Source: Fodinicola acaciae (GTDB taxonomy: Bacteria > Actinomycetota > Actinomycetes > Mycobacteriales > HKI-0501). Taken from it: 64,000 bases of DNA. The stretch lies in NCBI RefSeq assembly GCF_010993745.1, contig NZ_WOTN01000003.1:1550001-1614000 (forward strand), read 5' to 3'. The notes under the pieces were generated by a model. It made no database searches. It worked only from the letters and a program-made list of their open reading frames with translations, and was not told the DNA's origin. Below are positions 1 to 64,000 of this stretch, in pieces (the stretch's first letter is position 1; the number at the start of each line of letters is the position of its first letter). Made by a program: the position numbers and the translations under genes.

Positions 1-17
1 CGGATGAACATAGCGGC

Positions 18-935
18 ATGCCTATGCGCCACCGCCTCGTCGCTCTGTCCGTCGCCGTCATGTGGGGTTTGAACTTCATCGCGATCGACGCCTCGCTCCA
101 GCAGTTTCCGCCGATGTTCCTGGTGGCACTGCGCTTTGCGTTGATCGCGATCCCGACGATCCTGTTCGTGCCCCGTCCGCGCGTACGGCCGCGTTGGCTC
201 ATCGGCTATGGCGTCGGCTTCGGCGTCCTGCAGTTTCTCTTCCTCTACTGGGGAATGGCCGCCGGACTGCCGGCCGGCCTCGCGTCGCTGGTGCTGCAGG
301 CATCCGCGCCGTTCACCGTCGTGCTCGGCGCGACGTTCCTGCGCGAACGCCTGAGCGGACGCCAGGTCGTCGGCATCCTGGTCGCGGTCGGCGGCCTGGC
401 GGTGGTCGGCTGGCAGCGCGCCGAGCACGCCACCGTGCTGCCGTTCCTGCTGGCACTGGCCGCCGCGCTCGGCTGGGCGATCGGCAACATCTGCAACCGG
501 CAGGCCGAGCCGGACAAGCCGTTCCACCTGACCATGTGGATGTCGGTCGTGCCTCCGCTGCCGATGCTCGGCGTCTCCCTGCTGGTCGAGGGACCGGCGC
601 GGATCGGCACCTCGTTCGCCTCGCTGGCCAGCCCGGCCGGCATCGCGGCGGTCGCCGGGCTCGCGTACACGGTGGTGATCGGTACGGTGGTCGGCTCCGG
701 CATCTGGACCTGGCTGATGACCCGCCATCCGGCCGGCGTCGTCGCGCCGTTCTCGATGTTGGTGCCGGTCGTGGGCATGAGCGCCGCGTGGGTCATCCTC
801 GGCGAGAGCGTGACGATCCCGGAGCTGGCCGGCGCCGCTCTGGTCGTCGTCGGCGTGCTGCTCGGTTCACTGCGGCGCGGCGTGAGCCGTACGCTCGCGA
901 GCAGCGAGGCCGCCGCCGAAGAAGTGCTGATCTGA
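18..935 (+). CDS. EamA-type DMT-superfamily transporter
   Basis: Membrane transporter of the drug/metabolite superfamily, probably exporting a small metabolite; the substrate cannot be read. The 305-residue product is hydrophobic along its length, with about ten helices arranged as two EamA repeats (about residues 5-135 and 145-285). The N-terminal WGLNFIAIDASLQQFPP stretch is typical of EamA repeat 1, and the short basic loop FVPRPRVRPRW separates early helices. Length is normal for the family. The ATG at 18 has a second in-frame ATG two codons later and no clear ribosome binding site, so the start is approximate. The gene ends five bases before the stop of the convergent TetR gene. Family assignment is firm, substrate unknown. 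Confidence 0.85.
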   Translation: MPMRHRLVALSVAVMWGLNFIAIDASLQQFPPMFLVALRFALIAIPTILFVPRPRVRPRWLIGYGVGFGVLQFLFLYWGMAAGLPAGLASLVLQASAPFTVVLGATFLRERLSGRQVVGILVAVGGLAVVGWQRAEHATVLPFLLALAAALGWAIGNICNRQAEPDKPFHLTMWMSVVPPLPMLGVSLLVEGPARIGTSFASLASPAGIAAVAGLAYTVVIGTVVGSGIWTWLMTRHPAGVVAPFSMLVPVVGMSAAWVILGESVTIPELAGAALVVVGVLLGSLRRGVSRTLASSEAAAEEVLI

Positions 936-940
936 GACTG

Positions 941-1504
941 TCAGCGCGGTGGCCAGTTACGCAGGAGTGTGTCCAGCGCGTCCAGCGTGCGTGACCAGGA
1001 AGCGTCCGCGGCGCGCGGAGTCTGCGCGAACCCGCCGGCCTGCTCGAGGCTCGCATAGCCGTGGAAGGTGCTGCCGAGCAGTCGTACGGCGTCGGTCTCG
1101 TCCGGCTCGGCGAGCCGATAGCCGCGCAGGATCGCGCGCGTGAGCTCGGAGTGCCGGGTCGCCGGACCGGCCACGGTCGGGCCGAGCTCCAGCAGTATGG
1201 ACGCGTAGCGGCCGGGATGCGCCTTCGCATAGTCGCGATAGGCGTTGGCGAAGGCGACCAGGGCCTCCTTTCCCGAGCGGCCGGCCAACGCGGCCGCGGC
1301 GTTGTCGGCGAGCTCGGTCAGCGCCAGCGCCGCCACGCGCGTACGCAGCTCTTGCAGGCTGCGTACGTGCGAGTAGAGGCTCGCGTCCTTGACGCCGAAG
1401 CCGCGCGCGAGCGCCGAGACCGTGACGTTGTCGAAGCCGATCTCGTCGGCCAGCTCCGCCGCCGCTTGGGTGAGACGTTCGGCGGTCACTCCAGCGCGCG
1501 GCAT
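941..1504 (-). CDS. TetR-family transcriptional regulator
   Basis: Predicted one-component repressor of 187 residues. The N-terminal TetR helix-turn-helix lies at about residues 12-55 (ELADEIGFDNVTVSALAR, then GVKDASLYSHV). The C-terminal part (LGPTVAGPATRHSELTRAIL, LLGSTFHGYASLEQAGGF) resembles the WHG-type ligand-binding domain. I chose the ATG at 1504 because an AGGAG sequence sits seven bases upstream; longer upstream reading would run through the divergent promoter. It is divergently arranged with the FBP-domain gene 61 bp away, so that gene is the likely target. Ligand unknown. Confidence 0.85.
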   Translation of the reverse strand: MPRAGVTAERLTQAAAELADEIGFDNVTVSALARGFGVKDASLYSHVRSLQELRTRVAALALTELADNAAAALAGRSGKEALVAFANAYRDYAKAHPGRYASILLELGPTVAGPATRHSELTRAILRGYRLAEPDETDAVRLLGSTFHGYASLEQAGGFAQTPRAADASWSRTLDALDTLLRNWPPR

Positions 1505-1532
1505 CCACTCTCCTAGCAGGTTTAACCATTTG

Positions 1533-1554
1533 CCTAATGTCTCTAGGCTACCTA
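1533..1554. promoter_or_regulatory. candidate TetR operator in divergent promoter
   Basis: In the 61-bp gap between the divergent TetR and FBP-domain genes there are two interlocked palindromes: CCTA-N7-TAGG at 1533-1547 and TAGG-N3-CCTA at 1544-1554. This is the expected position for an autoregulatory operator controlling both genes. Only symmetry and position support it. Confidence 0.4.
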
Positions 1555-1565
1555 ACGTCGATGGC

Positions 1566-2060
1566 ATGAGACCAGTGACCGAACGCGAGATCCGCGACTC
1601 GTTCGTCAACTGCACGAAAGGCGAGGCGAAGCGACTGGCGGTCCCCAAGGACCTCGACGCGCGGCCGTGGGACGACCTGGACTTCCTCGGCTGGCGCGAC
1701 CCCGGCGCGCCGGACCGTGCCTATCTGGTGATGGAGTCCGGCGACGGGTACGTCGGCGTCGCGCTGCGCAAGGCGGCCGCACCGGCCGGCCAGCGGCGGC
1801 GCAACATGTGCTCGCTGTGCCTGACCACGCACGGCGGCGACGGGGTTTCCCTGATGACGGCTCGAAAAGCCGGTCGCGGCGGCGCGCAGGGCAACTCGGT
1901 CGGCACGTACATCTGCACCGACCTGGCCTGTTCGCTCTATCTGCGCGGCAAGAAACCGGTGGGTCTCGGCGGCCGGCCACCGGAATCGCTCACGGTCGCC
2001 GAGAAGGCCGACCGTACGCTGGCCAACCTGTCCGGCTTCGTCAGGCGAGTCGTGGACTGA
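1566..2060 (+). CDS. FBP-domain (treble-clef zinc finger) protein
   Basis: Protein of 164 residues resembling the FBP C-terminal treble-clef family, related to the EF-G-binding zinc-finger domain of FusB-type fusidic-acid resistance proteins. The zinc ligands are visible as MCSLCLTTH near residue 80 and YICTDLACSLYLRG near residue 115, separated by a G-G-rich loop. FusB-type proteins bind elongation factor G and free it from stalled ribosomes; whether this homologue does so is inference. ATG at 1566 was chosen because it is the first in-frame start beyond the shared promoter (an out-of-frame ATG lies at 1561). It is divergent from a TetR gene, suggesting inducible expression. Confidence 0.7.
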   Translation: MRPVTEREIRDSFVNCTKGEAKRLAVPKDLDARPWDDLDFLGWRDPGAPDRAYLVMESGDGYVGVALRKAAAPAGQRRRNMCSLCLTTHGGDGVSLMTARKAGRGGAQGNSVGTYICTDLACSLYLRGKKPVGLGGRPPESLTVAEKADRTLANLSGFVRRVVD

Positions 2061-2118
2061 CTGGCGGAGGTGTCGAGTTCGCGCCAGGCTGTTCGTCCTT
2101 GGACGGAAAGGAGCGCGG

Positions 2119-2481
2119 ATGAAATACATGCTGCTGATCTACGGATGCCATCCGCCGGGTCCCGGCGAGGCCGGCTTCGAGGAGGCGGTGGCCAGGATCA
2201 ACGCCTTCGCCGACGAGTGCCGGCGGCGCGGTGTCCTGGTCGCCGGCGATCCGCTGAAACCGGTCGAGACGGCGACGACCGTACGCGTGCGGGACGGCCA
2301 GACACTGATGACCGACGGGCCGTTCGCCGAGACGCACGAGCACCTCGGCGGCTACTACCTCCTCGACTGCGCCAGCCTCGATGAGGCGCTGGAGCTGGCA
2401 GCCGCGTGTCCGTTCGCGGCGATGGGGTCGGTCGAGGTGCGTCCGCTCGCGGTCGTGCCCGAGGTCGACAACCGGCCCTGA
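2119..2481 (+). CDS. YciI/DGPF-domain protein
   Basis: Small 120-residue protein of the YCII-related family. It starts MKYMLLIYG and carries the diagnostic DGPF motif in [21 protein letters not shown]. An AAGGAG ribosome binding site precedes the ATG by seven bases. Its stop codon overlaps the start of the following ECF sigma factor (TGATG), so the two are translationally coupled. DGPF proteins are the conserved companions of ECF42 sigma factors; their biochemical role is not established. Confident family call, function unknown. Confidence 0.85.
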
Positions 2482-3671
2482 TGGACGCCGTCGAGCGCGT
2501 GTATCGCGCGGAGCGCACGCGGATGCTGGCCGCGCTCGTACGCGCGCTGGGGGACGTCGAGCTGGCCGAGGAGACCCTGCAGGAGGCCTGCGCGCAGGCG
2601 ATGACCAGTTGGGCGGCCGGGCCGCCGGACGATCCGGTCGGCTGGCTGGTGACGGTCGCGCGCAACCGCGGCGTCGACTGGATCCGCCGCGCCGAGGTCG
2701 GCCGCCGCAAGCAGCAGGCCGCGGCCACCCGGGAGGTGGTGCCGATGGACCTGGATCCGAGCCGCCTGGTGAGCGTCGGCGACGACCGGCTGAGCCTGCT
2801 GTTCGCGTGCTGCCATCCGGCGTTGGCGATGCCGGCGCGCGTCGCGCTGACACTGCAGGTCGTCGGCGGACTGACCGCGGCGCAGATCGCCCGCGCTTTT
2901 CTGGTCGGCGAAACGACTTTGGCGCAGCGGCTGGTACGCGCCAAACGCAAGCTGCGCGACGCTGGCGCGTCTTTCGAGGTGCCGCCGGACCATCGGCTGC
3001 CGGAGCGGCTGTCCGGCGTACTCGCGGTCATCTACCTGATCTTCACGCACGGCTACACCGGTGACGACGGCGAACTGCGCGCGGAGGCGATCCGGCTCGG
3101 AAAGCTGGTCGCGACTCTGATGCCGGACGAGGCCGAGGTCTTCGGTCTGGTCGCGCTGATGTCGTTGCATGACGCGCGAAGCGCCACTCGCTACGACGTG
3201 TCCGGCGACCTGGTGTTGCTGGACGACCAGGATCCGGCGCGATGGGACCAAAAACAGCTCGCCGAAGGCATCGGCGTCCTCGACCGCGCGTTGCGCCACG
3301 GCACGGCCGGACCGTACGTGCTGCAGGCGACGATCGCCGCGATGCACGCGCAACCGCCGACCGACTGGAGCCGCGTTTGCGGACTGTACAAGGCATTACT
3401 GGCGATCGACCGGTCGCCGGTGGTGGCGCTCAACCACGCGGTCGCGGTCTCGATGCTCGACGGTCCGGCCGCCGGCCTCGCGCTCGTCGACGACCTCGAC
3501 CTGAGCTCGTACCACCTTTTTCACGCCGTACGCGCGGATTTCCTGCGCCGCCTCGGCCGGCGCGAGGAGGCCGCCGACGCCTACCGGCGCGCGCACGAGC
3601 TGGCCGGGCAGCCGGCCGAACGACGTTTTTTGGCTCGCAGACTGATAGAACTGGACGAGAGATGCGACTGA
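2481..3671 (+). CDS. ECF42-type RNA polymerase sigma factor
   Basis: Extracytoplasmic-function sigma factor of 396 residues. Sigma regions 2 and 4 occupy about residues 1-175 ([48 protein letters not shown]). The [15 protein letters not shown] signature and the roughly 200-residue helical, TPR-like C-terminal extension are characteristic of ECF42. No anti-sigma gene lies beside it; in this group the C-terminal extension is thought to control activity. It overlaps the upstream DGPF gene by one base and the downstream AhpD-like gene by ten, forming a three-gene operon. The likely targets include DGPF genes. Confidence 0.88.
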
Positions 3672-4432
3672 CAGTGCTCGACCGCGGACACCGCCTGCCG
3701 GCGCGGATGTTCATGGGGATGACCTCCCGGATGTCCGGCACCGAGACCGCCGACGTGCTCAAGATGCTGTTGTACCGCCCGGAAATCCTCGGCCGGCCGG
3801 TGCTGTCGCTCGCGGCCATGTCGATGCGCGGGCCGTCCTTCTGGACCGCCGGCGAGCGCGAATACATGGCGGCGAAGACGGCGACCTGGCACCAGTGTCC
3901 GTTCTGCATCGAGACGCACACCGAGCTGGTGCGGCTCGCCTCCGACGGTCAGCTCGACGCCAGCTCCGTACGCCCGGAACTGGCCGCCGCGTTGACTTTC
4001 CTGGAATCGGTGAGCATGCGGCCGGACGAGCCGGTGACGCGTCCGGAGCTGCCGGACCAGGCGATCACCGAGGCGCTGAACGTCAACCTGATCTGGAACA
4101 TCGTCAACCGGATGGGGAACGCCTTCGGTTTCCTGCTCCGCGACGGACAGCTGGAGCCCGGCACGCGTGCGCTGCACCGGTTTCGCTATCGGATGCCGGG
4201 TTTCGTGACCGGCGGCCGGAGTGCCGATCCGGTCGGTGAGCTGCGCCGGCTCGTACGTCCCGTGCCGCCGGAGCTGGCCGATTATGCGGCTCTGGTCAGG
4301 GATTCCTCGTACAAGATCACCGAGACGACCATCGACGACCTGAAAGGCGCCGGCCACAGCGAGGACGAGATCTTCGAGACCACCGCCTCCGCCGCGACCG
4401 GCGCCGCGCTCGCCAGTTATGACAGGTGCTGA
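3662..4432 (+). CDS. carboxymuconolactone decarboxylase / AhpD-like protein
   Basis: Protein of 256 residues in the AhpD/CMD superfamily. The redox motif CPFCIETH (CxxC followed by H three residues later, about residues 80-87) matches the AhpD active site, suggesting thiol-peroxidase or disulfide-reductase activity rather than lactone decarboxylation. The ATG at 3662 lies inside the end of the sigma-factor gene, so it is probably the third gene of the ECF42 operon. It could be an output of that sigma factor, for example in oxidative stress. Its 3' end overlaps the convergent MDMPI-type gene by 16 bp. Confidence 0.78.
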
Positions 4433-5007
4433 CCCGGCTCGCGGCCGAGAAAGGCGAGCAGCTTGGTCTGCTCGTCGGCGTCCGGGGCGACCGGGACCGG
4501 CGGCCCGAAATAGCCCGGCTGGCGCGAGCCACCCAGATGCTCCCGTGACCACTCCAGCGCCCCCGGCAACAGCTCCGGGTCCAGCCGTACGTCCAGGCCG
4601 GCCGCGTGGCCGATGTCCCAGCTGTGCGCCAGGAAGTCGGTCACCAGCAGCTCGACCATGCCGGCGACCGGAAGCGTCCCGAGGCCCGGCAGCGTGAGCA
4701 TCCGGCGGAGCGACTCGTCGGTCAGCGTCGCGTCGGCTTTCTCACGAGCGTCCCGGAAAGTCGCCACCGGATCGTCACCGGTCAGCTCGCCGGGATGTGG
4801 CGAGCCGGGAAAGCCGGTCGCCGAGTGGAACTCCTCGCCGGTGGCCCAGGCGCGCAGCTGGAGCTGCGCCCAGATCACGTGTCCGGCGACGTCGCGGATC
4901 GTCCACTCCGCGCACGTCGACGGCTGGTCCCACTGGTCGGCGCCGATCTTGGCAAGCACCGTGTCGAAGCCATCCTGCGCGCGTTTGTACGCTGTGGCGG
5001 TCTGCAT
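4417..5007 (-). CDS. TIGR03086-type metal-binding DinB-fold protein
   Basis: Protein of 196 residues of the mycothiol-dependent maleylpyruvate isomerase-like (DinB fold) group. Visible motifs are CAEWTIRDVAGHVIWAQ (metal-ligand His near residue 40) and LAHSWDIGHAAG near residue 135, which give the His triad of the fold. Such proteins are thought to use or transfer mycothiol; the specific reaction is unknown. ATG at 5007 follows an AAGGAG site at five bases. The 3' end overlaps the convergent CMD gene. Confidence 0.75.
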   Translation of the reverse strand: MQTATAYKRAQDGFDTVLAKIGADQWDQPSTCAEWTIRDVAGHVIWAQLQLRAWATGEEFHSATGFPGSPHPGELTGDDPVATFRDAREKADATLTDESLRRMLTLPGLGTLPVAGMVELLVTDFLAHSWDIGHAAGLDVRLDPELLPGALEWSREHLGGSRQPGYFGPPVPVAPDADEQTKLLAFLGREPGQHLS

Positions 5008-5074
5008 CTGCACTCCTTGGTCGGGAACACTCGTACGGTCCAAGGACGAACGGCCGTGGCCGAACTCGACGTCG

Positions 5075-5947
5075 TTATTTCACCAGCTGCCTGACCTCGG
5101 TCGCGGCGAAGCGTACGAAGGCCGGCAGGTCCGGATCCTCGGAGGTGTGCTCGAGGACCACGGTGTCCGCGCCGGCGTCGACCAGGTTGCGCGCGGCCTG
5201 CGCCACGGACTCGGCGGTGACGCCGTCCGCGTACTCCTCGATCGGCCGTTCCTTCCACATTTTCAGCTCGGCGGCGATCCGTTCGCTGGCGTCGGGACCG
5301 GTCGCCGCGTGCAGGTAGACGACGATCTCGTGGTGATCCGTGCGGCCGGCGGCGGCGCGGCCGGCGTCGATCAGCTCGCGCGCCCGGCGTACGGTGTCCG
5401 GCCGTGCGCTGGCGTCCAGGACCGTGCCGTCGGCGACCTCACCGACGAGCTTCAGCGTCTTGGGCCCAACCGCCGCGGCCAGCACGGCCGGCGCCGAAGA
5501 CGGCGGCCAGTCGAGCGTGACATCGTCGAGTTTCACGTATCGTCCATCGGTCGTGACACGTTCGCCCCGCAGCAGCGCGCGCATCGCGTTCGCGTATTCA
5601 CGCAACAGCGTCAGCGGCGACTCGACGCGCGCCGACACCTGCGCCATCCACGGCTGGTTGCCGTGACCGATCGCCGGAATGAAACGGCCGCCGAACATCC
5701 GGTGCATCGCCGCGGTTTCCATTGCCATCAGGCCGACATTGCGCAGCGGCACCGGCATGACACCGACACCGACCCGCAGCCGCTCCGTCCACGCCAGCGC
5801 TGCCGCGGCGGAGGAAAAGCCGCCCTGGAAAAAGCAGTCCTCCCACAACCACAGCTGTTCGAGGCCGGCGTCGTCGGCCGCGCGTACGACATCGCGAAGC
5901 TGCTCCGGCGGGACCTGCGGACGACACACGGCACCAATCGATGTCAT
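5075..5947 (-). CDS. LLM-class (probably F420-dependent) oxidoreductase
   Basis: Luciferase-like monooxygenase family protein of 290 residues, a TIM-barrel enzyme using F420 or FMN. Evidence: early LWLWEDCFFQGGFSSAAAALA, GVGVMPVPLRNVGLMAMETA, and FIPAIGHGNQPWMAQV, which matches the G-x-G substrate/cofactor loop of F420-dependent members, followed by LLREYANAMRALLRGE. The length is normal. The substrate cannot be inferred. It is divergent from the PHP gene with 55 bp between the start codons, and lies upstream of the MDMPI-like gene on the same strand with a 67-bp gap. Confidence 0.82.
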   Translation of the reverse strand: MTSIGAVCRPQVPPEQLRDVVRAADDAGLEQLWLWEDCFFQGGFSSAAAALAWTERLRVGVGVMPVPLRNVGLMAMETAAMHRMFGGRFIPAIGHGNQPWMAQVSARVESPLTLLREYANAMRALLRGERVTTDGRYVKLDDVTLDWPPSSAPAVLAAAVGPKTLKLVGEVADGTVLDASARPDTVRRARELIDAGRAAAGRTDHHEIVVYLHAATGPDASERIAAELKMWKERPIEEYADGVTAESVAQAARNLVDAGADTVVLEHTSEDPDLPAFVRFAATEVRQLVK

Positions 5948-5990
5948 GCGCTCCTTCCTACCTGACCTGCAATCGCCCGGACAACCGGGT

Positions 5991-6003
5991 TAGATTGCTG
6001 GCG
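5991..6003 (+). promoter_or_regulatory. leaderless promoter -10 box of PHP gene
   Basis: TAGATT at 5991-5996 is followed by six bases and then the GTG start at 6003. This matches the TANNNT-N6-start pattern of actinobacterial leaderless genes, so transcription probably begins at the start codon. It supports the choice of GTG 6003. Confidence 0.55.
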
Positions 6004-6845
6004 TGCCAACGGATGCGGGCCCGACGCTGCCGGCCGACAGTCACGTGCACAGCGAATGGTCGTGGGACGCGGCGGCCGGTTCGATGGAGCGGACGTGCGC
6101 GCGAGCGGTCGAGATCGGCCTGCCGGCGATCGCGTTCACCGAGCACGCCGACCACACCAGCTGGATCCTGCCGGCCGGCGTCGTCGAGCATCTGGACAAC
6201 CTGATCGTGGACGGCGTACTGAATCCGCCGCCGTTCGACGTCGACGGATATCTGGACTGCCTGCAACGCTGCCGCGACCGGTTTCCGAGCCTGCCCATCA
6301 TCAGCGGTCTGGAAATGGGCGAACCGCACTGGCACAAGCAACAGGCGGCGCGGCTGCTGCGGGCCGGGCAGTTCGACCGCGTGCTCGGTTCGTTGCACTG
6401 CCTGCCGTTCGGCGAGCGGTTTTCCGAGCCACCACACCTGTTCGCGCACCGACCGGCAGCCGAGGTGGTGCGCGAATATCTCGCCGAAATTCCGCGGCTG
6501 ATAACGGAGTCGGACGCGTTTGGCGTGCTGGCGCACATCAACTATCCGATACGTTACTGGCCGGCCGAGGCCGGCCCTTTCGACATCGCGGACTTCGAGG
6601 ATGAGTTTCGGCACGCGCTGCGCGTACTCGCCGACGCCGATCGTGCCTTGGAAGTCAACACAAGAATGCCTTTTAGTGCAGGCCTCGTACGCTGGTGGCG
6701 CGAAGAAGGCGGGAAAGCGGTCACTTTCGGAAGCGACGCGCATTCGCCGGAGGCTATCGCAAAGGGTTTCGTTGAGGCCGCGGCAATGGTCGAGGCGCAC
6801 GGCTTCCGGCCGGGCCGTCATCCGTACGACGTCTGGTCGGCGTGA
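6003..6845 (+). CDS. PHP-domain phosphoesterase (histidinol-phosphatase like)
   Basis: Metal-dependent phosphoesterase of 280 residues. The PHP motifs are clear: DSHVHSEWSWDA near residue 13, AFTEHADH near residue 45, GLEMGEPHW near residue 105, LGSLHCLPFG near residue 125, and GSDAHSPEAIAKGF near residue 245. It resembles HisK-type histidinol phosphatases but no his genes are nearby, so the substrate is open. It begins with GTG directly behind a leaderless-type -10 box. Confidence 0.82.
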   Translation: MPTDAGPTLPADSHVHSEWSWDAAAGSMERTCARAVEIGLPAIAFTEHADHTSWILPAGVVEHLDNLIVDGVLNPPPFDVDGYLDCLQRCRDRFPSLPIISGLEMGEPHWHKQQAARLLRAGQFDRVLGSLHCLPFGERFSEPPHLFAHRPAAEVVREYLAEIPRLITESDAFGVLAHINYPIRYWPAEAGPFDIADFEDEFRHALRVLADADRALEVNTRMPFSAGLVRWWREEGGKAVTFGSDAHSPEAIAKGFVEAAAMVEAHGFRPGRHPYDVWSA

Positions 6846-6868
6846 GGAAACGCCCCGCACTCCTTTGT

Positions 6869-6881
6869 TAGCGTAAAAACA
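6869..6881 (+). promoter_or_regulatory. leaderless promoter -10 box
   Basis: TAGCGT at 6869-6874 followed by six bases (AAAAAC) and the ATG at 6881. Same geometry as the preceding gene, indicating a leaderless transcript. Confidence 0.5.
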
Positions 6882-7699
6882 TGACTGATTCCGGGATGGC
6901 CGCGGTCGACGGTGGCGAGCTTTACTACGAATCCGCCGGCGAGGGCCGGCCAGTCGTGCTGTCGCACGCGGGCTTTCTGACCCACCGCATGTGGGACGAA
7001 CAGTTCGCGCTGCTGGCCAGGACGCACCGGGTCGTACGCTTCGACGCTCGCGGTCACGGCCGGTCGTCAGTCGTGACCGAGGAATACCGGCCGTACGAGG
7101 ATTTGCGGCAGTTGCTGGATTTTCTCCGCATCGACCGCGTCACGATCGTCGGCAACTCGCTGGGCGGCCGGACCGGCGTCGACTTCGCGTTGACCTGTCC
7201 GGAAAGGACCGCGGCGCTGGTGACGGTCGCCGGCGGCGCCAGCGGAATGGACATCCACGATCCGGCGATCGTGGCGCTCAACCAGCGGCTGGCGACCGTG
7301 ACGACGGTCGAGGACGGCCTCGAGATTTTCCTGCGCATGTGGGTCGACGGTCCGCGCCGCACGCCGGACCAGGTCGACCCGGCCGTACGCGAGCTCTGCC
7401 GGCGGCTGGCCGCGGAAACCGCCAGCCGGCACAACATCATGGCCACTTTCCAGTCGATGCGTGAGGTGCGGGCGATCGACCGGCTGGAGGAGGTCGCCGT
7501 GCCGGTGCTCGCGATGGTCGGCGACCTCGACGCCACCGACATCGAGGACATCGCCGAACGACTCGGAAAGCGTGGCCGCAAGGTGCTGATCCCCGGTGCC
7601 GGCCACATGATCAGCCTTGAGCAGCCGGAAATCTTCAACCGTACGCTGCTGGACTTCCTTGCCGGCCAGGAGAGCCGATCGCGGCGAAACAGCGGATGA
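6881..7699 (+). CDS. alpha/beta-fold hydrolase
   Basis: Alpha/beta hydrolase of 272 residues. The nucleophile elbow GNSLGG (Ser near residue 92) and the catalytic His in GAGHMISLEQPE near residue 245 are intact; VLAMVGDLDATD supplies the acid. The early VVLSHAGFLTHRMWDEQF fits the oxyanion-hole region. Similar proteins act on 3-oxoadipate enol-lactone or other esters; no pathway genes nearby fix the substrate. Expressed from its own leaderless promoter. Start chosen accordingly. Confidence 0.82.
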   Translation: MTDSGMAAVDGGELYYESAGEGRPVVLSHAGFLTHRMWDEQFALLARTHRVVRFDARGHGRSSVVTEEYRPYEDLRQLLDFLRIDRVTIVGNSLGGRTGVDFALTCPERTAALVTVAGGASGMDIHDPAIVALNQRLATVTTVEDGLEIFLRMWVDGPRRTPDQVDPAVRELCRRLAAETASRHNIMATFQSMREVRAIDRLEEVAVPVLAMVGDLDATDIEDIAERLGKRGRKVLIPGAGHMISLEQPEIFNRTLLDFLAGQESRSRRNSG

Positions 7700-7787
7700 A
7701 CATCGACCAACATCGACGACCGTCCGTACATATGTGCGGTCAGCGCTTACTATTTGATCTACGGCCACCTACACCAAGTGAGGACCG

Positions 7788-8306
7788 TTGGCACTCGACC
7801 GCAGCCAGCACCAGGGCCTGTACGGCGAGTCGTTCGTGCGCGTACTCGCGTCGGCGGCGGGTCTCACAGTGGCGCGGCCGGACCTGGATGTGGACGGCAC
7901 CGACTTCACGCTCGGTTACCCCGGCGCGCTCGGCACCCAGCGGCATCCGAAGATCGAGGTGCAGGTCAAGTCGTGGGCCCGGCGGCGCGCGCGGCTGCGG
8001 GATGGTTACTGGCGTTACCATCTGCGAGCGCGACACTTCAACGAACTCGCCGGAGACCACTTCGCGCTGCCGCGTTATCTCATCGTGGTCATTGTGCCTG
8101 ACGATTACCGAGAGTACATTTCGGTAGACCACGATGCGGCGCGGCTCCGTCACGCCGCTTACTGGCAGTCACTGGAGCGACACGATCCGGTCACGCTGGC
8201 TCCGAACAGCAGGGTGTCGGTGCCGATACCGGAGAAGAACCTGCTCACGGTGGATGCCTTGGTTGGCCTGATGGCGTCCGGGGAGCCGACCAGGATGGGG
8301 GTGTGA
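7788..8306 (+). CDS. DUF4365-family protein, nuclease-like
   Basis: Protein of 172 residues. It shows the DUF4365 pattern: an N-terminal GLYGESFVRVLASAAGL helix, a conserved acidic strand DVDGTDFTLG near residue 38, and IEVQVKSW near residue 63. This D...QxK layout is a variant of the PD-(D/E)xK nuclease core, so DNA cleavage is plausible but unproven. The start is a TTG preceded by GTGAGGA. It is followed after three bases by an unknown 370-residue gene, so the two form a unit. DUF4365 domains are found in defence-related contexts, which is why this pair is listed as a finding. Confidence 0.65.
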   Translation: MALDRSQHQGLYGESFVRVLASAAGLTVARPDLDVDGTDFTLGYPGALGTQRHPKIEVQVKSWARRRARLRDGYWRYHLRARHFNELAGDHFALPRYLIVVIVPDDYREYISVDHDAARLRHAAYWQSLERHDPVTLAPNSRVSVPIPEKNLLTVDALVGLMASGEPTRMGV

Positions 8307-8309
8307 GCC

Positions 8310-9422
8310 GTGATAGCCGGACTGACCGCCAACGAGCTCGCCTTCGTCGACCTCACCGACCTCGTCTCGTACCTGCGCTCACGTGGCTGGCAGGAAGCAG
8401 GAAAATACGCGCGCGCGGTGATCTGGACCCGTGACCTGCGCGATGGCCAGGCCGAGGTGCTGGTGCCGGAGCGGTCCGACCTGCTCGACTATCCGCGCCG
8501 GGTCGGTGACATCGCGCGTACGCTCTCGGCGGTCGAGCGCCGGTCGGTCGGCGCGGTCCTGCAGGATCTGCTGTCGTCGCGGATCGACGTGCTGCACGTC
8601 CGTACGCTGCCTGGCGGCGCGGTCCCGCTGCTGGAGGGTTATCTGGCGGTCAAAGGCGTCAGCGACCTGCTGCTGGCGGCGGCGACCGCCGCCGTGTTGC
8701 CCGAGCGGCCGCCGGTGCTGCCGACCCGCAAGCCGTTTCGCGAGCGCGCGCAGGAGTTCGTCGACCAGGTGCGGCTCGGCCAGCCGGCGGACGGCAGCTA
8801 TGTGCTGCGGGTCGAGGTGCCGCTGCCGGCGCCGGACGTCGTACCGCTGGTGTCCAGCCGCGACGTGATGACGTTCCTCTACCAGGCCAGCAGCTCGGCG
8901 CTGGAGGCCGCCGACGAGGTGCACGGCGACGATCTGTCCGAGTTCAACGAGCGGGTCGGCGACGGCGTCTCAGCCAACCTGTGTGCCGCGCTCGCGGCGA
9001 TCGGCGGCGAGCGGCAGAGTCCGTACGAGCTGAGCTTCGGCTGGGCCCAGGCACAGCCGGTGGAGCACGACACGCCGTCGCTGCGGTTCGACCAACGCGC
9101 GATCGGCACGCTGCGGCGCGCCAGCGGCTATCTGAGCGCGCTGCCGGTGACCGAGTCGGCGATCGTCATCGGCCGGGTCGTCGAGCTGCACCGCGGCCGC
9201 ACCGACAAGCTCGGCAAGGTGACCCTCAAAGGCGATCTGGAGGCCAGCGGCGTCGGCCGGCGCGAAGGCCGCGTGACGGTGCGACTCGACCCGCGCGCGT
9301 ACGACGTCGCGCTGACCGCGCACGCCAACGACCAGCTGCTGCGCGTCACCGGCAGCCTGCGCGACACCGGCCGGCGCTATGAGATCAGCCGGGTCGACAG
9401 CGTACGAACGGTGCAGGCCTGA
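8310..9422 (+). CDS. unknown protein paired with DUF4365 gene
   Basis: Protein of 370 residues that I do not recognise by name. The N-terminal 90 residues contain YLRSRGWQEAGKYARAVIW and EVLVPERSDLLDYPRRVGDI, followed by a helical middle segment. The segment GQPADGSYVLRVEVPLPAPD near residue 155 starts a beta-rich part, and the last 80 residues (VIGRVVELHRGRTDKLGKVT ... YEISRVDSVR) look like a small beta barrel that could bind nucleic acid. There are no membrane segments. It begins three bases after the DUF4365 gene and is followed by a strong terminator, so the pair forms its own transcription unit. Function unknown. Confidence 0.7.
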   Translation: MIAGLTANELAFVDLTDLVSYLRSRGWQEAGKYARAVIWTRDLRDGQAEVLVPERSDLLDYPRRVGDIARTLSAVERRSVGAVLQDLLSSRIDVLHVRTLPGGAVPLLEGYLAVKGVSDLLLAAATAAVLPERPPVLPTRKPFRERAQEFVDQVRLGQPADGSYVLRVEVPLPAPDVVPLVSSRDVMTFLYQASSSALEAADEVHGDDLSEFNERVGDGVSANLCAALAAIGGERQSPYELSFGWAQAQPVEHDTPSLRFDQRAIGTLRRASGYLSALPVTESAIVIGRVVELHRGRTDKLGKVTLKGDLEASGVGRREGRVTVRLDPRAYDVALTAHANDQLLRVTGSLRDTGRRYEISRVDSVRTVQA

Positions 9423-9487
9423 CGCGTCGCGAGAACCCGCGACGAAGACAAGCTGGCGCAGCCGCGCGCTGCGCCGACCGACGCCCA

Positions 9488-9522
9488 CCGACGACGCAAT
9501 CGGATTCCGATCGCGTCGTCGG
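9488..9522 (+). terminator. strong hairpin after DUF4365 unit
   Basis: A 15-bp stem with one mismatch (9488-9503 pairing with 9507-9522) and a three-base loop; arms begin CCGACGACGC and end GCGTCGTCGG. Two smaller hairpins precede it (9426-9443 and about 9452-9474). No U-tract follows, but position after the gene and ahead of the next promoter fits termination. Confidence 0.6.
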
Positions 9523-9532
9523 CCGTGGAGTA

Positions 9533-9557
9533 TTGACAAAAAGAATTTGTACGTACA
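9533..9557 (+). promoter_or_regulatory. promoter with palindromic operator for ArsR gene
   Basis: TTGACA at 9533-9538 is a consensus -35 hexamer. Some 10 bp downstream lies the perfect palindrome TGTACGTACA at 9548-9557, inside the spacer/-10 zone. A repressor bound there would block RNA polymerase, consistent with autoregulation by the ArsR product. Confidence 0.5.
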
Positions 9558-9571
9558 GACTTTTTTGTGCG

Positions 9572-10195
9572 ATGAGAGATGTCATGTACCTGGAGCAGAT
9601 CCAGCAGGCCGAGGCGCTGCTCAAGCAGCCGCGCATCGACGTGCTGCGGCAGCTCGCCGAGCCGCACTCGTGCACGGAGGTCGCGGGCCGCCTCGACCTG
9701 ACCCCGCAGCGCGTCTACTACCACGTGAAACGCCTGGTGGACGCGGGTCTGGTGAGCCAGGTGTCGGAGCGGCGGGTACGCGGCATCAGCGAAGGCGTCT
9801 ACCAGGCGACGGCCCGCTCGTACTGGCTCTCGCCGCGGCTGGTCGGCCGGATCGGCGGCCTGCGCCGGGCGAGGGACGAGCTGAGCCTCGGCTATCTGCT
9901 GGATCTGACCGAGGAGATCCAGGCCGATGTGGCCGCGCTGGACCGCACCCGGCCGGAGCTGCCGTCGATCGGCGTGTCCGGCGAGATCCACGTACGCCCG
10001 GAGGACCGCCAGGCGTTTCTCGACGACCTCAAGCACACGCTGCAGGACCTGTTCACCCGTTACGGCGGCGCCGAAGGAGACGCGTTCAAGCTCGCCGTCG
10101 CCTGCTATCCCAAGGAGCACCACGATGACCGAGCCGATGACACTGCGCCTGCGTGCGAAGGCTCCGCTGACGACGGTCCGCCAAGCGCTGACTGA
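9572..10195 (+). CDS. ArsR-family winged-helix regulator
   Basis: Regulator of 207 residues (ATG 9572; a second possible start lies at 9584). The winged helix is near residues 10-75: QPRIDVLRQLAEPHSCTEVA, LDLTPQRVYYHVKRLVDAGL, VSERRVRGISEGVYQ. The rest is an alpha-helical effector part. The last 23 codons overlap the start of the downstream SRPBCC gene by 71 bases in another frame; that tail is polar and unlike the family, so the functional C terminus may end near CYPKE. Pairing of ArsR regulators with SRPBCC proteins is common in actinobacteria. Confidence 0.8.
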   Translation: MRDVMYLEQIQQAEALLKQPRIDVLRQLAEPHSCTEVAGRLDLTPQRVYYHVKRLVDAGLVSQVSERRVRGISEGVYQATARSYWLSPRLVGRIGGLRRARDELSLGYLLDLTEEIQADVAALDRTRPELPSIGVSGEIHVRPEDRQAFLDDLKHTLQDLFTRYGGAEGDAFKLAVACYPKEHHDDRADDTAPACEGSADDGPPSAD

Positions 10196-11003
10196 CCCGG
10201 TCCAACTGCGGGCGTGGCTGTCCGAGCACGCCGAGGTGGAGCTGCCGGACCGGTACGCGTTCTGGGGCCGCTACACGCCGGGCCTGGAGCCGAGACAGCG
10301 GCTGCTGCACGCCGACGACCGGTCGCTGCGGTTCGTCTGGCGGCTGGACGACATCGACACCACCGTCGACATCCGCCTCGCCGAAGCCGGACCGGACACC
10401 ACCGAGCTGACGCTCACGCAGTCCGACATGCCGTCCTTCGCCGACATGCTCGCCGGCAAAGGCGACCGCGCCATCGTGCACACGTTCTGGGCTCTGGCGC
10501 TGGCAAACCTGGTCGATCACGTGGAAGGCCGCGACCTCACGCCGAAAGGCGACCTGACCTCGCCGGTCATGCGCGAGGAGGTGCTGATCGACGCGACCCC
10601 GGCAGAGGTGTACGAGTCGCTGACCGACGAGGAGGTCTTCGCGCGGTGGTTCGGCGCCAAGGTCGGCATCGAGCCGCGGGTCGGCGGCCGGTGGGCCATG
10701 GGTGGCTTCGACGCCGGCGGCGAGTACGGCAAGATCCTGGAGCTGGAACCCGGTCGCAAGATGGTGATCAGGTGGCCGGACGAGCAGGTCACCAGCTGGG
10801 AGCTCGCCGACTCGGGCGGCAGGACGCGGCTGACGTTCGTGCAGAGCGGCTTCGACTCCGGCCAGCCGCCGTACGGCGCGTGGCTCGGCTGGCTCGGTGG
10901 CCTGGCCGAGCTTCGCCGCTATCACGAGATCCCCGGCTGGCAGCCGGTCTGGCAGCAGATCGCGGTCGACGGCCTGGACGCCGACCTGCTCACGTACGGC
11001 TGA
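10125..11003 (+). CDS. tandem SRPBCC (AHSA1-like) domain protein
   Basis: Protein of 292 residues containing two START/SRPBCC-type halves: residues 1-145 (RLRAKAPLTTVRQALTDPVQ, AWLSEHAEVELPDRYAFWGR) and 146-290 (VLIDATPAEVYESLTDEEVF, RWFGAKVGIEPRVGGRWAMG). The fold forms a hydrophobic ligand cavity; AHSA1-like members are common partners of ArsR regulators. The ATG at 10125 follows AAGGAG at eight bases and lies within the regulator gene, so the two are coupled. The ligand is unknown. Confidence 0.8.
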   Translation: MTEPMTLRLRAKAPLTTVRQALTDPVQLRAWLSEHAEVELPDRYAFWGRYTPGLEPRQRLLHADDRSLRFVWRLDDIDTTVDIRLAEAGPDTTELTLTQSDMPSFADMLAGKGDRAIVHTFWALALANLVDHVEGRDLTPKGDLTSPVMREEVLIDATPAEVYESLTDEEVFARWFGAKVGIEPRVGGRWAMGGFDAGGEYGKILELEPGRKMVIRWPDEQVTSWELADSGGRTRLTFVQSGFDSGQPPYGAWLGWLGGLAELRRYHEIPGWQPVWQQIAVDGLDADLLTYG

Positions 11004-11066
11004 CGCGACACGCCGGTCGAGGTGCGATAACGGGTGGTTGGCCGGCACGGCGGGCATCCTGGTGGC

Positions 11067-11606
11067 ATGCTCCCCGTCCCATCGGGCGACGGCGCTCCGC
11101 GGCTGGAGCTTCCGGTGGAGCGCCGATACCGGGTGCCGGCCCGCTGGCCGGCGACCCGCGTGCCGCGCGGCGAGACCGAGGTGCGAGCCGCCTGCGCCTG
11201 GCTGCGGCACGAAAACCTGGTGCTGCGGCAGCTGTCCGTACGCGACCTGATGGCGCTGTTCCAGCCGTACTTCCTGGCCGGCTACACCACCCGCGACCTG
11301 GTCGAGGCGATCGAGACCGGTCCGGACGGCGAGGCGCAGGACGGCGAGCCGCCGTTGCTGAGGTGGGGTGCCAGCCGGATCCTGCAGTGGACCCGCAACC
11401 GGCTGGACAGCTGGCGCGACCCCGCCTCCGGCCAGCCGATCCCGCCGCCGTCCGCCGCCGAGGCCACCGAGCGCGCGCGAGCCGCCGCCGAGCACGAGCA
11501 GCGGCAGCGTACGTACGAGGAGCAGCGCGCCGCCGCCGTACAGGCCGCGCAGTCGCCGGCCGCGCAGGAGGCGCTGCGGCTAGCTCGCCGGCACCGTCGC
11601 CGCTAG
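11067..11606 (+). CDS. hypothetical protein
   Basis: Protein of 179 residues (start uncertain: ATG 11067, with possible earlier starts back to 11034). It has a basic Pro/Arg-rich N terminus, a helical core (VRAACAWLRHENLVLRQLSV, DLMALFQPYFLAGYTTRDLV) and a charged, Ala/Glu/Arg-rich, coiled-coil-like tail from about residue 125. I do not recognise a family. The core resembles a small helical DNA-binding unit but that is only an impression. The 3' end overlaps the convergent DUF4126 gene by 27 bp. Confidence 0.5.
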   Translation: MLPVPSGDGAPRLELPVERRYRVPARWPATRVPRGETEVRAACAWLRHENLVLRQLSVRDLMALFQPYFLAGYTTRDLVEAIETGPDGEAQDGEPPLLRWGASRILQWTRNRLDSWRDPASGQPIPPPSAAEATERARAAAEHEQRQRTYEEQRAAAVQAAQSPAAQEALRLARRHRRR

Positions 11607-12200
11607 CCTCGCGCGCTTCGCCGCGCGGCGGCGACGCCAGCGGCGGAAAGCCCAGAAGAAGAACAGCGCCATCACCGCGATGAAGAAGATCACCAGCACT
11701 GGTACGAAAATCGCGACGAGCACCAGCACCACCGACACGAAGTCCTCGATCAGGCTGGCCACCGGCGCGCCGACGCCGGCCGTCGTCACGTTCACCGCCG
11801 CGCGGGTGACCGCCTTGCCGCCGTGGAAGAACAGCGCGACGACCACGCCGATGACCACCGGCAGCCAGTTGCCGTTCTGGAAGAACGTCGACGGGTCGGC
11901 GAGCGTGAACGTCTCACCGCTGGCCGCCGCGCCAAACGTGATGCCGCCGCTGGTCGGTCGTACGACCGTCTGGATGATGTCGTTGACGTGGTCGATCGCC
12001 GGCACCTTGTCGGCGACGAACTCGATGACCAGCAGCACCGTGAGGATGCCGAGCACCCACGGGTTCTCGAGCCAGGACCAGCCCGGCGGCACGGTGATCA
12101 CGTCGGTGAACCGGCCGAGCAGGCCGACCGCCAGCAGCGGCAGATACGCGTTCATGCCGGAGGAGGCCGCCAGCCCGGTCCCCGTCAGCGCCTCGATCAT
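11580..12200 (-). CDS. DUF4126-family membrane protein
   Basis: Integral membrane protein of 206 residues with about five hydrophobic segments. The N terminus EALTGTGLAASSGMNAYLPL is the conserved start of DUF4126 proteins, and a basic tail (FRRWRRRRAAKRARL) follows the last helix. Function is unknown. An AGGACGACC sequence precedes the ATG. It is monocistronic as far as can be seen and convergent with the preceding hypothetical gene. Confidence 0.72.
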   Translation of the reverse strand: MIEALTGTGLAASSGMNAYLPLLAVGLLGRFTDVITVPPGWSWLENPWVLGILTVLLVIEFVADKVPAIDHVNDIIQTVVRPTSGGITFGAAASGETFTLADPSTFFQNGNWLPVVIGVVVALFFHGGKAVTRAAVNVTTAGVGAPVASLIEDFVSVVLVLVAIFVPVLVIFFIAVMALFFFWAFRRWRRRRAAKRARLAATVPAS

Positions 12201-12280
12201 GGTCGTCCTTCTTGCTCGCCTGCCTGGCTAAGAGCTTCCCATGCTTACGCCACAGCCGGGTCGGTTACGTCGGTCGGGAT

Positions 12281-12370
12281 GCACGCATGGTGGCCATGCA
12301 CACGCCCAACGCACGCATGGTGGCCATGCGCGCATCCGACGCACGCATGGTGGCCTTGCGTGCATCTGGG
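12281..12370. repeat. three 30-bp tandem palindromic repeats
   Basis: Three consecutive 30-bp units start at 12281, 12311 and 12341. The first 20 bases of each are nearly identical (GCACGCATGGTGGCCATGCG with one to two changes) and are themselves an inverted repeat around the TGG centre; the last ten bases vary. There is no spacer diversity of CRISPR type. The same motif family recurs as a hairpin at 37491-37537, so this is a dispersed intergenic repeat. Confidence 0.8.
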
Positions 12371-12386
12371 TCCCGTCGGTGGCTGG

Positions 12387-12501
12387 TCGCCGAAACTGTC
12401 GGTGGCGGCTGGAAGACTGGCTTCAGGGGACCTCGGTCCCCCAGGGGCCCCGGGGGACCCCCGAATTCAATTCTTCCGGGGGCGGCCGACAGTTTTGGCG
12501 A
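12387..12501. repeat. 115-bp MITE-like element with 16-bp inverted ends
   Basis: TCGCCGAAACTGTCGG at 12387-12402 and CCGACAGTTTTGGCGA at 12486-12501 are inverted repeats matching at 15 of 16 positions. The interior is rich in G/C palindromes (GGGACC-TC-GGTCCC; GGGGCCCC; GGGGGACCCCC) and contains no open frame. Together with the tandem repeats just before it, this fills the gap between the DUF4126 and LysR genes. It could be a non-autonomous element or a bidirectional terminator. Confidence 0.55.
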
Positions 12502-12547
12502 GGATGCGACCGAGTGCCACGGCGCGCGGCAGAAGGCGGCGGGGGCG

Positions 12548-13441
12548 TCAGAGGGTGGCGGCTACGGCATCGAGGTGGGCGAGCATGCGTACGACCGCCG
12601 GCGGCCGGCTACGGCCGGCCAGAGTCGCGGCGAAGATGCGGCGCTCGGCGACATCGTCGGCGTGCAGCCGCAGCAGTACGAGATCGGCTGGTGCGATGCG
12701 TACGGCCAGCGCCGGCACCAGCGCGACACCGAGGCCGGCGGCGACGCAGCCGAGCTTGCCGGTCCACTCCGCCGCGACCAGGTCGATCCGCGGCGCGAAG
12801 CCAGGCGCCCGGCTGGCACGCAGCAGGGTGTCCCCCGGCGCCGGCCGGCCGACCACGAAGGCGTCGTCGGCCAGCTCCACCAGCCGTACGGTCTTGCGCG
12901 CCGCCAGCCGGTGATCGCGCGGCACCGCCACCAACATCCGCTCGTCGAGCAGGTGGTGCAGGTCGAAGCGGTCCGCGTCCAGCGGCTGGTCCGGCACCGC
13001 GCTCACCACGGCGAGGTCGGCGTCGCCGGCGGCCAGCCGATCCAGCAGCCGCGGCGTGATGCCTTCGACCAGCGACAACGCCACACCGGGATGTGCCTCG
13101 CGAAAGGCGGCCATCGCGCGCGGTACGAGCGCGGCGACCGCGGTCGGAAACGCGCCGATGCGTACGCGGCCGGCACCGACCTCCCCGACCGCGGCCAGCT
13201 CGCGCCGCGCGATCGTCATCCGCTCGACGATCGCCTCCGCGTGCGGCAACAGCGCGCGACCCTGCTCGGTCAGCGCCACACCGCGCGGCAGCCGGTCGAA
13301 AAGCCGCGCACCGGCCTGCGTCTCCAACGCCACGATCTGCCGCGACACCGCCGACTGCGTGTAGCGCAGCGTCTCGGCGGCGCGGGTGATCGACCCCTGC
13401 CGCGCCACCACACAGAAGACTTCGAGCGATTCGATCTGCAT
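12548..13441 (-). CDS. LysR-family transcriptional regulator
   Basis: LysR-type regulator of 297 residues. The N-terminal winged helix (IESLEVFCVVARQGSITRAA, RYTQSAVSRQIVALETQAG) spans residues 3-60 and the substrate-binding domain follows from about residue 90 (GRVRIGAFPTAVAALVP). ATG at 13441 begins MQIESLEVF, the normal start of the family. It is divergent from the RidA gene with 70 bp between starts and a palindrome in between, so it probably controls that gene as well as itself. Confidence 0.9.
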   Translation of the reverse strand: MQIESLEVFCVVARQGSITRAAETLRYTQSAVSRQIVALETQAGARLFDRLPRGVALTEQGRALLPHAEAIVERMTIARRELAAVGEVGAGRVRIGAFPTAVAALVPRAMAAFREAHPGVALSLVEGITPRLLDRLAAGDADLAVVSAVPDQPLDADRFDLHHLLDERMLVAVPRDHRLAARKTVRLVELADDAFVVGRPAPGDTLLRASRAPGFAPRIDLVAAEWTGKLGCVAAGLGVALVPALAVRIAPADLVLLRLHADDVAERRIFAATLAGRSRPPAVVRMLAHLDAVAATL

Positions 13442-13458
13442 GCTAAGACAGCATGCCA

Positions 13459-13488
13459 GCCATGCCAAAGACTCGTTTGTCGCATGGC
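13459..13488. promoter_or_regulatory. candidate LysR binding site
   Basis: Inverted repeat GCCATGC (13459-13465) and GCATGGC (13482-13488) with a 16-base centre, in the 70-bp gap between the divergent LysR and RidA genes. Spacing and location suit a LysR recognition site. A nearby GCATGCCAGCCATGC adds a direct half-site. Confidence 0.45.
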
Positions 13489-13511
13489 AGACCACGAGCT
13501 TCACTGAAGCC

Positions 13512-13901
13512 ATGACGTTGACTCTCGACAACCCCACCACAGTGCCGGCGCCGGCCGGACCGTACGCGCACGTCGCTCGCATCGACCTCGGCGACCGCGC
13601 GCTGCTCGTGCTCTCCGGCCAGATCGCCGCCGACGAGAACGGCGAGGTCCACGGCGACATCGTCGCGCAGTCGGAACGGATCTTCGAGCTCGTCCGCGGC
13701 ATCCTCGAAGCGCACGGCTCCAGCTTCGAGCAGGTCGCGCACATCCGGACGTTCATGACCGACCTCGACGACCTGCCCGGCTATGGCACCGTACGCCGCC
13801 GGCTGTTTCCGCACGCACCGGCCAGCACGACCGTCGAGGTCTCCCGCCTGTTCAAACCCGGCGCGCTGCTGGAGGTCGAGGTGACAGCGGTGGCCGGATG
13901 A
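13512..13901 (+). CDS. RidA-family (YjgF/YER057c/UK114) protein
   Basis: Protein of 129 residues of the RidA family, which hydrolyses reactive enamine/imine intermediates. Features: AGPYAHVARIDLGDRALLVL, SGQIAADENGEVHGDIVAQS, AHIRTFMTDLDDLPGY with the family's usual Arg, and FKPGALLEVEVTAVAG at the end. Divergent from a LysR gene that is the likely regulator. RidA subfamily members next to LysR genes often belong to amine or amino-acid catabolism; no such pathway is visible here. Confidence 0.85.
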   Translation: MTLTLDNPTTVPAPAGPYAHVARIDLGDRALLVLSGQIAADENGEVHGDIVAQSERIFELVRGILEAHGSSFEQVAHIRTFMTDLDDLPGYGTVRRRLFPHAPASTTVEVSRLFKPGALLEVEVTAVAG

Positions 13902-13964
13902 CCTGCCGAGGGAGGGAGCGGTCACCCGGCCAGCCGCTGATCTCCAGCCTACGGCGCGGCACTG

Positions 13965-14927
13965 TCAGAGCGCTGTCACGTTGCTGGCGAATGCGAGCAG
14001 GGCGGCGTTGACCTCGGCCGGCCGCTCCTGCTGCAGCCAGTGGCCGGCGCCGGCGAGCAGCCGCGACTCGCGCAGGTCGGCCAGCGCCAACTGCTGGATC
14101 GCGGCCACCTGTTCCGCGCCAAACCAGTGCAGCACCGGATCGCGGTCGCCGGCAAGGAACAGCGCCGGCGGCGCGATCCTGACACCGGACCACGGGGCGG
14201 TCAGGGCCCAGTTGCGGTCGATGTTGCGATACCAGTTGAGCGGACCGCGCAGGCCGGTCGTGGCGAAGTCGCGCGCGTACGTGGCGATGTCGTCGCGCGT
14301 GAGCCAGGCCGGCAGCGTCTCCGGCTCCGGCCAGATCGCCGCGAAGCCGCCGTCCGGCACGATCAGCTCGCGGATCTGCGGGCTGTCGCCGGACACGCCG
14401 ACCAGCAGCCGGCCGAAGGTCGCGGTCAGGTCGGCCTCCAGCTCCGCCTCCGCCACGCCGGGCGCCTGGAAGTAGTTCTGGTAGAAGCGCTCGCCGAACC
14501 GCTTGGTCATCACACCGAGCGGCGGCACCGGCGACCGGGGCGTCGCCGGCACGCTCAGCGACGCCACGCCTCGTACGAGATCGGGCCGCAGCAGCGCGGT
14601 GTTCCAGGCCACCGGCGAGCCCCAGTCGTGGCCGACGACCAACGCGTCCGGCGCACCGAGCGCGCCGATCAGGCCAACCACGTCACCGACCAGATGCAGG
14701 ATCGTGTAGTCGGCGATGTCGGCCGGCTGGTCGGTGCCGGGATAGCCGCGCTGGTTCGGCGCGACCGCGTGGAAGCCGGCCTCGGCGAAGGCGACCAGCT
14801 GGTGCCGCCACGAATACCAGCTCTCCGGAAAGCCGTGCAGCAGCACGACGAGCGGGCCTTCGCCGGCCTCCGCCACGGCCATCCGCAGGCCGTTCGCGTC
14901 GATGGTGCGGTGCCTGATCTCGGTCAT
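13965..14927 (-). CDS. alpha/beta hydrolase, epoxide-hydrolase type
   Basis: Protein of 320 residues with a soluble epoxide hydrolase architecture: HGFPESWYSWRHQL (oxyanion HGxP) near residue 31, nucleophile GHDWGSPVAW (Asp near residue 99), cap-domain FYQNYFQAPG with catalytic Tyr, FLAGDRDPVLHWFG (acid), and GAGHWLQQERP (His near 295). All catalytic positions are present, so an active enzyme opening an epoxide to a diol is likely; haloalkane dehalogenase is less likely. Cytosolic, no signal peptide. It stands alone between RidA and the WYL regulator. Confidence 0.88.
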   Translation of the reverse strand: MTEIRHRTIDANGLRMAVAEAGEGPLVVLLHGFPESWYSWRHQLVAFAEAGFHAVAPNQRGYPGTDQPADIADYTILHLVGDVVGLIGALGAPDALVVGHDWGSPVAWNTALLRPDLVRGVASLSVPATPRSPVPPLGVMTKRFGERFYQNYFQAPGVAEAELEADLTATFGRLLVGVSGDSPQIRELIVPDGGFAAIWPEPETLPAWLTRDDIATYARDFATTGLRGPLNWYRNIDRNWALTAPWSGVRIAPPALFLAGDRDPVLHWFGAEQVAAIQQLALADLRESRLLAGAGHWLQQERPAEVNAALLAFASNVTAL

Positions 14928-14982
14928 GACAACGATTCTGCTCTCGGCTTCCGACAGTCCCGCGCCGGACCTCCAGCCATCG

Positions 14983-15915
14983 TTACGCCACGAAACTCTT
15001 CGTCGCGTCCACCATCCGGGCGGCCAGCTCGCGCGTACGGTCGACCAGCGCCGGCGGCCCCTCGATCCGGTACGGCACGCCGATCATCGCGACCGTCGTC
15101 GCCAGCCAGTCCCACTGATCCGCCGCCGTCACATAACGACACGAGCCGGCGTCGATCGCCTCCAGCGACCCCGCCTCGGCCGCCAGCCGCTCCGACACGA
15201 CCTCGACCGGAGCGCCGAAGCGTACGACCGCGTGCTCGGCGGTGACGCGCGGACCCGGCCGTACGAAGCTGACCGGCTCGTCCGGCACCTCGCGCGGCCG
15301 GAATGTGCTGCCCGGAACAGAAAGCTCGGCGATCCGCTCCAGCCGGAAGGTCCGCCAGCCGGCCCGATCCACGTCCCAGCCGAGCAGATACCAGCGGCGG
15401 CCGAGCAGCAGCTGCCGATACGGCTCGACCCGCCGCACGCTGCTCTCCCCCGACCGGCTGGTGTAGGAAAACCGCACGTCCTGACGCGCGTACGCGGCCA
15501 TGCTCAGCCGCTGGAGCACGGTCAGGTCAAGGCCTGATTGTCGCGACGCGGTCTCCGTCGACGCGACCAGCGCCTCGACGCGATAGCGCAGCCGTGCCGG
15601 CAGCACCTGCTCGAGCTTGCGCAACACGCCCTCCACCTGCGGAAACGCGGCAAATCGCAGGCCGACGACGGTCGCCACCGCCTCCTCGTCGGTCAGCAGC
15701 AACGGCGGCATCGCGCGCCCGGCGACCAGCCGATAGCTGCCGCCGGGACCGCGCTCGGACACCACCGGATAGCCGAGCTCCTTGAGCCGGTCGAGGTCGC
15801 GGCGCAGCGTACGCGGCGAGGTCGCCAGCCGGCGGGCCAGCTCGGCACCGGACCAGCCGCGGCCGTCCTGCAACAGCGACAGCAGCTCCAGCATCCGTAC
15901 GCTCGGACCGTTCAT
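14983..15915 (-). CDS. WYL-domain transcriptional regulator (YafY-like)
   Basis: Regulator of 310 residues with an N-terminal helix-turn-helix (SLLQDGRGWSGAELARRLAT, SPRTLRRDLDRLKELGYPV), a WYL domain near residues 135-205 (RRVEPYRQLLLGRRWYLLGW) and a C-terminal WCX domain. I chose ATG 15915 because a perfect TATAAT lies on the minus strand at 15931-15926, ten bases upstream, giving an almost leaderless transcript; an upstream ATG at 15927 would overlap that box. Divergent from the UvrA-like gene and probably its regulator. Confidence 0.85.
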   Translation of the reverse strand: MNGPSVRMLELLSLLQDGRGWSGAELARRLATSPRTLRRDLDRLKELGYPVVSERGPGGSYRLVAGRAMPPLLLTDEEAVATVVGLRFAAFPQVEGVLRKLEQVLPARLRYRVEALVASTETASRQSGLDLTVLQRLSMAAYARQDVRFSYTSRSGESSVRRVEPYRQLLLGRRWYLLGWDVDRAGWRTFRLERIAELSVPGSTFRPREVPDEPVSFVRPGPRVTAEHAVVRFGAPVEVVSERLAAEAGSLEAIDAGSCRYVTAADQWDWLATTVAMIGVPYRIEGPPALVDRTRELAARMVDATKSFVA

Positions 15916-15917
15916 AA

Positions 15918-15940
15918 TTGTGGTCATTATATGGCCACAA
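15918..15940. promoter_or_regulatory. operator/promoter between WYL and UvrA-like genes
   Basis: TTGTGG (15918-15923) and CCACAA (15935-15940) form an inverted repeat with an 11-base centre. The centre contains the minus-strand TATAAT of the WYL gene. On the plus strand TAGCGT at 15948-15953 sits seven bases before the ATG at 15961. A protein bound to the palindrome could control both promoters. Confidence 0.5.
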
Positions 15941-15960
15941 CCGCTCATAGCGTACGACTC

Positions 15961-18177
15961 ATGGCTCACCTCACCGTGCGCGGAGCGCGCGAGCACAACC
16001 TCAAGGACATCGACCTCACACTGCCGAAACGCCAGCTCATCGTGGTCACCGGCGTGTCCGGCTCCGGCAAGTCGTCATTGGTGTTCGACACGATCGCGGC
16101 CGAGTCGCAGCGCCAGCTCAACGAGACCTACACGACCTTCGTCCGCAACCGGCTGCCGCGCTATGGCCAGCCGGATGTCGACAGCATCGACAACCTGTCC
16201 GCCGCGATCGTCGTCGACCAGCGCCGCCTCGGCGGCAACTCGCGGTCGACGGTCGGCACGGTCACCGACATCCATCCGCTGATGCGACTGCTGTGGTCGC
16301 GCGAAGGCCGTCCTTTTGCCGGATATTCCAACGCTTTCTCCTTCAACGAGCCGGCCGGCATGTGCCAGCGCTGCCACGGAATCGGCCGCGTACGCACGAT
16401 CGACCTCGACCAGTTGGTCGATCGCCGGCTTTCGTTGAACGACGGCGCGATCCGGTTTCCGACCTTCGACACCGGCAGCTGGATGTGGCGTACGTTCGCC
16501 AACTCTGGCTTGTTCGACAACGACAAACCGCTCGCCGCGTACGACGGCGCCGAATGGGACGCGTTCCTGCACGGCGTCGAGGACCCGCCGAAAAACTACG
16601 AAGGACTGCTGCACCGGTTCGAACGTATCTGGCTGCCGAAAGACCCCGAGTCGCTGAAAGGCCGGACACGGCAGGCTTTCGAGCGCGTTGTCACGCAGTC
16701 GATCTGTCCCGACTGTGGCGGCGCGCGGCTCAACGCGGCCGCGCTGGAGTCCAAAGTGGACGGTCTGAGCATCGCCGACTGCGCTGCGATGGAGGCCGCT
16801 GATCTGGCCGAGGTCGTACGCGCCTGGACCGGCCCTGTCGCCACCGCTTTGCTGGCACAGCTGGAAAGACTCGTCGGCATCGGCCTGGGCTATGTCACTT
16901 TGGACCGGCCGACGACGACGCTGTCCGGCGGCGAGTCGCAGCGCGTGAAGATGGTGCGACACCTCGGCAGCGGTCTCACCGACATGACCTACATCTTCGA
17001 CGAGCCGACCATCGGCCTGCATCCGCGCGATGTCGGCCAGCTGGTCGGCCTGCTGAAAGACCTGCGCGACAAGGGAAACACCGTGCTGGTCGTGGAGCAC
17101 GATCCGGACGTCATCGAGGCCGCCGACCACGTGGTCGACCTCGGACCGGGTGCCGGACCGTCCGGCGGCGAGGTGGTGTACGAAGGTTGCGTACGCGGCC
17201 TGGTAAACGCCGACACGCCAACCGGCCGGCATCTGCGGAGACGGCCGTCATTGCGTGCGGAGGTGCGTAAACCGACCGGTGCGATCGCCATCCGCGGTGC
17301 CGACAAACACAATCTCGACAACGTCGACGTGGACGTGCCGACCGGAGTGCTGACGGTCGTCACCGGCGTCGCCGGCTCCGGGAAAAGCACGCTGGTGCGC
17401 GGATATCTGCCGGACGCGGTCGTCATCGACCAGGGCGCGGTCCGCGGCTCACGCCGGTCGAGCATCGCCACCTACACCGGCGTTCTGGACCGCGTCCGCA
17501 CGCTGTTCGCCGAGGAAAACGGTGTCAGCAGCGGACTTTTCAGTCCCAACGCGGAAGGTGGCTGTCCGGGCTGCCACGGGCTCGGCCTGGTCCACACCGA
17601 CCTGGCGTTCCTGGATCCGATGGTCAGCGTGTGCGAACAGTGTCGTGGCCGCCGGTTCACCGAGGCCGCGCTTCGCTACCGATGTCGCGGACTCGACATC
17701 GGTCAGGTGCTGGAACTGACGGCACGAGACGCGTGCGAGGTCTTCGACGAGCCGCCGACACGCGCGGTGCTGGAGCGGCTGATCGAGGTCGGCCTGGACT
17801 ATCTTTCGTTGGGACAGCCGCTGAACACGCTGTCCGGCGGCGAGCGGCAGCGGTTGAAACTTGCCGACGAGCTCGGCCACTCCGGCCGCACGTACGTCTT
17901 CGACGAGCCGACGACCGGCCTGCACATGTCCGATGTGGACGGTCTGGTCGCGCTGCTCGACCGGCTGGTCGACGGCGGCCGTACGGTCGTCGTCATCGAA
18001 CACAACCTCGACGTGATCGCCCGTGCCGACTGGATCATCGACCTCGGTCCCGGTCCCGGCCGGCGCGGCGGCCAGGTGGTTTTCCAAGGCACGCCGGTCG
18101 ATCTCGTCCGCGCCGGTCACTCGCTGACCGGCGAGCACCTGCGTAAATCGGGTGACAACCGGCGCCGGCGCGGTTAG
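15961..18177 (+). CDS. UvrA-like ABC ATPase, drug-resistance (DrrC) type
   Basis: Protein of 738 residues, shorter than UvrA (about 950) but with both UvrA half-ATPases: GVSGSGKSS and LSGGESQRVKM with DEPTIGLHPRD in the first, GVAGSGKST and LSGGERQRLKL with DEPTTGLHMSD in the second. Zinc-finger cysteines remain (CQRCHGIGR, CPDCGG, CPGCHGLG, CEQCRG), while the UvrB-interaction/insertion regions are reduced. This is the architecture of DrrC, which protects producers from DNA-binding drugs such as daunorubicin; a repair role in removing bound drug is inferred. A leaderless -10 (TAGCGT) supports ATG 15961. It is followed 31 bp later by the leader of a ribosomal protection gene. Confidence 0.85.
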   Translation: MAHLTVRGAREHNLKDIDLTLPKRQLIVVTGVSGSGKSSLVFDTIAAESQRQLNETYTTFVRNRLPRYGQPDVDSIDNLSAAIVVDQRRLGGNSRSTVGTVTDIHPLMRLLWSREGRPFAGYSNAFSFNEPAGMCQRCHGIGRVRTIDLDQLVDRRLSLNDGAIRFPTFDTGSWMWRTFANSGLFDNDKPLAAYDGAEWDAFLHGVEDPPKNYEGLLHRFERIWLPKDPESLKGRTRQAFERVVTQSICPDCGGARLNAAALESKVDGLSIADCAAMEAADLAEVVRAWTGPVATALLAQLERLVGIGLGYVTLDRPTTTLSGGESQRVKMVRHLGSGLTDMTYIFDEPTIGLHPRDVGQLVGLLKDLRDKGNTVLVVEHDPDVIEAADHVVDLGPGAGPSGGEVVYEGCVRGLVNADTPTGRHLRRRPSLRAEVRKPTGAIAIRGADKHNLDNVDVDVPTGVLTVVTGVAGSGKSTLVRGYLPDAVVIDQGAVRGSRRSSIATYTGVLDRVRTLFAEENGVSSGLFSPNAEGGCPGCHGLGLVHTDLAFLDPMVSVCEQCRGRRFTEAALRYRCRGLDIGQVLELTARDACEVFDEPPTRAVLERLIEVGLDYLSLGQPLNTLSGGERQRLKLADELGHSGRTYVFDEPTTGLHMSDVDGLVALLDRLVDGGRTVVVIEHNLDVIARADWIIDLGPGPGRRGGQVVFQGTPVDLVRAGHSLTGEHLRKSGDNRRRRG

Positions 18178-18208
18178 CGTCTGCCCACCACGGTCAGAAG
18201 GAGTCCAG

Positions 18209-18307
18209 ATGCGCCAGTCCGCACAGGTGATGACGAGCAACCATCCGGCCCTCTGCCTGTGGACAGGACGTGAAGACTCTCAACCTCGGAATTCTCGCAC
18301 ATGTTGA
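18209..18307 (+). CDS. predicted 32-residue leader peptide
   Basis: A short frame with a very good ribosome binding site (AAGGAG, six bases before the ATG). It encodes 32 residues, including HPALCLWTGR, and ends 38 bases inside the following ribosomal-protection gene in a different frame. That downstream gene has only a poor site directly against its GTG. This layout suggests translational coupling or drug-sensed attenuation, as described for leaders of other ribosome-protection and methylase genes. Expression of this peptide is inferred from position and the binding site alone. Confidence 0.5.
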   Translation: MRQSAQVMTSNHPALCLWTGREDSQPRNSRTC

Positions 18308-20114
18308 CGCCGGCAAGACCAGCCTGACCGAGCGACTGCTGCACGCGACCGGCGTGATCGACCGGATCGGCAGCGTCGACCGCGGCACGACCCAGACCGA
18401 CACGCTGGAGCTGGAGCGCCAGCGCGGCATCACGATCCAGTCGGCGGTGGTGTCCTTCACCATCGGCGAGCTGACCGTCAACCTCATCGACACGCCCGGT
18501 CACTCGGATTTCATCGCCGAAGTCGAGCGTGCCCTGCGGGTGCTCGATGGCGCCGTGCTGGTCGTCTCGGCGGTCGAAGGCGTGCAGCCGCAGACCCGGA
18601 TTCTGCTGCGTACGCTGGAAAGCCTGCGGATCCCGACGCTGCTGTTCGTCAACAAGATCGACAGGACCGGCGCCGCGTACGCGGAGATCCTGGCGCAGAT
18701 CAAGCGGAAACTCGGTGTCGTCGGCGTGCCGATGTCGGCCGTCGCCGACGTCGGCACGCGGTCGGCGCGTACGACGGCGATCGCGCCGGACCGGTGGGTC
18801 GAGACGCTTGCCGAGAACAGCGACGAACTCCTCGCGTCCTATGTGGACGGACGCGAGATCAACGCCGCTGACAACCGGCGCGAGTTGGCCCGGCAGACGG
18901 CGGCCTGCCTGGTGCGGCCGGTGTTCTTCGGCTCGGCCGTGACAGGTGCCGGTGTCGAGGCGCTGATCGAGGGCATCCACGACCTGCTCCCGGCGGCCGA
19001 CGGCGACAACAGCGGTCCGCTTTCCGCGCGTATCTTCAAAATCGAGCGGTCGCCGGCCGGCGAGAAGCTGGCGTACGCACGTGTGCTCTCCGGCTCCGTC
19101 AGGACACGGCAGCGGGTCGACTGGCAGCGTGGATCGGGAAAAGTGACCTCGCTGCAGGTCTTCCAGCACGGCGGAGCAGTGCCGGCCACGCACGCGGTGG
19201 CCGGTCAGATCGTCAAACTCGGCGGCCTGCCGGACATCCGGATCGGCGACCAGATCGGCCTCGCCAGCGCCGGCGCCGACTCGGCTTTCGCGCCGCCCAC
19301 CTTGGAAACCGTCGTCACCGCGGCCGACTCGGTCGGACTTTTCCTGGCACTGCAGAATCTGGCCGACCGCGATCCGCTGATCGCCGTGCGGCGAAACGAC
19401 AACGTCATCACCGTACGTCTCTACGGCGAGGTGCAGAAGGAAGTCATCGCCTCCCAGCTGGCGACCGAGTTCGGCGTCGAGGTCGGTTTCGCCGAAACGC
19501 GGACGATCCACGTCGAGCGGCCGGCCGGCGTCGGTCACGGCCTGCACGAGCTGACCCGGCACGGACCGATCCTGTTCCCCGCCGGCATCGGCCTTCGCGT
19601 CGAGCCAGGCGAGGGCGTCGACTATCGGATGGAGGTGGAGCTGGGGTCGCTGCCGCTGTCTTTTCACACCGCCATCGAGGAAACCGTACGCCACGAGCTG
19701 CGACACGGCCTGTTCGGCTGGGAAGTCACCGATGTCACGGTCACGCTCACGCACAGCGGTTTCTGGAGTCCGGTGAGCACTGCCGGAGATTTCCGCCAAC
19801 TGACACCGATCGTGCTGCGCCAGGCGCTGGAGGCCGCCGGCACGCAGGTGTACGAGCCGATGCACCACTTCGACCTGGAAGTGCCGGACGGCACGCTCGC
19901 CGCGGTGCTCGGGCGGCTCGCCGAATGCGGTGCGCAGCCGCGGGAAACCGTCGTACGCGATGGAGTTTGCCTGCTGGAAGGGGTGATTCCGGCCGGCCGG
20001 GTGCACGATTTCGAGCGGCAGCTGCCCAGCGCCTCTCAGGGCGAAGGCGTGCTTCGGACGCGTTTCGCCGGATTTCGGCGCGTTGCCGGACAACCACGCG
20101 ACGCTCTACGGTGA
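18270..20114 (+). CDS. Tet(M)/OtrA-like ribosomal protection GTPase
   Basis: EF-G-like GTPase of 614 residues. GTP-binding motifs are AHVDAGKTSLTERL (residues 10-23), RGITIQS (switch), DTPGHSDF and NKID. The order of domains and the C-terminal half match ribosomal protection proteins, which dislodge tetracycline from the 30S subunit, rather than housekeeping EF-G, which is longer. It begins with GTG and overlaps a short upstream leader frame. Located just after the DrrC-type gene, it gives a two-gene drug-protection locus. True tetracycline specificity is not certain. Confidence 0.82.
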   Translation: MKTLNLGILAHVDAGKTSLTERLLHATGVIDRIGSVDRGTTQTDTLELERQRGITIQSAVVSFTIGELTVNLIDTPGHSDFIAEVERALRVLDGAVLVVSAVEGVQPQTRILLRTLESLRIPTLLFVNKIDRTGAAYAEILAQIKRKLGVVGVPMSAVADVGTRSARTTAIAPDRWVETLAENSDELLASYVDGREINAADNRRELARQTAACLVRPVFFGSAVTGAGVEALIEGIHDLLPAADGDNSGPLSARIFKIERSPAGEKLAYARVLSGSVRTRQRVDWQRGSGKVTSLQVFQHGGAVPATHAVAGQIVKLGGLPDIRIGDQIGLASAGADSAFAPPTLETVVTAADSVGLFLALQNLADRDPLIAVRRNDNVITVRLYGEVQKEVIASQLATEFGVEVGFAETRTIHVERPAGVGHGLHELTRHGPILFPAGIGLRVEPGEGVDYRMEVELGSLPLSFHTAIEETVRHELRHGLFGWEVTDVTVTLTHSGFWSPVSTAGDFRQLTPIVLRQALEAAGTQVYEPMHHFDLEVPDGTLAAVLGRLAECGAQPRETVVRDGVCLLEGVIPAGRVHDFERQLPSASQGEGVLRTRFAGFRRVAGQPRDALR

Positions 20115-20119
20115 TCCGG
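20107..20119 (+). promoter_or_regulatory. leaderless promoter -10 box of NmrA-like gene
   Basis: TACGGT at 20107-20112 followed by six bases and GTG at 20119. The box overlaps the stop codon of the preceding gene, so the NmrA-like gene can be transcribed separately. Confidence 0.45.
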
Positions 20120-20949
20120 TGACGATTCTGGTGACTGGTGCGACCGGCAATGTCGGTGGCGAGGTGGTGCGCGCGGTGGCCGCCGCGGGTGGCAAGCCGC
20201 GCGCCTTGGTGCGTAACGAAAATCGACCGGTGTTCCAAGGCGCAGAGGTCGCTGTCGGCGATCTCAACGACCCGTCGTCGATGGCGGCGGCGCTGGAGGG
20301 CATCACCGGCGCGTTCGTGCTCAGCGGCTATGCCGACATGACCGGACTGCTCGCCGCGATCCGCGACGCCGGCGCGAAACGCGTCGTGCAGCTGTCCGGC
20401 GGCTCGGCCGGCCTCGACAACCTCGACAACGCCGTCACCGCCTACATGGCGCGGTCGGAGCAGGCCGTACGTGCGTCCGGTGTGCCATACACGATCCTGC
20501 GGCCGAGCGCGTTCATGTCCAACACCTTCGAATGGACATCGCAGCTGGCCGAGTCCGACACCGTACGCGCCGCGTTTCCCGATGTGGCGGCCGCGGTCAT
20601 CGACCCGGCCGACATCGCCGCGGTCGCGGCGGCCGCGCTGGTCGGCGGCGGCCACGAGGGCCAGACGTATCGGCTGACCGGACCGGGGGCATTGCTGCCG
20701 GCCGATCGCGCGCGCATTCTCGGCGAAGTGCTCGGCCGCGACATCTCGTTCGTCGGTCTGACCAACGAGCAGGCCCGCGAAGAGATGACGGCGGCCATGC
20801 CGGTCGAATATGTCAACGCCTTCTTCAACTTCTACGTCGAAGGCGCGCTCGACGAGTCCCCCGTTCTCCCCACCGTCTCCGACATCCTGGGCCGGCCTCC
20901 GCGCACCTTCCGCGACTGGTGCACCACCCACGCCGCCGCCTTTCAGTGA
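20119..20949 (+). CDS. NAD(P)-binding NmrA/SDR-a5-like protein
   Basis: Atypical short-chain dehydrogenase of 276 residues. The Rossmann motif TILVTGATGNVGGEVVRAVA starts at residue 2; DLNDPSSMAAALEGITGAFV and ILRPSAFMSN follow the NmrA/TMR family pattern. The classical SDR catalytic Tyr-x-x-x-Lys is not evident, so it may be a redox sensor or quinone reductase-like enzyme. It begins with GTG in a leaderless context and converges on the permease gene with a 7-bp overlap. Confidence 0.78.
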   Translation: MTILVTGATGNVGGEVVRAVAAAGGKPRALVRNENRPVFQGAEVAVGDLNDPSSMAAALEGITGAFVLSGYADMTGLLAAIRDAGAKRVVQLSGGSAGLDNLDNAVTAYMARSEQAVRASGVPYTILRPSAFMSNTFEWTSQLAESDTVRAAFPDVAAAVIDPADIAAVAAAALVGGGHEGQTYRLTGPGALLPADRARILGEVLGRDISFVGLTNEQAREEMTAAMPVEYVNAFFNFYVEGALDESPVLPTVSDILGRPPRTFRDWCTTHAAAFQ

Positions 20950-22103
20950 GAGTGGGTGGAATCCGGTGAGCCGCTCATCATGCGGAGCATCGGGAGGCCG
21001 CCGGTGCGTACGAACCGGAGGACCAGCACCGCGGCCAGGACCAGGAAGGCGATGTTGAGCCAGGTGGTGTAGTTCCAGCTGATGCCGGTCTCCATCAAGG
21101 TCATGCCGCGCTGCGCCGGGATCAGTTGCAGCGCGCCGAAAACAAGCTCGACCAGATAGCCGGCCAGCACCATCGACAGATAGAAAGCGCCGGTGAGGAT
21201 CGCGGCCATCTTCAGTCCGTAGTATTTCCGGTAGATGTTGATGATCGGCAGGATGATCAGGTCGGCGAAGATGAAGGCGACCACGCCGCCGAAGCTGATG
21301 CCGCCGTTCCACAGCACGAGCGCGAGCGGCACGTTTCCGATGGAGCAGACGAAACTCACCACCGCGACCAGCGGACCGACGATCGGTCCCCAGATCGCCG
21401 CGAGCGTCGCGTTGTCCGAAAGGAAAAACGTCTTCCAGAAGCTGTCAGGAACCCAGGCACCGATCGCGCCGGCGATCAGCAGGCCGCCGACGATGTCCTT
21501 CCACACCGCGGCCCACTCCATCACGAAAATGTGTGACACCGCCGTGCTTCCCTGCGCCGACCGCAGCCGTTTCCACAGTGTGCCGTCCATCGCGATGCTC
21601 ATGTCCATCGCGGCGTGACCCTCCATCGAGCCGGCGACACCGCGGTTGGCCTGCTCCAGCGCCTTCTCCAGCAGCTTCTTTCGCAGGAAGATCCGGAAAA
21701 GTACGGCCAGGATCACGATCATCACCGGACCGCCGACGAACTCGGCGAGGGTGAACTGCCATCCCATCAGCAGCGCCAGGATCACACCGAGCTCGATCAC
21801 CAGGTTGGTGGAGGCGATCTCGAAGGCCATCGCCGCGGTGAAGTTGGCGCCTTTGCGAAACAACGACCTGGCCAGCGCGACCGCCGCGTACGAGCAGGAC
21901 GAGGAGGCGACGCCGAGACCGGTGGCGATCGCGAGCGTACGCGGCCGGTCGTCGCCCAGCAGCCGGACGACCGTCGCGCGCCGGACGACCGCCTGCACGA
22001 CCGCGGAGAGCACGAACCCCAGGATCAGGGCCCACAGGATCTCCCAGGTCATCGACCCGGCCATCGCCAGCGCCCTGAGGATCGCCTGGCCTGCGACATC
22101 CAT
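20943..22103 (-). CDS. permease of the DUF318/ArsP-like family
   Basis: Integral membrane protein of 386 residues with about ten helices. Characteristic segments are VASSSCSYAAVALARSLFRK, AFEIASTNLVIELGVILALL and FVCSIGNVPLALVLWNGGIS; the conserved Cys and SxxNV motifs are those of DUF318 permeases, some of which export arsenicals or metals. The C terminus ends in Ser-Thr-His-Ser-His. A GGAGGGAGA site precedes the ATG, and a CsoR-like palindrome lies 28 bp upstream, pointing to copper control. It follows two further putative copper genes on the same strand. Confidence 0.75.
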   Translation of the reverse strand: MDVAGQAILRALAMAGSMTWEILWALILGFVLSAVVQAVVRRATVVRLLGDDRPRTLAIATGLGVASSSCSYAAVALARSLFRKGANFTAAMAFEIASTNLVIELGVILALLMGWQFTLAEFVGGPVMIVILAVLFRIFLRKKLLEKALEQANRGVAGSMEGHAAMDMSIAMDGTLWKRLRSAQGSTAVSHIFVMEWAAVWKDIVGGLLIAGAIGAWVPDSFWKTFFLSDNATLAAIWGPIVGPLVAVVSFVCSIGNVPLALVLWNGGISFGGVVAFIFADLIILPIINIYRKYYGLKMAAILTGAFYLSMVLAGYLVELVFGALQLIPAQRGMTLMETGISWNYTTWLNIAFLVLAAVLVLRFVRTGGLPMLRMMSGSPDSTHSH

Positions 22104-22130
22104 GATCGGTCTCCCTCCAGCGACTCCGAC

Positions 22131-22146
22131 ATACCCCCTAGGGGTA
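22131..22146. promoter_or_regulatory. CsoR-like palindrome
   Basis: ATACCCCCTAGGGGTA, an almost perfect palindrome centred on CTAG, 28 bp upstream of the permease start. It matches the TACCCCCTAGGGGTA type recognised by copper-sensing CsoR repressors in actinobacteria. No csoR gene is in the window. Confidence 0.6.
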
Positions 22147-22193
22147 CGCCGGAGCCGACCTTACACCCGGATGCCAGTCACCGCATCCGTTGG

Positions 22194-22985
22194 CTAGCTC
22201 ACCTGGAGCGTGACCGCCGCGGTGTGCAGCTTTCCGGCGGTCTGGAACTGCACGTACAACCGCCAGTCGCCGGCCTTGGGCAGGCTCGCGTCGAACGACA
22301 GCTTCGGTCCGCCGTTGCCGCTGGCCGCCATGCCCTGCGGATGCAGATGCGCGAAGGCCAGGTCACCGGCGCGGAAGGCGGTCAGGTGCGCGTACGTCTG
22401 CAGATATGGCTGCAGATCCGTGACCGGCTTGCCGTTTTTGCTGACCGTGATGGAAAGCGTCTCGCCTCGGTCGACGGTCAGCGTGTAACCGTCCACGGTG
22501 GTCGTCGTGGCGGCCGGTGGCAGTGGCTCGGTTTTCGCCTGCCCGGCGACGGAAACCGTGTCACTGAGGACGAACGGCTTGTTCTTCGTGCTGAAGGAGG
22601 CATACACGCGATAGCTGCCGGGAAGCGGCGGCGCGAAGGCCGCCGACCAGGTGCCGTCGGCGGCCATCTCGGGATGTACGTGCTGGAAGCCGGTCAGGTC
22701 GGAGCGGATCAGATAGAAATGCATCCGCTTGGTCTGGTCCACGTCGAAGCCGGTGACCGGCTTGCCGCCGGCGCCGAGGATCTGGAAGGCGAACGACGTC
22801 GAGCCGATGGTTTTCTGTTTCAGCGCGAGGCGAATGCCGCCGGAGCTGGCGGACAGGCCGTCTCCGGACGCCATCGCGCCATGGTCCATGCCGTGGTCCA
22901 TGCCGTGGTCCATCGGAGCCGGCGCCGCGTTTCCGCAGCCGGCCAGCACGATGACGGCCGCCGTCGCGGCCAGGAACTTCTTCAT
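22194..22985 (-). CDS. Met/His-rich secreted lipoprotein, probable copper binder
   Basis: Lipoprotein of 263 residues. The signal peptide MKKFLAATAAVIVLAGC ends in a lipobox (LAGC, Cys 17), so the mature protein should be anchored outside the membrane. Directly after it are three MDHG repeats (residues 25-36), a classic copper-binding motif. The rest forms beta-rich repeats with histidines in FQHVHPEMAADG and LAFAHLHPQGM. It probably buffers or delivers copper outside the cell. It lies between the small membrane protein and the permease on the same strand. Confidence 0.72.
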   Translation of the reverse strand: MKKFLAATAAVIVLAGCGNAAPAPMDHGMDHGMDHGAMASGDGLSASSGGIRLALKQKTIGSTSFAFQILGAGGKPVTGFDVDQTKRMHFYLIRSDLTGFQHVHPEMAADGTWSAAFAPPLPGSYRVYASFSTKNKPFVLSDTVSVAGQAKTEPLPPAATTTTVDGYTLTVDRGETLSITVSKNGKPVTDLQPYLQTYAHLTAFRAGDLAFAHLHPQGMAASGNGGPKLSFDASLPKAGDWRLYVQFQTAGKLHTAAVTLQVS

Positions 22986-23008
22986 TTTTGGTCGTCTTTC
23001 CGGACGTA

Positions 23009-23039
23009 GTGATCAGGACAGGTGGCTGTCGCTGATCAC
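23009..23039 (-). terminator. hairpin between membrane-protein and lipoprotein genes
   Basis: GTGATCAG (23009-23016) pairs with CTGATCAC (23032-23039), with inner ACAG/CTGT pairing and a GTGG loop. It overlaps the stop codon of the upstream small membrane protein gene. On the minus strand it could attenuate transcription into, or stabilise the mRNA of, the lipoprotein gene. Confidence 0.4.
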
Positions 23040-23437
23040 GTCCGGCTGACACACATGCTGAGCAGCAGACAGCGGCCGGCGCGCGGCGGCGGGCGGGCGC
23101 GCGGTGTCCGTACGAGCAACGTCACCGTGACCAGGCCGGCGACGATCAGGAAGGCGGAGAAGAGGAAGGTCGGCGCGGCCCAGTCGAACAGCCGCGGCAT
23201 CGACGGCGTGCAGGTCGCGCTCGCGCGGTCGTCAGGCGCCGCCGGCGTGACCGTGTCGCCGCTCGCCGGCGCCATGTCGTGATGGACGTCACTGGCCATC
23301 GAGCCGCCGTGACAGCCGGTGAGCGGATCGCCGGCCGCCACGTGCATGCCGTAAAGACCAGCCAGGACACCGAAAACGAGCGCGAGCAACACCACCGCGC
23401 CGACGCGCGTGCGGGGCTCGCTCGATGTCATCGCCAC
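23036..23437 (-). CDS. small two-helix membrane protein (putative copper set)
   Basis: Protein of 133 residues with two predicted membrane helices (about residues 12-32 and 88-110) and an external loop carrying CHGGSMASDVHHDMAP, rich in His and Met, and two further Cys. This resembles small DUF6153-type proteins associated with copper loci, though I am not certain of the family. The start may be GTG 23437 or ATG 23431. First gene of the minus-strand set leading to the Met/His lipoprotein and the permease. Confidence 0.55.
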   Translation of the reverse strand: MAMTSSEPRTRVGAVVLLALVFGVLAGLYGMHVAAGDPLTGCHGGSMASDVHHDMAPASGDTVTPAAPDDRASATCTPSMPRLFDWAAPTFLFSAFLIVAGLVTVTLLVRTPRARPPPRAGRCLLLSMCVSRT

Positions 23438-23506
23438 CAGCCTACGGAACCGGCCGCACGCGCGTCACCTGGCGCTGGCAACGCGCCGGCCGGCCTCGTA
23501 TGAACG

Positions 23507-23519
23507 TAGATTTGGCTGA
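23507..23519 (+). promoter_or_regulatory. leaderless promoter -10 box of GNAT gene
   Basis: TAGATT at 23507-23512 followed by six bases and ATG at 23519, the same geometry as other leaderless genes in the window. Confidence 0.5.
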
Positions 23520-24013
23520 TGATCCGAGTGGCCCGCGAGGACGATCTGGAGGTCCTGCAGGACATCGAACGATCGGCCGGTCAGCCGTTCGCGGACCTCG
23601 GCATGCCGGAGATCGCCGGCGACGAGCCGCCGTCGCTGGCCGACCTGCGCGCGTACGCGGACGCCGGTCGTGCCTGGGTCTTCGAGGAGGACGGCCAGCC
23701 GGTCGCGTACGTGATCGTGGACCTCGTCGACGGCAACGCGCACATCGAGCAGGTGTCCGTACGCGCCGAGTCGGCGCGGCGCGGCATCGGTCGAGCGCTG
23801 ATCGAGCAGGTGGCTGGCTGGGCTCGCGCACGCGGATGTCCGGCGCTGACGCTCACATCGTTTGTCGACGTGCCGTGGAACGTGCCGTACTACCAGCGGT
23901 TGGGGTTCGTACGCATGACCGACATCGGTCCTGAGCTGCGCGCCATCCGCGCACGCGAGGCGGCGCACGGCCTCGACCGTTGGCCGCGCGCGTGCCTACG
24001 GCTCGCGCTCTGA
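23519..24013 (+). CDS. GNAT-family N-acetyltransferase
   Basis: Acetyltransferase of 164 residues. The acetyl-CoA-binding motif RRGIGRALIEQVAGWARARG lies near residues 88-107, preceded by the beta-strand HIEQVSVR, and the end YYQRLGFVRM is the usual motif B. The acceptor substrate is unknown. Leaderless start at 23519. No operon partners. Confidence 0.82.
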   Translation: MIRVAREDDLEVLQDIERSAGQPFADLGMPEIAGDEPPSLADLRAYADAGRAWVFEEDGQPVAYVIVDLVDGNAHIEQVSVRAESARRGIGRALIEQVAGWARARGCPALTLTSFVDVPWNVPYYQRLGFVRMTDIGPELRAIRAREAAHGLDRWPRACLRLAL

Positions 24014-24418
24014 GCTCGCCGCATGGCCTCCCAACGGGTGGCGGGCGTGGCGTTGTGGGGACGGTGCTGGTGTGACTGCTGTGGGCCACCGTGCAGGTGA
24101 GACGGCCTGACCGAGTAGTACTTGGTCAACAGGACATCAAACCGGGCAATTGTTGCCCCTGGACATTGAGCCCGGCCCGGCGAGCAGTCACAACAGCATT
24201 ACTCGCCTCGGCAGTCATACCCGCCACAGGGCTGACGGTCACGCGGACGTGACAGGCGGTCGCCGCGCCACCGGACGATGCGCACGTCGGGTGGCCCTGC
24301 GGCGTCAATAGCGGGAGGCGACAAAGAGGAAGGCCGAGGTGGGGGCCGGTTTGGTGGTGAGGCGACAACCGAACAGGCGTTAAGGTCGGGCCGTCCCGCT
24401 TCAGAACGGAAAGCCGCG
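24014..24418. other. 405-bp gene-free gap with palindrome and repeat remnant
   Basis: No convincing gene. It holds a 21-bp near-perfect palindrome at 24108-24128 (arms TGACC...GGTCA around AGTA/TACT), a GGGCAA/TTGCCC inverted repeat near 24146-24160, and on the minus strand at 24218-24186 a 33-bp segment similar to 28948-28980 (see that entry). The 3' end contains the upstream region of bioY, including TTAAGGT near 24379, which could be its -10. Confidence 0.5.
24186..24218 (-). repeat. 33-bp dispersed fragment, copy A
   Basis: Read on the minus strand this matches 28948-28980 at 26 of 33 positions, ending in the identical GCTGTTGTGACT. Translated in the corresponding frame both copies give EA(S/G)NAVVT with differences mostly at third positions, which suggests remnants of the same coding sequence, perhaps a mobile gene. 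The parent family was not recognised. Confidence 0.4.
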
Positions 24419-25027
24419 ATGCCTCCATCCCGCCGCCTGCTGGCCACCGATCTCGCTCAGATCGCGGTGTTCGCCGCGTTCATCGCCGTCCTCGGGCTGA
24501 TGCCGGGGATCTACGTCTTCAGCAGCGCCGTGCCGATCACGCTGCAGACACTCGGCGTGATGCTCACCGGGTGCCTGCTCGGCAGCCGCCGCGCCGCGCT
24601 GACGTTGGCGCTGTTCATCGTGCTGGTGGCGGTCGGCTTCCCACTGCTCGCCGGCGGCCGCGGCGGCATCGGCGTCTTCTTCGGTCCGAGCGGCGGCTTC
24701 GTGATCGGCTGGCTGGTCGGAGCGTACGTGACCGGCCTGATCGTCGAGCGGTCGCTGCCGAAGCTCGGCTTCGTCAAGGCGCTGCTGGCCTGCCTGGCCG
24801 GTGGCGTGGTGGCGATCTACGCGATCGGCATCCCGTACTGGGCCGTCGCGGTCGGCAGCCTGACCACGGCGGCGGTCCAGTCGCTGGCGTTCATCCCCGG
24901 CGATGTCGCCAAGGCGGTGATCGTGTCACTGATCGCGGTCGCCGTGCACCGTGCGTATCCGACCATCGTCCCCGTCGCGAAGGCCCACGCCGCCAGGGCC
25001 GACGTAACCTCGTCGCGTGAAGGCTGA
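24419..25027 (+). CDS. bioY: BioY, substrate-binding subunit of biotin ECF transporter
   Basis: Membrane protein of 202 residues with six helices. Diagnostic BioY motifs are present: VPITLQTLGVMLTGCLLGSR, PLLAGGRGGIGVFFGPSGGF and the C-terminal YWAVAVGS / IPGDVAKAVI stretch. BioY is the biotin-binding S component. ATG 24419 follows GGAAAG. It is the first gene of a coupled cluster in which two metabolic genes separate it from bioM and bioN; it overlaps the ligase gene by 11 bases. Confidence 0.9.
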   Translation: MPPSRRLLATDLAQIAVFAAFIAVLGLMPGIYVFSSAVPITLQTLGVMLTGCLLGSRRAALTLALFIVLVAVGFPLLAGGRGGIGVFFGPSGGFVIGWLVGAYVTGLIVERSLPKLGFVKALLACLAGGVVAIYAIGIPYWAVAVGSLTTAAVQSLAFIPGDVAKAVIVSLIAVAVHRAYPTIVPVAKAHAARADVTSSREG

Positions 25028-26354
25028 CGGGCTGGTCGGCGCCGACCTGCGGCGCCACGCGGAGCTGCGCCCTGATGCGTTTGCGCTGGATGACGGTCAG
25101 GTCAGGGTCACCTGGTCGGAGCTGCTGGAGCGCGTGCTCGGCGCGGCGCGCGAGCTGCGGTGGCGAGGCGTACGCCCAGGCGACCGGCTCGCGCTGGAAG
25201 GCGGCAGCCCGACGCAGACGGTGACGTGGTTCCTGGCCGCCGACTGGCTCGGCGCCGCCGCGCTGGTCACCGATCCGCTCTGGTCGGCCGCCGAGCGCCG
25301 GCCCATCGACCGGGCCGCACGGCCGTCGTATGTCATCGACGCTTCTCAGACGCGCGCCTCCACCCGACCACTGAGCATCACCGGCGACGACGAGACGCTT
25401 TTCTATCTGGGCACGACCTCCGGCAGCACCGGCGGACCGAAGGTTTTCACGCGTACGCGCCGATCCTGGCACCGCACCTTTCCGGCGTTCACCGACCTCA
25501 CCGGACTGTCCACAGAGGACGTCGTGCTGACCGCCGGCCGGATGTCCACCTCCGGCGGCCTTTTCGCCGTCATGCATGCGATCTCGGCCGGCGCGGGCAG
25601 CCTCATCCTGCCGGACTGGTCCCCCACCAAGGCGGCCGCGCTGGCCCGCGAGGCGACCGTCGCGCATCTCATCCCGGCGATGCTCAACGCGCTCGAGCCG
25701 ATCTGGCGACAGGATCCGGCCGGGTTGCACACAATCCTCACCGTCGGCGCGAAACTCGACTCGGATCTGGCCGTACGCGTGGAAAAAGCGCTGCCGGGTT
25801 GCCGGATCGTCGAATATTACGGCTCGTCCGAGCAGTCGTTGATCAGCGCTCGTACGACCGAGCCGCCGCATTCGGTCGGCACTCCACCGTCCAATGTGGA
25901 CATCGAGATCCGCGACGGTGAGGTGTTCGTACGATCTGACATGCTGTTCGCCGGCTATCTGAGCGACGGCGTACACGCCGAGGCCGGCGATTGGGTTTCG
26001 GTCGGCGACCACGGCATTCTCGATGCGAGCGGCGCATTGATTATTCACGGCCGGGGTGCGACCGTCGTCGTCAGTGGTGGCACCAAAGTCTGCGCCGAGG
26101 AGGTGGAAGCCGTGCTTCGCAACGCACCGGGCGTGACCGAGGCGGTCGTCGTCGGTCTCCCGCATCCCCGCCTCGGCCAGGTCGTCGCGGCCGTGCTGCA
26201 GCCGGCGAGCGTCGATCGCCGCGCCGTCCGGGCGTACGCGGCGGATCGGCTCAGCCCCGGCAAACGGCCGCGGCGCTGGCTGCCCGTCGACCGGATTCCC
26301 CTGACGGCGAGCGGGAAAGTCGCGCGAGCGGCGGTCGCGGAGATGCTGTCGTGA
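25017..26354 (+). CDS. AMP-forming acyl-CoA ligase-like enzyme
   Basis: ANL-superfamily enzyme of 445 residues, shorter than typical fatty acyl-CoA ligases (about 500-550). The P-loop-like TSGSTGGPK is at 134-142, EYYGSSEQS near 275, GDWVSVGDHG near 330 and the C-terminal catalytic Lys in LTASGKVARAA near 435. It should activate a carboxylate as acyl-AMP and then CoA thioester. GTG start overlaps bioY. The location between bioY and bioM suggests a biotin-related carboxylate such as pimelate, but this is inference. Confidence 0.8.
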   Translation: MKADGLVGADLRRHAELRPDAFALDDGQVRVTWSELLERVLGAARELRWRGVRPGDRLALEGGSPTQTVTWFLAADWLGAAALVTDPLWSAAERRPIDRAARPSYVIDASQTRASTRPLSITGDDETLFYLGTTSGSTGGPKVFTRTRRSWHRTFPAFTDLTGLSTEDVVLTAGRMSTSGGLFAVMHAISAGAGSLILPDWSPTKAAALAREATVAHLIPAMLNALEPIWRQDPAGLHTILTVGAKLDSDLAVRVEKALPGCRIVEYYGSSEQSLISARTTEPPHSVGTPPSNVDIEIRDGEVFVRSDMLFAGYLSDGVHAEAGDWVSVGDHGILDASGALIIHGRGATVVVSGGTKVCAEEVEAVLRNAPGVTEAVVVGLPHPRLGQVVAAVLQPASVDRRAVRAYAADRLSPGKRPRRWLPVDRIPLTASGKVARAAVAEMLS

Positions 26355-27481
26355 ACGCGGTGATCGTCGCCGCACGGCGCACGCCGATCGGCACGACCGG
26401 CAAGTCGTTGCGGTCGGTGCCGGCCGACCGGCTCGCCGCCGCGGCGCTGACCGCGACGGCCGCCGACGCCGCGCTGGCGACCGTCGACGACGTCATCCTC
26501 GGAAATGTGATGGGTCCGGGCGGAAACACCGCGCGCGTCGCCGCGCTTTCCGCCGGTTTCGGAGAAAATGTTCCTGGCCTGACCGTCGACCGGCAGTGCG
26601 CCAGCGGCCTGGAGGCGATCAACCTCGCGGCGACCCAGGTGGTCGCCGGCCGCGGCCACGCGTATCTGGCCGGCGGTGTCGAGAGTCCGTCGACCGCGCC
26701 GTGGCGCGCCGAGCGGCCACGGATGCCCGGCCTGCCACCGAAGTTCTACGAGCGAGCGCCGTTCGCGCCGGCCGAGTACGGTGACCCCGACATGGGTCCG
26801 GCCGCCGACGCGCTGGCGGCCGCGGCCGGGATCAGCCGGCAGCGCCAGGACGAGTACGCCGCGACCAGCCACGCCCGCGCGGTGGCGGCGCAGGAGACCG
26901 GCTCGTTCGACCGCGAGATCGTGCCGGTCGCCGGCTGCGCCAGGGACGACCGGCCGCGGCGTGGCTTCGGCGTCGGCCGGTTGTCCCGGCTGCCGGCCGC
27001 GTTCGGTCCGCACGGCACGGCGACCGCCGGAAACTCCTGCGGTGTCAACGACGGCGCCGCTGTCGTCGCCGTGGTCAGCGAGATGTGGCGGATGGCCAAC
27101 TGGCTGCCGGGCCTGCGGATCGTCGACTGGCAGACCGCCGCGGTGGATCCGCGCCGGCCGGGTTTCGGTCCGGTGCCGGCGATCCAGACGCTGGTCAAGC
27201 GCAACGGCCTGACCCTGGACGACATCGAGACGATCGAGTTCAACGAGGCATTCGCCGGCCAGGTGCTGGCCTGCCTCGACGCGCTCGACCTGTCGCCGCA
27301 GCGCGTCTGCCCCGACGGCGGCGCGATCGCGCTCGGCCATCCGTGGGGTGCCTCCGGCGCCGTGCTGGTGGTCCGGCTGTTCAGCCAGCTGATCGACCGG
27401 CCCGGCGCGTACGGACTGGCCGCGATCGCCTCCGGCGGCGGCCTCGGCGTGGCGACCCTCGTGCAGAGCGTCGGTCAGTGA
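26351..27481 (+). CDS. thiolase-family protein lacking second catalytic Cys
   Basis: Thiolase-fold protein of 376 residues. The nucleophilic Cys is kept in VDRQCASGLEA (about residue 82), as are NEAFAGQ and GGAIALGHPWGASGA with the catalytic His. The last catalytic motif, normally C-x-G-G-G, reads AIASGGGLGVA here, so the acid/base Cys is replaced by Ala. Loss of that residue should impair condensation/thiolysis, suggesting altered chemistry. GTG 26351 overlaps the ligase stop (GTGA), and its own stop overlaps bioM the same way. Confidence 0.8.
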   Translation: MNAVIVAARRTPIGTTGKSLRSVPADRLAAAALTATAADAALATVDDVILGNVMGPGGNTARVAALSAGFGENVPGLTVDRQCASGLEAINLAATQVVAGRGHAYLAGGVESPSTAPWRAERPRMPGLPPKFYERAPFAPAEYGDPDMGPAADALAAAAGISRQRQDEYAATSHARAVAAQETGSFDREIVPVAGCARDDRPRRGFGVGRLSRLPAAFGPHGTATAGNSCGVNDGAAVVAVVSEMWRMANWLPGLRIVDWQTAAVDPRRPGFGPVPAIQTLVKRNGLTLDDIETIEFNEAFAGQVLACLDALDLSPQRVCPDGGAIALGHPWGASGAVLVVRLFSQLIDRPGAYGLAAIASGGGLGVATLVQSVGQ

Positions 27482-28152
27482 TCGAGTTCCACGGCGTATC
27501 GCACCGGTACGGCGAACGGGTCGTCCTCACCGACATTTCCCTGACAGTAGGCGAAAGACGCGTCGCGTTCATCGGCGCCAACGGCTCCGGCAAGTCGACG
27601 CTGGCGCGGATGGTCAACGGCCTGGTGTCCCCCACCGCCGGCCACGTGGTGGTGAATGGCCTGGAGGTGGCGACGGACGGCCGGTCCGTACGCAGGCAGG
27701 TCGGCTTTGTGTTCGCCGATCCGGACAGCCAGATCGTCATGCCGACGGTCGCCGAGGACGTGGCCTTTTCGTTGCGGCGCAGCGGTTTGCCGAAGGCCGG
27801 GATCGACCGCAAGGTGACCGACATTCTCGACGCGTACGGCCTGGCCGGCCACCGCGACCATCCGGCCCACCTGCTCTCCGGTGGCCAGAAGCAGTTGCTG
27901 GCGCTGATCGCGGTGCTCGTGGTGGAGCCGAAAGTGCTCGTCTGCGACGAGCCGACCACGCTGCTCGACCTGCCAAACAAACGAAAGTTCGCCGCATTGC
28001 TCGACGAGCTGCCGCAGCAGGTGCTGCTGGTCACGCACGACCTGGACGCGGTCGCGTCCTTCGACCGGGTGATCGTGCTCGACCAGGGCCGTGTGGTCGC
28101 CGACGACGTGCCGGAGCCGGCGGTGACGTTCTATCGAACCCTGGTCGGATGA
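27478..28152 (+). CDS. bioM: BioM/EcfA-type energy-coupling ATPase
   Basis: ABC ATPase of 224 residues. Walker A GANGSGKST near residue 35, Q-loop, signature LSGGQKQLLALI near 140, Walker B VLVCDEPTTLLD near 162 and switch His in LLVTHD near 185. It should power the biotin ECF transporter. GTG start with GTGA overlap to the thiolase gene, and ATGA overlap into bioN. Only one ATPase gene is present, as usual for BioMNY. Confidence 0.88.
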   Translation: MIEFHGVSHRYGERVVLTDISLTVGERRVAFIGANGSGKSTLARMVNGLVSPTAGHVVVNGLEVATDGRSVRRQVGFVFADPDSQIVMPTVAEDVAFSLRRSGLPKAGIDRKVTDILDAYGLAGHRDHPAHLLSGGQKQLLALIAVLVVEPKVLVCDEPTTLLDLPNKRKFAALLDELPQQVLLVTHDLDAVASFDRVIVLDQGRVVADDVPEPAVTFYRTLVG

Positions 28153-28754
28153 GCCTGCTCGGCCTCTACCACCCGGCCTCCAGTCCGCTGCACCGCCTGC
28201 CACCGGCCGCCAAACTGATCGCGCTGCTGGTCGCCGCGATCGGCATTTTCTTCGTCACCTCACCGATCTGGACCACGGTGGCGGCCGTCGCCAGCCTCCT
28301 CCTGTATGCGCTGGCGCGTATTCCGGTGCGGCTCGCGGTGGCTCAACTGCGTCCGGTCGCCGTCGTCTTTGTCTTCGTTTTCGCCATGCAGTGGCTGCTC
28401 GCCGGCCTGCCGACCGCGGTTTTGGTCTGTACGCGGCTGATCGCGTTGATCGCTCTCGCCGGCCTGACGACGCTGACGACGCGTACGACCGACCTGGTCG
28501 CCACCATCGAGCGGGTCATCCAGCCGCTGAGCCGGTTGGGCGTCGATCCGACCCGTTTCGGCCTGCTGGTCGCGCTGACGCTGCGGTCGGTGCCGGTCCT
28601 GGCCGAGATCGCCGGCGACATCCGCGAGGCGCAGCGCGCTCGCGGAGTCGCCTGGTCGGTGCGCGGCTTCGTGCTGCCGTTCGTCATCCGTACGCTGCGC
28701 CGCACCGAGTCGCTCGGCGAGGCGCTCGCCGCTCGCGGCGTCGACGACGACTAG
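28149..28754 (+). CDS. bioN: BioN/EcfT-type transmembrane coupling protein
   Basis: T component of 201 residues with about five helices and the two cytoplasmic coupling motifs: EAQRARGVAWS near residue 160 (ARG) and GEALAARGVDDD at the end (ARG). These bind the ATPase. It completes the bioYMN importer and overlaps bioM by four bases. Length is typical. Confidence 0.87.
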   Translation: MSLLGLYHPASSPLHRLPPAAKLIALLVAAIGIFFVTSPIWTTVAAVASLLLYALARIPVRLAVAQLRPVAVVFVFVFAMQWLLAGLPTAVLVCTRLIALIALAGLTTLTTRTTDLVATIERVIQPLSRLGVDPTRFGLLVALTLRSVPVLAEIAGDIREAQRARGVAWSVRGFVLPFVIRTLRRTESLGEALAARGVDDD

Positions 28755-29087
28755 CCAACCCACCTGAGTCACACCACCTTGCTTGCCTCAAGAAGTGCGT
28801 GGCAGTCCCATGATCAACTCGGACAGGCCGTGGCATCCCGGCAGGTGGCGAGACGAACCACTATGTGGGACCAATAACGACCTGTAACGCTAAATGTCCG
28901 CCTTGCGGTGTTCATGGTTGACCTGACCGCCGCTCGCTGTGACTGGTGCGACTGTTGAGGCGGGCAACGCTGTTGTGACTCATGCGGGTTGGCTTGCTCG
29001 TTGCCCCTGGCTCGAGCTTTCCTCGACCGCGACGGCGTCCAGCTATCAGACCCTGGCGCCAGTAAATCGGCTTTCGCGCCATCCGCG
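28755..29087. other. 333-bp gene-free gap
   Basis: No gene can be supported. It contains the second copy of a dispersed fragment at 28948-28980 and, near 28816, CCCATGATCAAC, which resembles the arms of the inverted repeat that follows at 29088-29155. No terminator with a clear stem was found right after bioN. Confidence 0.5.
28948..28980 (+). repeat. 33-bp dispersed fragment, copy B
   Basis: Matches the reverse strand of 24186-24218 at 26 of 33 positions; shared end GCTGTTGTGACT. In frame it reads ATVEAGNAVVT. Probably debris of a gene or mobile element that occurred in several copies. Confidence 0.4.
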
Positions 29088-29155
29088 GTTGTTGATCATG
29101 GGGTTGTCGCGCACCTTCTGATCGTGACGTACGCGAAAACCCCATGGTCAACAAC
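29088..29155. repeat. 68-bp inverted repeat (27-bp arms)
   Basis: Arms 29088-29114 and 29129-29155 are complementary at 24 of 27 positions (GTTGTTGA(T/C)CATGGGGTT and onward) with a 14-base loop. There is no coding content. It lies between the convergent bioN and DUF1905 genes, so it may act as a terminator for both; the sequence resembles intergenic repeats that I have seen in actinomycetes, but I cannot name a family. Confidence 0.6.
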
Positions 29156-29186
29156 ACTCTTCCCCTCGGCGACCCCGAGACGAACC

Positions 29187-29462
29187 CTAGATCCGCTCGC
29201 TGAGGTGGACGGTGATCGGGTCGCCTGGCCGCTTGCCGATGAGCTTGAGCAGGTCGGCCTTCACCGGCAGCTTGTGCCGGCCGTCGCCGAGTGCCATGAA
29301 CGAGCTGGCGAACGGATGGCCGTCCATCGTGCCGCGCACCTTCACCAGGCCGCGGGTGCCGAAGAAGTCGGCCGAACCGGGCATGATCAGATACGTCCAG
29401 CCGCCTTTGGCGTCGCTTTTGAGCAGCGGCGCGGTGAATGTCTTGTCCAGTTTCGTGGTCAT
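29187..29462 (-). CDS. DUF1905-domain protein
   Basis: Protein of 91 residues with the DUF1905 beta-barrel pattern: [60 protein letters not shown] and a closing ITVHLSER. The function of this family is unknown; it is often next to YdeI/OmpD-associated proteins, which are absent here. A separate small transcription unit. Confidence 0.72.
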
Positions 29463-29522
29463 GATGCCTCCGTCTCGGTTGCCTTCACCGGAGACGTAGA
29501 AGCCGACTCGCGGTTCTCGACA

Positions 29523-30098
29523 TCATCCCCGAGCGCGGGCGAGGCTGGGGATCACGTGGTCGACGAAGCCGTAGTCACGGGCCTCCTCGGCGGTGAACCA
29601 GCGGTCGCGGTCGGCGTCCTGTTCGATCCGCTCGTACGTCTGGCCGGTGTGGAAGGCGATCCGCTCGAACATCACCCGCTTGGTGTAGACCAGCTGCTCG
29701 GCCTGGATCGCGATGTCGCTGGCGGTGCCACCCATGCCACCGAGCGGCTGGTGCATGACGATCCGCGCGTGCGGCAGCGCGAACCGCTTGCCGGGCGCGC
29801 CGGCGCAGAGCAGGAACTGTCCCATCGACGCGGCGAAGCCGAGCGCGTAGGTGGCCACGTCCGGCTGGATGAACTGCATCGTGTCGTAGATCGCCATCCC
29901 GGCCGACACCGAGCCGCCCGGCGAGTTGATGTAGAAGCTGATCTCGCGGTCGGGATCTTCGGCCGCCAGCAACAACAACTGCGCGCTGATCGCGTTGGCG
30001 TTCTCGTCCTTCACCTCACCGGTGAGGAAAATGATCCGCTCGCGCAGCAGCCGGTCGTAGACCGCGGTGTCGAAGCCTGGCCCGCTCTCACCTGACAT
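29523..30098 (-). CDS. clpP: ClpP-like ATP-dependent protease subunit
   Basis: Serine protease subunit of 191 residues. The catalytic triad is intact: Ser 91 in [11 protein letters not shown], His 116 in [10 protein letters not shown], Asp 161 in [11 protein letters not shown] chose ATG 30098 because GGAGG lies six bases upstream; a longer frame to a GTG at 30164 has no binding site. It stands apart from clpP1P2-clpX, so it is an extra ClpP (as in streptomycetes with several copies). It lies 104 bp downstream of a winged-helix regulator on the same strand. Confidence 0.9.
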
Positions 30099-30202
30099 GA
30101 AATGCCTCCGGATCTCGTCGATATGCCGCGACGATAATCCGGAGACCACGGTTTTCGTTGCCACGGAAGCGCAATTATGCTCTGAGCGGTTCCGCTGACA
30201 GC

Positions 30203-31225
30203 TTACGAGGCGAAAAGCTCCACCAGCTCGTGACCGAGCACGGTCCGCTGCACCAGGACCGTGCGGCCGCGGCGCGTACGCTCGATCAGCCCGGCGTCGG
30301 CCAGCCAGTCGCAGTGGCGGCTGACCGAGCTCATGGCCCAGTCGCCGACCTGCGCCAGGTCGCCGATGGTGATCGGTTCACCGCAGGCCCGCAGGAGCGA
30401 CGAGCGTACGGCTCCGATCAGCGCCGGCAGCCGGTCGCGCGGGCTCGCGTCGACCTGTCGCTCGACCGAGTCGACGGTGGCGCCGGTGTAGAGGTGGTGC
30501 AGACCGGGCAGCGGATAGCCGATCCAGGCGGTGTCCTCGTCCTCCAGGTCGTGCGCGATCGACTGCGCACCGGAGACCATCGGCACGAGCACCAGCCGGC
30601 GCGCGCGCACCTCGTAGCGGTTGCCTTCGATCGCCGGCAGCCACAGCGCGCCGTCGGCATAGCGTGCGCGCGGATGCAGGCTGGCCAGCAGCAGCTCGGC
30701 CTTGTTGCGTACGACCGCGTGACCGACCCGGTCGACCTCGCGGTCCAGCAGCCGGCTGGCCGACTTCCAGGTGTGCGCGACGACCGTGCCCGCGACACCG
30801 GCGGCGCCGGCGAAGTAACGCAGCCAGCGGCGCGGCTCGCGCTCCACCGCCTGCCACTCCTCCGGCAGGCTGCTGCCGTAGATGCCGTCCAGGTCGGACA
30901 GCAGCGTGTCCGGCGAGGTCGTACGCAGCTGCTCGAGCGCGTCGGCCAGCGGTGCTTCCTGGCTGGTGGGGACCGGCACGATCATGCAGTCGGGCTGGCG
31001 CGCGCGGCCCTGCTGGGTCATGGTCTGGATGGCCGAGCGCTGCTCGGCGGTCGCCGTCCGGCCGATCCGCTGCCGCCAGCCCTCCGGCACGCCGCGGTCA
31101 TAGCCGCCGAGCGCGTCGAAAAGCAGCGTCGGAACGCTCGCGTAGGGGTTGAGGGAAAGCTCGATCCGGAGCTCGTTCACCGGCCGGGTGAACCGGATCT
31201 CCTCCCACTGCGGCTGCTCCCACAT
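30203..31225 (-). CDS. winged-helix (ArsR-like) regulator with large N-terminal domain
   Basis: Protein of 340 residues. The last 75 residues form an ArsR-type winged helix ([50 protein letters not shown]), while the first 250 residues are a DUF5937-like sensor part ([20 protein letters not shown]). ATG 31225 follows AGGAGG. It precedes the orphan clpP gene on the same strand, so it may control that gene in response to an unknown signal. Confidence 0.72.
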
Positions 31226-31365
31226 CGCGGTCCTCCTGGAAACTGAGACTGCCTCCTCACCCCCGGACGCACCCAACCCGGTCCGATCGGCCCCAAAAGG
31301 CATCATGGCACAGGCATTCCAACGTGGAACATCAATCGCGGCGTTCGCAACCAGTTCGACACAAA

Positions 31366-31399
31366 GAAATGCTCCTGACCAAACAGTCAGGAGCATTTC
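31366..31399 (-). terminator. intrinsic-type terminator of APC permease gene
   Basis: A perfect 14-bp stem (31366-31379 with 31386-31399, sequence GAAATGCTCCTGAC) and six-base loop, followed on the minus strand by TTTGTGT. It lies 14 bp after the permease stop codon. Confidence 0.8.
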
Positions 31400-31412
31400 T
31401 GCGATCAGCCGC

Positions 31413-33068
31413 TCACGCAGTGCGAATTTCCGGCTCCACGGCCAGTTCCAGCGCCTCCTTCTCCACCGCCGCGTTGACCTCCTCCGACGTCATCGCCACG
31501 CTTACTCCCCAGTAGAAAATCACCAGGCTGAACGCTGCGACGACCAGCAGGTCGATCCAGTCCGGCAGCAGTTTCAGGCCCCCGCCATAGCGGCCGAGCC
31601 AACCGATCAGCACGGTCACCAGCAGCCACGGCGGCACCCACATCGCCGACCGCCAGTGCTGCACGACCCGCTGGACCGGGCTGGTGAAGACCTGGGTGAT
31701 CTCGAAGATCACCACGCCGACGACCATCGCGGCGATGATTTTCCAGGTGGTGTCGAAACCACCCCAGTAGATGACCAGGTTGGCGAATATGAACGCGACC
31801 GGCGCCAGGAACTTCATCGCCGGCAACCGATACGGCCGAGCCCTGCCGGCGTCGCGTTTACGCAGCGCGTAAAGCGAAATCGGCGCGTACGCGTACATGA
31901 TGAAGGTCGCGCCGGTGACCACGCCGACCAGCGACTGCCAGCTGGGGAAGGGCAGGAACATGATCTCGCCGACCACGAAGGCCAGGATGATCGACCACAG
32001 CGGAATGCCGCGCAGGCTCACCTTGCCGAGCCGTTTGGGCAGCTGGCCGTCCCGGCCGAGCGCGTACGACAGCCGCGCCGAGGTGCCGAGGTAGAGCAGG
32101 CCGGTGCCGGCCGGTGAGATGAAGGCGTCCACGTACAGGATGAACGCCAGCCAACCGGCGCCGGCGCCGACGGCCAGCGCCGCGTACGGCGCGGTGGCGC
32201 CCTGGCCGGAGATCGGGTTGTTCCAGTTGTGCAGGATGTCGGCCGGGTTGAGCGAGCCGATGAAGGCGACCTCCAGCGCGATGTAGATGACCGTACCGAT
32301 GGCCACCGCGGTGATGATCGCGCGGGACAGGTCTTTCTGCGGGTTGCGCGCCTCACCGCCGAGCTGGATGCACTGCTCGAATCCCTGCAGGGCGAACGCC
32401 ACTCCGAGCGGCAGCGCGGCGAAGATGCCGTCGACGCCGTTGGGCAGGAAGCCGCCGCCGGCGGTGAAGTTGCCGGGGTGGAAGGACACCGTCACCAGGA
32501 CGATCACCGCCAGCAGCGGCACCAGCGTCTTCCAGATCACCGTCACGGTGTTGCTCTCGGACAGGAACTTCACCCCGACGATGTTGATCACCAGGAAGAT
32601 CACCATCAGCACGCTTCCCCAGAAGATGCCGCTGACGGTCAGGGTCTGGTCCGGATGCAGCAGGTCGAGGTGCTGCTTGATCCACGGCACGCCGTCCAGA
32701 TAGCCGATGCTCGCCTCGACCTCGATCGGCGCCAGCGTGACCGCCTGCAGCCAGGCGGCCCAGCCGGCGGTGAAGCCGGCGACCGAGCCGAAGGCGAACA
32801 GTGGGAACCGCGCCGTACCACCGGCGACCGGATAGGCCGCACCGAGCTCGGCGTGTACGAGCGCGAGCACCGACATGATGATCGCGGCCAGGATCCAGGA
32901 CAGCAACGAGGCCGGTCCGGCCGCACTGGCCGCGTGCAGTGCGCCCAACAGCCAGCCGGAGCCGATGATCGACCCGAGCGAGACGAACATCAGGCCCCAG
33001 AAGCCCACGTCTCTTCGCAGTTTTCCTTCGCCGGCGTGTGTGTTGGACACTCCTGCGGGCGCTGCCAT
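31413..33068 (-). CDS. APC-family amino-acid permease
   Basis: Membrane transporter of 551 residues with twelve helices. The APC signature is visible in GLMFVSLGSIIGSGWLLGAL near residue 26 and LGGEARNPQKDLSRAI near 240, the conserved E-x-x-N-P loop. The substrate is probably an amino acid or polyamine. The C-terminal tail is long and acidic (TSEEVNAAVEKEALELAVEP). It has its own terminator and a 180-bp upstream region with repeated TTTGGTGG elements. Confidence 0.87.
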   Translation of the reverse strand: MAAPAGVSNTHAGEGKLRRDVGFWGLMFVSLGSIIGSGWLLGALHAASAAGPASLLSWILAAIIMSVLALVHAELGAAYPVAGGTARFPLFAFGSVAGFTAGWAAWLQAVTLAPIEVEASIGYLDGVPWIKQHLDLLHPDQTLTVSGIFWGSVLMVIFLVINIVGVKFLSESNTVTVIWKTLVPLLAVIVLVTVSFHPGNFTAGGGFLPNGVDGIFAALPLGVAFALQGFEQCIQLGGEARNPQKDLSRAIITAVAIGTVIYIALEVAFIGSLNPADILHNWNNPISGQGATAPYAALAVGAGAGWLAFILYVDAFISPAGTGLLYLGTSARLSYALGRDGQLPKRLGKVSLRGIPLWSIILAFVVGEIMFLPFPSWQSLVGVVTGATFIMYAYAPISLYALRKRDAGRARPYRLPAMKFLAPVAFIFANLVIYWGGFDTTWKIIAAMVVGVVIFEITQVFTSPVQRVVQHWRSAMWVPPWLLVTVLIGWLGRYGGGLKLLPDWIDLLVVAAFSLVIFYWGVSVAMTSEEVNAAVEKEALELAVEPEIRTA

Positions 33069-33086
33069 GCCGCGGTCACCTCACTC

Positions 33087-33218
33087 TTTGGTGGCGGGTC
33101 CCCCGGCCGGCAATGCTCGCAGAAAATCCGGCAACAAGGCAGTGAACCGAAAGAACGGCGCAGTTAATCCTTTATTTCCACCAAACGGACCAAGTTCTCA
33201 GGTGCCTCTCTTTGGTGG
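33087..33218 (-). promoter_or_regulatory. upstream region of APC gene with TTTGGTGG repeats
   Basis: The 179-bp gap upstream of the permease contains TTTGGTGG at 33087-33094 and 33211-33218, and its complement CCACCAAA at 33178-33185. The latter two could pair into a hairpin around a 25-base loop in the permease leader RNA. No known riboswitch could be recognised. It may be an operator set or a structured 5' leader. Confidence 0.3.
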
Positions 33219-33247
33219 TTATTTACCGTACGGAAGGACGCAACGGT

Positions 33248-35653
33248 CTAACGCTTGCCGAGGGTGGAGTTGCCACCGCCGTCGACCAGGCCGGCGCGGC
33301 GCAGCGCGTCGGCGAGTGCCCCACCTCCGGAGCTGCCGCCGGCCTGCGTACGACCGCCGCGCTGCTGACCACCACGCTGCTGGCCGCGCTGGCCGCCGGC
33401 CGGACGACCACCCTGCCGGCCGCCGCCCTGGCCGCGGCGCTCACCGTCGGCCGGCTCCGGCGACGCCTCGTCGTCCAGCCGCAGCGTCAGCGAGATCCGC
33501 TTGCGCGGGATGTCGACGTCCATGACCTTCACCTTCACGATGTCGCCGGACTTGACGACCTCGCGCGGGTCCTTGACGAAGTTCTTCGACATCGCCGAGA
33601 CGTGCACCAGACCGTCCTGGTGTACGCCGATGTCAACGAAGGCACCGAAAGCGGCGACGTTGGTGACCGTGCCCTCCAGCACCATGCCGGCCTTGAGGTC
33701 GGCTAGCGTCTCAACTCCCTCGGCGAAGCTGGCGGTCTGGAACGCCGGCCGCGGGTCGCGACCGGGCTTCTCCAGCTCGGACAGGATGTCGGTGACGGTC
33801 GGCAGGCCGAAGGTGTCGTCGACGAAGTCGGCCGGTTTGGCCTTGCGCAGGGCCGGAGTGTTGCCGATCAGGCCGGCGATGTCGCCGCCGTTGACCGCGT
33901 CGGCGATCCGGCGTACGACCGGATAGGCCTCCGGATGCACGCTGGAGAAGTCGAGCGGGTCGTCGCCGCCGCGGATCTTCAGGAAGCCGGCGCACTGCTC
34001 GAAGGCCTTCGGACCCAGCCGCGGCACCTCTTTCAACGCCGTACGCGAACGGAACGGACCGTTGGCGTCGCGGTGCGCCACGATGCTCGCGGCGAGGCCG
34101 CTGGTGACGCCGGATACGCGGGTCAGCAGTGGCACGGAGGCGGTGTTGACATCGACGCCGACCGCGTTCACGCAGTCCTCGACGACCGCGTCCAGCGACC
34201 GCGACAGCTTCGACTCGGAGATGTCGTGCTGATACTGACCGACGCCGATCGACTTCGGGTCGATCTTGACCAGCTCGGCCAGCGGGTCCTGCAGCCGGCG
34301 GCCGATCGAGGCGGCGCCGCGCAGGGACACGTCCAGGTCAGGCAGCTCCTTGGAGGCGTACTCGGACGCGGAGTAGACCGACGCGCCGGCCTCCGACACG
34401 ACCACCTTGGTGAGCTTGAGCTCCGGATACTTCTTGATCAGCTCGATCGCCAGCCGGTCGGTCTCACGCGAGGCCGTACCGTTGCCGATCGCGATCAGCT
34501 CGCTGCCGAAACGCTTGGCCAGCGCGGCGACCTTGGCGATCGACTCGTCCCAGCGCCGGTGCGGCACGTGCGGATAGATCGTGTCGGTGGCGACCACCTT
34601 GCCGGTGCCGTCCATCACCGCGACCTTCACGCCGGTACGGAAACCGGGGTCGAGGCCGATGGTCGGCCGCGTGCCGGCCGGCGCGGCCAGCAGCAGGTCG
34701 CGCAGGTTGTCGGCGAAGACGCGTACGGCCTCGTCCTCGGCCACCTGGCGCAGCCGCAGCCGCAGGTCGATGCCGAGGTGCACCAGGATGCGCGTACGCC
34801 AGGCCCACCGTACGGTGTCGGCCAGCCAGCGGTCCGCCGGCCGGCCGCGGTCGGCGATGCCGAACCGCCGCGCGATCCGCGCCTCGTACTCCGACGGCGT
34901 GCCGGGCTCAACGTCCTCGGCGTCCGGCGAGAGCACCAGCTCGAGGATCTCCTCCTTCTCGCCGCGGAAGAGCGCGAGGATGCGGTGCGACGGCAGCTTC
35001 TCGTACGGCTCGTCGAACTCGAAGTAGTCGGAGAACTTGGCGCCGTCGGCTTCCTTGCCTTCCCGCACCTTCGACACCATCCGGCCCACCGACCACATGC
35101 GTTCGCGCAGGTCACCGAGCAGGTCGGCGTCCTCGGCGAAGCGCTCAACCAGGATCGCGCGGGCGCCTTCCAGCGCGGCGCCAGCGTCGGCGACCCCCTT
35201 CTCGGCGTCGACGAACTCGGTCGCCTTGGTGTGCGGGTCGGTGGTCGGGTCGGTGAGCAGCGTGTCTGCTAGCGGCTCCAGGCCGGCCTCGCGGGCGATC
35301 TGTGCCTTGGTGCGCCGCTTGGGCTTGTACGGCAGGTAGATGTCCTCCAGCCGCGCCTTGGTCTCGGCCCGCATGATCTGCGCGGTCAGCTCGTCGGTGA
35401 GCTTTCCCTGCGAGCGGATCTCGTCCAGGATCGCCACCCGCCGCTCGTCCAGCTCGCGCAGATAGCGCAACCGCTCCTCCAACGTACGCAGCTGCGCGTC
35501 GTCCAGAGCGCCGGTGACTTCCTTCCGGTAGCGGGCGATGAACGGCACCGTGGCGCCCTCGTCCAGCAGCTGGACCGCGGCGCTCACCTGCCCCTCGCGT
35601 ACGCCCAGCTCCTCGGCGATCTTCTGGTCGATGCTCGTCGTCACAGTCCCCAT
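33248..35653 (-). CDS. tex: Tex-family transcription accessory protein
   Basis: RNA-binding protein of 801 residues. Family hallmarks: N-terminal [37 protein letters not shown], the YqgF-like core [19 protein letters not shown], the helix-hairpin-helix [18 protein letters not shown], and a C-terminal S1 domain ([20 protein letters not shown]). A Gly/Arg/Gln-rich low-complexity tail of about 60 residues follows, which is longer than usual. Start at 35653 with AGGAG, seven bases after the MOSC stop, so the two are co-transcribed. Confidence 0.93.
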
Positions 35654-35659
35654 CCGCTC

Positions 35660-36391
35660 CTAGCCGGCTGACAGGTCCTCCATTCTGCCGGCTGGGTCGA
35701 GGTGGACTTCGTCGCCTACCCGGATGACACCTTCGCGCGTCGGCGCGCCGTACACGCCGAGGTAGTTGTCGCGCTCCTTGGCGACCGCCTTGAGCACCGC
35801 TGGGTTGCGCTCGGCGGTGTGCGGGTCGTAGTTGATGAGGACACACCGGCTGTCGCGCTGGTCGACGTGCATCTCGATGCCGCCGATGCGTACGGTGTGG
35901 CCGACCCAGCCGTCCTCCTGGAACGGCTCGTCGCCGGTCGCCTCGATCACCACGTTTGGCCGGAAACGCTCCGGCCGCAGCCGCGCGCCGGCGAGTTTTC
36001 CGATGTTTTCCACGGATTGCGTGGTCATCAGCGACAGCGGCGCGGTGTCGAAGATGCCGCGGTTCTGCTTCATCACGCGTACGCCGTCGCCGAGTTCCTT
36101 GCACAGAGCCGGATCCGTCACGTCCAGCTCGCGGCCCGCCGGCGTACGCACCACTGTCGCCGACGCCTCCGGCCGCTGCGGATCGACGAGTTTTGGCTGA
36201 TAGCGGGTCATGTCCGGCAGTTGGCGGATGGTCAGCCACGGGAAGTTGCTGGCCACCTGGCCGTCCCTGACGAAGGCCCAGCGGCGGTCGCCGGCCAGGC
36301 CGTGCCAGCTCACCTCGGCCGCCTCCAGCGGCTCGCCGGCCATGGATTTCACCGGATAGCGCCACATGCCGACCACGCGTCCCACGATCAC
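35660..36391 (-). CDS. MOSC-domain protein
   Basis: Protein of 243 residues with the N-terminal MOSC beta-barrel (MWRYPVKSMAGEPLEAAEVS, GLAGDRRWAFV) and a MOSC domain (RFRPNVVIEA, CVLINYDPHTAERNPAVLKA). Conserved Cys 195 region is present. MOSC proteins bind molybdenum cofactor or carry sulfur, as in mARC and MoCo sulfurase; partner unknown. The GTG start at 36391 has a leaderless-type -10 and several other in-frame GTG codons follow. Operon with tex. Confidence 0.82.
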   Translation of the reverse strand: MIVGRVVGMWRYPVKSMAGEPLEAAEVSWHGLAGDRRWAFVRDGQVASNFPWLTIRQLPDMTRYQPKLVDPQRPEASATVVRTPAGRELDVTDPALCKELGDGVRVMKQNRGIFDTAPLSLMTTQSVENIGKLAGARLRPERFRPNVVIEATGDEPFQEDGWVGHTVRIGGIEMHVDQRDSRCVLINYDPHTAERNPAVLKAVAKERDNYLGVYGAPTREGVIRVGDEVHLDPAGRMEDLSAG

Positions 36392-36403
36392 CAGGTCACC
36401 CTA
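36391..36403 (-). promoter_or_regulatory. leaderless promoter -10 box of MOSC gene
   Basis: On the minus strand TAGGGT (36403-36398) is followed by six bases and GTG at 36391. The box overlaps the stop of the upstream AlkZ-like gene, giving the MOSC-tex pair an internal promoter. Confidence 0.4.
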
Positions 36404-37495
36404 CGTCGCACCGAAGGTGACCTGGTGGCTGGCGGCCGGGTCGGTGAAGCGAAGCAACGCCAGCGCCTCCGGCTCGATGTCGTCACGCTCGGCCGTCGAC
36501 AGCTTGCGCAGTGGTTCGATGGTGACCGTCGCGGTCGCTTTCTTCCTTTGCATGCGCCAAAGTGCCGCCACGAAGCCGTCGACCAGGACCGTGCCGCGGA
36601 CGATGCCGTTGACGGTGATGTAGGCCCTGCGGTGCTCGTCGGCGATGATCCGCGACCGGTCGGCGTGACCGAGCACCACGTTGTCGTACTCGGCCACCAG
36701 CCGCACCGGCGCCGGCACCTCCGGTGACGGGATCTTCCCTTTCGGTGTGTCGAAAAGCTCGGCGCCGTCCTCGGCGCGCAGCCGGCGCAACGGCATCGCA
36801 CGTGCGACCTCGCCGAGCCGGGTCAACCCCGACCAGTTCTGCATGTCGGCGACCGTCGCCGGACCGAATGCCGCCAGGTAACGGAAAACCAGCGACTCGA
36901 CATCGGCTTTGTCCGGCACGGAGCCGCCGAGCCACGACTCGACCGAGGTGTAGACGCGCGGACCGCTGCGGTCCCAGGTGCCACACGGCGGCACCTGGAT
37001 GAGCGGCACGCGCGTACGCACCACGTTGGTCACCATCGACGGATGCCGGCCCGGCCACTGTGCCAGCATGCCGTCGCGGATTTCGCCGAATGTGAGCGGT
37101 TTTTCCTCCAACAGCGCGCGACCGACGGTCGCGTACGTGTCGAGGTCGACGCCGTCCATCACCTTGCCGAAGGTCGCGATCAGAGATTTTTCCATGGTGG
37201 CCTGCATGACGGCGCGTACGGCCAGGAAATCCGCGGCGGTGTGCAGATGGAGTGTCGATCGCAGTGTCGCGCCACGTACGACCTGGCGCCGCTCGATGAG
37301 CTTTGTCAGGTCGTCGCGGCGAAAGCCGGCGATCCGCGACCAGAGGCCGTGATAGGGCGGATTGGTGGCCTGCGCCTGCATCCCGACCAGCCGGTCGATC
37401 ACCTTCTTGGCGGTGCTTTTCGTGCGCTTCAGCAGCAATTGCCGCTCCAGCAACGCACGATTGAGCTCACGCCGGCTGACGACCCGTACACGCAT
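36401..37495 (-). CDS. AlkZ-like winged-helix DNA-binding protein (HTH_42)
   Basis: Protein of 364 residues of the YcaQ/AlkZ superfamily, whose members are DNA glycosylases that remove bulky or crosslinking adducts. The family's catalytic loop is a Gln-x-Gln or Gln-x-Asp motif; here GMQAQATNPPYHGLW near residues 30-44 provides QAQ. Other features: LWSRIAGFRRDDLTKLIERR, RGATLRSTLHLH and VNGIVRGTVLVDGFVAALW. Residue numbering assumes ATG 37495. Four further in-frame ATGs extend into a palindromic repeat upstream, so the true N terminus is uncertain. Activity inferred. Confidence 0.75.
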   Translation of the reverse strand: MRVRVVSRRELNRALLERQLLLKRTKSTAKKVIDRLVGMQAQATNPPYHGLWSRIAGFRRDDLTKLIERRQVVRGATLRSTLHLHTAADFLAVRAVMQATMEKSLIATFGKVMDGVDLDTYATVGRALLEEKPLTFGEIRDGMLAQWPGRHPSMVTNVVRTRVPLIQVPPCGTWDRSGPRVYTSVESWLGGSVPDKADVESLVFRYLAAFGPATVADMQNWSGLTRLGEVARAMPLRRLRAEDGAELFDTPKGKIPSPEVPAPVRLVAEYDNVVLGHADRSRIIADEHRRAYITVNGIVRGTVLVDGFVAALWRMQRKKATATVTIEPLRKLSTAERDDIEPEALALLRFTDPAASHQVTFGAT

Positions 37496-37537
37496 GGCCC
37501 CCATGCTTGCATCCAACGCAAGCATGGGGGCCATGCG
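37491..37537. repeat. 47-bp perfect palindrome of dispersed repeat family
   Basis: Two perfect 20-bp arms (CGCATGGCCCCCATGCTTGC and its complement) around a seven-base loop. It fills the 44-bp gap between DedA and the AlkZ-like gene and covers the latter's start codon. The arm and loop match the tandem repeats at 12281-12370 (shared GGCCA-CCATGC-GCGT(T/C)GG pattern). Confidence 0.85.
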
Positions 37538-37539
37538 AC

Positions 37540-38178
37540 CTACCGTACGGACGCCAGCTCTTTCTCCGGCTCCGCGGCGGCGCGGCGTTTGCGGACGTAA
37601 CGGACCACCTCGACGACCGCGGTGATGCCGAAAGCGATGCCAAATCCGAGCAGCAGGCCGGCGAGCGGATTGTGCTCGAAGGCGGCGCCACCGAGATAAC
37701 CGATCAGTCCGCCGTAGACGCCCCACGACACCGCGGCGAGCGCGTCGAAGGCGGAGAACCGGCGCAACGGATAACGCCCGGCGCCGGTGGTGAGCGTGGC
37801 TGCCGTACGACCACCGGGGATGTAGCGCGCCACCACCAACACCAGACCGCCGCGCTCGGCGATCGCGTTGGTGGCCCAGTCGTACGCCTTCCGGCGCTTC
37901 GTACCGGGCTTCATCCGGTTGAGCAGACGGTCGCCGAACAACCGGCCGATCAGGTAGGAGACGTGGTCGCCGACGAAGGCACCGACCGCCGCCACCGCGA
38001 TGACCAGCAACAGGTTGGGGTTGCTGGTCGACGCGGCGAAGACGCCTGCCGTGATGACCACGGTTTCGCTCGGCACGGCCGGGAAGAACGCGTCGACCGC
38101 GGCGAGCGTGAAAATCACCAGATAAATCCACGGCGACGCCATCACGCCGTCGACGAACTGCAAAATCGTATCTGTCAC
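37540..38178 (-). CDS. DedA-family membrane protein
   Basis: Membrane protein of 212 residues with the DedA/VTT pattern: FFPAVPSETVVITAGVFAAS, GAFVGDHVSYLIGRLFGD, then VVARYIPGGRTAATLTTGAG with the conserved R-x-x-P-G. DedA proteins are thought to move phospholipids such as undecaprenyl phosphate across the membrane. It is upstream of the AlkZ-like gene on the same strand. Confidence 0.87.
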   Translation of the reverse strand: MTDTILQFVDGVMASPWIYLVIFTLAAVDAFFPAVPSETVVITAGVFAASTSNPNLLLVIAVAAVGAFVGDHVSYLIGRLFGDRLLNRMKPGTKRRKAYDWATNAIAERGGLVLVVARYIPGGRTAATLTTGAGRYPLRRFSAFDALAAVSWGVYGGLIGYLGGAAFEHNPLAGLLLGFGIAFGITAVVEVVRYVRKRRAAAEPEKELASVR

Positions 38179-38286
38179 AGCAGAGCCTTTCCGAGATAAC
38201 GTCTCGGAGGAAAACGTTAGGAAAATCCGGCCGCGCGCACATGACTCGAAAGTCGCTCGCCGGGTCTGACTTTCGCCAGGGGGAGA

Positions 38287-38296
38287 CCCCTAGGGG
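38287..38296. promoter_or_regulatory. CCCCTAGGGG palindrome
   Basis: Perfect ten-base palindrome (within GACCCCTAGGGGCAG) in the 220-bp gap between divergent DedA and lipase genes. Its core equals that of the CsoR-like site at 22131-22146, but the flanking TA/AT bases are missing. A second hairpin, CCGAGA-N5-TCTCGG, lies near 38194-38210. Confidence 0.3.
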
Positions 38297-38398
38297 CAGA
38301 CACTTTGGTATGACGGCGCCGTACTCGTGAGAGTTACCGCACGGACCGCTCCACCGGGTGACGCTCGCGGCGCCGCCGCGGCCGTAGCTTCGACGGCC

Positions 38399-39646
38399 AT
38401 GAAGACATCGACGCGAGCCGCGATCGCCGCCACGATCGCCGCCAGCCTGCTTTTCACCGCTCCCGGCGTGGCTTTCGCCGCGTCCACCCCGCCGCCCGCG
38501 GTCGCCAGCCAACACGTACGCGGCCAGCTGCTCGACGTGACCTACCTGGCCACCTACACCGATCCGGCGTCGGTCCTGAAAAACGCCGGTTTCCAGGATC
38601 CTGGCACGCTCAGGCACGGTGTCGTCACCTACCGGATCGTCTACCGTACCGTCGATCCCTCCGGCCGGCCGACGACCGCGAGTGGACTTGTGGCTCTGCC
38701 GCTCGGAAAACGCGGTGACCTGAAGGTCGTGTCGTACACGCACGGCACCGAGCTCTACTGGCAGAACGCACCGTCCGCGTACCTGGAGTCCGGCGACCTG
38801 TGGAGCGCGGCGCCGGCGATCACGTACGCCGGCACCGGTTTCGCCGCGGTCGCGCCGGACTATCTCGGCCTCGGATACGGCCAGCCGATGACGCAGGCCT
38901 ACCTGCACATTCCGTCCGAGGTCACGACGTCGGTCGACATGCTCCGGGCGGCGCGTACGTTCGCGCAGCGGCGTGGGATCGAGCTGCGGCGCCACGTGCT
39001 GGTCACCGGCTTCTCGCAGGGCGGGATGGCCGCCGTCGGCCTGGCCCGCGGCCTGCAGGACGGCGCGGACGGCTGGTTCCGGCTCGGCGCGCTGTCCGCG
39101 GTCAGCGGCGCGTACGACACCACCACCGAGCTGCCGGCATTTCTCGACGGCACCGTCAACGAACGGCTCGCCGTCGTCTACACGGCTGTTCTTTTGGTGA
39201 CCTGGAACAAACTCCACCACCTCTACGACTCACCGTACGAGGTGTTCCAGCCGAAATACGCCGGCCAGATGGACCGGCTGTTCAACTCGCGTACGCCGGT
39301 GGACGAGATCCTGCGAACGCTGCCGACCACACTCGGTGAGCTTTACACCGAGGCCGGCCTGGCGATGCTGCGACACCCGACCGGCCGGTTCGCCGCCGCA
39401 CTCGCCGAGGCCGACTCGATCTGCCGCGACTGGACACCGCGCGTGCCGGTGCGGCTGCTCTATTCGACGCTCGACCGCGAGGCCGTGCCGGCGAATACGA
39501 TGTCCTGCGCGGCATCCTTCGCCGCTCGCGGTTTCCGCGCGCCGGTGACCGATCTGCCGCCGCTGGCGTACAACGAGTCGTACCACCTCGGCACCAACGT
39601 CACTGGCCTCGCGGAGACGGCCCGCTGGTTCAACCAGCTCCGCTGA
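38399..39646 (+). CDS. secreted lipase/esterase (alpha/beta hydrolase)
   Basis: Exported protein of 415 residues. A Sec signal peptide (basic start, AAIAATIAASLLFTAPG, cleavage after AFA near residue 26) is clear. The nucleophile motif GFSQGGMAA lies near residue 208, and the C-terminal LLYSTLDREAVPANTM and SYHLGTNV supply the Asp and His. It resembles secretory lipases of the LIP type and actinobacterial prolyl/tripeptidyl-type hydrolases. TAGCTT eight bases before the ATG may be a leaderless -10. Substrate probably a lipid ester or acyl compound. Confidence 0.8.
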   Translation: MKTSTRAAIAATIAASLLFTAPGVAFAASTPPPAVASQHVRGQLLDVTYLATYTDPASVLKNAGFQDPGTLRHGVVTYRIVYRTVDPSGRPTTASGLVALPLGKRGDLKVVSYTHGTELYWQNAPSAYLESGDLWSAAPAITYAGTGFAAVAPDYLGLGYGQPMTQAYLHIPSEVTTSVDMLRAARTFAQRRGIELRRHVLVTGFSQGGMAAVGLARGLQDGADGWFRLGALSAVSGAYDTTTELPAFLDGTVNERLAVVYTAVLLVTWNKLHHLYDSPYEVFQPKYAGQMDRLFNSRTPVDEILRTLPTTLGELYTEAGLAMLRHPTGRFAAALAEADSICRDWTPRVPVRLLYSTLDREAVPANTMSCAASFAARGFRAPVTDLPPLAYNESYHLGTNVTGLAETARWFNQLR

Positions 39647-39655
39647 GATGCCCGC

Positions 39656-40359
39656 ATGACCGGCGTTCAGCCGATCATCACCACCTCGGAGCCAGTTTCC
39701 TCGGACCTGATGCTGCGCGACGCCGAACGGGAATACCGCAAGTCCGTCGCGCGGGTGTTGGATATCGTCAAGGCGATTGAGCACAAAAGGCGTACGAGCA
39801 GTTGCAGACCAAAACTATGCAGCAGCTGTTGGAAGACCAGTTGCTGCTCTCCCAGGCCGAGGCCCGTCGCCGGGCGCAGCGCGCACGCGCATTCTGTCCG
39901 GGCATGGCGATGACGGGTGAGATGTTGGCGGCGAAGCTGGACATCGCCGCGAGGCCATGCGCCGTGGTGATCTGGCTGATTCGCAGTTGGATGCGATCCG
40001 TGCAGTGATCACCAGGCTGCCGGCACATGTGGATTTCCAGCAGCGGGGAAGTTGCCGATCCAGGGTGCGCAGCGGCCGCATCATCCCGGTCATCCTCAAC
40101 TCCGAAGGCGTACCGCTGGATGCTGGGCGTAAGGAGCGGCTGGCCGGCCCAGAGTTGCGGAAAGCGTTGATCGCACGGGACAAAGGCTGCATTCGGCCGG
40201 GATGCACCCGGCCAGTCCGGCACACGCGATCGCACCACATTGGTGTCGTGGGTGGACGGTGGCACCACCTGCCTGGAAAAACATCCCGAATTCATCCCGC
40301 CAGTTGACGTGGATGTCGAGCAATTGCCGCTGCGAAATACCTACCACCTGTACGGCTGA
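39656..40359 (+). pseudogene. DUF222/HNH endonuclease (13E12-type) pseudogene 1
   Basis: Broken gene read in four successive frame segments. The N-terminal part (SVARVLDIVKAIE) shifts frame at the A-run 39785-39788 into KAYEQL...LLSQAEARRRAQRARAF; a second shift near 39946 leads to EAMRRGDLADSQLDAIRAVI, and a third near 40249 separates CIRPGCTRPVRHTRSHHI from VDGGTTCLEKHPEFIPP. The middle of the DUF222 domain is missing. The HNH motif remains recognisable. DUF222/HNH proteins are a repeated family in actinobacteria; no activity is expected here. Confidence 0.8.
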
Positions 40360-40379
40360 ACCGCACAGGTGAACACAAA

Positions 40380-40429
40380 CGCTCGTTTCCTCGCCTCAGC
40401 CACCAGAAAGCTGAGACGAGGAACGAGCG
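40380..40429 (-). terminator. 20-bp stem hairpin
   Basis: CGCTCGTTTCCTCGCCTCAGC (one bulge, one mismatch) pairs 40380-40400 with 40410-40429 around a nine-base loop. On the minus strand it is followed by TTTGTGTT, so it probably terminates the L,D-transpeptidase-like gene, although 164 bp lie between its stop codon and the hairpin. The bases 40430-40593 hold nothing I can identify. Confidence 0.55.
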
Positions 40430-40593
40430 CGTTCCATGCCTTTCAGCCTGGTGTGGCAGGGGTGAAGCTCGGTCCGCCGTCGCGCTTGCGCCTCATCCAC
40501 AATCGCTACGGCTGTCATAGTGTGTCGCGTTCAGATTCTGCGGGTCGCGGGAGGGGAAGAGTACGGTCCATCGCGCGCATCGGGGCCGTGCCC

Positions 40594-41520
40594 TCACAGT
40601 CCTGCCGGCCAGGTGGGTGAGGTGGGGCGCCCGGCGGTGTCCGGCGTGTCGACCAGGTCACCGAGCTGCGTGACCCCGAAAAACCACTCGGCGTCGGCCG
40701 GCCGCAGGCTGATCCCACCGGCGGACACGTCGCGGTGGCCGATGTCCGGCACGGCCCAGCGCGCGGCGAACGCGCCGTCCCAGTCGTTCATGCTGACGAC
40801 CCACTGCACGTTCACGCGGTAGAAGTCGGCTTTGCCCGGCGTGCCGCCGGTCAGCACCTTCGTACGGTGTTTCCCGGTGACGACCGAGCTGCCGCGCGGC
40901 GTCGGCGCGCTCGGCTTGCCGAGCGAGACCGGCAGCACCCGCGCCACCCGGCCATCCGACCGGACCGTCAGCTGATGCTTCGCGGCATCGACCGTCGTCA
41001 CCTGACGCGCCCCGATCGACATGGAAAACGACAGGTCCGCGGCGAAGGTACGCCCGTCACCCGTCGGTTTTCCGCGTACGGCCGCCACCACCTCGACCTT
41101 CGAGTGCGGCCGCCAGTCGGCCCGCGGCAGGAACAGCAGTTGCCGGTTTCCCGGCTGCCATCGCCACCGGCCCGGCACGTCGGCGCCGCCAACGCGAACG
41201 GCGATCGCGTTGACGATCGGGGCGCTGACCGGCTCGGTGAAACGCAGCACGACCGGCATCTGAACGCCGTACGAGTCGGCGGCCGGCGGCAGGACTCGCA
41301 CCTGGTCACCGGCGGCCGGAGTCGCTGTCGGCCGGGGCACGACCGTGACCGCGGCGACAACGACCACCAACGCGGCCGCGGCGGCCACGAACAACGGCGC
41401 GATCCACGAGGCGCGGCGGCCGGCGACCGGCGCGGGCTTCGGCGGCTGCCGGCGCTCGTCCACGGCGGTCGTCGCGGCCGCGTGGAAGGCGTCACCGAGC
41501 AGCTTCTCGACGTCGTTCAT
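40594..41520 (-). CDS. anti-sigma-like membrane protein with degenerate L,D-transpeptidase domain
   Basis: Protein of 308 residues. Order: cytosolic segment 1-38, one membrane helix at about 39-61, an Ig-like domain at about 72-165 and a YkuD-type domain at about 175-295. The YkuD motif is normally S-H-G-C; here it is S266-A-G-G269, and the preceding His of the F-V-H motif is Ala 253. Flanking residues (ISLRPADAEWFFGVTQLGDLV) still align well, so the catalytic His and Cys are specifically lost. The gene overlaps the upstream ECF sigma gene by ATGA, the usual position of an anti-sigma factor. I infer a cell-wall sensor controlling the sigma factor. Confidence 0.78.
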   Translation of the reverse strand: MNDVEKLLGDAFHAAATTAVDERRQPPKPAPVAGRRASWIAPLFVAAAAALVVVVAAVTVVPRPTATPAAGDQVRVLPPAADSYGVQMPVVLRFTEPVSAPIVNAIAVRVGGADVPGRWRWQPGNRQLLFLPRADWRPHSKVEVVAAVRGKPTGDGRTFAADLSFSMSIGARQVTTVDAAKHQLTVRSDGRVARVLPVSLGKPSAPTPRGSSVVTGKHRTKVLTGGTPGKADFYRVNVQWVVSMNDWDGAFAARWAVPDIGHRDVSAGGISLRPADAEWFFGVTQLGDLVDTPDTAGRPTSPTWPAGL

Positions 41521-42035
41521 GCCAGCCCTCCCAGCGTACGTTTGACCGCCGCCAGTCCGCGGCTCGCGGTGGACTTCACTGCCCCGGGCGAAATTCCCAG
41601 TGTCTGGGCGATTTCCTTCTCTGACGGCCCCGACCAGTAGCGCAGGATCAACACCTCCCGTTGCCGCCTCGGCAGCTGCCGTACTGCCCCGAGCGCCTGC
41701 CGGTGTTCTCCGGACAGCAGTGCGTGATAGTCGGCGCCCTCGGCCCGCTCCGGCTCGGCGGCTCGCAGGTGCCGACGCGCCACCACACGCCGCCGCAACA
41801 CCGACCTGGACAGGTTGAGCACGGACATGCGCAGATAGCCCACCGCCGCGTCCGGATCCCGCAACCGATGCTGGTGACGATGCAACGCGACGAAAGCGTC
41901 CCGCACGACGTCCTCCGCGGTCGCCACGTCATCCACCAGCAGCACGGCGAGCCGCACCATCGCCCGCCAGCTCTGCGCATATATGGCGGGTACGTCGACA
42001 GGCACCCGCCCCGTCCCTTCCAATGCGATCGTCAC
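41517..42035 (-). CDS. SigE-family ECF sigma factor
   Basis: RNA polymerase sigma factor of 172 residues. Region 2 (LAVLLVDDVATAEDVVRDAF, AVGYLRMSVLNLSRSVLRRR) and region 4 (LPRRQREVLILRYWSGPSEK, EIAQTLGISPGAVKSTASRG) are complete. It lacks extra domains. It is translationally coupled to the downstream membrane protein gene (ATGA). The 25-bp gap to the TetR gene downstream of the operon's opposite end shows no obvious promoter; its own promoter should lie between 42036 and the end of the TetR gene. Confidence 0.88.
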   Translation of the reverse strand: MTIALEGTGRVPVDVPAIYAQSWRAMVRLAVLLVDDVATAEDVVRDAFVALHRHQHRLRDPDAAVGYLRMSVLNLSRSVLRRRVVARRHLRAAEPERAEGADYHALLSGEHRQALGAVRQLPRRQREVLILRYWSGPSEKEIAQTLGISPGAVKSTASRGLAAVKRTLGGLA

Positions 42036-42060
42036 CTCACCCGGTCGCGCAACCGGCCAG

Positions 42061-42654
42061 TCAGGTTGTCATCCGGCGGAAAGTACGCTCCAGCAGAGCG
42101 GCGACGTGATCCTGGAAGCGCTCCAGCGGCCAGCCATGCTCGACGATCAGCAGCTCGGGCAGGTCCGGCGAGCTGAGCGCCTGCAGCATCTCGGCGGCCG
42201 AGTCGACGGTCCACGGCTCGGCCAGCAGGCCGGCGTGATCGAGCCAGGCCATCAACATCTGGCACGACAGCAGCTGGTTGGCGTGCACTTTGGCGCGGTG
42301 CCGCGCGGCGTCCGGGTCGACCTGGTGGACCCGGTCGGCGGCGCGCATGACCGGCGCGATCCGCAGCACGTACGTGCCGAGGTGGCCGGCCCAGGCGCGC
42401 AGCGCGCTGACCGGATCGGCGGCCTGGAACACCGGATCCAGCGACGGCGCGAGGCCGGCCTCGTCGGCGATCTGGCCGGCCAGCTCGTCGATGAGCTCGG
42501 ACCGGGACGGAAAGTGCAGGTAGACACCGCGACGTGAGACGCCGGCGCGGTCGGCCACCGCGGCCATCGTGACCGCCTCGAAGCCGCCGTCGGTCAGCAG
42601 CTCGCGGGTCGCCGCGAGCAGCGCCTCTCTCGTACGCCGGCTCCGTGCGTTCAT
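42061..42654 (-). CDS. TetR-family repressor of MFS pump
   Basis: TetR regulator of 197 residues: RTREALLAATRELLTDGGFE, TMAAVADRAGVSRRGVYLHF form the DNA-binding domain at residues 5-50. It is divergent from the MFS efflux gene with 73 bp between starts, which contain two palindromic operators, so it very likely represses the pump and itself. Confidence 0.88.
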   Translation of the reverse strand: MNARSRRTREALLAATRELLTDGGFEAVTMAAVADRAGVSRRGVYLHFPSRSELIDELAGQIADEAGLAPSLDPVFQAADPVSALRAWAGHLGTYVLRIAPVMRAADRVHQVDPDAARHRAKVHANQLLSCQMLMAWLDHAGLLAEPWTVDSAAEMLQALSSPDLPELLIVEHGWPLERFQDHVAALLERTFRRMTT

Positions 42655-42669
42655 CGGACTCCTTGTCGC

Positions 42670-42715
42670 AACTTCACATCGTGTGTAGTTTAGCAACTGC
42701 ACACCGTGTGAAGTT
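42670..42715. promoter_or_regulatory. two tandem TetR operators
   Basis: Two 21-bp palindromes, 42670-42690 and 42695-42715, share the pattern AACT-N-CACA-N-CGTGTG-N-AGTT. Together they also form one larger inverted repeat with 22-bp arms and a four-base centre. They lie between the TetR start and the MFS start and cover the promoter. Confidence 0.75.
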
Positions 42716-42727
42716 GTTGGAGGATCG

Positions 42728-44002
42728 ATGAACCGATGGTGGCTCGTGGTGGCCGCCGGTCTCGGCGTGCTCGTGGCGCAGCTGGACGCCACCGCCGTCA
42801 ACGTCGCGCTGCCGGTGATCGAGCGCGAGACGCGGACCGGGCCGGGCTTGTCGACCTGGGTCGTGCTCGGATACGTGTTGCCGCTGGTCGCGTTGTCGTT
42901 GCCGGTCGGACGCTGGCTCGACCGCGTCGGCCAGAAACCGGCGCTCGTCCTTTCCGTCACCGGCTTCGCGGCGGCCAGTGCCGGTGTCGGCCTGGCGCCG
43001 GCCATCGGCTGGCTGATCGCCGCTCGCGTCGTCCAAGGCGCGTTCGGCGCCGCGCTTTTCGCTTTGTTGCCGGTGATAACCGCGACGGCCGTACGGCAGG
43101 ACTTTCGCGGCCGCGCGATGAGCCTGGTGATGACGCTCGGTCCGCTCGGCGCCGTGCTCGGACCGCCGCTGGGCGGCCTGCTCGTCGACACGATCGGCTG
43201 GCCGTGGATCTTCTACCTCAACCTGCCGGTCAGTGCCCTGATCGTGGCGATTGCCCCGATCCAGCTGCCATCCGGCCGGCTGGTGGCACCGGATCGCGGC
43301 TGGCTGGCCGAAATCGGGGTGCTGACCGGCGCCACGACAGCGTTGCTGCTCGTACCCGTCCTGCCGTGGACCGGCCTGCTGGCGATCCCGTTCTTGTTGT
43401 CATGGCGACGAATGCCGGCGAGCGCTCCGGTACGCGAGCTGTTCCGTACGCCCGGCGTCGCCAGCGCTCACGCCGCGCTTCTGCTGGAAATCGCGGCGAT
43501 CGTCATCGTGCAGTTCATCGCGCCGTTTTTCCTGCAGGGCGCCGGCATTTCGGCCGGCGCGAGCGGACTCGCGGTCTTCGCTTTCCCGGCGGCCGTCCTG
43601 GTCGTCGGACCGGTGGCTGGCGTCTTCGCCGACCGTCTCGGTGCGCGTACGGTGCTGGTTTTCGCCGCGGCTATCCTGACTTTCGGCTTGGTCCTGACGG
43701 TTTTCGCGGCTCCGTCGGCGGTCGACATCGCCTGGCGGCTGGTCATCGCCGGTGTCGGCGCCGGCCTGTTCGGTGGACCGGTGATGACCTTGGCGATGGA
43801 CGCCGCGCCGGCTCGACTGCTCGGTCTCACCGGCGCGTCGACCAGCACGTTCCGGCAGATCGGCCTGGCGCTCGGGCCGTCGGTGGCCAGCGCCGCCTGG
43901 TCGTCGACCGGATATTCGGTGGCCGGCATCCGGATCGCCTTCGGCTGCGCGGTTTTCCTCGCCGCGCTCAGCCTGGTCGCCTTGTCGGTCAGAGCTGGTT
44001 GA
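42728..44002 (+). CDS. MFS drug-efflux transporter (EmrB/QacA type)
   Basis: Major facilitator of 424 residues with 12 or more helices. Motifs: QLDATAVNVALPVIE (motif D1 of the drug:H+ antiporter DHA2 group), LPVGRWLDRVGQK (motif A), ARVVQGAFGAAL (motif B) and LGPLGAVLGPPLGG (motif C). A GGAGG site precedes the ATG. Under control of the divergent TetR gene. The 3' end overlaps the convergent helicase gene by 14 bp. Confidence 0.88.
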   Translation: MNRWWLVVAAGLGVLVAQLDATAVNVALPVIERETRTGPGLSTWVVLGYVLPLVALSLPVGRWLDRVGQKPALVLSVTGFAAASAGVGLAPAIGWLIAARVVQGAFGAALFALLPVITATAVRQDFRGRAMSLVMTLGPLGAVLGPPLGGLLVDTIGWPWIFYLNLPVSALIVAIAPIQLPSGRLVAPDRGWLAEIGVLTGATTALLLVPVLPWTGLLAIPFLLSWRRMPASAPVRELFRTPGVASAHAALLLEIAAIVIVQFIAPFFLQGAGISAGASGLAVFAFPAAVLVVGPVAGVFADRLGARTVLVFAAAILTFGLVLTVFAAPSAVDIAWRLVIAGVGAGLFGGPVMTLAMDAAPARLLGLTGASTSTFRQIGLALGPSVASAAWSSTGYSVAGIRIAFGCAVFLAALSLVALSVRAG

Positions 44003-46490
44003 CGTTGGTGACGCGTACGACCGCCGTGCCGGCCTCGTCCGAGGCGGCCAGGTCCACCTCGGCGCTGATCCCCCAGTCGTGGTCGCCGGCCGGGTCGTCG
44101 AAGATCTGCCTGACGTTCCACCGATCCGGCTTCTGCTCGATCAACAACAATGCCGGTCCGCGCGCGTCGGCGCCGGTGCCGATCTCGTCGTGTTCGTCGA
44201 AGTACGGCCGCAAAGCCTTCTGCCACGCCTCGGCATCCCAGCCGTTCTCGCCATCCAGCTCGCCCAGATCGAAGAATCGGCGTCGTGCGGCCAACTCGAC
44301 GCGGCGGAAGAGCTCGTTGCGCACCAGCACACGGAAAGCACGGGCGTTGGAGGTGACCGCCGGCGGTTGGTCGCCCGGTGTCGCGGGCGCCGCCTCCTCC
44401 TCCGGATTGCGCAGCCTTTCCCACTCGTCGAGCAGGCTGGAGTCGGTCTGGCGTACCAGCTCGCCGAGCCATTCGACGAGGTCGATCAGCTCCTCGGTCT
44501 TCGCCTCGTCCGGCACGGTCTGCTTCAACGCCTTGTACGCGTCGGCCAGATAACGCAGCACCAGGCCTTCCGACCTGGCCAGCTGATAGAAGGAAATGTA
44601 TTCCTGGAACGTCATCGCGCGCTCGTACATGTCGCGCGCGACGGTCTTCGGCGACAGCTCGTGGTCGGCGACCCACGGATGTCCACGGCGATAAGTCGCG
44701 TAGGCCATCTCGAGCAGATCGGTCAGCGGCTTGGGATAGGTGACATCCTCCAGCAGCTGCATCCGCTCCTCGTACTCGATGCCTTCGGCCTTCATCGCCT
44801 CGACGGCCTCGCCGCGCGCCTTGTTGCGCTGCGCCGACAGCACCTGCCGCGGATCGTCCAAAGTGGACTCGACGATCGAGAGCATGTCCAGCGCGTACGT
44901 CTCGGACTCACGGTCGAGCAGATCGAAAGCCGCCAGCGCGAACGGCGAGAGTGGCTGGTTGAGCGCGAAGTCAAACTGCAAGTCGACGGTCAGCCGTACG
45001 ATCCGGCCCTGCTCGTCGGGCGTTTCGAGCCGTTCCACCACACCGGCGGCAAGAAGCGCGCGATAGATCGCGATCGCGCGGCGGATGAGTTTCCGTTGCG
45101 ACGCGCGGTCTTCGTGGTTGTCGGTCAGCAGGTGCCGCATCGCCTCGAACGCGTTGCCGGGCCTGGCGATCACGTTGAGCAGCATCGCGTGGCTGACCGC
45201 GAAACTCGACGTCAACGGCTCCGGATCGGCGGCGACCAGCCGCTCGTACGTCGCCGTGCCCCACGAAACGAACCCCTCCGGCGGCCTTTTCCGCACCACC
45301 TTGCGGCGTTTCTTCGGGTCGTCGCCGGCTTTGGCCAGCGCGCGCTCGTTTTCGATGACGTGGTCCGGCGCCTCGACGACGACGTATCCCATCGTGTCGA
45401 AGCCGGCGCGACCGGCCCGGCCGGCGATCTGGTGAAACTCACGCGCTTTCAGATGACGCGTCTTGGTGCCGTCGTATTTGCTCAGCGCGGTGAAAACCAC
45501 CGTACGGATCGGCACGTTGATGCCGACGCCGAGCGTATCGGTGCCGCAGATGACCTTCAGCAGGCCGGCCTGGGCGAGCTGTTCGACCAGCCGGCGATAT
45601 TTCGGCAGCATGCCGGCGTGGTGCACGCCGATGCCGTGGCGTACCAACCGGGACAATGTCCTGCCAAAGCCGGAGCTGAACCGGAAGTTGCCGATCAGCT
45701 CGGCGATCGCGTCCTTTTCCGCGCGGGTGCAGACATTGATGCTCATCAGCGCCTGCGCGCGCTCGATCGCCGACGCCTGGGTGAAATGCACGATGTAGAC
45801 CGGCGCCTGTCTGGCCTGCAGCAGATCGGTCAACGTTTCGTGCAGTGGCGTGAGGACGTACGAATAGACCAGCGGCACCGGACGCTCCCCGGAGCTCACC
45901 GTCGAGGTCAGCCGGCCGGTACGCCTGGTGAGGTCCTTCTCGAAGGACGTCACGTCACCAAGCGTCGCCGACATCAGCAGAAACTGTGCCTCCGGCAGCT
46001 CCAGGATCGGCACCTGCCAGGCCCAGCCGCGCTCCGGGTCGGCGTAGAAATGAAACTCGTCCATGATGACCATGCCGATGTCGGTCGCCGCACCGTCGCG
46101 CAACGCGATGTTGGCGAGCACTTCGGCCGTACCACAGAGAATCGGCGCCTCGGCGTTGACGCTCGAGTCGCCGGTCATCATGCCGACGTTTTCCGCGCCG
46201 AAAATCTCGCAGAGATCGAAGAACTTCTCCGACACCAGCGCCTTGATCGGCGCCGAGTAGAAACTCCTCCGGCCCTCGGCCAGCGCGGCGAAATGCGCGC
46301 CGGCGGCGACCAGGCTCTTGCCGGAACCGGTCGGCGTCGCCAGGATCACGTTGGATCCGGAGACCACCTCGATCAGCGCTTCCTGCTGTGCCGGATAGAG
46401 GCTGATGCCACGCTCCTCGACCCAACCGGCGAACGCCTCGTACAGCGCGTCCGGGTCGGGCGTGGCGGGCAGCCGCTCGGTGAGTGTCAT
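43989..46490 (-). CDS. Ski2-like DEAD/DEAH-box RNA helicase (DUF3516)
   Basis: Superfamily 2 helicase of 833 residues. Motif I ATPTGSGKS near residue 53, II DEFH near 150, III SATLGDV near 182, VI HQIAGRAGRAGFD near 400; the C-terminal 400 residues form the DUF3516 region typical of actinobacterial members. Probably unwinds RNA or DNA structures. The frame continues upstream to 46595, but that part runs through a MITE, so I take the ATG at 46490 (MTLTERLPATP) as the start; the MITE inverted repeat ends 13 bp from it. Confidence 0.88.
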   Translation of the reverse strand: MTLTERLPATPDPDALYEAFAGWVEERGISLYPAQQEALIEVVSGSNVILATPTGSGKSLVAAGAHFAALAEGRRSFYSAPIKALVSEKFFDLCEIFGAENVGMMTGDSSVNAEAPILCGTAEVLANIALRDGAATDIGMVIMDEFHFYADPERGWAWQVPILELPEAQFLLMSATLGDVTSFEKDLTRRTGRLTSTVSSGERPVPLVYSYVLTPLHETLTDLLQARQAPVYIVHFTQASAIERAQALMSINVCTRAEKDAIAELIGNFRFSSGFGRTLSRLVRHGIGVHHAGMLPKYRRLVEQLAQAGLLKVICGTDTLGVGINVPIRTVVFTALSKYDGTKTRHLKAREFHQIAGRAGRAGFDTMGYVVVEAPDHVIENERALAKAGDDPKKRRKVVRKRPPEGFVSWGTATYERLVAADPEPLTSSFAVSHAMLLNVIARPGNAFEAMRHLLTDNHEDRASQRKLIRRAIAIYRALLAAGVVERLETPDEQGRIVRLTVDLQFDFALNQPLSPFALAAFDLLDRESETYALDMLSIVESTLDDPRQVLSAQRNKARGEAVEAMKAEGIEYEERMQLLEDVTYPKPLTDLLEMAYATYRRGHPWVADHELSPKTVARDMYERAMTFQEYISFYQLARSEGLVLRYLADAYKALKQTVPDEAKTEELIDLVEWLGELVRQTDSSLLDEWERLRNPEEEAAPATPGDQPPAVTSNARAFRVLVRNELFRRVELAARRRFFDLGELDGENGWDAEAWQKALRPYFDEHDEIGTGADARGPALLLIEQKPDRWNVRQIFDDPAGDHDWGISAEVDLAASDEAGTAVVRVTNVNQL

Positions 46491-46502
46491 CAGATCTGCC
46501 AG

Positions 46503-46686
46503 TCTAGGGTCTGTTTCGAAGTCCCACGTGGATGAGAGTCGAGATCCAAACGTCGTCTGGCGGTGCGGCGGGACCGCCCGGCGTGGCAGCGCCACGTGGG
46601 CGGTTTCGCCGTGCCGTCAGGCGGCCCGAGACAGATGTGACAGCGGCTCGGCTAGCGCCGCGTGGGACTTCGAAACAGACCCTAGA
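46503..46686. mobile_element. 184-bp MITE with perfect 26-bp terminal inverted repeats
   Basis: Left end 46503-46528 and right end 46661-46686 are exact inverted repeats (TCTAGGGTCTGTTTCGAAGT and onward). Both ends include CTAG, which may be a target-site duplication or part of the repeat. The interior has no transposase. Size, perfect termini and lack of genes define a non-autonomous element mobilised in trans, perhaps by an IS5-type transposase. It lies immediately upstream of the helicase. Confidence 0.85.
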
Positions 46687-46727
46687 TGGCCACGTACGGA
46701 CGGCGGCCGCCGGAACAAACGCTTCGC

Positions 46728-46795
46728 ACGTTCTTCACCGCGGGCGCGCTGACCTGCGATTTGTCTGCGATGTGTGAATAGTCTGTGAAGAACGT
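46728..46795 (+). promoter_or_regulatory. inverted repeat and promoter of secreted-protein gene
   Basis: ACGTTCTTCAC (46728-46738) and its complement GTGAAGAACGT (46785-46795) form perfect 11-bp inverted half-sites 46 bp apart, just upstream of a probable promoter (TTGAGT near 46801, TAAGAC near 46824). The leader downstream has a small GCTGCG/CGCAGC hairpin and a five-codon frame (ATG at 46831). The half-sites could bind a looping regulator. Confidence 0.35.
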
Positions 46796-46890
46796 ACCGT
46801 TGAGTAACAAGTTTTGTTGGGGTAAGACCGACATGCCATGCCCCCGCTGAGTGCTGCGTCACCCCGCAGCCAGGCCCTGGAGGTAACCCC

Positions 46891-47517
46891 ATGAAACTGG
46901 CCACCAGCCGCCTCACCGCCATCGCCGCACTGGCAGTCGCGCCCATCCTCGCGATCAGCGGCGCCGCGGTCGCCGCCACCACCATCACGTTCCAGTGTCG
47001 CGCGTCCGCCGCCGGCCAGACGGCCGATTTCAGCCTCAACCAGGACGTGACGCCGAGCGCGCCAGCCACCGTCGCGGCCGGCGGCTCACTCGCCGTCGTC
47101 GTCGACCCGGCACCGAACACGGTGCCCGCCGAAGCCGGCGGCTACACCGTACGAAACGTGCAAAGCCTGGTGCTGAAAATGCCGGTGCCGGCCAACTCCA
47201 CGTACGTGTCGGCCACCCTCGCCGGCGGATCCGGCCTCAACTCGACACCGACGATCGCCCTCGAAGGCAGCGACGTCGTGCTGAAAGTGCCTGGCCCGGT
47301 CAACGGTGGCGCGAATTTCGAGCTGCCGACCGTCACCCTCAACCTCACCGCCGGCGGTTCCGGTGCCATCGACTCCAAACTCGGCGGCACCAGCTACGAC
47401 GACCCCGGCCTGACCTTCACCGCCAACGTCGACGGCCCGCTCGGCATCCCGATCAGCGCGCCGGCCAAGTGCTACCCCAACCCCAACCCCACGCTGACCA
47501 GCACCACGATCGGCTAG
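46891..47517 (+). CDS. secreted beta-rich protein of unknown function
   Basis: Exported protein of 208 residues. Signal peptide: basic MKLATSRLTAIAALAVAPIL with cleavage after AVA near residue 28. The mature part begins TTITFQCRASAAGQTADFSL and contains two Cys near its ends, suggesting a disulfide; it is rich in Val, Thr and Pro and lacks catalytic motifs. It resembles actinobacterial exported proteins annotated 'cyclase', but I do not trust that label. GGAGG precedes the ATG. A strong hairpin overlaps its stop codon. Confidence 0.65.
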   Translation: MKLATSRLTAIAALAVAPILAISGAAVAATTITFQCRASAAGQTADFSLNQDVTPSAPATVAAGGSLAVVVDPAPNTVPAEAGGYTVRNVQSLVLKMPVPANSTYVSATLAGGSGLNSTPTIALEGSDVVLKVPGPVNGGANFELPTVTLNLTAGGSGAIDSKLGGTSYDDPGLTFTANVDGPLGIPISAPAKCYPNPNPTLTSTTIG

Positions 47518-47573
47518 TAGTACTTTGTTAGGTCTAATCGGCATGTCGAGGCGACCTAACAGAGTACTACTAG
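47514..47573. terminator. bidirectional hairpin terminator, 21-bp stem
   Basis: CTAGTAGTACTTTGTTAGGT (47514 onward) pairs with 47553-47573 at 20 of 21 positions around an 18-base loop. It begins inside the stop codon of the secreted-protein gene and lies between two convergent genes. Confidence 0.75.
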
Positions 47574-47589
47574 TGCGAGGTCTGTCGAA

Positions 47590-47629
47590 CTCGACGTTGC
47601 GGACATGTTGCGGCGTCCACAACGTCGAG
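47590..47629 (-). terminator. hairpin terminator of siderophore operon
   Basis: CTCGACGTTGCGGAC (47590-47604) pairs with GTCCACAACGTCGAG (47615-47629) at 14 of 15 positions, ten-base loop, eight bases after the stop of the last siderophore gene. Confidence 0.65.
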
Positions 47630-47637
47630 CTCGCCAG

Positions 47638-49404
47638 TCAAGGCGCGACAGCCAGCGGGTTCGGGACCGTGCCGTGCACGGCGGCGTGCGGGCGCTCTGG
47701 ACGGTCACGATAGCCGTCCAGCAGCAGCCGGTTGCGGTTGAGGCAGAGCCGCTCGATCCGCTCGGTCAGCAGGTCGAACATGGCGAAGCGCTCCGCGAGC
47801 TGCGGAAACTTCGCTTGGTAGGCAAGGATTTCGGCGCGTACGACGGACCAGAACTCGTCCTGTGGCAGGTCGACCCGCTCGGCCAGGTAACGGAAATGCC
47901 CGACGAAGAGTCCAGAATGGATGAACTGGCACAGAAACTCCGGCGGCTCGCGGAGCAGGATCGTGTCGACCGGCTCCGGCATGCCGGCCAGCTCCGGCAG
48001 CGGGGCGGCGCTCACGTTGACGTCGTCGACGAAATCCTTCACCGCGAGCCGCGTAGGCACGTCGTTTTCGTCGAAGACGACGATCGCGTTTTCGCCGTGC
48101 GGCGAGAAGACCACGCCGTACTGGTAGAGGAAATGCAGCAACGGCGGCAACATCGCGTGCGCCAACCGCTCCAGCCACTCGCGCGTCGGCAGGCCAGAAC
48201 GCCGGACCAGCTCGCCGACCAGCGGACGTCCGTCCGGATCCACATAAAGCAGAGCCGCGAGCGTACGTGCGTGCTCGTCGTCGTCGAGCTGCGCCGCGAG
48301 TGGCTGCCGCCAGATCGCGCCAAGCAGCTCCAGATATTGGTACGGCACACCGGAAACGCTCTCCAGCAGGTCGTGCCGTACGGTCACCGACGCGACCTCG
48401 CCGAGCAGCACCGGTCGGCTTTCGTCGCGGAGAAAGGGATCCCGGTCGCGGATGCCCAGCACCCACTCGGTCACCGCCGGCGCGGCGACCGTACGCTCCG
48501 TCGGAAGTCCACGCCACACCAACGTGTTCAGCACCGAGAGCGGCAGCTTCACGTGGTGCCGCCGCGGTGACGTGACGTTGCTGAAGGTGCGGATCGACTG
48601 CTGTGCGCGGAAATCGTCCGATCCGTCGCCGAGCGCGACGATCCGGCCGGCCGCCACGTCCGCGGCGAACAACGGCAGGATCGTGTCGTCCCACTGCCAC
48701 GGGTGGACCGGCAGCCAGAGATAGTCGGCGGGGTCGAGACCACGGGTGGTGAGCACCTCGGTGAAGCGAGACCTGGTGCCGGCGTCGAGTTCGGTTTCGT
48801 AGAGCCGGTTTTCGGCCAGGTCGCCGGTGAAGCGATACGTCGCGATGTCGCGGTGCACGGCGATCCAGGGCAACCGGATCAGCTGACGTGCCTCCGGCGG
48901 ATACGTCGCCGCGTCGGTCGCGGAAAAGCCGAGCCGTCCCTTGTTCGGCACGATCCACGGATGGCCGGTCTGATAGCCCTCCAGCTCCGCGTACGGAAGA
49001 TCGGCGACCTTTTCCACCGGCAGAGCCGCACCGGCGATCCTGGTGTCGGCCGACAACGTCGCGGACAGCTCGCGGATGAGATGACCGGTCGTGTCGCCGG
49101 ACAGGCCGATCGCCGGTCCCGCATCGAAAACGAAGCGCAACGCGTCGTCAGCCGGGGCCTCGATGCCGTTGTCGACGCGTACGATCGTGTCCGGATCGAC
49201 CTGCCACGAGCCATACGCACCGCGTTTCGCGGTGAAAACGTACGAGACGGTCGTCGAAAGCTCGACGGCGTAACGGTTGTCGGCTGTCTCGACCGGCGAC
49301 AGCAGCTCCTCGTAGCTGAACTCGCCGAGCGCTTTCGCGAGCATCCGGCGCGATGCGGCGGCCCACCGGTCGGCGGTCAGCTCATCTGGCACGTACAGCG
49401 ACAC
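47638..49404 (-). CDS. NIS synthetase, IucC/DesD-like (type C)
   Basis: IucA/IucC-family siderophore synthetase of 588 residues. It condenses a citrate half-amide or hydroxamate with an amine using ATP. Motifs: GHPWIVPNKGRLGFS, WLPVHPWQWDDTI, SIRTFSNVTSP, KLPLSVLNTLVWRGLP and FSPHGENAIVVFDE, all typical of type C enzymes such as AlcC, RhbF and DesD. GTG 49404 was chosen for its GGAGGAG site five bases upstream. It overlaps the monooxygenase gene by 23 bases and ends the operon. Confidence 0.88.
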   Translation of the reverse strand: MSLYVPDELTADRWAAASRRMLAKALGEFSYEELLSPVETADNRYAVELSTTVSYVFTAKRGAYGSWQVDPDTIVRVDNGIEAPADDALRFVFDAGPAIGLSGDTTGHLIRELSATLSADTRIAGAALPVEKVADLPYAELEGYQTGHPWIVPNKGRLGFSATDAATYPPEARQLIRLPWIAVHRDIATYRFTGDLAENRLYETELDAGTRSRFTEVLTTRGLDPADYLWLPVHPWQWDDTILPLFAADVAAGRIVALGDGSDDFRAQQSIRTFSNVTSPRRHHVKLPLSVLNTLVWRGLPTERTVAAPAVTEWVLGIRDRDPFLRDESRPVLLGEVASVTVRHDLLESVSGVPYQYLELLGAIWRQPLAAQLDDDEHARTLAALLYVDPDGRPLVGELVRRSGLPTREWLERLAHAMLPPLLHFLYQYGVVFSPHGENAIVVFDENDVPTRLAVKDFVDDVNVSAAPLPELAGMPEPVDTILLREPPEFLCQFIHSGLFVGHFRYLAERVDLPQDEFWSVVRAEILAYQAKFPQLAERFAMFDLLTERIERLCLNRNRLLLDGYRDRPERPHAAVHGTVPNPLAVAP

Positions 49405-50722
49405 GGGGCTCCTCCGATTCCGGATCCGGTGCCGGAGCACCGAAAGTGGTGAACGACGTGCGCGCTGGAAGCCGGTAGGTCGTCCGGCCGGTGACCGCGT
49501 TGAGGATGACCGCGGCACGGTGTGCGCCGAGGCCGAGGTCCGGCGCGCCGACGCCGTGCGTGTGCAGCTCGGCGTTTTGCACGTACAGTCCGGCCGCCGA
49601 CTCGTCCACAAAGGACACCCGGTAGTCGGCGTCGATCTGGTAGCGGCCGCGGTCGTCCCAGGCGATCTCACCGAAGATCGGCGCCAGCAGCTCAGGCTGC
49701 CGCGCCGCATAACCGGTCGCGGCGACAATCGCGTCCGTACGCACCGAAAACTCGCTGTCCTGCGTCTCGTGCCGGCAGCTGAGCTCCAGGCCGTTGGCGT
49801 CCTCCGCCGCGGCGATCACCGACACCTCCGGCAGCAGGACAGCCGCCGGCCATTGTCCGCCGACGCTTTGTTCATAGAGGACATCGAAGATCTCGGCGAT
49901 GGTCTGCTCGCTGATCGCCTTGTAAAGCTGCCATTGCGCCGGCACGGTCGCGTCGCGTACGTCCGGAGGCAGCCGGCGGAAAAACTCCGTGTAGGCCGGG
50001 GTGAAATGCTCCAGTCCCAGCTTCGAATACTCCATCGGCGCGAATGGTGTCTGCGTGATCCAGCGGACCCGGCGTCCATGCTCCTGTGCTTCGCGCAGCA
50101 GGTCGAGGAAAATCTCCGCGCCGGACTGGCCGGCGCCAACCACCGTCACGTCAGCGAGCTGGCCGATCGCCGCGCGCCGGCCGAGATAGCCGGACGAGTG
50201 GACGACGCGATCGGAGTCCAGCTTGGTCAGCGGCTCCGGCAACACCGGCTCAGTGCCGACACCGAGGACGAGGTTGCGAGCCAGGACCGTGTGCTCCGCA
50301 CCCGACTTCTCGTATGTCACCTCGAAAAGATCGCCGGTGCGCCGCACCGCGACCACGCGCGCGCCGAACTCGCAGCTGTCCAGCTCCGTGCTGACCCAGC
50401 GGCAGTAGTGGTCGTACTCGCGCCGCGGCACATGGAATCTTTCGCTGAAGTAAAACGGAAAGAGCCGGTCGTGCTGGCGCAGGTAGTTGAGGAAGGACCA
50501 TCGGCTGGTCGGGTCGGCCAGCGTCACCAGGTCGGCCAGAAACGGCACCTGCAGCGTGGTGCCGGCCAGCAGCATCCCCGGATGCCAGGAAAACTCCGGC
50601 TTGGCGTCCAGGAAAAGGCATCGCAGGTCTGGCACCGGGTCGGCCAGCGCGGCCAACGCGAGGTTGAACGGTCCGATCCCCACACCGACGATGTCGTACG
50701 GTTCGCTTGCCACCACGCTCAC
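49382..50722 (-). CDS. L-lysine/diamine N-monooxygenase (siderophore)
   Basis: Flavin N-hydroxylase of 446 residues. FAD motif VGVGIGPFNLALAAL near residue 12, NADPH motif VVGAGQSGAEIFLDLL near 200, and the ATGYAARQPELL motif near 345. Substrate-loop WHPGMLLAGTTLQVPFLADL is the usual K-x-W-H-x-G-M region. It should hydroxylate the terminal amine before acylation. The GTG start at 50722 gives a GTGA overlap like its neighbours; GTG codons at 50716 and 50713 are alternatives. Closest in role to RhbE, IucD or DesB. Confidence 0.87.
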   Translation of the reverse strand: MSVVASEPYDIVGVGIGPFNLALAALADPVPDLRCLFLDAKPEFSWHPGMLLAGTTLQVPFLADLVTLADPTSRWSFLNYLRQHDRLFPFYFSERFHVPRREYDHYCRWVSTELDSCEFGARVVAVRRTGDLFEVTYEKSGAEHTVLARNLVLGVGTEPVLPEPLTKLDSDRVVHSSGYLGRRAAIGQLADVTVVGAGQSGAEIFLDLLREAQEHGRRVRWITQTPFAPMEYSKLGLEHFTPAYTEFFRRLPPDVRDATVPAQWQLYKAISEQTIAEIFDVLYEQSVGGQWPAAVLLPEVSVIAAAEDANGLELSCRHETQDSEFSVRTDAIVAATGYAARQPELLAPIFGEIAWDDRGRYQIDADYRVSFVDESAAGLYVQNAELHTHGVGAPDLGLGAHRAAVILNAVTGRTTYRLPARTSFTTFGAPAPDPESEEPRVAVRAR

Positions 50723-51216
50723 CTCACCCGGACCATCAGCGCGGCCCGCTTTTCCGGAAGCTCGATGTCGGTGGTCCGGCGGAATCCGGCCCGCTCGAAC
50801 GCGCGGATCGACCGGACGTTGCGGACGTCCGGCTCCGCCACGACCCTGGTCATCCGCGGTTCGTCCGCCAGCATCTGGTCCGCGACCTGGCGCAGCAGCT
50901 GCGCACCGAGGCCACGGCCGCGAAACTCCGCCGGTCCCAGCAGCAAATGCAGGCCGCCGTCGTACGCGATGGCCGGATAATACCCCGCCAACCGGTCCTG
51001 ATCCGCGCGGTAGATCTCCCAATAGCTCATCGGCACGCCGTCGATTTCCCCGATGTAGGAGGAAGTGTGCGGCAACGCGGCCGGACCGGTGAGATGCTCG
51101 ACGGTCCGCTCGCGCGGGCCGGCCAGTTCCCAGAACTGGTCGACGTCCGGATCGTTCATCCACGCGACGATGAGGTCCGTGTCGGCTTCGGTGACCGGCC
51201 GAAGAGCGAAGGTCAT
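50719..51216 (-). CDS. GNAT N-acyltransferase (siderophore, RhbD/IucB-like)
   Basis: Acyltransferase of 165 residues. Residues LIVAWMNDPDVDQFWELAGP and YWEIYRADQDRLAGYY fit the IucB/RhbD family, followed by the acetyl-CoA-binding GPAEFRGRGLGAQLLRQVAD. It should acetylate the N-hydroxy-diamine to the hydroxamate. ATGA overlap with the preceding synthetase gene. Confidence 0.86.
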   Translation of the reverse strand: MTFALRPVTEADTDLIVAWMNDPDVDQFWELAGPRERTVEHLTGPAALPHTSSYIGEIDGVPMSYWEIYRADQDRLAGYYPAIAYDGGLHLLLGPAEFRGRGLGAQLLRQVADQMLADEPRMTRVVAEPDVRNVRSIRAFERAGFRRTTDIELPEKRAALMVRVR

Positions 51217-52901
51217 GATGCCAACGGATTCGGGATCGTGACATACACGGACTGCGTCGCCACCGGACCGACCAGCTCGTCCATGCCGTGCGCGCGGGTG
51301 AGCAGGTTTGCCTTGCACCGCAGGGACGGCGCCTCCAGGAAGGTGTCAATCATCGTCGGCACGCGTACGCCCTCGTCTTCCATCTCGCCGCGCAGAGCCG
51401 AGAACCGGCGGCGTAGGACATCGAGGAGCACGTCCTCTTCCACCAAGCCGGCCGCGCCAAAGCCGCCGATCAGGCCGAAGACGTTGTTGATCCCCAGGTA
51501 ATAGCCCAGCCGCTCGTCCGCGACCTCGTCCGGCACGATGGTGTCGGACTCCTGACCTGCGCCGGACACCAGCTTTTCCAGCTGGCCTATCCGTGAGGCG
51601 CTGAAGTAATAGCCCTGGTTGTCGCGATATCTGCCGGCTATCGGCCAGCCGGCCGCGTCGAGACCGACCAACGTGTTCTGGTGATGAGCTTCCAGCGCGA
51701 TGCCATAGGTCGCCGCCAGCCACAGCACCGGCTCCACAACCGAGGTGAGGTAACGACCAAACCACTCCTGCGCGGCGTCCGGCACGGATTGCCCGGTCTT
51801 TTCGGCAAGGCCGGCCACCAGCTGGCCCAGCCGGCTGCTGCCAAGGCCTGGTCGCGCCGCCACCAAACCAGCCACACAACGGAAATCGTCATTGATGCCG
51901 AAGGAATTGGTGCGCAGCACGACATCCAGGCCGGGCACGTCGGTGGCCAACCACGCCGGGTCGCGTACGATGTCGAACCACGGCCGCGTGGCGGCGAACC
52001 AGGCGGCGATGCCGGCATCCAGCAGCCGCGTCACCTCGACGCCGCGCACCAGCTCCTTGCGCAGGTTTTCCCGGCGGGAGTTGGTGATCCGCAGGCCGAG
52101 CGACAGCTTGAGCATCACCGGCGCGTCCGGCCGATAGACCGTGCGCAGCGAGGACGTCGGAAACCACGGCCGGCCCGCCGGGCCGAGGTCGACCAGCAGG
52201 CCGTCCCTGATCGCCTCCGCGGCCGCCGGACGAGTCAACAGATCGGCCGCCTGCCACGGATGCGCCGGGATCGCCACCATGCCGGCCGGCGCCGCCACAT
52301 CGTCCAAAGTGGACACGATGTCGATGGCCGTACGCGACAACGCCGAGTCGGAGCTCACGATCGCCGGTGCCGCCGCAAACCAGTGCAGCGGAAAGGACCC
52401 CCGCAGCTCCGGGGCGTACGCCCGTGCCTCCGGCTCGCGCAGGCCGTCGCGACTTTTCGGCGTCGGATGCAACGGGTGTCCGAGGATCAATGCCTGCTCG
52501 CCGGCCAGAAACGGGGTCGTGCCCGGCGGATCGTCCGGCTCGGATCGGCGGTATGCAACGAACTCCGCGCTACGCCGGGCCGAGTCGAGCACCCGCGAGA
52601 CGAGATCCGCGGACGACTGGCCGCCGGCCGCCTCTCGCGCGATCAGCGCTGCCGCGGTCGGCAGGTCGACCGGACCATGGCCAGCGATCGACACCTCGTC
52701 AAAGCGGTGCCAGCCGGTCGCCGACCACCGCCGGATCCTCGCCTCCAACGCGATGCCGGAGGACGCCAGCGGAAGGCGCAACACCTCCCCTTCCGGCCGA
52801 GCGACCGCGGTTTCTCTTATCCAGCAACGCACGAGGCTTTCCAGTGCGGCAAACTCCGCCACCTCGGTCACATCGTCGGCATCCAGCCGGTCGGGGGTCA
52901 T
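51213..52901 (-). CDS. NIS synthetase, IucA/RhbC-like (type A)
   Basis: Second IucA/IucC-family synthetase, 562 residues. Motifs: GHPLHPTPKSRDGL near residue 150, AIPAHPWQAADLLTRP, SSLRTVYRPDAPVMLKLSLG, RITNSRRENLRKELVRGVEV and EAHHQNTLVGLDAAGW. The type-A enzyme normally couples the first hydroxamate arm to citrate. The N-terminal part is more divergent than in the type C partner. ATG 52901 overlaps the decarboxylase stop (ATGA). Confidence 0.87.
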   Translation of the reverse strand: MTPDRLDADDVTEVAEFAALESLVRCWIRETAVARPEGEVLRLPLASSGIALEARIRRWSATGWHRFDEVSIAGHGPVDLPTAAALIAREAAGGQSSADLVSRVLDSARRSAEFVAYRRSEPDDPPGTTPFLAGEQALILGHPLHPTPKSRDGLREPEARAYAPELRGSFPLHWFAAAPAIVSSDSALSRTAIDIVSTLDDVAAPAGMVAIPAHPWQAADLLTRPAAAEAIRDGLLVDLGPAGRPWFPTSSLRTVYRPDAPVMLKLSLGLRITNSRRENLRKELVRGVEVTRLLDAGIAAWFAATRPWFDIVRDPAWLATDVPGLDVVLRTNSFGINDDFRCVAGLVAARPGLGSSRLGQLVAGLAEKTGQSVPDAAQEWFGRYLTSVVEPVLWLAATYGIALEAHHQNTLVGLDAAGWPIAGRYRDNQGYYFSASRIGQLEKLVSGAGQESDTIVPDEVADERLGYYLGINNVFGLIGGFGAAGLVEEDVLLDVLRRRFSALRGEMEDEGVRVPTMIDTFLEAPSLRCKANLLTRAHGMDELVGPVATQSVYVTIPNPLAS

Positions 52902-54304
52902 CGCCTCGCCTCCAAGGTGCCAGCTTCGGCCACCGCCGCCAAAACCCTGTCGATGTCGGCCGGTTTCGCGTACGGATTCAGCAAAGTCAGCTTCAACCAG
53001 GTCTCGCCGTCGCGCTCGGTCCTGCCGACCACGGCCGTGCCATCGACGATCAGGCGCCGGCGCAACCGCGCGTTGGCCTCCGACGAACCGCGATAGCGAA
53101 AGGCGACCGTCGTCAGGACCGGCGGCGCCAGCAGTTCCAATTTCGGATGATCGGCGATTGCCGCGGCGGCGTACTCGGTCAACGCGTGACACGCGTCGAC
53201 AAGCTCGCCAAGCACCGCGATGCCCAGCGCGCGGAAGGTGACCGCGATCCGGAACGCGTCGGCGCGCCGGGTCGTACGCAGCGAAAGCCCCAGCAGGCTG
53301 GGAAAACCGGCTTCCTCGTCGTCGGCCGGATTCAGGTAGGCCGCCGACATCGCCAGCGGTGCGAACGCATCGCGGTCGCGCGCCAGGAAAATCCCGGCCG
53401 GCGCCGGCTGCCAGCCGATCTTGTGCAGGTCCAGGCCGATCGAGTCGGCGGCCTGGATGCCGTCGAGCAATGCCCTGAGCTTGCGCGAAAACAGCGCTCC
53501 ACCACCGTACGCGGCGTCCACGTGGACCCACGCTCGGTGTTTCGCGGCGATCGCGGTGATGTCGGCGAGCGGATCGATCGTCCCCAGATCGGTCGTGCCC
53601 GCGGTGGCGACGACAACCGGCCGTCCGCCGTAGGATTCCAGTGCGTCCCGCAATGCCCGCGGATCCATCCGCGACTCGGCGTCGACCGGCACCGTCGTGA
53701 CGCTGTCCGCGCCAAGTCCCAGGATCATGGCATTGCGCGCGATCGTGAAATGTGCGTACGGCGAACAGAAAATCCGCATCGGGTCGGCGCCGGCATCGCG
53801 CGCGAGCAGCAATCCCATCAGGTTTGACTCGGTGCCGCCACCGGTGAGCACACCGGCGGAATCCGTGGAATAGCCGGCGAGAGCGGCCAGTGCCGCGACG
53901 ACCTCCTGCTCGATCACCGTCGCGGCCGGCGCCTGGTCCCACGAATCCATCGACTGGTTCAGCGCGGCGACGGCGACATCGGCCGCCACCGCGACGGCGA
54001 GCGGCGGGCAGTGCAAATGCGCCGCACAGGCCGGATCCACCGGATCCGACGCGCCGGCCGCGAGCAGCCGGGTCAGCTCGGAAAGCGCGTTTTCGGCGCC
54101 AACGCCGACATCCGGCGCGGCCGTACGACCGAGCGCGGCCCGGACCGCCGCCGCGACCGCCGGCGGTCCCCCGGCCGGCACCGGACCGCCGCGCTCTCGC
54201 GCGCCTTCGACCAGCGCGTCGGCCACCCGCGCCAGCAGCGGCGCGAGCGCACCCGGCACGCCGGCGAGCGGCGCGTCGAGCGCGCCTGCTGCTTCGGTCA
54301 CCAC
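52898..54304 (-). CDS. PLP-dependent amino-acid decarboxylase (siderophore)
   Basis: Group II pyridoxal-phosphate decarboxylase of about 468 residues. The PLP lysine lies in GLDLHKIGWQPAPAGIFL near residue 305, with TGGGTESNLMGLLLARDAG near 140 and AYGGGALFSRKLRALL before it. Similar to RhbB (diaminobutyrate) and DesA (lysine) decarboxylases; substrate is either lysine or 2,4-diaminobutyrate. No aminotransferase to make diaminobutyrate is present, so cadaverine from lysine is favoured. Start is GTG 54304 or 54301 after GGGGAG; the iron box lies just upstream. Confidence 0.84.
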   Translation of the reverse strand: MVTEAAGALDAPLAGVPGALAPLLARVADALVEGARERGGPVPAGGPPAVAAAVRAALGRTAAPDVGVGAENALSELTRLLAAGASDPVDPACAAHLHCPPLAVAVAADVAVAALNQSMDSWDQAPAATVIEQEVVAALAALAGYSTDSAGVLTGGGTESNLMGLLLARDAGADPMRIFCSPYAHFTIARNAMILGLGADSVTTVPVDAESRMDPRALRDALESYGGRPVVVATAGTTDLGTIDPLADITAIAAKHRAWVHVDAAYGGGALFSRKLRALLDGIQAADSIGLDLHKIGWQPAPAGIFLARDRDAFAPLAMSAAYLNPADDEEAGFPSLLGLSLRTTRRADAFRIAVTFRALGIAVLGELVDACHALTEYAAAAIADHPKLELLAPPVLTTVAFRYRGSSEANARLRRRLIVDGTAVVGRTERDGETWLKLTLLNPYAKPADIDRVLAAVAEAGTLEARR

Positions 54305-54319
54305 CCCAGCACTCCCCGC

Positions 54320-54339
54320 AAGGTTAGGTTTGCCTAATT
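54320..54339 (-). promoter_or_regulatory. IdeR/DtxR iron box
   Basis: AAGGTTAGGTTTGCCTAATT closely follows the IdeR consensus TTAGGTTAGGCTNACCTAA. It lies 16 bp upstream of the decarboxylase start, where bound iron-IdeR would block the siderophore operon promoter when iron is plentiful. Confidence 0.78.
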
Positions 54340-54401
54340 CCACCGCCGAGAGTATCCGACCCACCGCGCCACGCAAACAAGGGTGGCCGGCCCCACAGTC
54401 C

Positions 54402-54854
54402 TCAGCCGCGGCGTACGGCGTCGATTTCGGTGAGCAGGATGTCGTTGACCTTGGCGGAGTAATCCAGGATCAGCTCACGCTCGGCGGTGTCGTACCCGGA
54501 CATCAGCGCCTTCATCCGCCGGAAAATCCCGCCGAACAGGCCGACGACCTCGGCGAGGCGCTCCGGATCGGCGACCACCATCACCTGGCGGCGATCAGTC
54601 TCGCTGCGCTCGCGGCGCGCGAAACCGGCCTTTTCCAGTCGGTCGACGACAGTCGTGATCGCGCTTGGCGTGAGGTGCAGCTCGTCGGCTAGCTGGCGTG
54701 CCGTCCGCGGACCGGCGCCGAGAATGTTCAGGCAGCGCACGTCGGTGGGCGTGATGCCGAGCCGGTTGGCCACCGCCTCATGGAAAACCAGGCTGTTGGT
54801 GCCGGTGCGCTGCTGCTCCAGCAACAGCCGGGTCGCCTCGGACTGCCTTGACAC
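54402..54854 (-). CDS. MarR-family transcriptional regulator
   Basis: MarR regulator of 150 residues with a winged helix: GPRTARQLADELHLTPSAIT, TVVDRLEKAGFARRERSETD, RRQVMVVA. Begins with GTG 54854. It is divergent from the glycosidase-like gene, 71 bp away; a TTAGATCATCCAA stretch near 54874 may be part of the operator. Ligand unknown. Confidence 0.85.
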   Translation of the reverse strand: MSRQSEATRLLLEQQRTGTNSLVFHEAVANRLGITPTDVRCLNILGAGPRTARQLADELHLTPSAITTVVDRLEKAGFARRERSETDRRQVMVVADPERLAEVVGLFGGIFRRMKALMSGYDTAERELILDYSAKVNDILLTEIDAVRRG

Positions 54855-54925
54855 GATGCTTCACCCATCTGATACTTAGATCATCCAACTATCGGATCGT
54901 CTCATCAGGAGTATACGGACGGACC

Positions 54926-55780
54926 ATGACCAAGACCCTACTTTTCGACGGCCACGCCGATGTGACCGTCGCGCGCCGCGACGGCCGCTGGTGGATGGCG
55001 CTGCCAGCGATGCGTGAAGAACCGCGGTCAATTGTCATACGAGAAGCGCATCTGCCGCCTGGCGCGGCCATTGATGACGACGACTGGACCATCAGCGGCG
55101 AAGAGCTGGCCGCGCCGGCGGATGGTTGGGACGCGACCGGATATCACTGTCCATCCTATGTCCACGAGCGCATCTATTACGCCAGCAGCTCCGGCTGGAC
55201 CGACATCACCGGACCCTACCGGATCGGCTTCCTGGAAATGCACGACGGCGGTTGGCAGCGCCTTCCGGAGCCGGTTTTCCAGGCGGAGCGGCCGTTCGAG
55301 CGCGGCACCGTCCTGGAACCCAATCTGTTGCGCGCGGACGACCGCTGGCGGATGTGGTATGCCACCGGACTGTCCACATCGGACCGTCAGGTCATCGCGT
55401 ACGCGGAAAGTGCCGACGGCGTCAACTGGCAGGATCGCCAGGTCGTGCTCGACAACGGCGAGTTCGACGCGGCAGTGGTGGAAACAGACGACGGCTTCAC
55501 CATGGTCTCTGCTCGCCACACAATCGCCGGGCCACCACCGGACGGCGGACTTTATCTGTCGCACAGCGAAGACGGCCGCAAATGGAGCGAGCCGGAGTGC
55601 GTCCTGCGTACGCTGGACGGCACGCCGTGGCATTCCGCCGGAGTGTGGAAACCGTCCGTCGTCTACGACCAGGGCCGGTTGGTGATCTTCTTCAACGGCG
55701 CCGCACCACCGGATCCTGGCTCGCATTTCCCCAAACTCGCGGTCGGCCGGCTGACACTCGACCACCCGATGCGGCCGTAA
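54926..55780 (+). CDS. beta-propeller glycosidase-like protein (GH32/43/68 type)
   Basis: Protein of 284 residues with repeated blades typical of five-bladed propeller glycosidases: YCHCPSY-like region GYHCPSYVHERIYYA, WRMWYATGLSTSDRQVIAYA, SADGVNWQDRQVVLDNGEFD and SHSEDGRKWSEPECVLRTLD. The classical catalytic acids cannot be assigned with certainty, and the protein is shorter than most GH32/43 enzymes. No signal peptide. Start ATG 54926, weak GGACGG upstream. Divergent MarR gene is its likely regulator. Confidence 0.68.
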   Translation: MTKTLLFDGHADVTVARRDGRWWMALPAMREEPRSIVIREAHLPPGAAIDDDDWTISGEELAAPADGWDATGYHCPSYVHERIYYASSSGWTDITGPYRIGFLEMHDGGWQRLPEPVFQAERPFERGTVLEPNLLRADDRWRMWYATGLSTSDRQVIAYAESADGVNWQDRQVVLDNGEFDAAVVETDDGFTMVSARHTIAGPPPDGGLYLSHSEDGRKWSEPECVLRTLDGTPWHSAGVWKPSVVYDQGRLVIFFNGAAPPDPGSHFPKLAVGRLTLDHPMRP

Positions 55781-55814
55781 GGCGGACGGGCGCAGACACC
55801 GAGCTGGCCGCGTA

Positions 55815-56456
55815 TCAGCCGGCGACGACTTTCTTGCCGAAATAGCGCGAAGACTCGTTTTGCTGCGCCATCCGCCGAAGTGCCGACAAAAGCGCGTCGC
55901 CGAGCACCGTGCCGACGACCATGCCTTCGATGACCGACTCGGTCCCGCTGCGCCGGTGGATCAACGACCTGACGTCCACCGCGGCGATGTCCTCGGCGAT
56001 TTTCGAGTAGTCGTCGAGCAACGCCAGCACACCGTCGGCATCGACCTGCCGCAATGTCATCAACACTTCCGAAAGCGCGCGCCAGGACGGGTCCACCGGC
56101 CGCGCATCCCAACCACGACGCGAAACCAGCTCGGCGACCCGCTCATCGGCCCAGCCACGATGCTCGTCGTTGACCGCACGAGGCGGCGTGATCGTACGCT
56201 GCACCACGCCGAGCACGTCATGCACGGGCTTGTCCGGTGTCTCCATCGCCACCAGGACCTCACGCACCAGGCCGATCGACAATCCACCGATATCGAGCAA
56301 AGCACGAATCAGCCGCAGCCGCCGCAGGTGAGTGTCGTCGTACTGCGCCTGATTCGGACTCGTCAGCTCACCAGAGGGCAGCAAACCCTCGCGCAGGTAG
56401 TACTTGATGGTGGGGACCGGCACCCCCGACTGCCGGCTCAGTTCCGCGATGCGCAT
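55815..56456 (-). CDS. MerR-family transcriptional regulator
   Basis: MerR regulator of 213 residues. The N-terminal MRIAELSRQSGVPVPTIKYY, LREGLLPSGELTSPNQAQYD is a standard MerR winged helix, followed by a dimerisation helix and a 100-residue effector domain without Cys, so it is not a metal sensor of the CueR type. A palindrome is found in its promoter. It is 31 bp from the upstream epimerase gene on the same strand. Confidence 0.85.
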   Translation of the reverse strand: MRIAELSRQSGVPVPTIKYYLREGLLPSGELTSPNQAQYDDTHLRRLRLIRALLDIGGLSIGLVREVLVAMETPDKPVHDVLGVVQRTITPPRAVNDEHRGWADERVAELVSRRGWDARPVDPSWRALSEVLMTLRQVDADGVLALLDDYSKIAEDIAAVDVRSLIHRRSGTESVIEGMVVGTVLGDALLSALRRMAQQNESSRYFGKKVVAG

Positions 56457-56462
56457 AGAATA

Positions 56463-56477
56463 GATAGTATCACTATC
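56463..56477. promoter_or_regulatory. palindromic operator of MerR gene
   Basis: GATAGT-ATC-ACTATC, a perfect 15-bp palindrome seven bases upstream of the MerR start and within the 31-bp gap to the epimerase gene. Probably autoregulatory. Confidence 0.5.
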
Positions 56478-56487
56478 GATAAGTTGC

Positions 56488-57465
56488 TCACCAGCCGGCG
56501 CGTACGTCCTCCACGTGCGCCGCGACGATGTCGGCGACCGAGGCGTCCGCGGTGAAGCCGAGCTCGGTGGCACGCCTGGTGTCAAAAGCCTGCGGCCAAC
56601 CGGCGACGATCTTGGCGATGAACGGATCCGGCTGGTAGGTGACGAGGCCGGCGACCTCGTCACCGCCGATCTCGCGAACCGCGGCGACCAACTCGGCGAC
56701 CGTCGCGTCCAGCGACGGCAGCGTCACCGACCGGTCCCAACCCCAGGCGTCAGACGGCAATTCATGTGCGTGTATGAGGTTTTTCACGCAACGGCCAGGA
56801 GAAAGGATCGGGGAGCGTACAGATTCGTCGACCGGACAAGCATAAGCGCGGCCGGCCAGCGGCTCGCGCACCACCGCGGACACGAAACTGCTCGCCGCCG
56901 CGTTCGCCGCGCCGGGCCGGATCGCGATCGTCGGCAGCCGCAGCGACCGGCCGTCGATCCAGCCGCGCCTGGTGTATTCCGCGACGAAGAACTCGCCGAT
57001 CGCCTTTTGCATGCCATAGGAGGTCTGCGGCGTCAGCCGCTGGCCGTCGGTCAGCCGGTCCGGCAGCTCACCGCCGTAAACCGCCAGCGAGGAGGTGAAA
57101 ACCAGCCGTGGCGCGCTGCCGAGTCCGCGTAGGATTTCCAGCAGATGCCGCATTCCGTCGAGGTTGACGCGCTGGCCGAGGTCGAAATCCTGCTCGGCTG
57201 CGCCACTGACCACTCCGGCCAGGTGAAAGACCGAGGTGACCGACGGGTCGACGATCGACCGTACGAAAGCCGGATCGGACACGTCGCCGACGCGATAAGT
57301 CAGCCGCTCGTCCGACATTTTTTGGGTTGGCTCCACGACATCCGCGGCCACCACCGACCCCACCGGCAGACCGCCGAGCGTCTGCGCGGCCAGCACGCGC
57401 GCGGTCAGCCGGCGGCCCAGCATGCCGCTCGCTCCGGTGATCAGGACGCTCGCCGCAGAAGTCAT
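56488..57465 (-). CDS. NAD-dependent epimerase/dehydrogenase (DenD-like)
   Basis: Extended short-chain dehydrogenase of 325 residues. The Rossmann motif VLITGASGMLGRRLTARVLA is near residue 7, catalytic Ser in FTSSLAVYGG, and SYGMQKAIGEFF carries Tyr-x-x-x-Lys near 150. The sequence around RSLRLPTIAIRPGAANAAAS fits D-erythronate dehydrogenase (DenD)-like enzymes, which oxidise sugar acids. Substrate not proven. Start ATG 57465; divergent from the nitrilase pseudogene. Confidence 0.78.
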   Translation of the reverse strand: MTSAASVLITGASGMLGRRLTARVLAAQTLGGLPVGSVVAADVVEPTQKMSDERLTYRVGDVSDPAFVRSIVDPSVTSVFHLAGVVSGAAEQDFDLGQRVNLDGMRHLLEILRGLGSAPRLVFTSSLAVYGGELPDRLTDGQRLTPQTSYGMQKAIGEFFVAEYTRRGWIDGRSLRLPTIAIRPGAANAAASSFVSAVVREPLAGRAYACPVDESVRSPILSPGRCVKNLIHAHELPSDAWGWDRSVTLPSLDATVAELVAAVREIGGDEVAGLVTYQPDPFIAKIVAGWPQAFDTRRATELGFTADASVADIVAAHVEDVRAGW

Positions 57466-57491
57466 GTTGTCATCAGAACGGACCGCATTGA

Positions 57492-57504
57492 TAGCGTCAA
57501 GTTG
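57492..57504 (+). promoter_or_regulatory. leaderless promoter -10 box of nitrilase gene
   Basis: TAGCGT at 57492-57497, six bases, then GTG 57504. The promoter of the frameshifted nitrilase gene is intact. Confidence 0.45.
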
Positions 57505-58258
57505 TGCCACTCATCCGACTCTCACTCGTCCAGCAACACTGTCAGAAGGCGCGCTTCGCGGACAACCTTGCCAGCACGGCGAAGTTCGCCGCCGGCACCG
57601 ACGCCGACATCGTCTGTTTTCCGGAGATGAGCCTGACCGGTTATCTGGATCCGGCCGTCCACGCCGATTCCGTGCTCGACCTGGACAGCGCGCAGGTGCG
57701 ACAGTTCTGTGCGTTGTCGGCCGGCCGTACGCTCATCGCCGGCATCGTCGAGCACAATTCCGCCGGTAAGCCGTTCATCACCCAGATCGTTGCCACCGAT
57801 GGAAAACTTGCTGGCGTCTATCGCAAGATCAATGTCGCGCCGGACGAGGAGGACGCGTTTGCCGCCGGCTCCGAAAGGCCGGTGTTCGAAGCGGCTGGCG
57901 TACGCTTCGGCATCGCGGTCTGCTATGACGTCGGTCACGGCGATCTTTTCGACGCGTACGGGCAGGCCGGCGCCGAGCTGGTGCTGCTGGCCGCCGCTCC
58001 GGGCTTGACGGCGAGCAGGAAGGCCGCGACTGGAGCTCCGGTTTCCAGTGGTGGCGCGGTGAATGCCGGCAACACCTCGCGGATTCCGCCAAGCGGAACG
58101 GAATCTGGGTCGGCGTGGCGACCCAGTCCGGGCGTACCGTCGACGAGGACTTCCCCGGCGGCGGTTACCTGTTCGCGCCGGACGGCTCGGTCGTCGCGGA
58201 AACCGCCGACCACACCGAGCAGGTTTTGACCGTCAGCCTCGAAACAGGTCGGCGCTGA
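57504..58258 (+). pseudogene. carbon-nitrogen hydrolase (nitrilase) with frameshift
   Basis: The first part contains the nitrilase triad: Glu in VCFPEMSLTGY, Lys in VYRKINV, Cys in AVCYDVGHGDLF. At 58007-58008 the frame breaks after LLAAAPGL; the natural continuation GEQEGRDWSSGFQWWRGECR and WVGVATQSGRTVDEDFPGGG, ending in TGRR at 58258, lies in another frame. A single missing base (probably turning TTG-TAC into TTG-AC) explains it. Both halves are otherwise well preserved, so the change is recent or a sequencing error. Confidence 0.75.
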
Positions 58259-58928
58259 TCCCCATCACCATCCGGTCACCGGGACGCAGCGTCCGCATGA
58301 TCGCGGTGAGGTCCAGCAGCGGGACGGCGATGCAGCCGGCGGTCGGTTTGTCGCTGCTGACGTGGAAGAAGATCGCCGATCCGTCGCCGGGGACCACCGG
58401 CCGCCGGTTGTAGTCGATGACCACGGCCTGCTGGTAAGGCCCGGACAGCATGATCGCCGACAGGTCCTCGTCGTCAGGGCCGCAGGTGCCGGAGAAATAG
58501 CGGTTGTAGCGCGGATCGGTCACCGTCGATCCCCAGCAGTCGCCGGTGGAGTGCAGCTGTCGATAACGCAACCGCGTGCCCGGGTCGCCTTCACCGAATG
58601 CCTCGGTCAGCGTGAACGAGCCGCTGGGCGTACGGCCGTCTCCTTCGCGTTTCTCCCCGGGCGGCGCGAAACCGGCGCGACCGGCCCAGCCGTCGACCTG
58701 GCGCACCGACTGCCACTTGCGGCCATGCCGCACGCATTCGGTGACCGTCACCGTCGTCACTCCGTAATCGGGAGCCACCGCGAACACCACGTGTTTCGCG
58801 CCACCGACCGGAAAACGCACGGTGTGGTCGGTGAGTGCACGGCAGGCGTCATCGCTCGCGTAGGCAGGCGTGCCAAAAGTGCTCATCGCGACCAACAGTC
58901 CCACGACCGCCGCCAACGTCCTGCGCAT
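58233..58928 (-). CDS. secreted L,D-transpeptidase (YkuD type), active site intact
   Basis: Exported protein of 231 residues with a signal peptide (MRRTLAAVVGLLVAMSTFG, cleavage after AYA). The YkuD pattern is complete: GDGRTPSGSFTL near residue 98 and FFHVSSDKPTAGCIAVP near 190 with catalytic His and Cys. It should make 3-3 crosslinks or attach proteins to peptidoglycan. Two extra Cys near 130-150 may form a disulfide. Overlaps the end of the nitrilase pseudogene by 26 bases. Confidence 0.8.
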   Translation of the reverse strand: MRRTLAAVVGLLVAMSTFGTPAYASDDACRALTDHTVRFPVGGAKHVVFAVAPDYGVTTVTVTECVRHGRKWQSVRQVDGWAGRAGFAPPGEKREGDGRTPSGSFTLTEAFGEGDPGTRLRYRQLHSTGDCWGSTVTDPRYNRYFSGTCGPDDEDLSAIMLSGPYQQAVVIDYNRRPVVPGDGSAIFFHVSSDKPTAGCIAVPLLDLTAIMRTLRPGDRMVMGISADLFRG

Positions 58929-58983
58929 GCCGGCTCCTCCCCTCGCCTGGAAGGCGACAGAATGCCGGAAACACCGGAAAACG

Positions 58984-60516
58984 TCAACGGCTCTTCCGGT
59001 AGTTGACCCCCATCGCGTCCAGCCGGGTCAGCTGGTCGCCGAGCCGATCCTCGAATCCCGCCGCGTCCGATCCCCAGGCGACTTCGGCGAACGCGCAGAC
59101 CCGTGGAAACGCCATGTATTCCACGTGTTCGGGCACCGGCATGTATTCGGTCCACAGCTGGCATTGTGTGCCGAGCACCCGCTCCGGATGGTCGGCGATC
59201 GCGGCCGGTACCGGCTCGTACGCGCGCACCGACTCCAGCGTCGTGTGACCGCCAATGGCCACCGGCTCGCCGTCCGGATCTGCCTGGTAGTAGTCGAAAT
59301 AGACGCGCTGCGAGGGCGCCATCACCACGTCGTGACCCAAACCGGCCGCGGTGATGCCACCTTCCTCGCTCCGCCACGACATCACCACCGCGCCGTCGGC
59401 CAGACCGCCTTCCAGGATCTCGTCCCAGCCGATCATCCGGCGACCGTTCTCGGCCAGGAAATCGGTGACCTGGCGGACAAACCAGGACTGCAGCTCGTCC
59501 TCGTCGGCCAGCCCGCGCTCAGCGATGAGCTGCTGCGCCCTGGCCGATCGCTTCCACTCGGTCTTCGGACATTCGTCGCCGCCGATGTGCACGTATTCGC
59601 TGTCGAAGATGTCCAGCACCTCGGTCAGCACGTCGGTGCAGAACTGCACGGTCCGCAGCTCGGGGTTGAGCACCTCGTCGTGAATCCCCCAGCCGGTCGC
59701 GACTTCCACCGGATGGGAGGGAAAGTTGCCGAGCTCCGGATAGGCCGCGATGGCGGCTCGCATGTGCCCGGGCATGTCGATCTCCGGCACCAGCGTGATG
59801 CCGCGTTCCTTGGCGAAGCGTACGAGGTCGCGCAGGTCGTCCTGTGAATAGAAACCGCCGTGCGGTTTGCCGTCGAAGCTCTGGTCGCGGTAATGGCCGG
59901 ACATGGATTCCTTGCGCCACGCGCCGATGTCGGTCAGTCGCGGATAACGGCGGCACTCGAACCGCCAGCCCTGGTCGTCGGTCAGGTGCAGGTGGACGAC
60001 GTTGAGCTTGTGCATCGCGGCGAGATCGATGAACCGATAGAGGAAAGGCAGTGGTTGGAACCAACGCGCCACGTCGAGCATCGCGCCGCGCCAGGCAAAT
60101 CGTGGCACGTCGACGATGTCCACACACGGCATCTCCCACTTGACGCCGTTGCCCGGTGCGGCCGCGAAAATCTCCGCCGGCGCCAGCTGGCGCATCGTTT
60201 GCACGGCCCAGCGCAGACCGGCCGCCGACGCCGCGACCGCCGTCACCCGGTCGGGCTCGACGGTCAGCTGGTAGCCCTCGGCCTTCAGGTCCGTGCGGTC
60301 GGTGTCCAGCCGCAGGCTGACCACATTGGACGCCGGCTCGCCGGCCGGCTCGAGCGGCACTCCGATCGGCGCACCGACCAGCGTCCGGAACAGGTCAGCC
60401 ACCGCCGCGTCGTCGGCATACAGCCGCGTGTCCGGACTGATCGGAAAAGTGCCGTCCGATCGGGTCATCCGTACCGGTGCGGGCACGATCGCGGGCGGCT
60501 GGACCGGTGAGACCAT
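58984..60516 (-). CDS. beta-N-acetylhexosaminidase, GH20
   Basis: Glycoside hydrolase of 510 residues. The GH20 catalytic pair is in YVHIGGDECPKTEWKRS (Asp-Glu near residue 314), with the substrate-binding WRGAMLDVARWF near 142 and HLHLTDDQGWRFECRRYP near 178, and GWDEILEGGL near 360. It removes terminal GlcNAc or GalNAc from chitin or glycan fragments. No signal peptide is seen, so it probably acts inside on imported oligosaccharides. Monocistronic. Confidence 0.9.
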   Translation of the reverse strand: MVSPVQPPAIVPAPVRMTRSDGTFPISPDTRLYADDAAVADLFRTLVGAPIGVPLEPAGEPASNVVSLRLDTDRTDLKAEGYQLTVEPDRVTAVAASAAGLRWAVQTMRQLAPAEIFAAAPGNGVKWEMPCVDIVDVPRFAWRGAMLDVARWFQPLPFLYRFIDLAAMHKLNVVHLHLTDDQGWRFECRRYPRLTDIGAWRKESMSGHYRDQSFDGKPHGGFYSQDDLRDLVRFAKERGITLVPEIDMPGHMRAAIAAYPELGNFPSHPVEVATGWGIHDEVLNPELRTVQFCTDVLTEVLDIFDSEYVHIGGDECPKTEWKRSARAQQLIAERGLADEDELQSWFVRQVTDFLAENGRRMIGWDEILEGGLADGAVVMSWRSEEGGITAAGLGHDVVMAPSQRVYFDYYQADPDGEPVAIGGHTTLESVRAYEPVPAAIADHPERVLGTQCQLWTEYMPVPEHVEYMAFPRVCAFAEVAWGSDAAGFEDRLGDQLTRLDAMGVNYRKSR

Positions 60517-60587
60517 CGAGCGGACTCCTTGGCTGAATCAATAAGGACCGCGCTGATCGTACGTATCGGCGCGGGAAAGCGCACGAC

Positions 60588-61382
60588 CTAGATGATGATC
60601 GACACCATCGTCAGCATGGTCTCAGCGACCGCGCGGTCGCCTTCGGTGACGACCTGGGCGGTCGCGCGATCGATGTTTCGGGTGCAGAGGCGCCAGAAAG
60701 TGTCCGGATCCGTACGCACAGTCGCCGCTGGTTTGGCTGCCATGCCTGGTCGCAGTGTCCAACCGTCGGCGCCGCGCGCGCACGACCAGGTGCCCACGCC
60801 GAAAACCTCGTACTCGACCTCGTCGGCCGTTGAGTCGCGCAACGTGAAAGGCAAGGCACGCATGAAAATGTCGACGACAGGTGCCGGATCGTCCAGCGGC
60901 GGCATGCCGACGGCTGCGCGGATCTGCTGTTGGTGGACCCAGTATTCGGTGTAGTCGCGCGCCATGTCCAGCCACATCGGAGCTGGGTCCGGTCCGGCCC
61001 ACGACACGGGAATGCTGGTCGCGTCCGGGTCTGCGGTTCGCCAGAATTCGACTATTTGTTTTGAGGCGTCAGTGAGGAGATCCAGCAGGACCGTCGGTGA
61101 AAGGCGGCGGGTGGCGACGACCCATTCCTGGTTGATGCGGTGGATGAAGTCAGGGAATGGCTCGTTTTTGAGTGGTCCGCTGGTGCGGTAGCTGTCGCGG
61201 GCGCCGGAAAGGCGGCCGAGGTGGTCACCGAGGATGTGTGCGGTCAGGTCGTGGACCGTCCAGCCGGTGCAGATCGTTGGGGCCTTCCACTGGGTCGCGT
61301 CCAGGTCGTGGAGTGCGGTGAGGAGGCGGGTTTGTTCGGCTGGGAAAAGGGGGCTTACGTTGATTGGTGGGCCTAGGTTCAT
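60588..61382 (-). CDS. mycothiol-dependent maleylpyruvate isomerase-like protein
   Basis: Protein of 264 residues of the MDMPI_N (DinB-fold) family: ALHDLDATQWKAPTICTGWT, VHDLTAHILGDHLGRLSGAR near residue 42, and ARDYTEYWVHQQQIRAAVG near 170 supply the metal-binding His residues; a small C-terminal SCP2-like domain follows (PFTLRDSTADEVEYEVF, PAATVRTDPDTFWRLCTRN). Role in mycothiol-linked chemistry assumed, substrate unknown. Confidence 0.78.
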   Translation of the reverse strand: MNLGPPINVSPLFPAEQTRLLTALHDLDATQWKAPTICTGWTVHDLTAHILGDHLGRLSGARDSYRTSGPLKNEPFPDFIHRINQEWVVATRRLSPTVLLDLLTDASKQIVEFWRTADPDATSIPVSWAGPDPAPMWLDMARDYTEYWVHQQQIRAAVGMPPLDDPAPVVDIFMRALPFTLRDSTADEVEYEVFGVGTWSCARGADGWTLRPGMAAKPAATVRTDPDTFWRLCTRNIDRATAQVVTEGDRAVAETMLTMVSIII

Positions 61383-61424
61383 TGGGGGACTTTAGCTTGA
61401 GAAGGGCGCGATCGGCATGGGGGT

Positions 61425-61695
61425 TTGAGGTGTGAACCGTGTGTTGCGGTTTTGTGGTTGTGCGGCGAGGGGGGCGGCGCGTGTTGCGGCGGGAGGTGGT
61501 TGGGGGCGGGGGCTGCGGCGGGAAAAGGTTGGGACGCTGGCTGTTGCCGTGAGGAGGTGATTGGAGGCGGGTGCTGCGGTGAGGAGGTGGTTGTGGGGCC
61601 GGGTGTTGTGTGGAAAAGGGTTTGGGCGTCGCATTGTGCGTTGGGTGGGTGTTAGGGCGTCGATTGTGCGGTGTGTAGGTGGTGGGTTTTAGGGA
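61425..61695 (+). repeat. G-rich degenerate tandem repeat array
   Basis: About nine imperfect units of 28-32 bases beginning TGCGG or TGTTG and ending in G-rich tracts such as GGAGGTGGTTGGGGGCGGGG. The plus strand is strikingly G-rich and C-poor. Several units satisfy the G3N(1-7) pattern for G-quadruplexes. A minus-strand frame through it is Pro/Thr/Asn-rich and looks like an artefact. Confidence 0.55.
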
Positions 61696-61755
61696 TGAAG
61701 ACCTTTTGCCTCAGGGGAGGGTGGGAAGGGCCGTCGAGGATGGGCTTGGGTGCGG

Positions 61756-61913
61756 GGTGGCTTTGTTTGTTCTCCCCCTCGACGCCCTGAAGGGAACCAC
61801 ATTTCCGACACAGGCGGCGGAGCTTGCGTACATGGCTGGGTTGAGTGGGCCGCCGCCTGTATCGGAAATGTGGTTTGCGGAGCACACCGAGGGGAAGAAC
61901 AAACAAAGCCACC
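61756..61913. repeat. 158-bp long inverted repeat
   Basis: Left arm 61756-61820 and right arm 61850-61913 are complementary over about 64 bases, except for an 11-13 base divergent middle. Conserved blocks are GGTGGCTTTGTTTGTTCT and AACCACATTTCCGA. The 29-base loop has no coding content. It could fold into a long hairpin; it may be a MITE-like element or an intergenic repeat unit. Confidence 0.65.
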
Positions 61914-62008
61914 ACAATGAAAAAAAAAGCGAAAACAACCCGTCATTTCCCTGTGTTTGTAGGGAAGTTGCGGCTCATTACGTGCGAACTCTCCGGTATA
62001 ATGGTGGC

Positions 62009-62491
62009 ATGGGCGGTAGCATGGGGGTTATCGGGGATCCGCTGTTCGCGTTGAACTTTGTCGACGCGGCGCCGGATGCGGAGACGGTTCGACTGCTGCA
62101 GAAGCTGGATCCTGGTGCCGCGGACCGGTACGAATGCCTCGCCGTGATGGAAGTGACCAACCGGTTGATCGCGGCGATGCAGGGAATGCAGCTCGCCGCG
62201 ATGGGGCGGTTCATCACCCAGTACGATCCATTGGCGCGGCGGTACGCCGCCGCCGAAGTCGCCTGCATCTTCCCCAACCACAACCGGCCAGCCAGAACCC
62301 GCGAACTCGACCACACCATCCCACCCCCAAACGACCCAACCTCAGCGGACAACCTCAAACCCCTATGCAAGTTCCACCACAAATGCAAAACCCACCACGG
62401 CTAGGACCTCACACACATCACACCAGGCACGTACGCCTGGACCTCACCACTCCGCCGCACGTACGTCGTCAACCCGGTAATCGAGTCCTAG
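62009..62491 (+). pseudogene. DUF222/HNH endonuclease (13E12-type) pseudogene 2
   Basis: The frame opens at ATG 62009 directly behind a TATAAT box (61997-62002, six-base gap). It begins with a normal DUF222 N terminus (VMEVTNRLIAAMQGMQLAAM) and then jumps to the HNH end (CIFPNHNRPARTRELDHTIP, DNLKPLCKFHHKCKTHHG), so most of the middle is deleted in frame. A TAG at 62402-62404, where the family has Trp, truncates it; the same frame continues to YAWTSPLRRTYVVNP and a stop at 62491. Confidence 0.82.
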
Positions 62492-62565
62492 TGTACGGCG
62501 GCCGCGCCCAGGCGGTTGGCGGCGAGTGCGGCCATCAACTGCCGCGCGGACAACACAAAACCTCA

Positions 62566-62979
62566 TTAGCCGGCGATCCAGTGCAAGGCTTGGCGGTGCT
62601 CGTCCGGGCCGAAGTCGGCGACGGCGTCCGCGACTACGAAAGCCTGGATGTCACGCATAAACGCCTCGCACGCCGTGGTCCGGCCAGGGCCCCAGAAATC
62701 CGTGAGCAGCGTACGATCCGGCGCGGCCTGCGCGCCAGGTTGCGCGGTGTAGACGATGGGAATGCCGATGGCGACACCGTCGGTCCGCAGCATCGCGATG
62801 TTGCCGAGCAACTGCGTGGTCGGCGAGTCGCGTCGCGGAAACGACGCCATGAAATAGTTTTGCATGTCGTGGATCAGCAAAACGGTACGCGCCGGATCCG
62901 GCCGCCAATCCACCCGGTTGCGCGGCTCCTCGCCCGGCATCGCATACGGCGAGATCGCCGGCAGTTTCTTCGCGGACAT
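62566..62979 (-). pseudogene. isochorismatase (entB-like) with internal deletion
   Basis: Reads MSAKKLPAISPYAMPGEEP, VLLIHDMQNYFMASFPRR and IPIVYTAQPGAQAAPDRTLL as in EntB/DhbB-type isochorismatases, then passes from LTDFWGPG directly to TTACEAFMRDIQAFVVADAV, ending QALHWIAG. About 70 residues are missing in frame, including the catalytic Lys (K-W-R-Y-S-A-F) and Cys (A-H-I-G-C) of the family. The first Asp (DMQNYF) remains. Remnant of a 2,3-dihydroxybenzoate pathway. ATG 62979 follows GGAGAG. Confidence 0.75.
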
Positions 62980-62987
62980 GGTCTCTC

Positions 62988-63131
62988 CTAACAGCGCGGT
63001 GTGGCACCGCCGTCGACGTGGAGGTCCTGCATGGTGATGTGCCGAGCGCGGTTGGACACAAGGAAAACCACCGCGTCGGCGATGTCGGACGGATCTGCGA
63101 TCCGGCCGAGCGGAGCTCGTACGCCCGGCAA
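62988..63131 (-). pseudogene. 3' remnant of an entA-like SDR gene
   Basis: Only the last 47 codons remain: [40 protein letters not shown], ending ATPRC. This is the C terminus of a 2,3-dihydro-2,3-dihydroxybenzoate dehydrogenase (EntA/DhbA). The upstream bases are not recognisable, so the 5' part has been deleted. It precedes the damaged isochorismatase by eight bases, preserving the entA-entB order of a DHB operon. Confidence 0.68.
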
Positions 63132-63186
63132 ACCTGGAAAAGCTCGCCGGGCTCATTTCAGGGCCGTAGTTGTCCGCTATTGCCCC

Positions 63187-63199
63187 TACGGTGACGGCC
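63187..63199 (+). promoter_or_regulatory. leaderless promoter -10 box of DinB-like gene
   Basis: TACGGT at 63187-63192 followed by seven bases and ATG 63200. Confidence 0.45.
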
Positions 63200-63742
63200 A
63201 TGAGCATCAACTGGAGCGAACAACTGGCGGACCAGCTCGACTGGCACTGGCGGAACCAGCTGCGGGAGCGGCTGGAGGGCCTGACCGACGAGGAGTATCT
63301 GTGGCAGCCGGTGGAGGGTGCGTGGACCGTCCGGCCGCGCACGTCCGACGACGAGCCGGGCACCGGCGACTTCACCATCGACTGGATGTGGCCGCCCCCT
63401 GAGCCGGCGCCGGTGACCACGATCGCCTGGCGGCTCGCCCACATCCTGGTCGGCGTGTTCGGCATGCGCAACGCCAGCCATTTCGGCGGCCCGCCGACGC
63501 ACTTCAGCACCTATGACTATCCCGGCCAGGCCGGCGTCGCGCTCGCGCGGCTGGACGACGCGTACAAACTGTGGATCGAGAGCGTACGCGCACTCGACGA
63601 CGACGCGCTGGCGCGGCCGTGCGGTCCGGCCGAACCGTACCCGGACCTGCCGATGGCCGCGCTGGTGCTGCACATCCACCGTGAGGCCATCCATCACGGC
63701 GCCGAGATCGCTCTGCTGCGCGACCTCTACCTCCGTCGCTGA
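63200..63742 (+). CDS. DinB-superfamily protein
   Basis: Protein of 180 residues with a four-helix DinB fold. The N-terminal WSEQLADQLDWHWRNQLRER begins the fold; AWRLAHILVGVFGMRNASHF near residue 77 and LVLHIHREAIHHGAEIALLR near 160 provide the metal-binding His set. May act as a thiol-dependent transferase; no close function is known. Leaderless start at 63200. Confidence 0.78.
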   Translation: MSINWSEQLADQLDWHWRNQLRERLEGLTDEEYLWQPVEGAWTVRPRTSDDEPGTGDFTIDWMWPPPEPAPVTTIAWRLAHILVGVFGMRNASHFGGPPTHFSTYDYPGQAGVALARLDDAYKLWIESVRALDDDALARPCGPAEPYPDLPMAALVLHIHREAIHHGAEIALLRDLYLRR

Positions 63743-63807
63743 ATTGTCGGACCCTCGTGCGAGAGTGTCTGCCGGGACCGGTCGGCACGCTGAGCGAGGA
63801 TGTGGGG

Positions 63808-64000
63808 ATGACGGCGGCGGAGCGCAAGGCGAGGGGGGCCTTCTTCACCCCGCCGGAGCTCTGCCGCTATGTCGTCGACTGGGCCGTACGCGCGCCGGCC
63901 GACGCGGTGCTGGAGCCGTCCTGCGGTGAGGCGGCGTTTCTGCTGGCCGCGGCCGAGAAGGTGGACGGTCGCGGCGAGCTGCACGGCGTCGAGCTGCACG
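63808..64000 (+). CDS. N6-adenine DNA methyltransferase, 5' part only
   Basis: Runs off the end of the window; 64 codons are visible. ERKARGAFFTPPELCRYVVD matches the N terminus of Eco57I/TaqI-type and PglX-like adenine methyltransferases (R-G-x-F-F-T-P), and DAVLEPSCGEAAFLLAAAEK is SAM motif I. It probably belongs to a restriction-modification or other defence locus downstream. The start at 63808 follows GAGG; a GTG at 63802 is an alternative. Confidence 0.72.
   Translation, partial: MTAAERKARGAFFTPPELCRYVVDWAVRAPADAVLEPSCGEAAFLLAAAEKVDGRGELHGVELH

Follow-up and report, generated by a model that had tools for sequence, protein, structure and literature searches.

Background

CseBC, a two-component system, controls sigmaE of Streptomyces coelicolor in place of a coupled anti-sigma factor. 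Its promoters are of the AAC(C)...CGTC type and L,D-transpeptidase (LDT) genes are members of its regulon, as described in part of one report (PMC6767563). In excerpts of a report on Bacillus thuringiensis, PbpP, a penicillin-binding protein, acts as the beta-lactam sensor for the ECF sigma factor sigmaP in the PbpP/RsiP/sigmaP system and is a protein separate from the anti-sigma factor (PMC8092216). The gene pair described here resembles that system in that a wall-transpeptidase fold would do the sensing for an ECF sigma factor; it differs in that sensor and putative anti-sigma factor are one protein, the LDT fold being built into the latter.

RsgI anti-sigma factors act on a different sigma family (SigI), have a different N-terminal domain and respond to polysaccharide ligands. 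Several membrane-bound members in Clostridium thermocellum sense different outside substrates, according to a partial text of PMC12203970, and to that extent the RsgI set is like the present putative family of membrane anti-sigma factors with differing outside sensing.

Anti-sigma domains of the CnrY type are short. Such class II domains embrace the outer surface of their ECF sigma factor (part of PMC8103513); they are compared here by description, and no sequence relation to the N-terminus of the present protein was seen. An LDT-fold anti-sigma factor is not described in the sections covered of the open-licence literature on YkuD or D-transpeptidase together with anti-sigma factors, where the corresponding sections of PMC3482391 and PMC3416734 concern other matters. 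Sensing anti-sigma factors as such are known; an anti-sigma-like protein with an LDT-fold sensor would be new.

Results

The sigma factor gene and its overlapping partner

The window, the whole stretch of 64,000 nucleotides of Fodinicola acaciae DNA that was analysed, contains the following two genes:

41517 to 42035, minus strand: ECF sigma factor gene with regions 2 and 4 (172 aa, GTG start; PF08281 3.5e-16, PF04542 3e-5)
40594 to 41520, minus strand: putative membrane anti-sigma factor with an LDT-fold outer part (308 aa; start codon overlapping the end of the sigma gene by ATGA)

The coordinates, strand, two open reading frames and ATGA overlap given by an earlier sequence-only reading of this DNA were all confirmed. 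The sigma protein contains Sigma70_r2 and Sigma70_r4_2 above the Pfam cut-offs and belongs to the ECF group at large (TIGR02937, 62.2 against a cut-off of 42.9). With the SigE-fam_strep model TIGR02983 it scores 141.4 bits, marginally below the cut-off of 141.55, and it may be related to sigmaE of S. coelicolor; unlike sigmaE, it has a coupled putative anti-sigma factor. The GC content by codon position is 0.72/0.56/0.89. Given this coding pattern and the recurrence of the pair in relatives, the association of the sigma gene with an LDT-fold partner is more than chance.

A TetR regulator gene (PF00440; 42064-42654, minus strand) immediately precedes the sigma gene in the same orientation, with about 25 bases between them, and is divergent from an MFS transporter gene (PF07690; 42728-43999, plus strand). 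On the other side, between a secretory-lipase-like gene and the sigma pair, short ORFs in shifting frames (39656-40347, plus strand) resemble a broken gene; one piece, 39957-40304, has no Pfam match.

Domains and active site of the partner protein

The partner can be divided as follows:

41407 to 41520, minus strand: N-terminal cytosolic module, about residues 1-38, the proposed sigma-binding part, included in the shared N-terminus and helix profile
41329 to 41406, minus strand: single hydrophobic stretch, about residues 39-64, Ala/Val-rich, read directly in the sequence
41068 to 41328, minus strand: Ig-like domain (Big_10), residues 65-151, from Pfam, with strands in the structure model
40651 to 40998, minus strand: YkuD-fold domain, residues 175-290, lacking the catalytic His and Cys (F251-AARW255; S266-AGG269)

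This layout is the one that had been proposed. The N-terminus of approximately 38 residues and the one hydrophobic stretch were read by inspection, whereas the outer domains rest on Pfam, with 31.1 bits for Big_10 (cut-off 22.9) and 44.5 bits for YkuD (PF03734, gathering cut-off 23.4), which makes the protein a member of the YkuD fold family. Residues 47-297 match LdtMt2 at 6e-28 (phmmer) and share with LdtMt2 and its relatives the order of Ig-like domain followed by YkuD domain. A structure model made from an eight-row alignment, which is weak (mean pLDDT 53, mostly below 50 in the catalytic region) and serves for the fold only, likewise has LdtMt2 as its best Foldseek match (1.6e-14). No known anti-sigma domain of Pfam or NCBIfam matches the protein.

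The partner differs from LdtMt2 in being encoded with a sigma factor and in lacking the residues of an active L,D-transpeptidase, a His upstream of W and the Cys of SxGC: the corresponding motifs read FAARW and SAGG. The reading of S-H-G-C as S-A-G-G was thus correct and there is no Cys at the catalytic position. Ala 253 had been taken as the replacement of the catalytic His; a His is indeed absent, but A253 aligns with the invariant Ala of H-x-A-P-W and a Val-His pair is deleted. The earlier assignment is an alternative placement of this two-residue gap, and the His is missing under either placement. The protein also differs from free-standing LDT relatives, which mostly have a lipoprotein signal (a lipobox pattern in 23 of the 28 inspected at the N-terminus), in having a short polar N-terminus followed by a helix.

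Occurrence in related genomes

The sigma factor was sought in 397 genomes of the order. In the sigma and partner searches the best 8 to 12 or so first-look candidates per genome were scored (8 in the order-wide sigma search), so that the pair counts given here are lower bounds. Among the matches listed, the eight best sigma factors (window included) share at least 65% identity and come from two genomes of family f1 (G000, the genome of the window, and G001) and six of family f2 (G039, G071, G099, G146, G152 and G164). In seven of these eight loci the sigma gene is immediately followed, in the same orientation, by the gene of an LDT-fold partner. In G071 the sigma gene and the N-terminus of a partner end one contig and an LDT half lacking a lipobox begins another, from which the eighth pair is inferred. 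There are thus at least eight pairs in two families, one of them (G071) inferred. The ATGA overlap is present in the window and in six of the seven other LDT pairs, the partner of G164 starting elsewhere. The G000 and G001 proteins are 41% identical in the LDT partner domain and 72% in the sigma factor, and the G001 partner copy has a frame break.

A profile of the partner gave five full-length matches in 24 f2 genomes, together with many free-standing relatives. Among 249 genomes of the order, matches at 1e-62 that start at the profile N-terminus were those already found, and among the best candidates of 197 genomes of the class (about 8-12 in each) only the genome of the window matched at 1e-75. 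A search of 296 class genomes yielded 22 related sigma loci in 20 further genomes, none with an LDT partner within the fetched flank.

State of the catalytic residues

Both His and Cys are kept in four of the eight coupled partners (G039, G099, G146 and the inferred pair of G071) and both are lost in three, namely in the window, in G001 (Tyr at the His position, no Cys) and in G152 (Ser at the His position, SGGG at the Cys motif). The partner of G164, in which Ile replaces His and Cys is kept, is the only coupled case with loss of His alone. The sequence-only reading had taken the protein for a pseudo-enzyme and had counted intact homologues beside a sigma factor against itself in advance. Its view stands for the window and for G001, the only further genome of this genus that was included, but the intact coupled homologues rule out catalytic death as a conserved feature of the family. 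The partner would be better described as carrying an LDT-fold sensor that can do without catalysis, which several lineages have lost.

Free-standing LDTs retain both residues in 69 cases out of 70, these being the distinct free LDTs of the fetched loci, none of which lies beside a relative of the sigma factor within the available flanks. At least one catalytic residue is therefore lost in 4/8 coupled versus 1/70 free proteins (Fisher p=2e-4, relatedness ignored). When relatedness is considered, with four changes on the tree and three supported independent pairs, the link between loss and coupling is not significant. The single exception among the free LDTs (L014, contig C86 of G012) has SHGR, with Arg in place of Cys.

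Exchange of the outer domain

The eight LDT-coupled sigma factors form one clade (86/90), as do the six from f2 (99/97); this count leaves out L077_CPL, a second sigma factor of G164, which is not LDT-coupled. A single clade of the coupled LDT domains was tried as the corresponding topology and rejected, both for all eight (AU p=0.0002, 113 log units) and for the six of f2 (p=1.8e-7, 77 log units). Since the sigma genes form one clade and their LDT domains do not, domains have been exchanged between sensors and enzymes. The sensor domain of G039 has a free-standing lipoprotein LDT from G039 itself as its neighbour in the tree (100/100, 74% identity) and that of G152 groups with free LDTs of G152 and G164 (92/80), while the domains of the window and G001 form one long branch (100/99). 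LDT trees do not distinguish gain from loss: gene conversion and repeated fusion could both account for the pattern, and the free enzymes could also descend from sensors.

An N-terminal module shared with other partners

The sequence-only reading had regarded the gene order and topology as those of anti-sigma factors. This view gains from the recurrence of the ATGA overlap and from an N-terminal module that is shared with partners of other kinds. A profile of the N-terminus and helix, built from seven LDT partners, matches all 11 non-LDT partners of related sigma factors when only those 11 are searched (E from 1.6e-12 to 7e-4). In a wider scan of all ORFs of at least 100 codons in 102 loci, eight of the 11 are recovered at 0.003 or better, ahead of the first match that is not beside a sigma gene (0.14); L054 (0.13) and L058 (0.18) are not separated from other matches, and L050 is absent from the list. 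The N-terminus of G071, left out of profile building, matches at 3e-8 with the helix and at 4.5e-10 with the cytosolic part. Restricted to the 32 cytosolic residues, the profile matches non-LDT partners poorly (best 0.0019), so that the Ala-rich helix contributes much of its signal.

Among the 22 related sigma loci of the class, 21 have an ATG or GTG overlapping the sigma stop codon by four bases. Of these start codons, 20 open a frame of at least 187 aa, and one frame is cut by the contig end; a purine before TGA would in itself be common by chance. The profile matches below 0.01 at only 4 of the 22 loci. Among the 29 order-level sigma loci fetched, the window's own apart, 11 have no overlapping partner; all belong to family f14 (L056, L059-L065 and L067-L069), and at L056 a similar N-terminus occurs further downstream of the sigma gene.

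Of ten related-sigma partners compared with Pfam, two contain Gmad2, one of these with Germane as well, and eight have no match. Outer domains of Germane plus Gmad2 or of Gmad2 are found at L202 (407-1486, minus strand) and L198 (1971-3467, plus strand); the eight partners with no Pfam match may hold unnamed sensor domains.

The gene overlap and the recurring N-terminus and helix make it likely that the partner is an anti-sigma factor, which would restrain a stress sigma factor from its place in the membrane. The loci together appear to represent a family of sigma/anti-sigma pairs with presumed binding through the common N-terminus and with outer sensors that can be exchanged; the LDT fold would be one such sensor.

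A promoter pattern upstream of sigma and LDT genes

A candidate promoter precedes the pair:

42043 to 42068, minus strand: putative promoter of ECF type for the pair, with the sequence CAACC-N16-CGAC, lying across the 3' end (stop codon) of the upstream tetR gene

The pattern CAACC-N16-CG(A/T)C, found by eye and after the fact, lies upstream of all eight LDT-coupled sigma genes, and in its plain form it is not rare (five in the window against 2.5 expected). Upstream of free YkuD genes of the eight genomes it occurs 12/34 times in sense versus 2/34 in antisense orientation (Fisher p=0.006), and three of these 12 sites belong to LDT genes of G000. The 34 genes are those left of 35 after removal of G164 C93 (broken frame, contig end). 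Upstream regions were defined by the open frame; 3 of the 12 sites are downstream of the earliest start codon available, and the G001 C48 site is 449 bases upstream of the start that was called. The LDT promoters have CGTC in 11 of 12 cases and the sigma promoters CGAC in six of eight, so a second SigE-like sigma factor may read the LDT genes.

Genome-wide, a tighter pattern shows a strong excess over a reversed control in four of the six f2 genomes (matches/control: G039 40/5, G071 34/9, G099 31/22, G146 34/9, G152 21/16, G164 30/3) and little or none in f1 (G000 84/50, G001 54/63). The surroundings of 19 hand-picked promoter stretches in G000 and G001 hold, besides LDT genes, mixed or no credible genes. 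In view of this and of the small excess in f1, no regulon is claimed.

Discussion

The explanation that best covers these observations, and one that we consider rather probable, is that the pair consists of an ECF sigma factor and a membrane-bound anti-sigma factor with an LDT-derived sensor. Residues 1-38 would hold the sigma factor at the membrane, and the outer LDT fold would bind a wall component normally handled by LDTs, presumably peptidoglycan tetrapeptide stems. Altered occupancy of the outer domain would then release the sigma factor. Since catalytic residues were lost on three coupled branches, binding rather than chemistry is likely to be the signalling step; in species with intact His and Cys, acylation of the domain by wall stems or beta-lactams could occur as well. 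The freed sigma factor would transcribe its own operon from the CAACC-N16-CGWC promoter and possibly LDT genes with a like promoter, in which case a copy of the enzyme would sense the need for the enzyme.

It is conceivable, if somewhat doubtful, that the anti-sigma factor contains a duplicate of the LDT that the cell itself uses, renewed time and again from the gene of the resident enzyme or swapped with it, so that both see the same substrate; the scatter of the LDT domains against the single sigma clade, and the grouping of the G039 sensor with a free LDT from its own genome, would fit this. With binding sufficient as the signal, some lineages would then have lost catalysis, and the sigma factor would drive the LDT genes through the shared promoter.

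A different view of the partner is that of an LDT enzyme belonging to the sigma operon and decaying here, on its way to becoming a pseudogene in this genus. Four intact proteins out of eight (one in an inferred pair), the presence of LDTs in the sigmaE regulon of S. coelicolor according to part of PMC6767563, the fast evolution of the domain (41% against 72% for the sigma factor between G000 and G001) and the frame break in the G001 copy are what decay of an operon enzyme might produce. However, the frame is open in the window with a coding GC pattern, and the neighbour of the broken G001 gene is also broken, so that an assembly error is plausible there. Moreover, coupled proteins with intact and with damaged active sites alike keep the N-terminus, in place of the lipobox found in 23/28 free relatives, and a similar N-terminus is present on non-LDT partners. 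Decay of an operon enzyme is thus unlikely.

BlaR1-type sensing proceeds by acylation of the sensor domain, and the LDT-fold anti-sigma factor could in the same manner, or in that of PbpP, be a direct sensor of beta-lactams (carbapenems). The four coupled proteins (one from the inferred pair) with intact His and Cys would permit this, and the role of PbpP for an ECF sigma factor in excerpts of PMC8092216 provides a precedent. Yet the proteins of the window, G001 and G152 have no catalytic Cys, acylation cannot be the general signal, and we regard direct beta-lactam sensing as improbable. Just as little is to be said for a partner that assists the sigma factor or acts on another target, the overlap serving co-expression only: part of the sigma family does lack an overlapping partner, but the four-base overlap and the shared N-terminus recur across lineages.

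A membrane anti-sigma factor with an LDT-derived sensor, if it exists as proposed, would be a concrete receptor for the state of the wall and suggests a way for cells to sense their own wall; to our knowledge, how bacteria with 3-3 cross-linked peptidoglycan do so is largely open. If LDT genes belong to the regulon, sensing of the wall and its cross-linking would be joined in one loop. Sensors that are intact, half-dead or dead occur as a natural series, which also offers a means of separating binding from catalysis.

A second YkuD-type protein is encoded in the window at 58233-58928 (minus strand; 231 aa); it is probably secreted and has an intact-looking H and C (FFHV...TAGC). In G001, a gene resembling it by eye lies directly upstream of the sigma gene (L005, 1-654) and is frame-broken in the draft.
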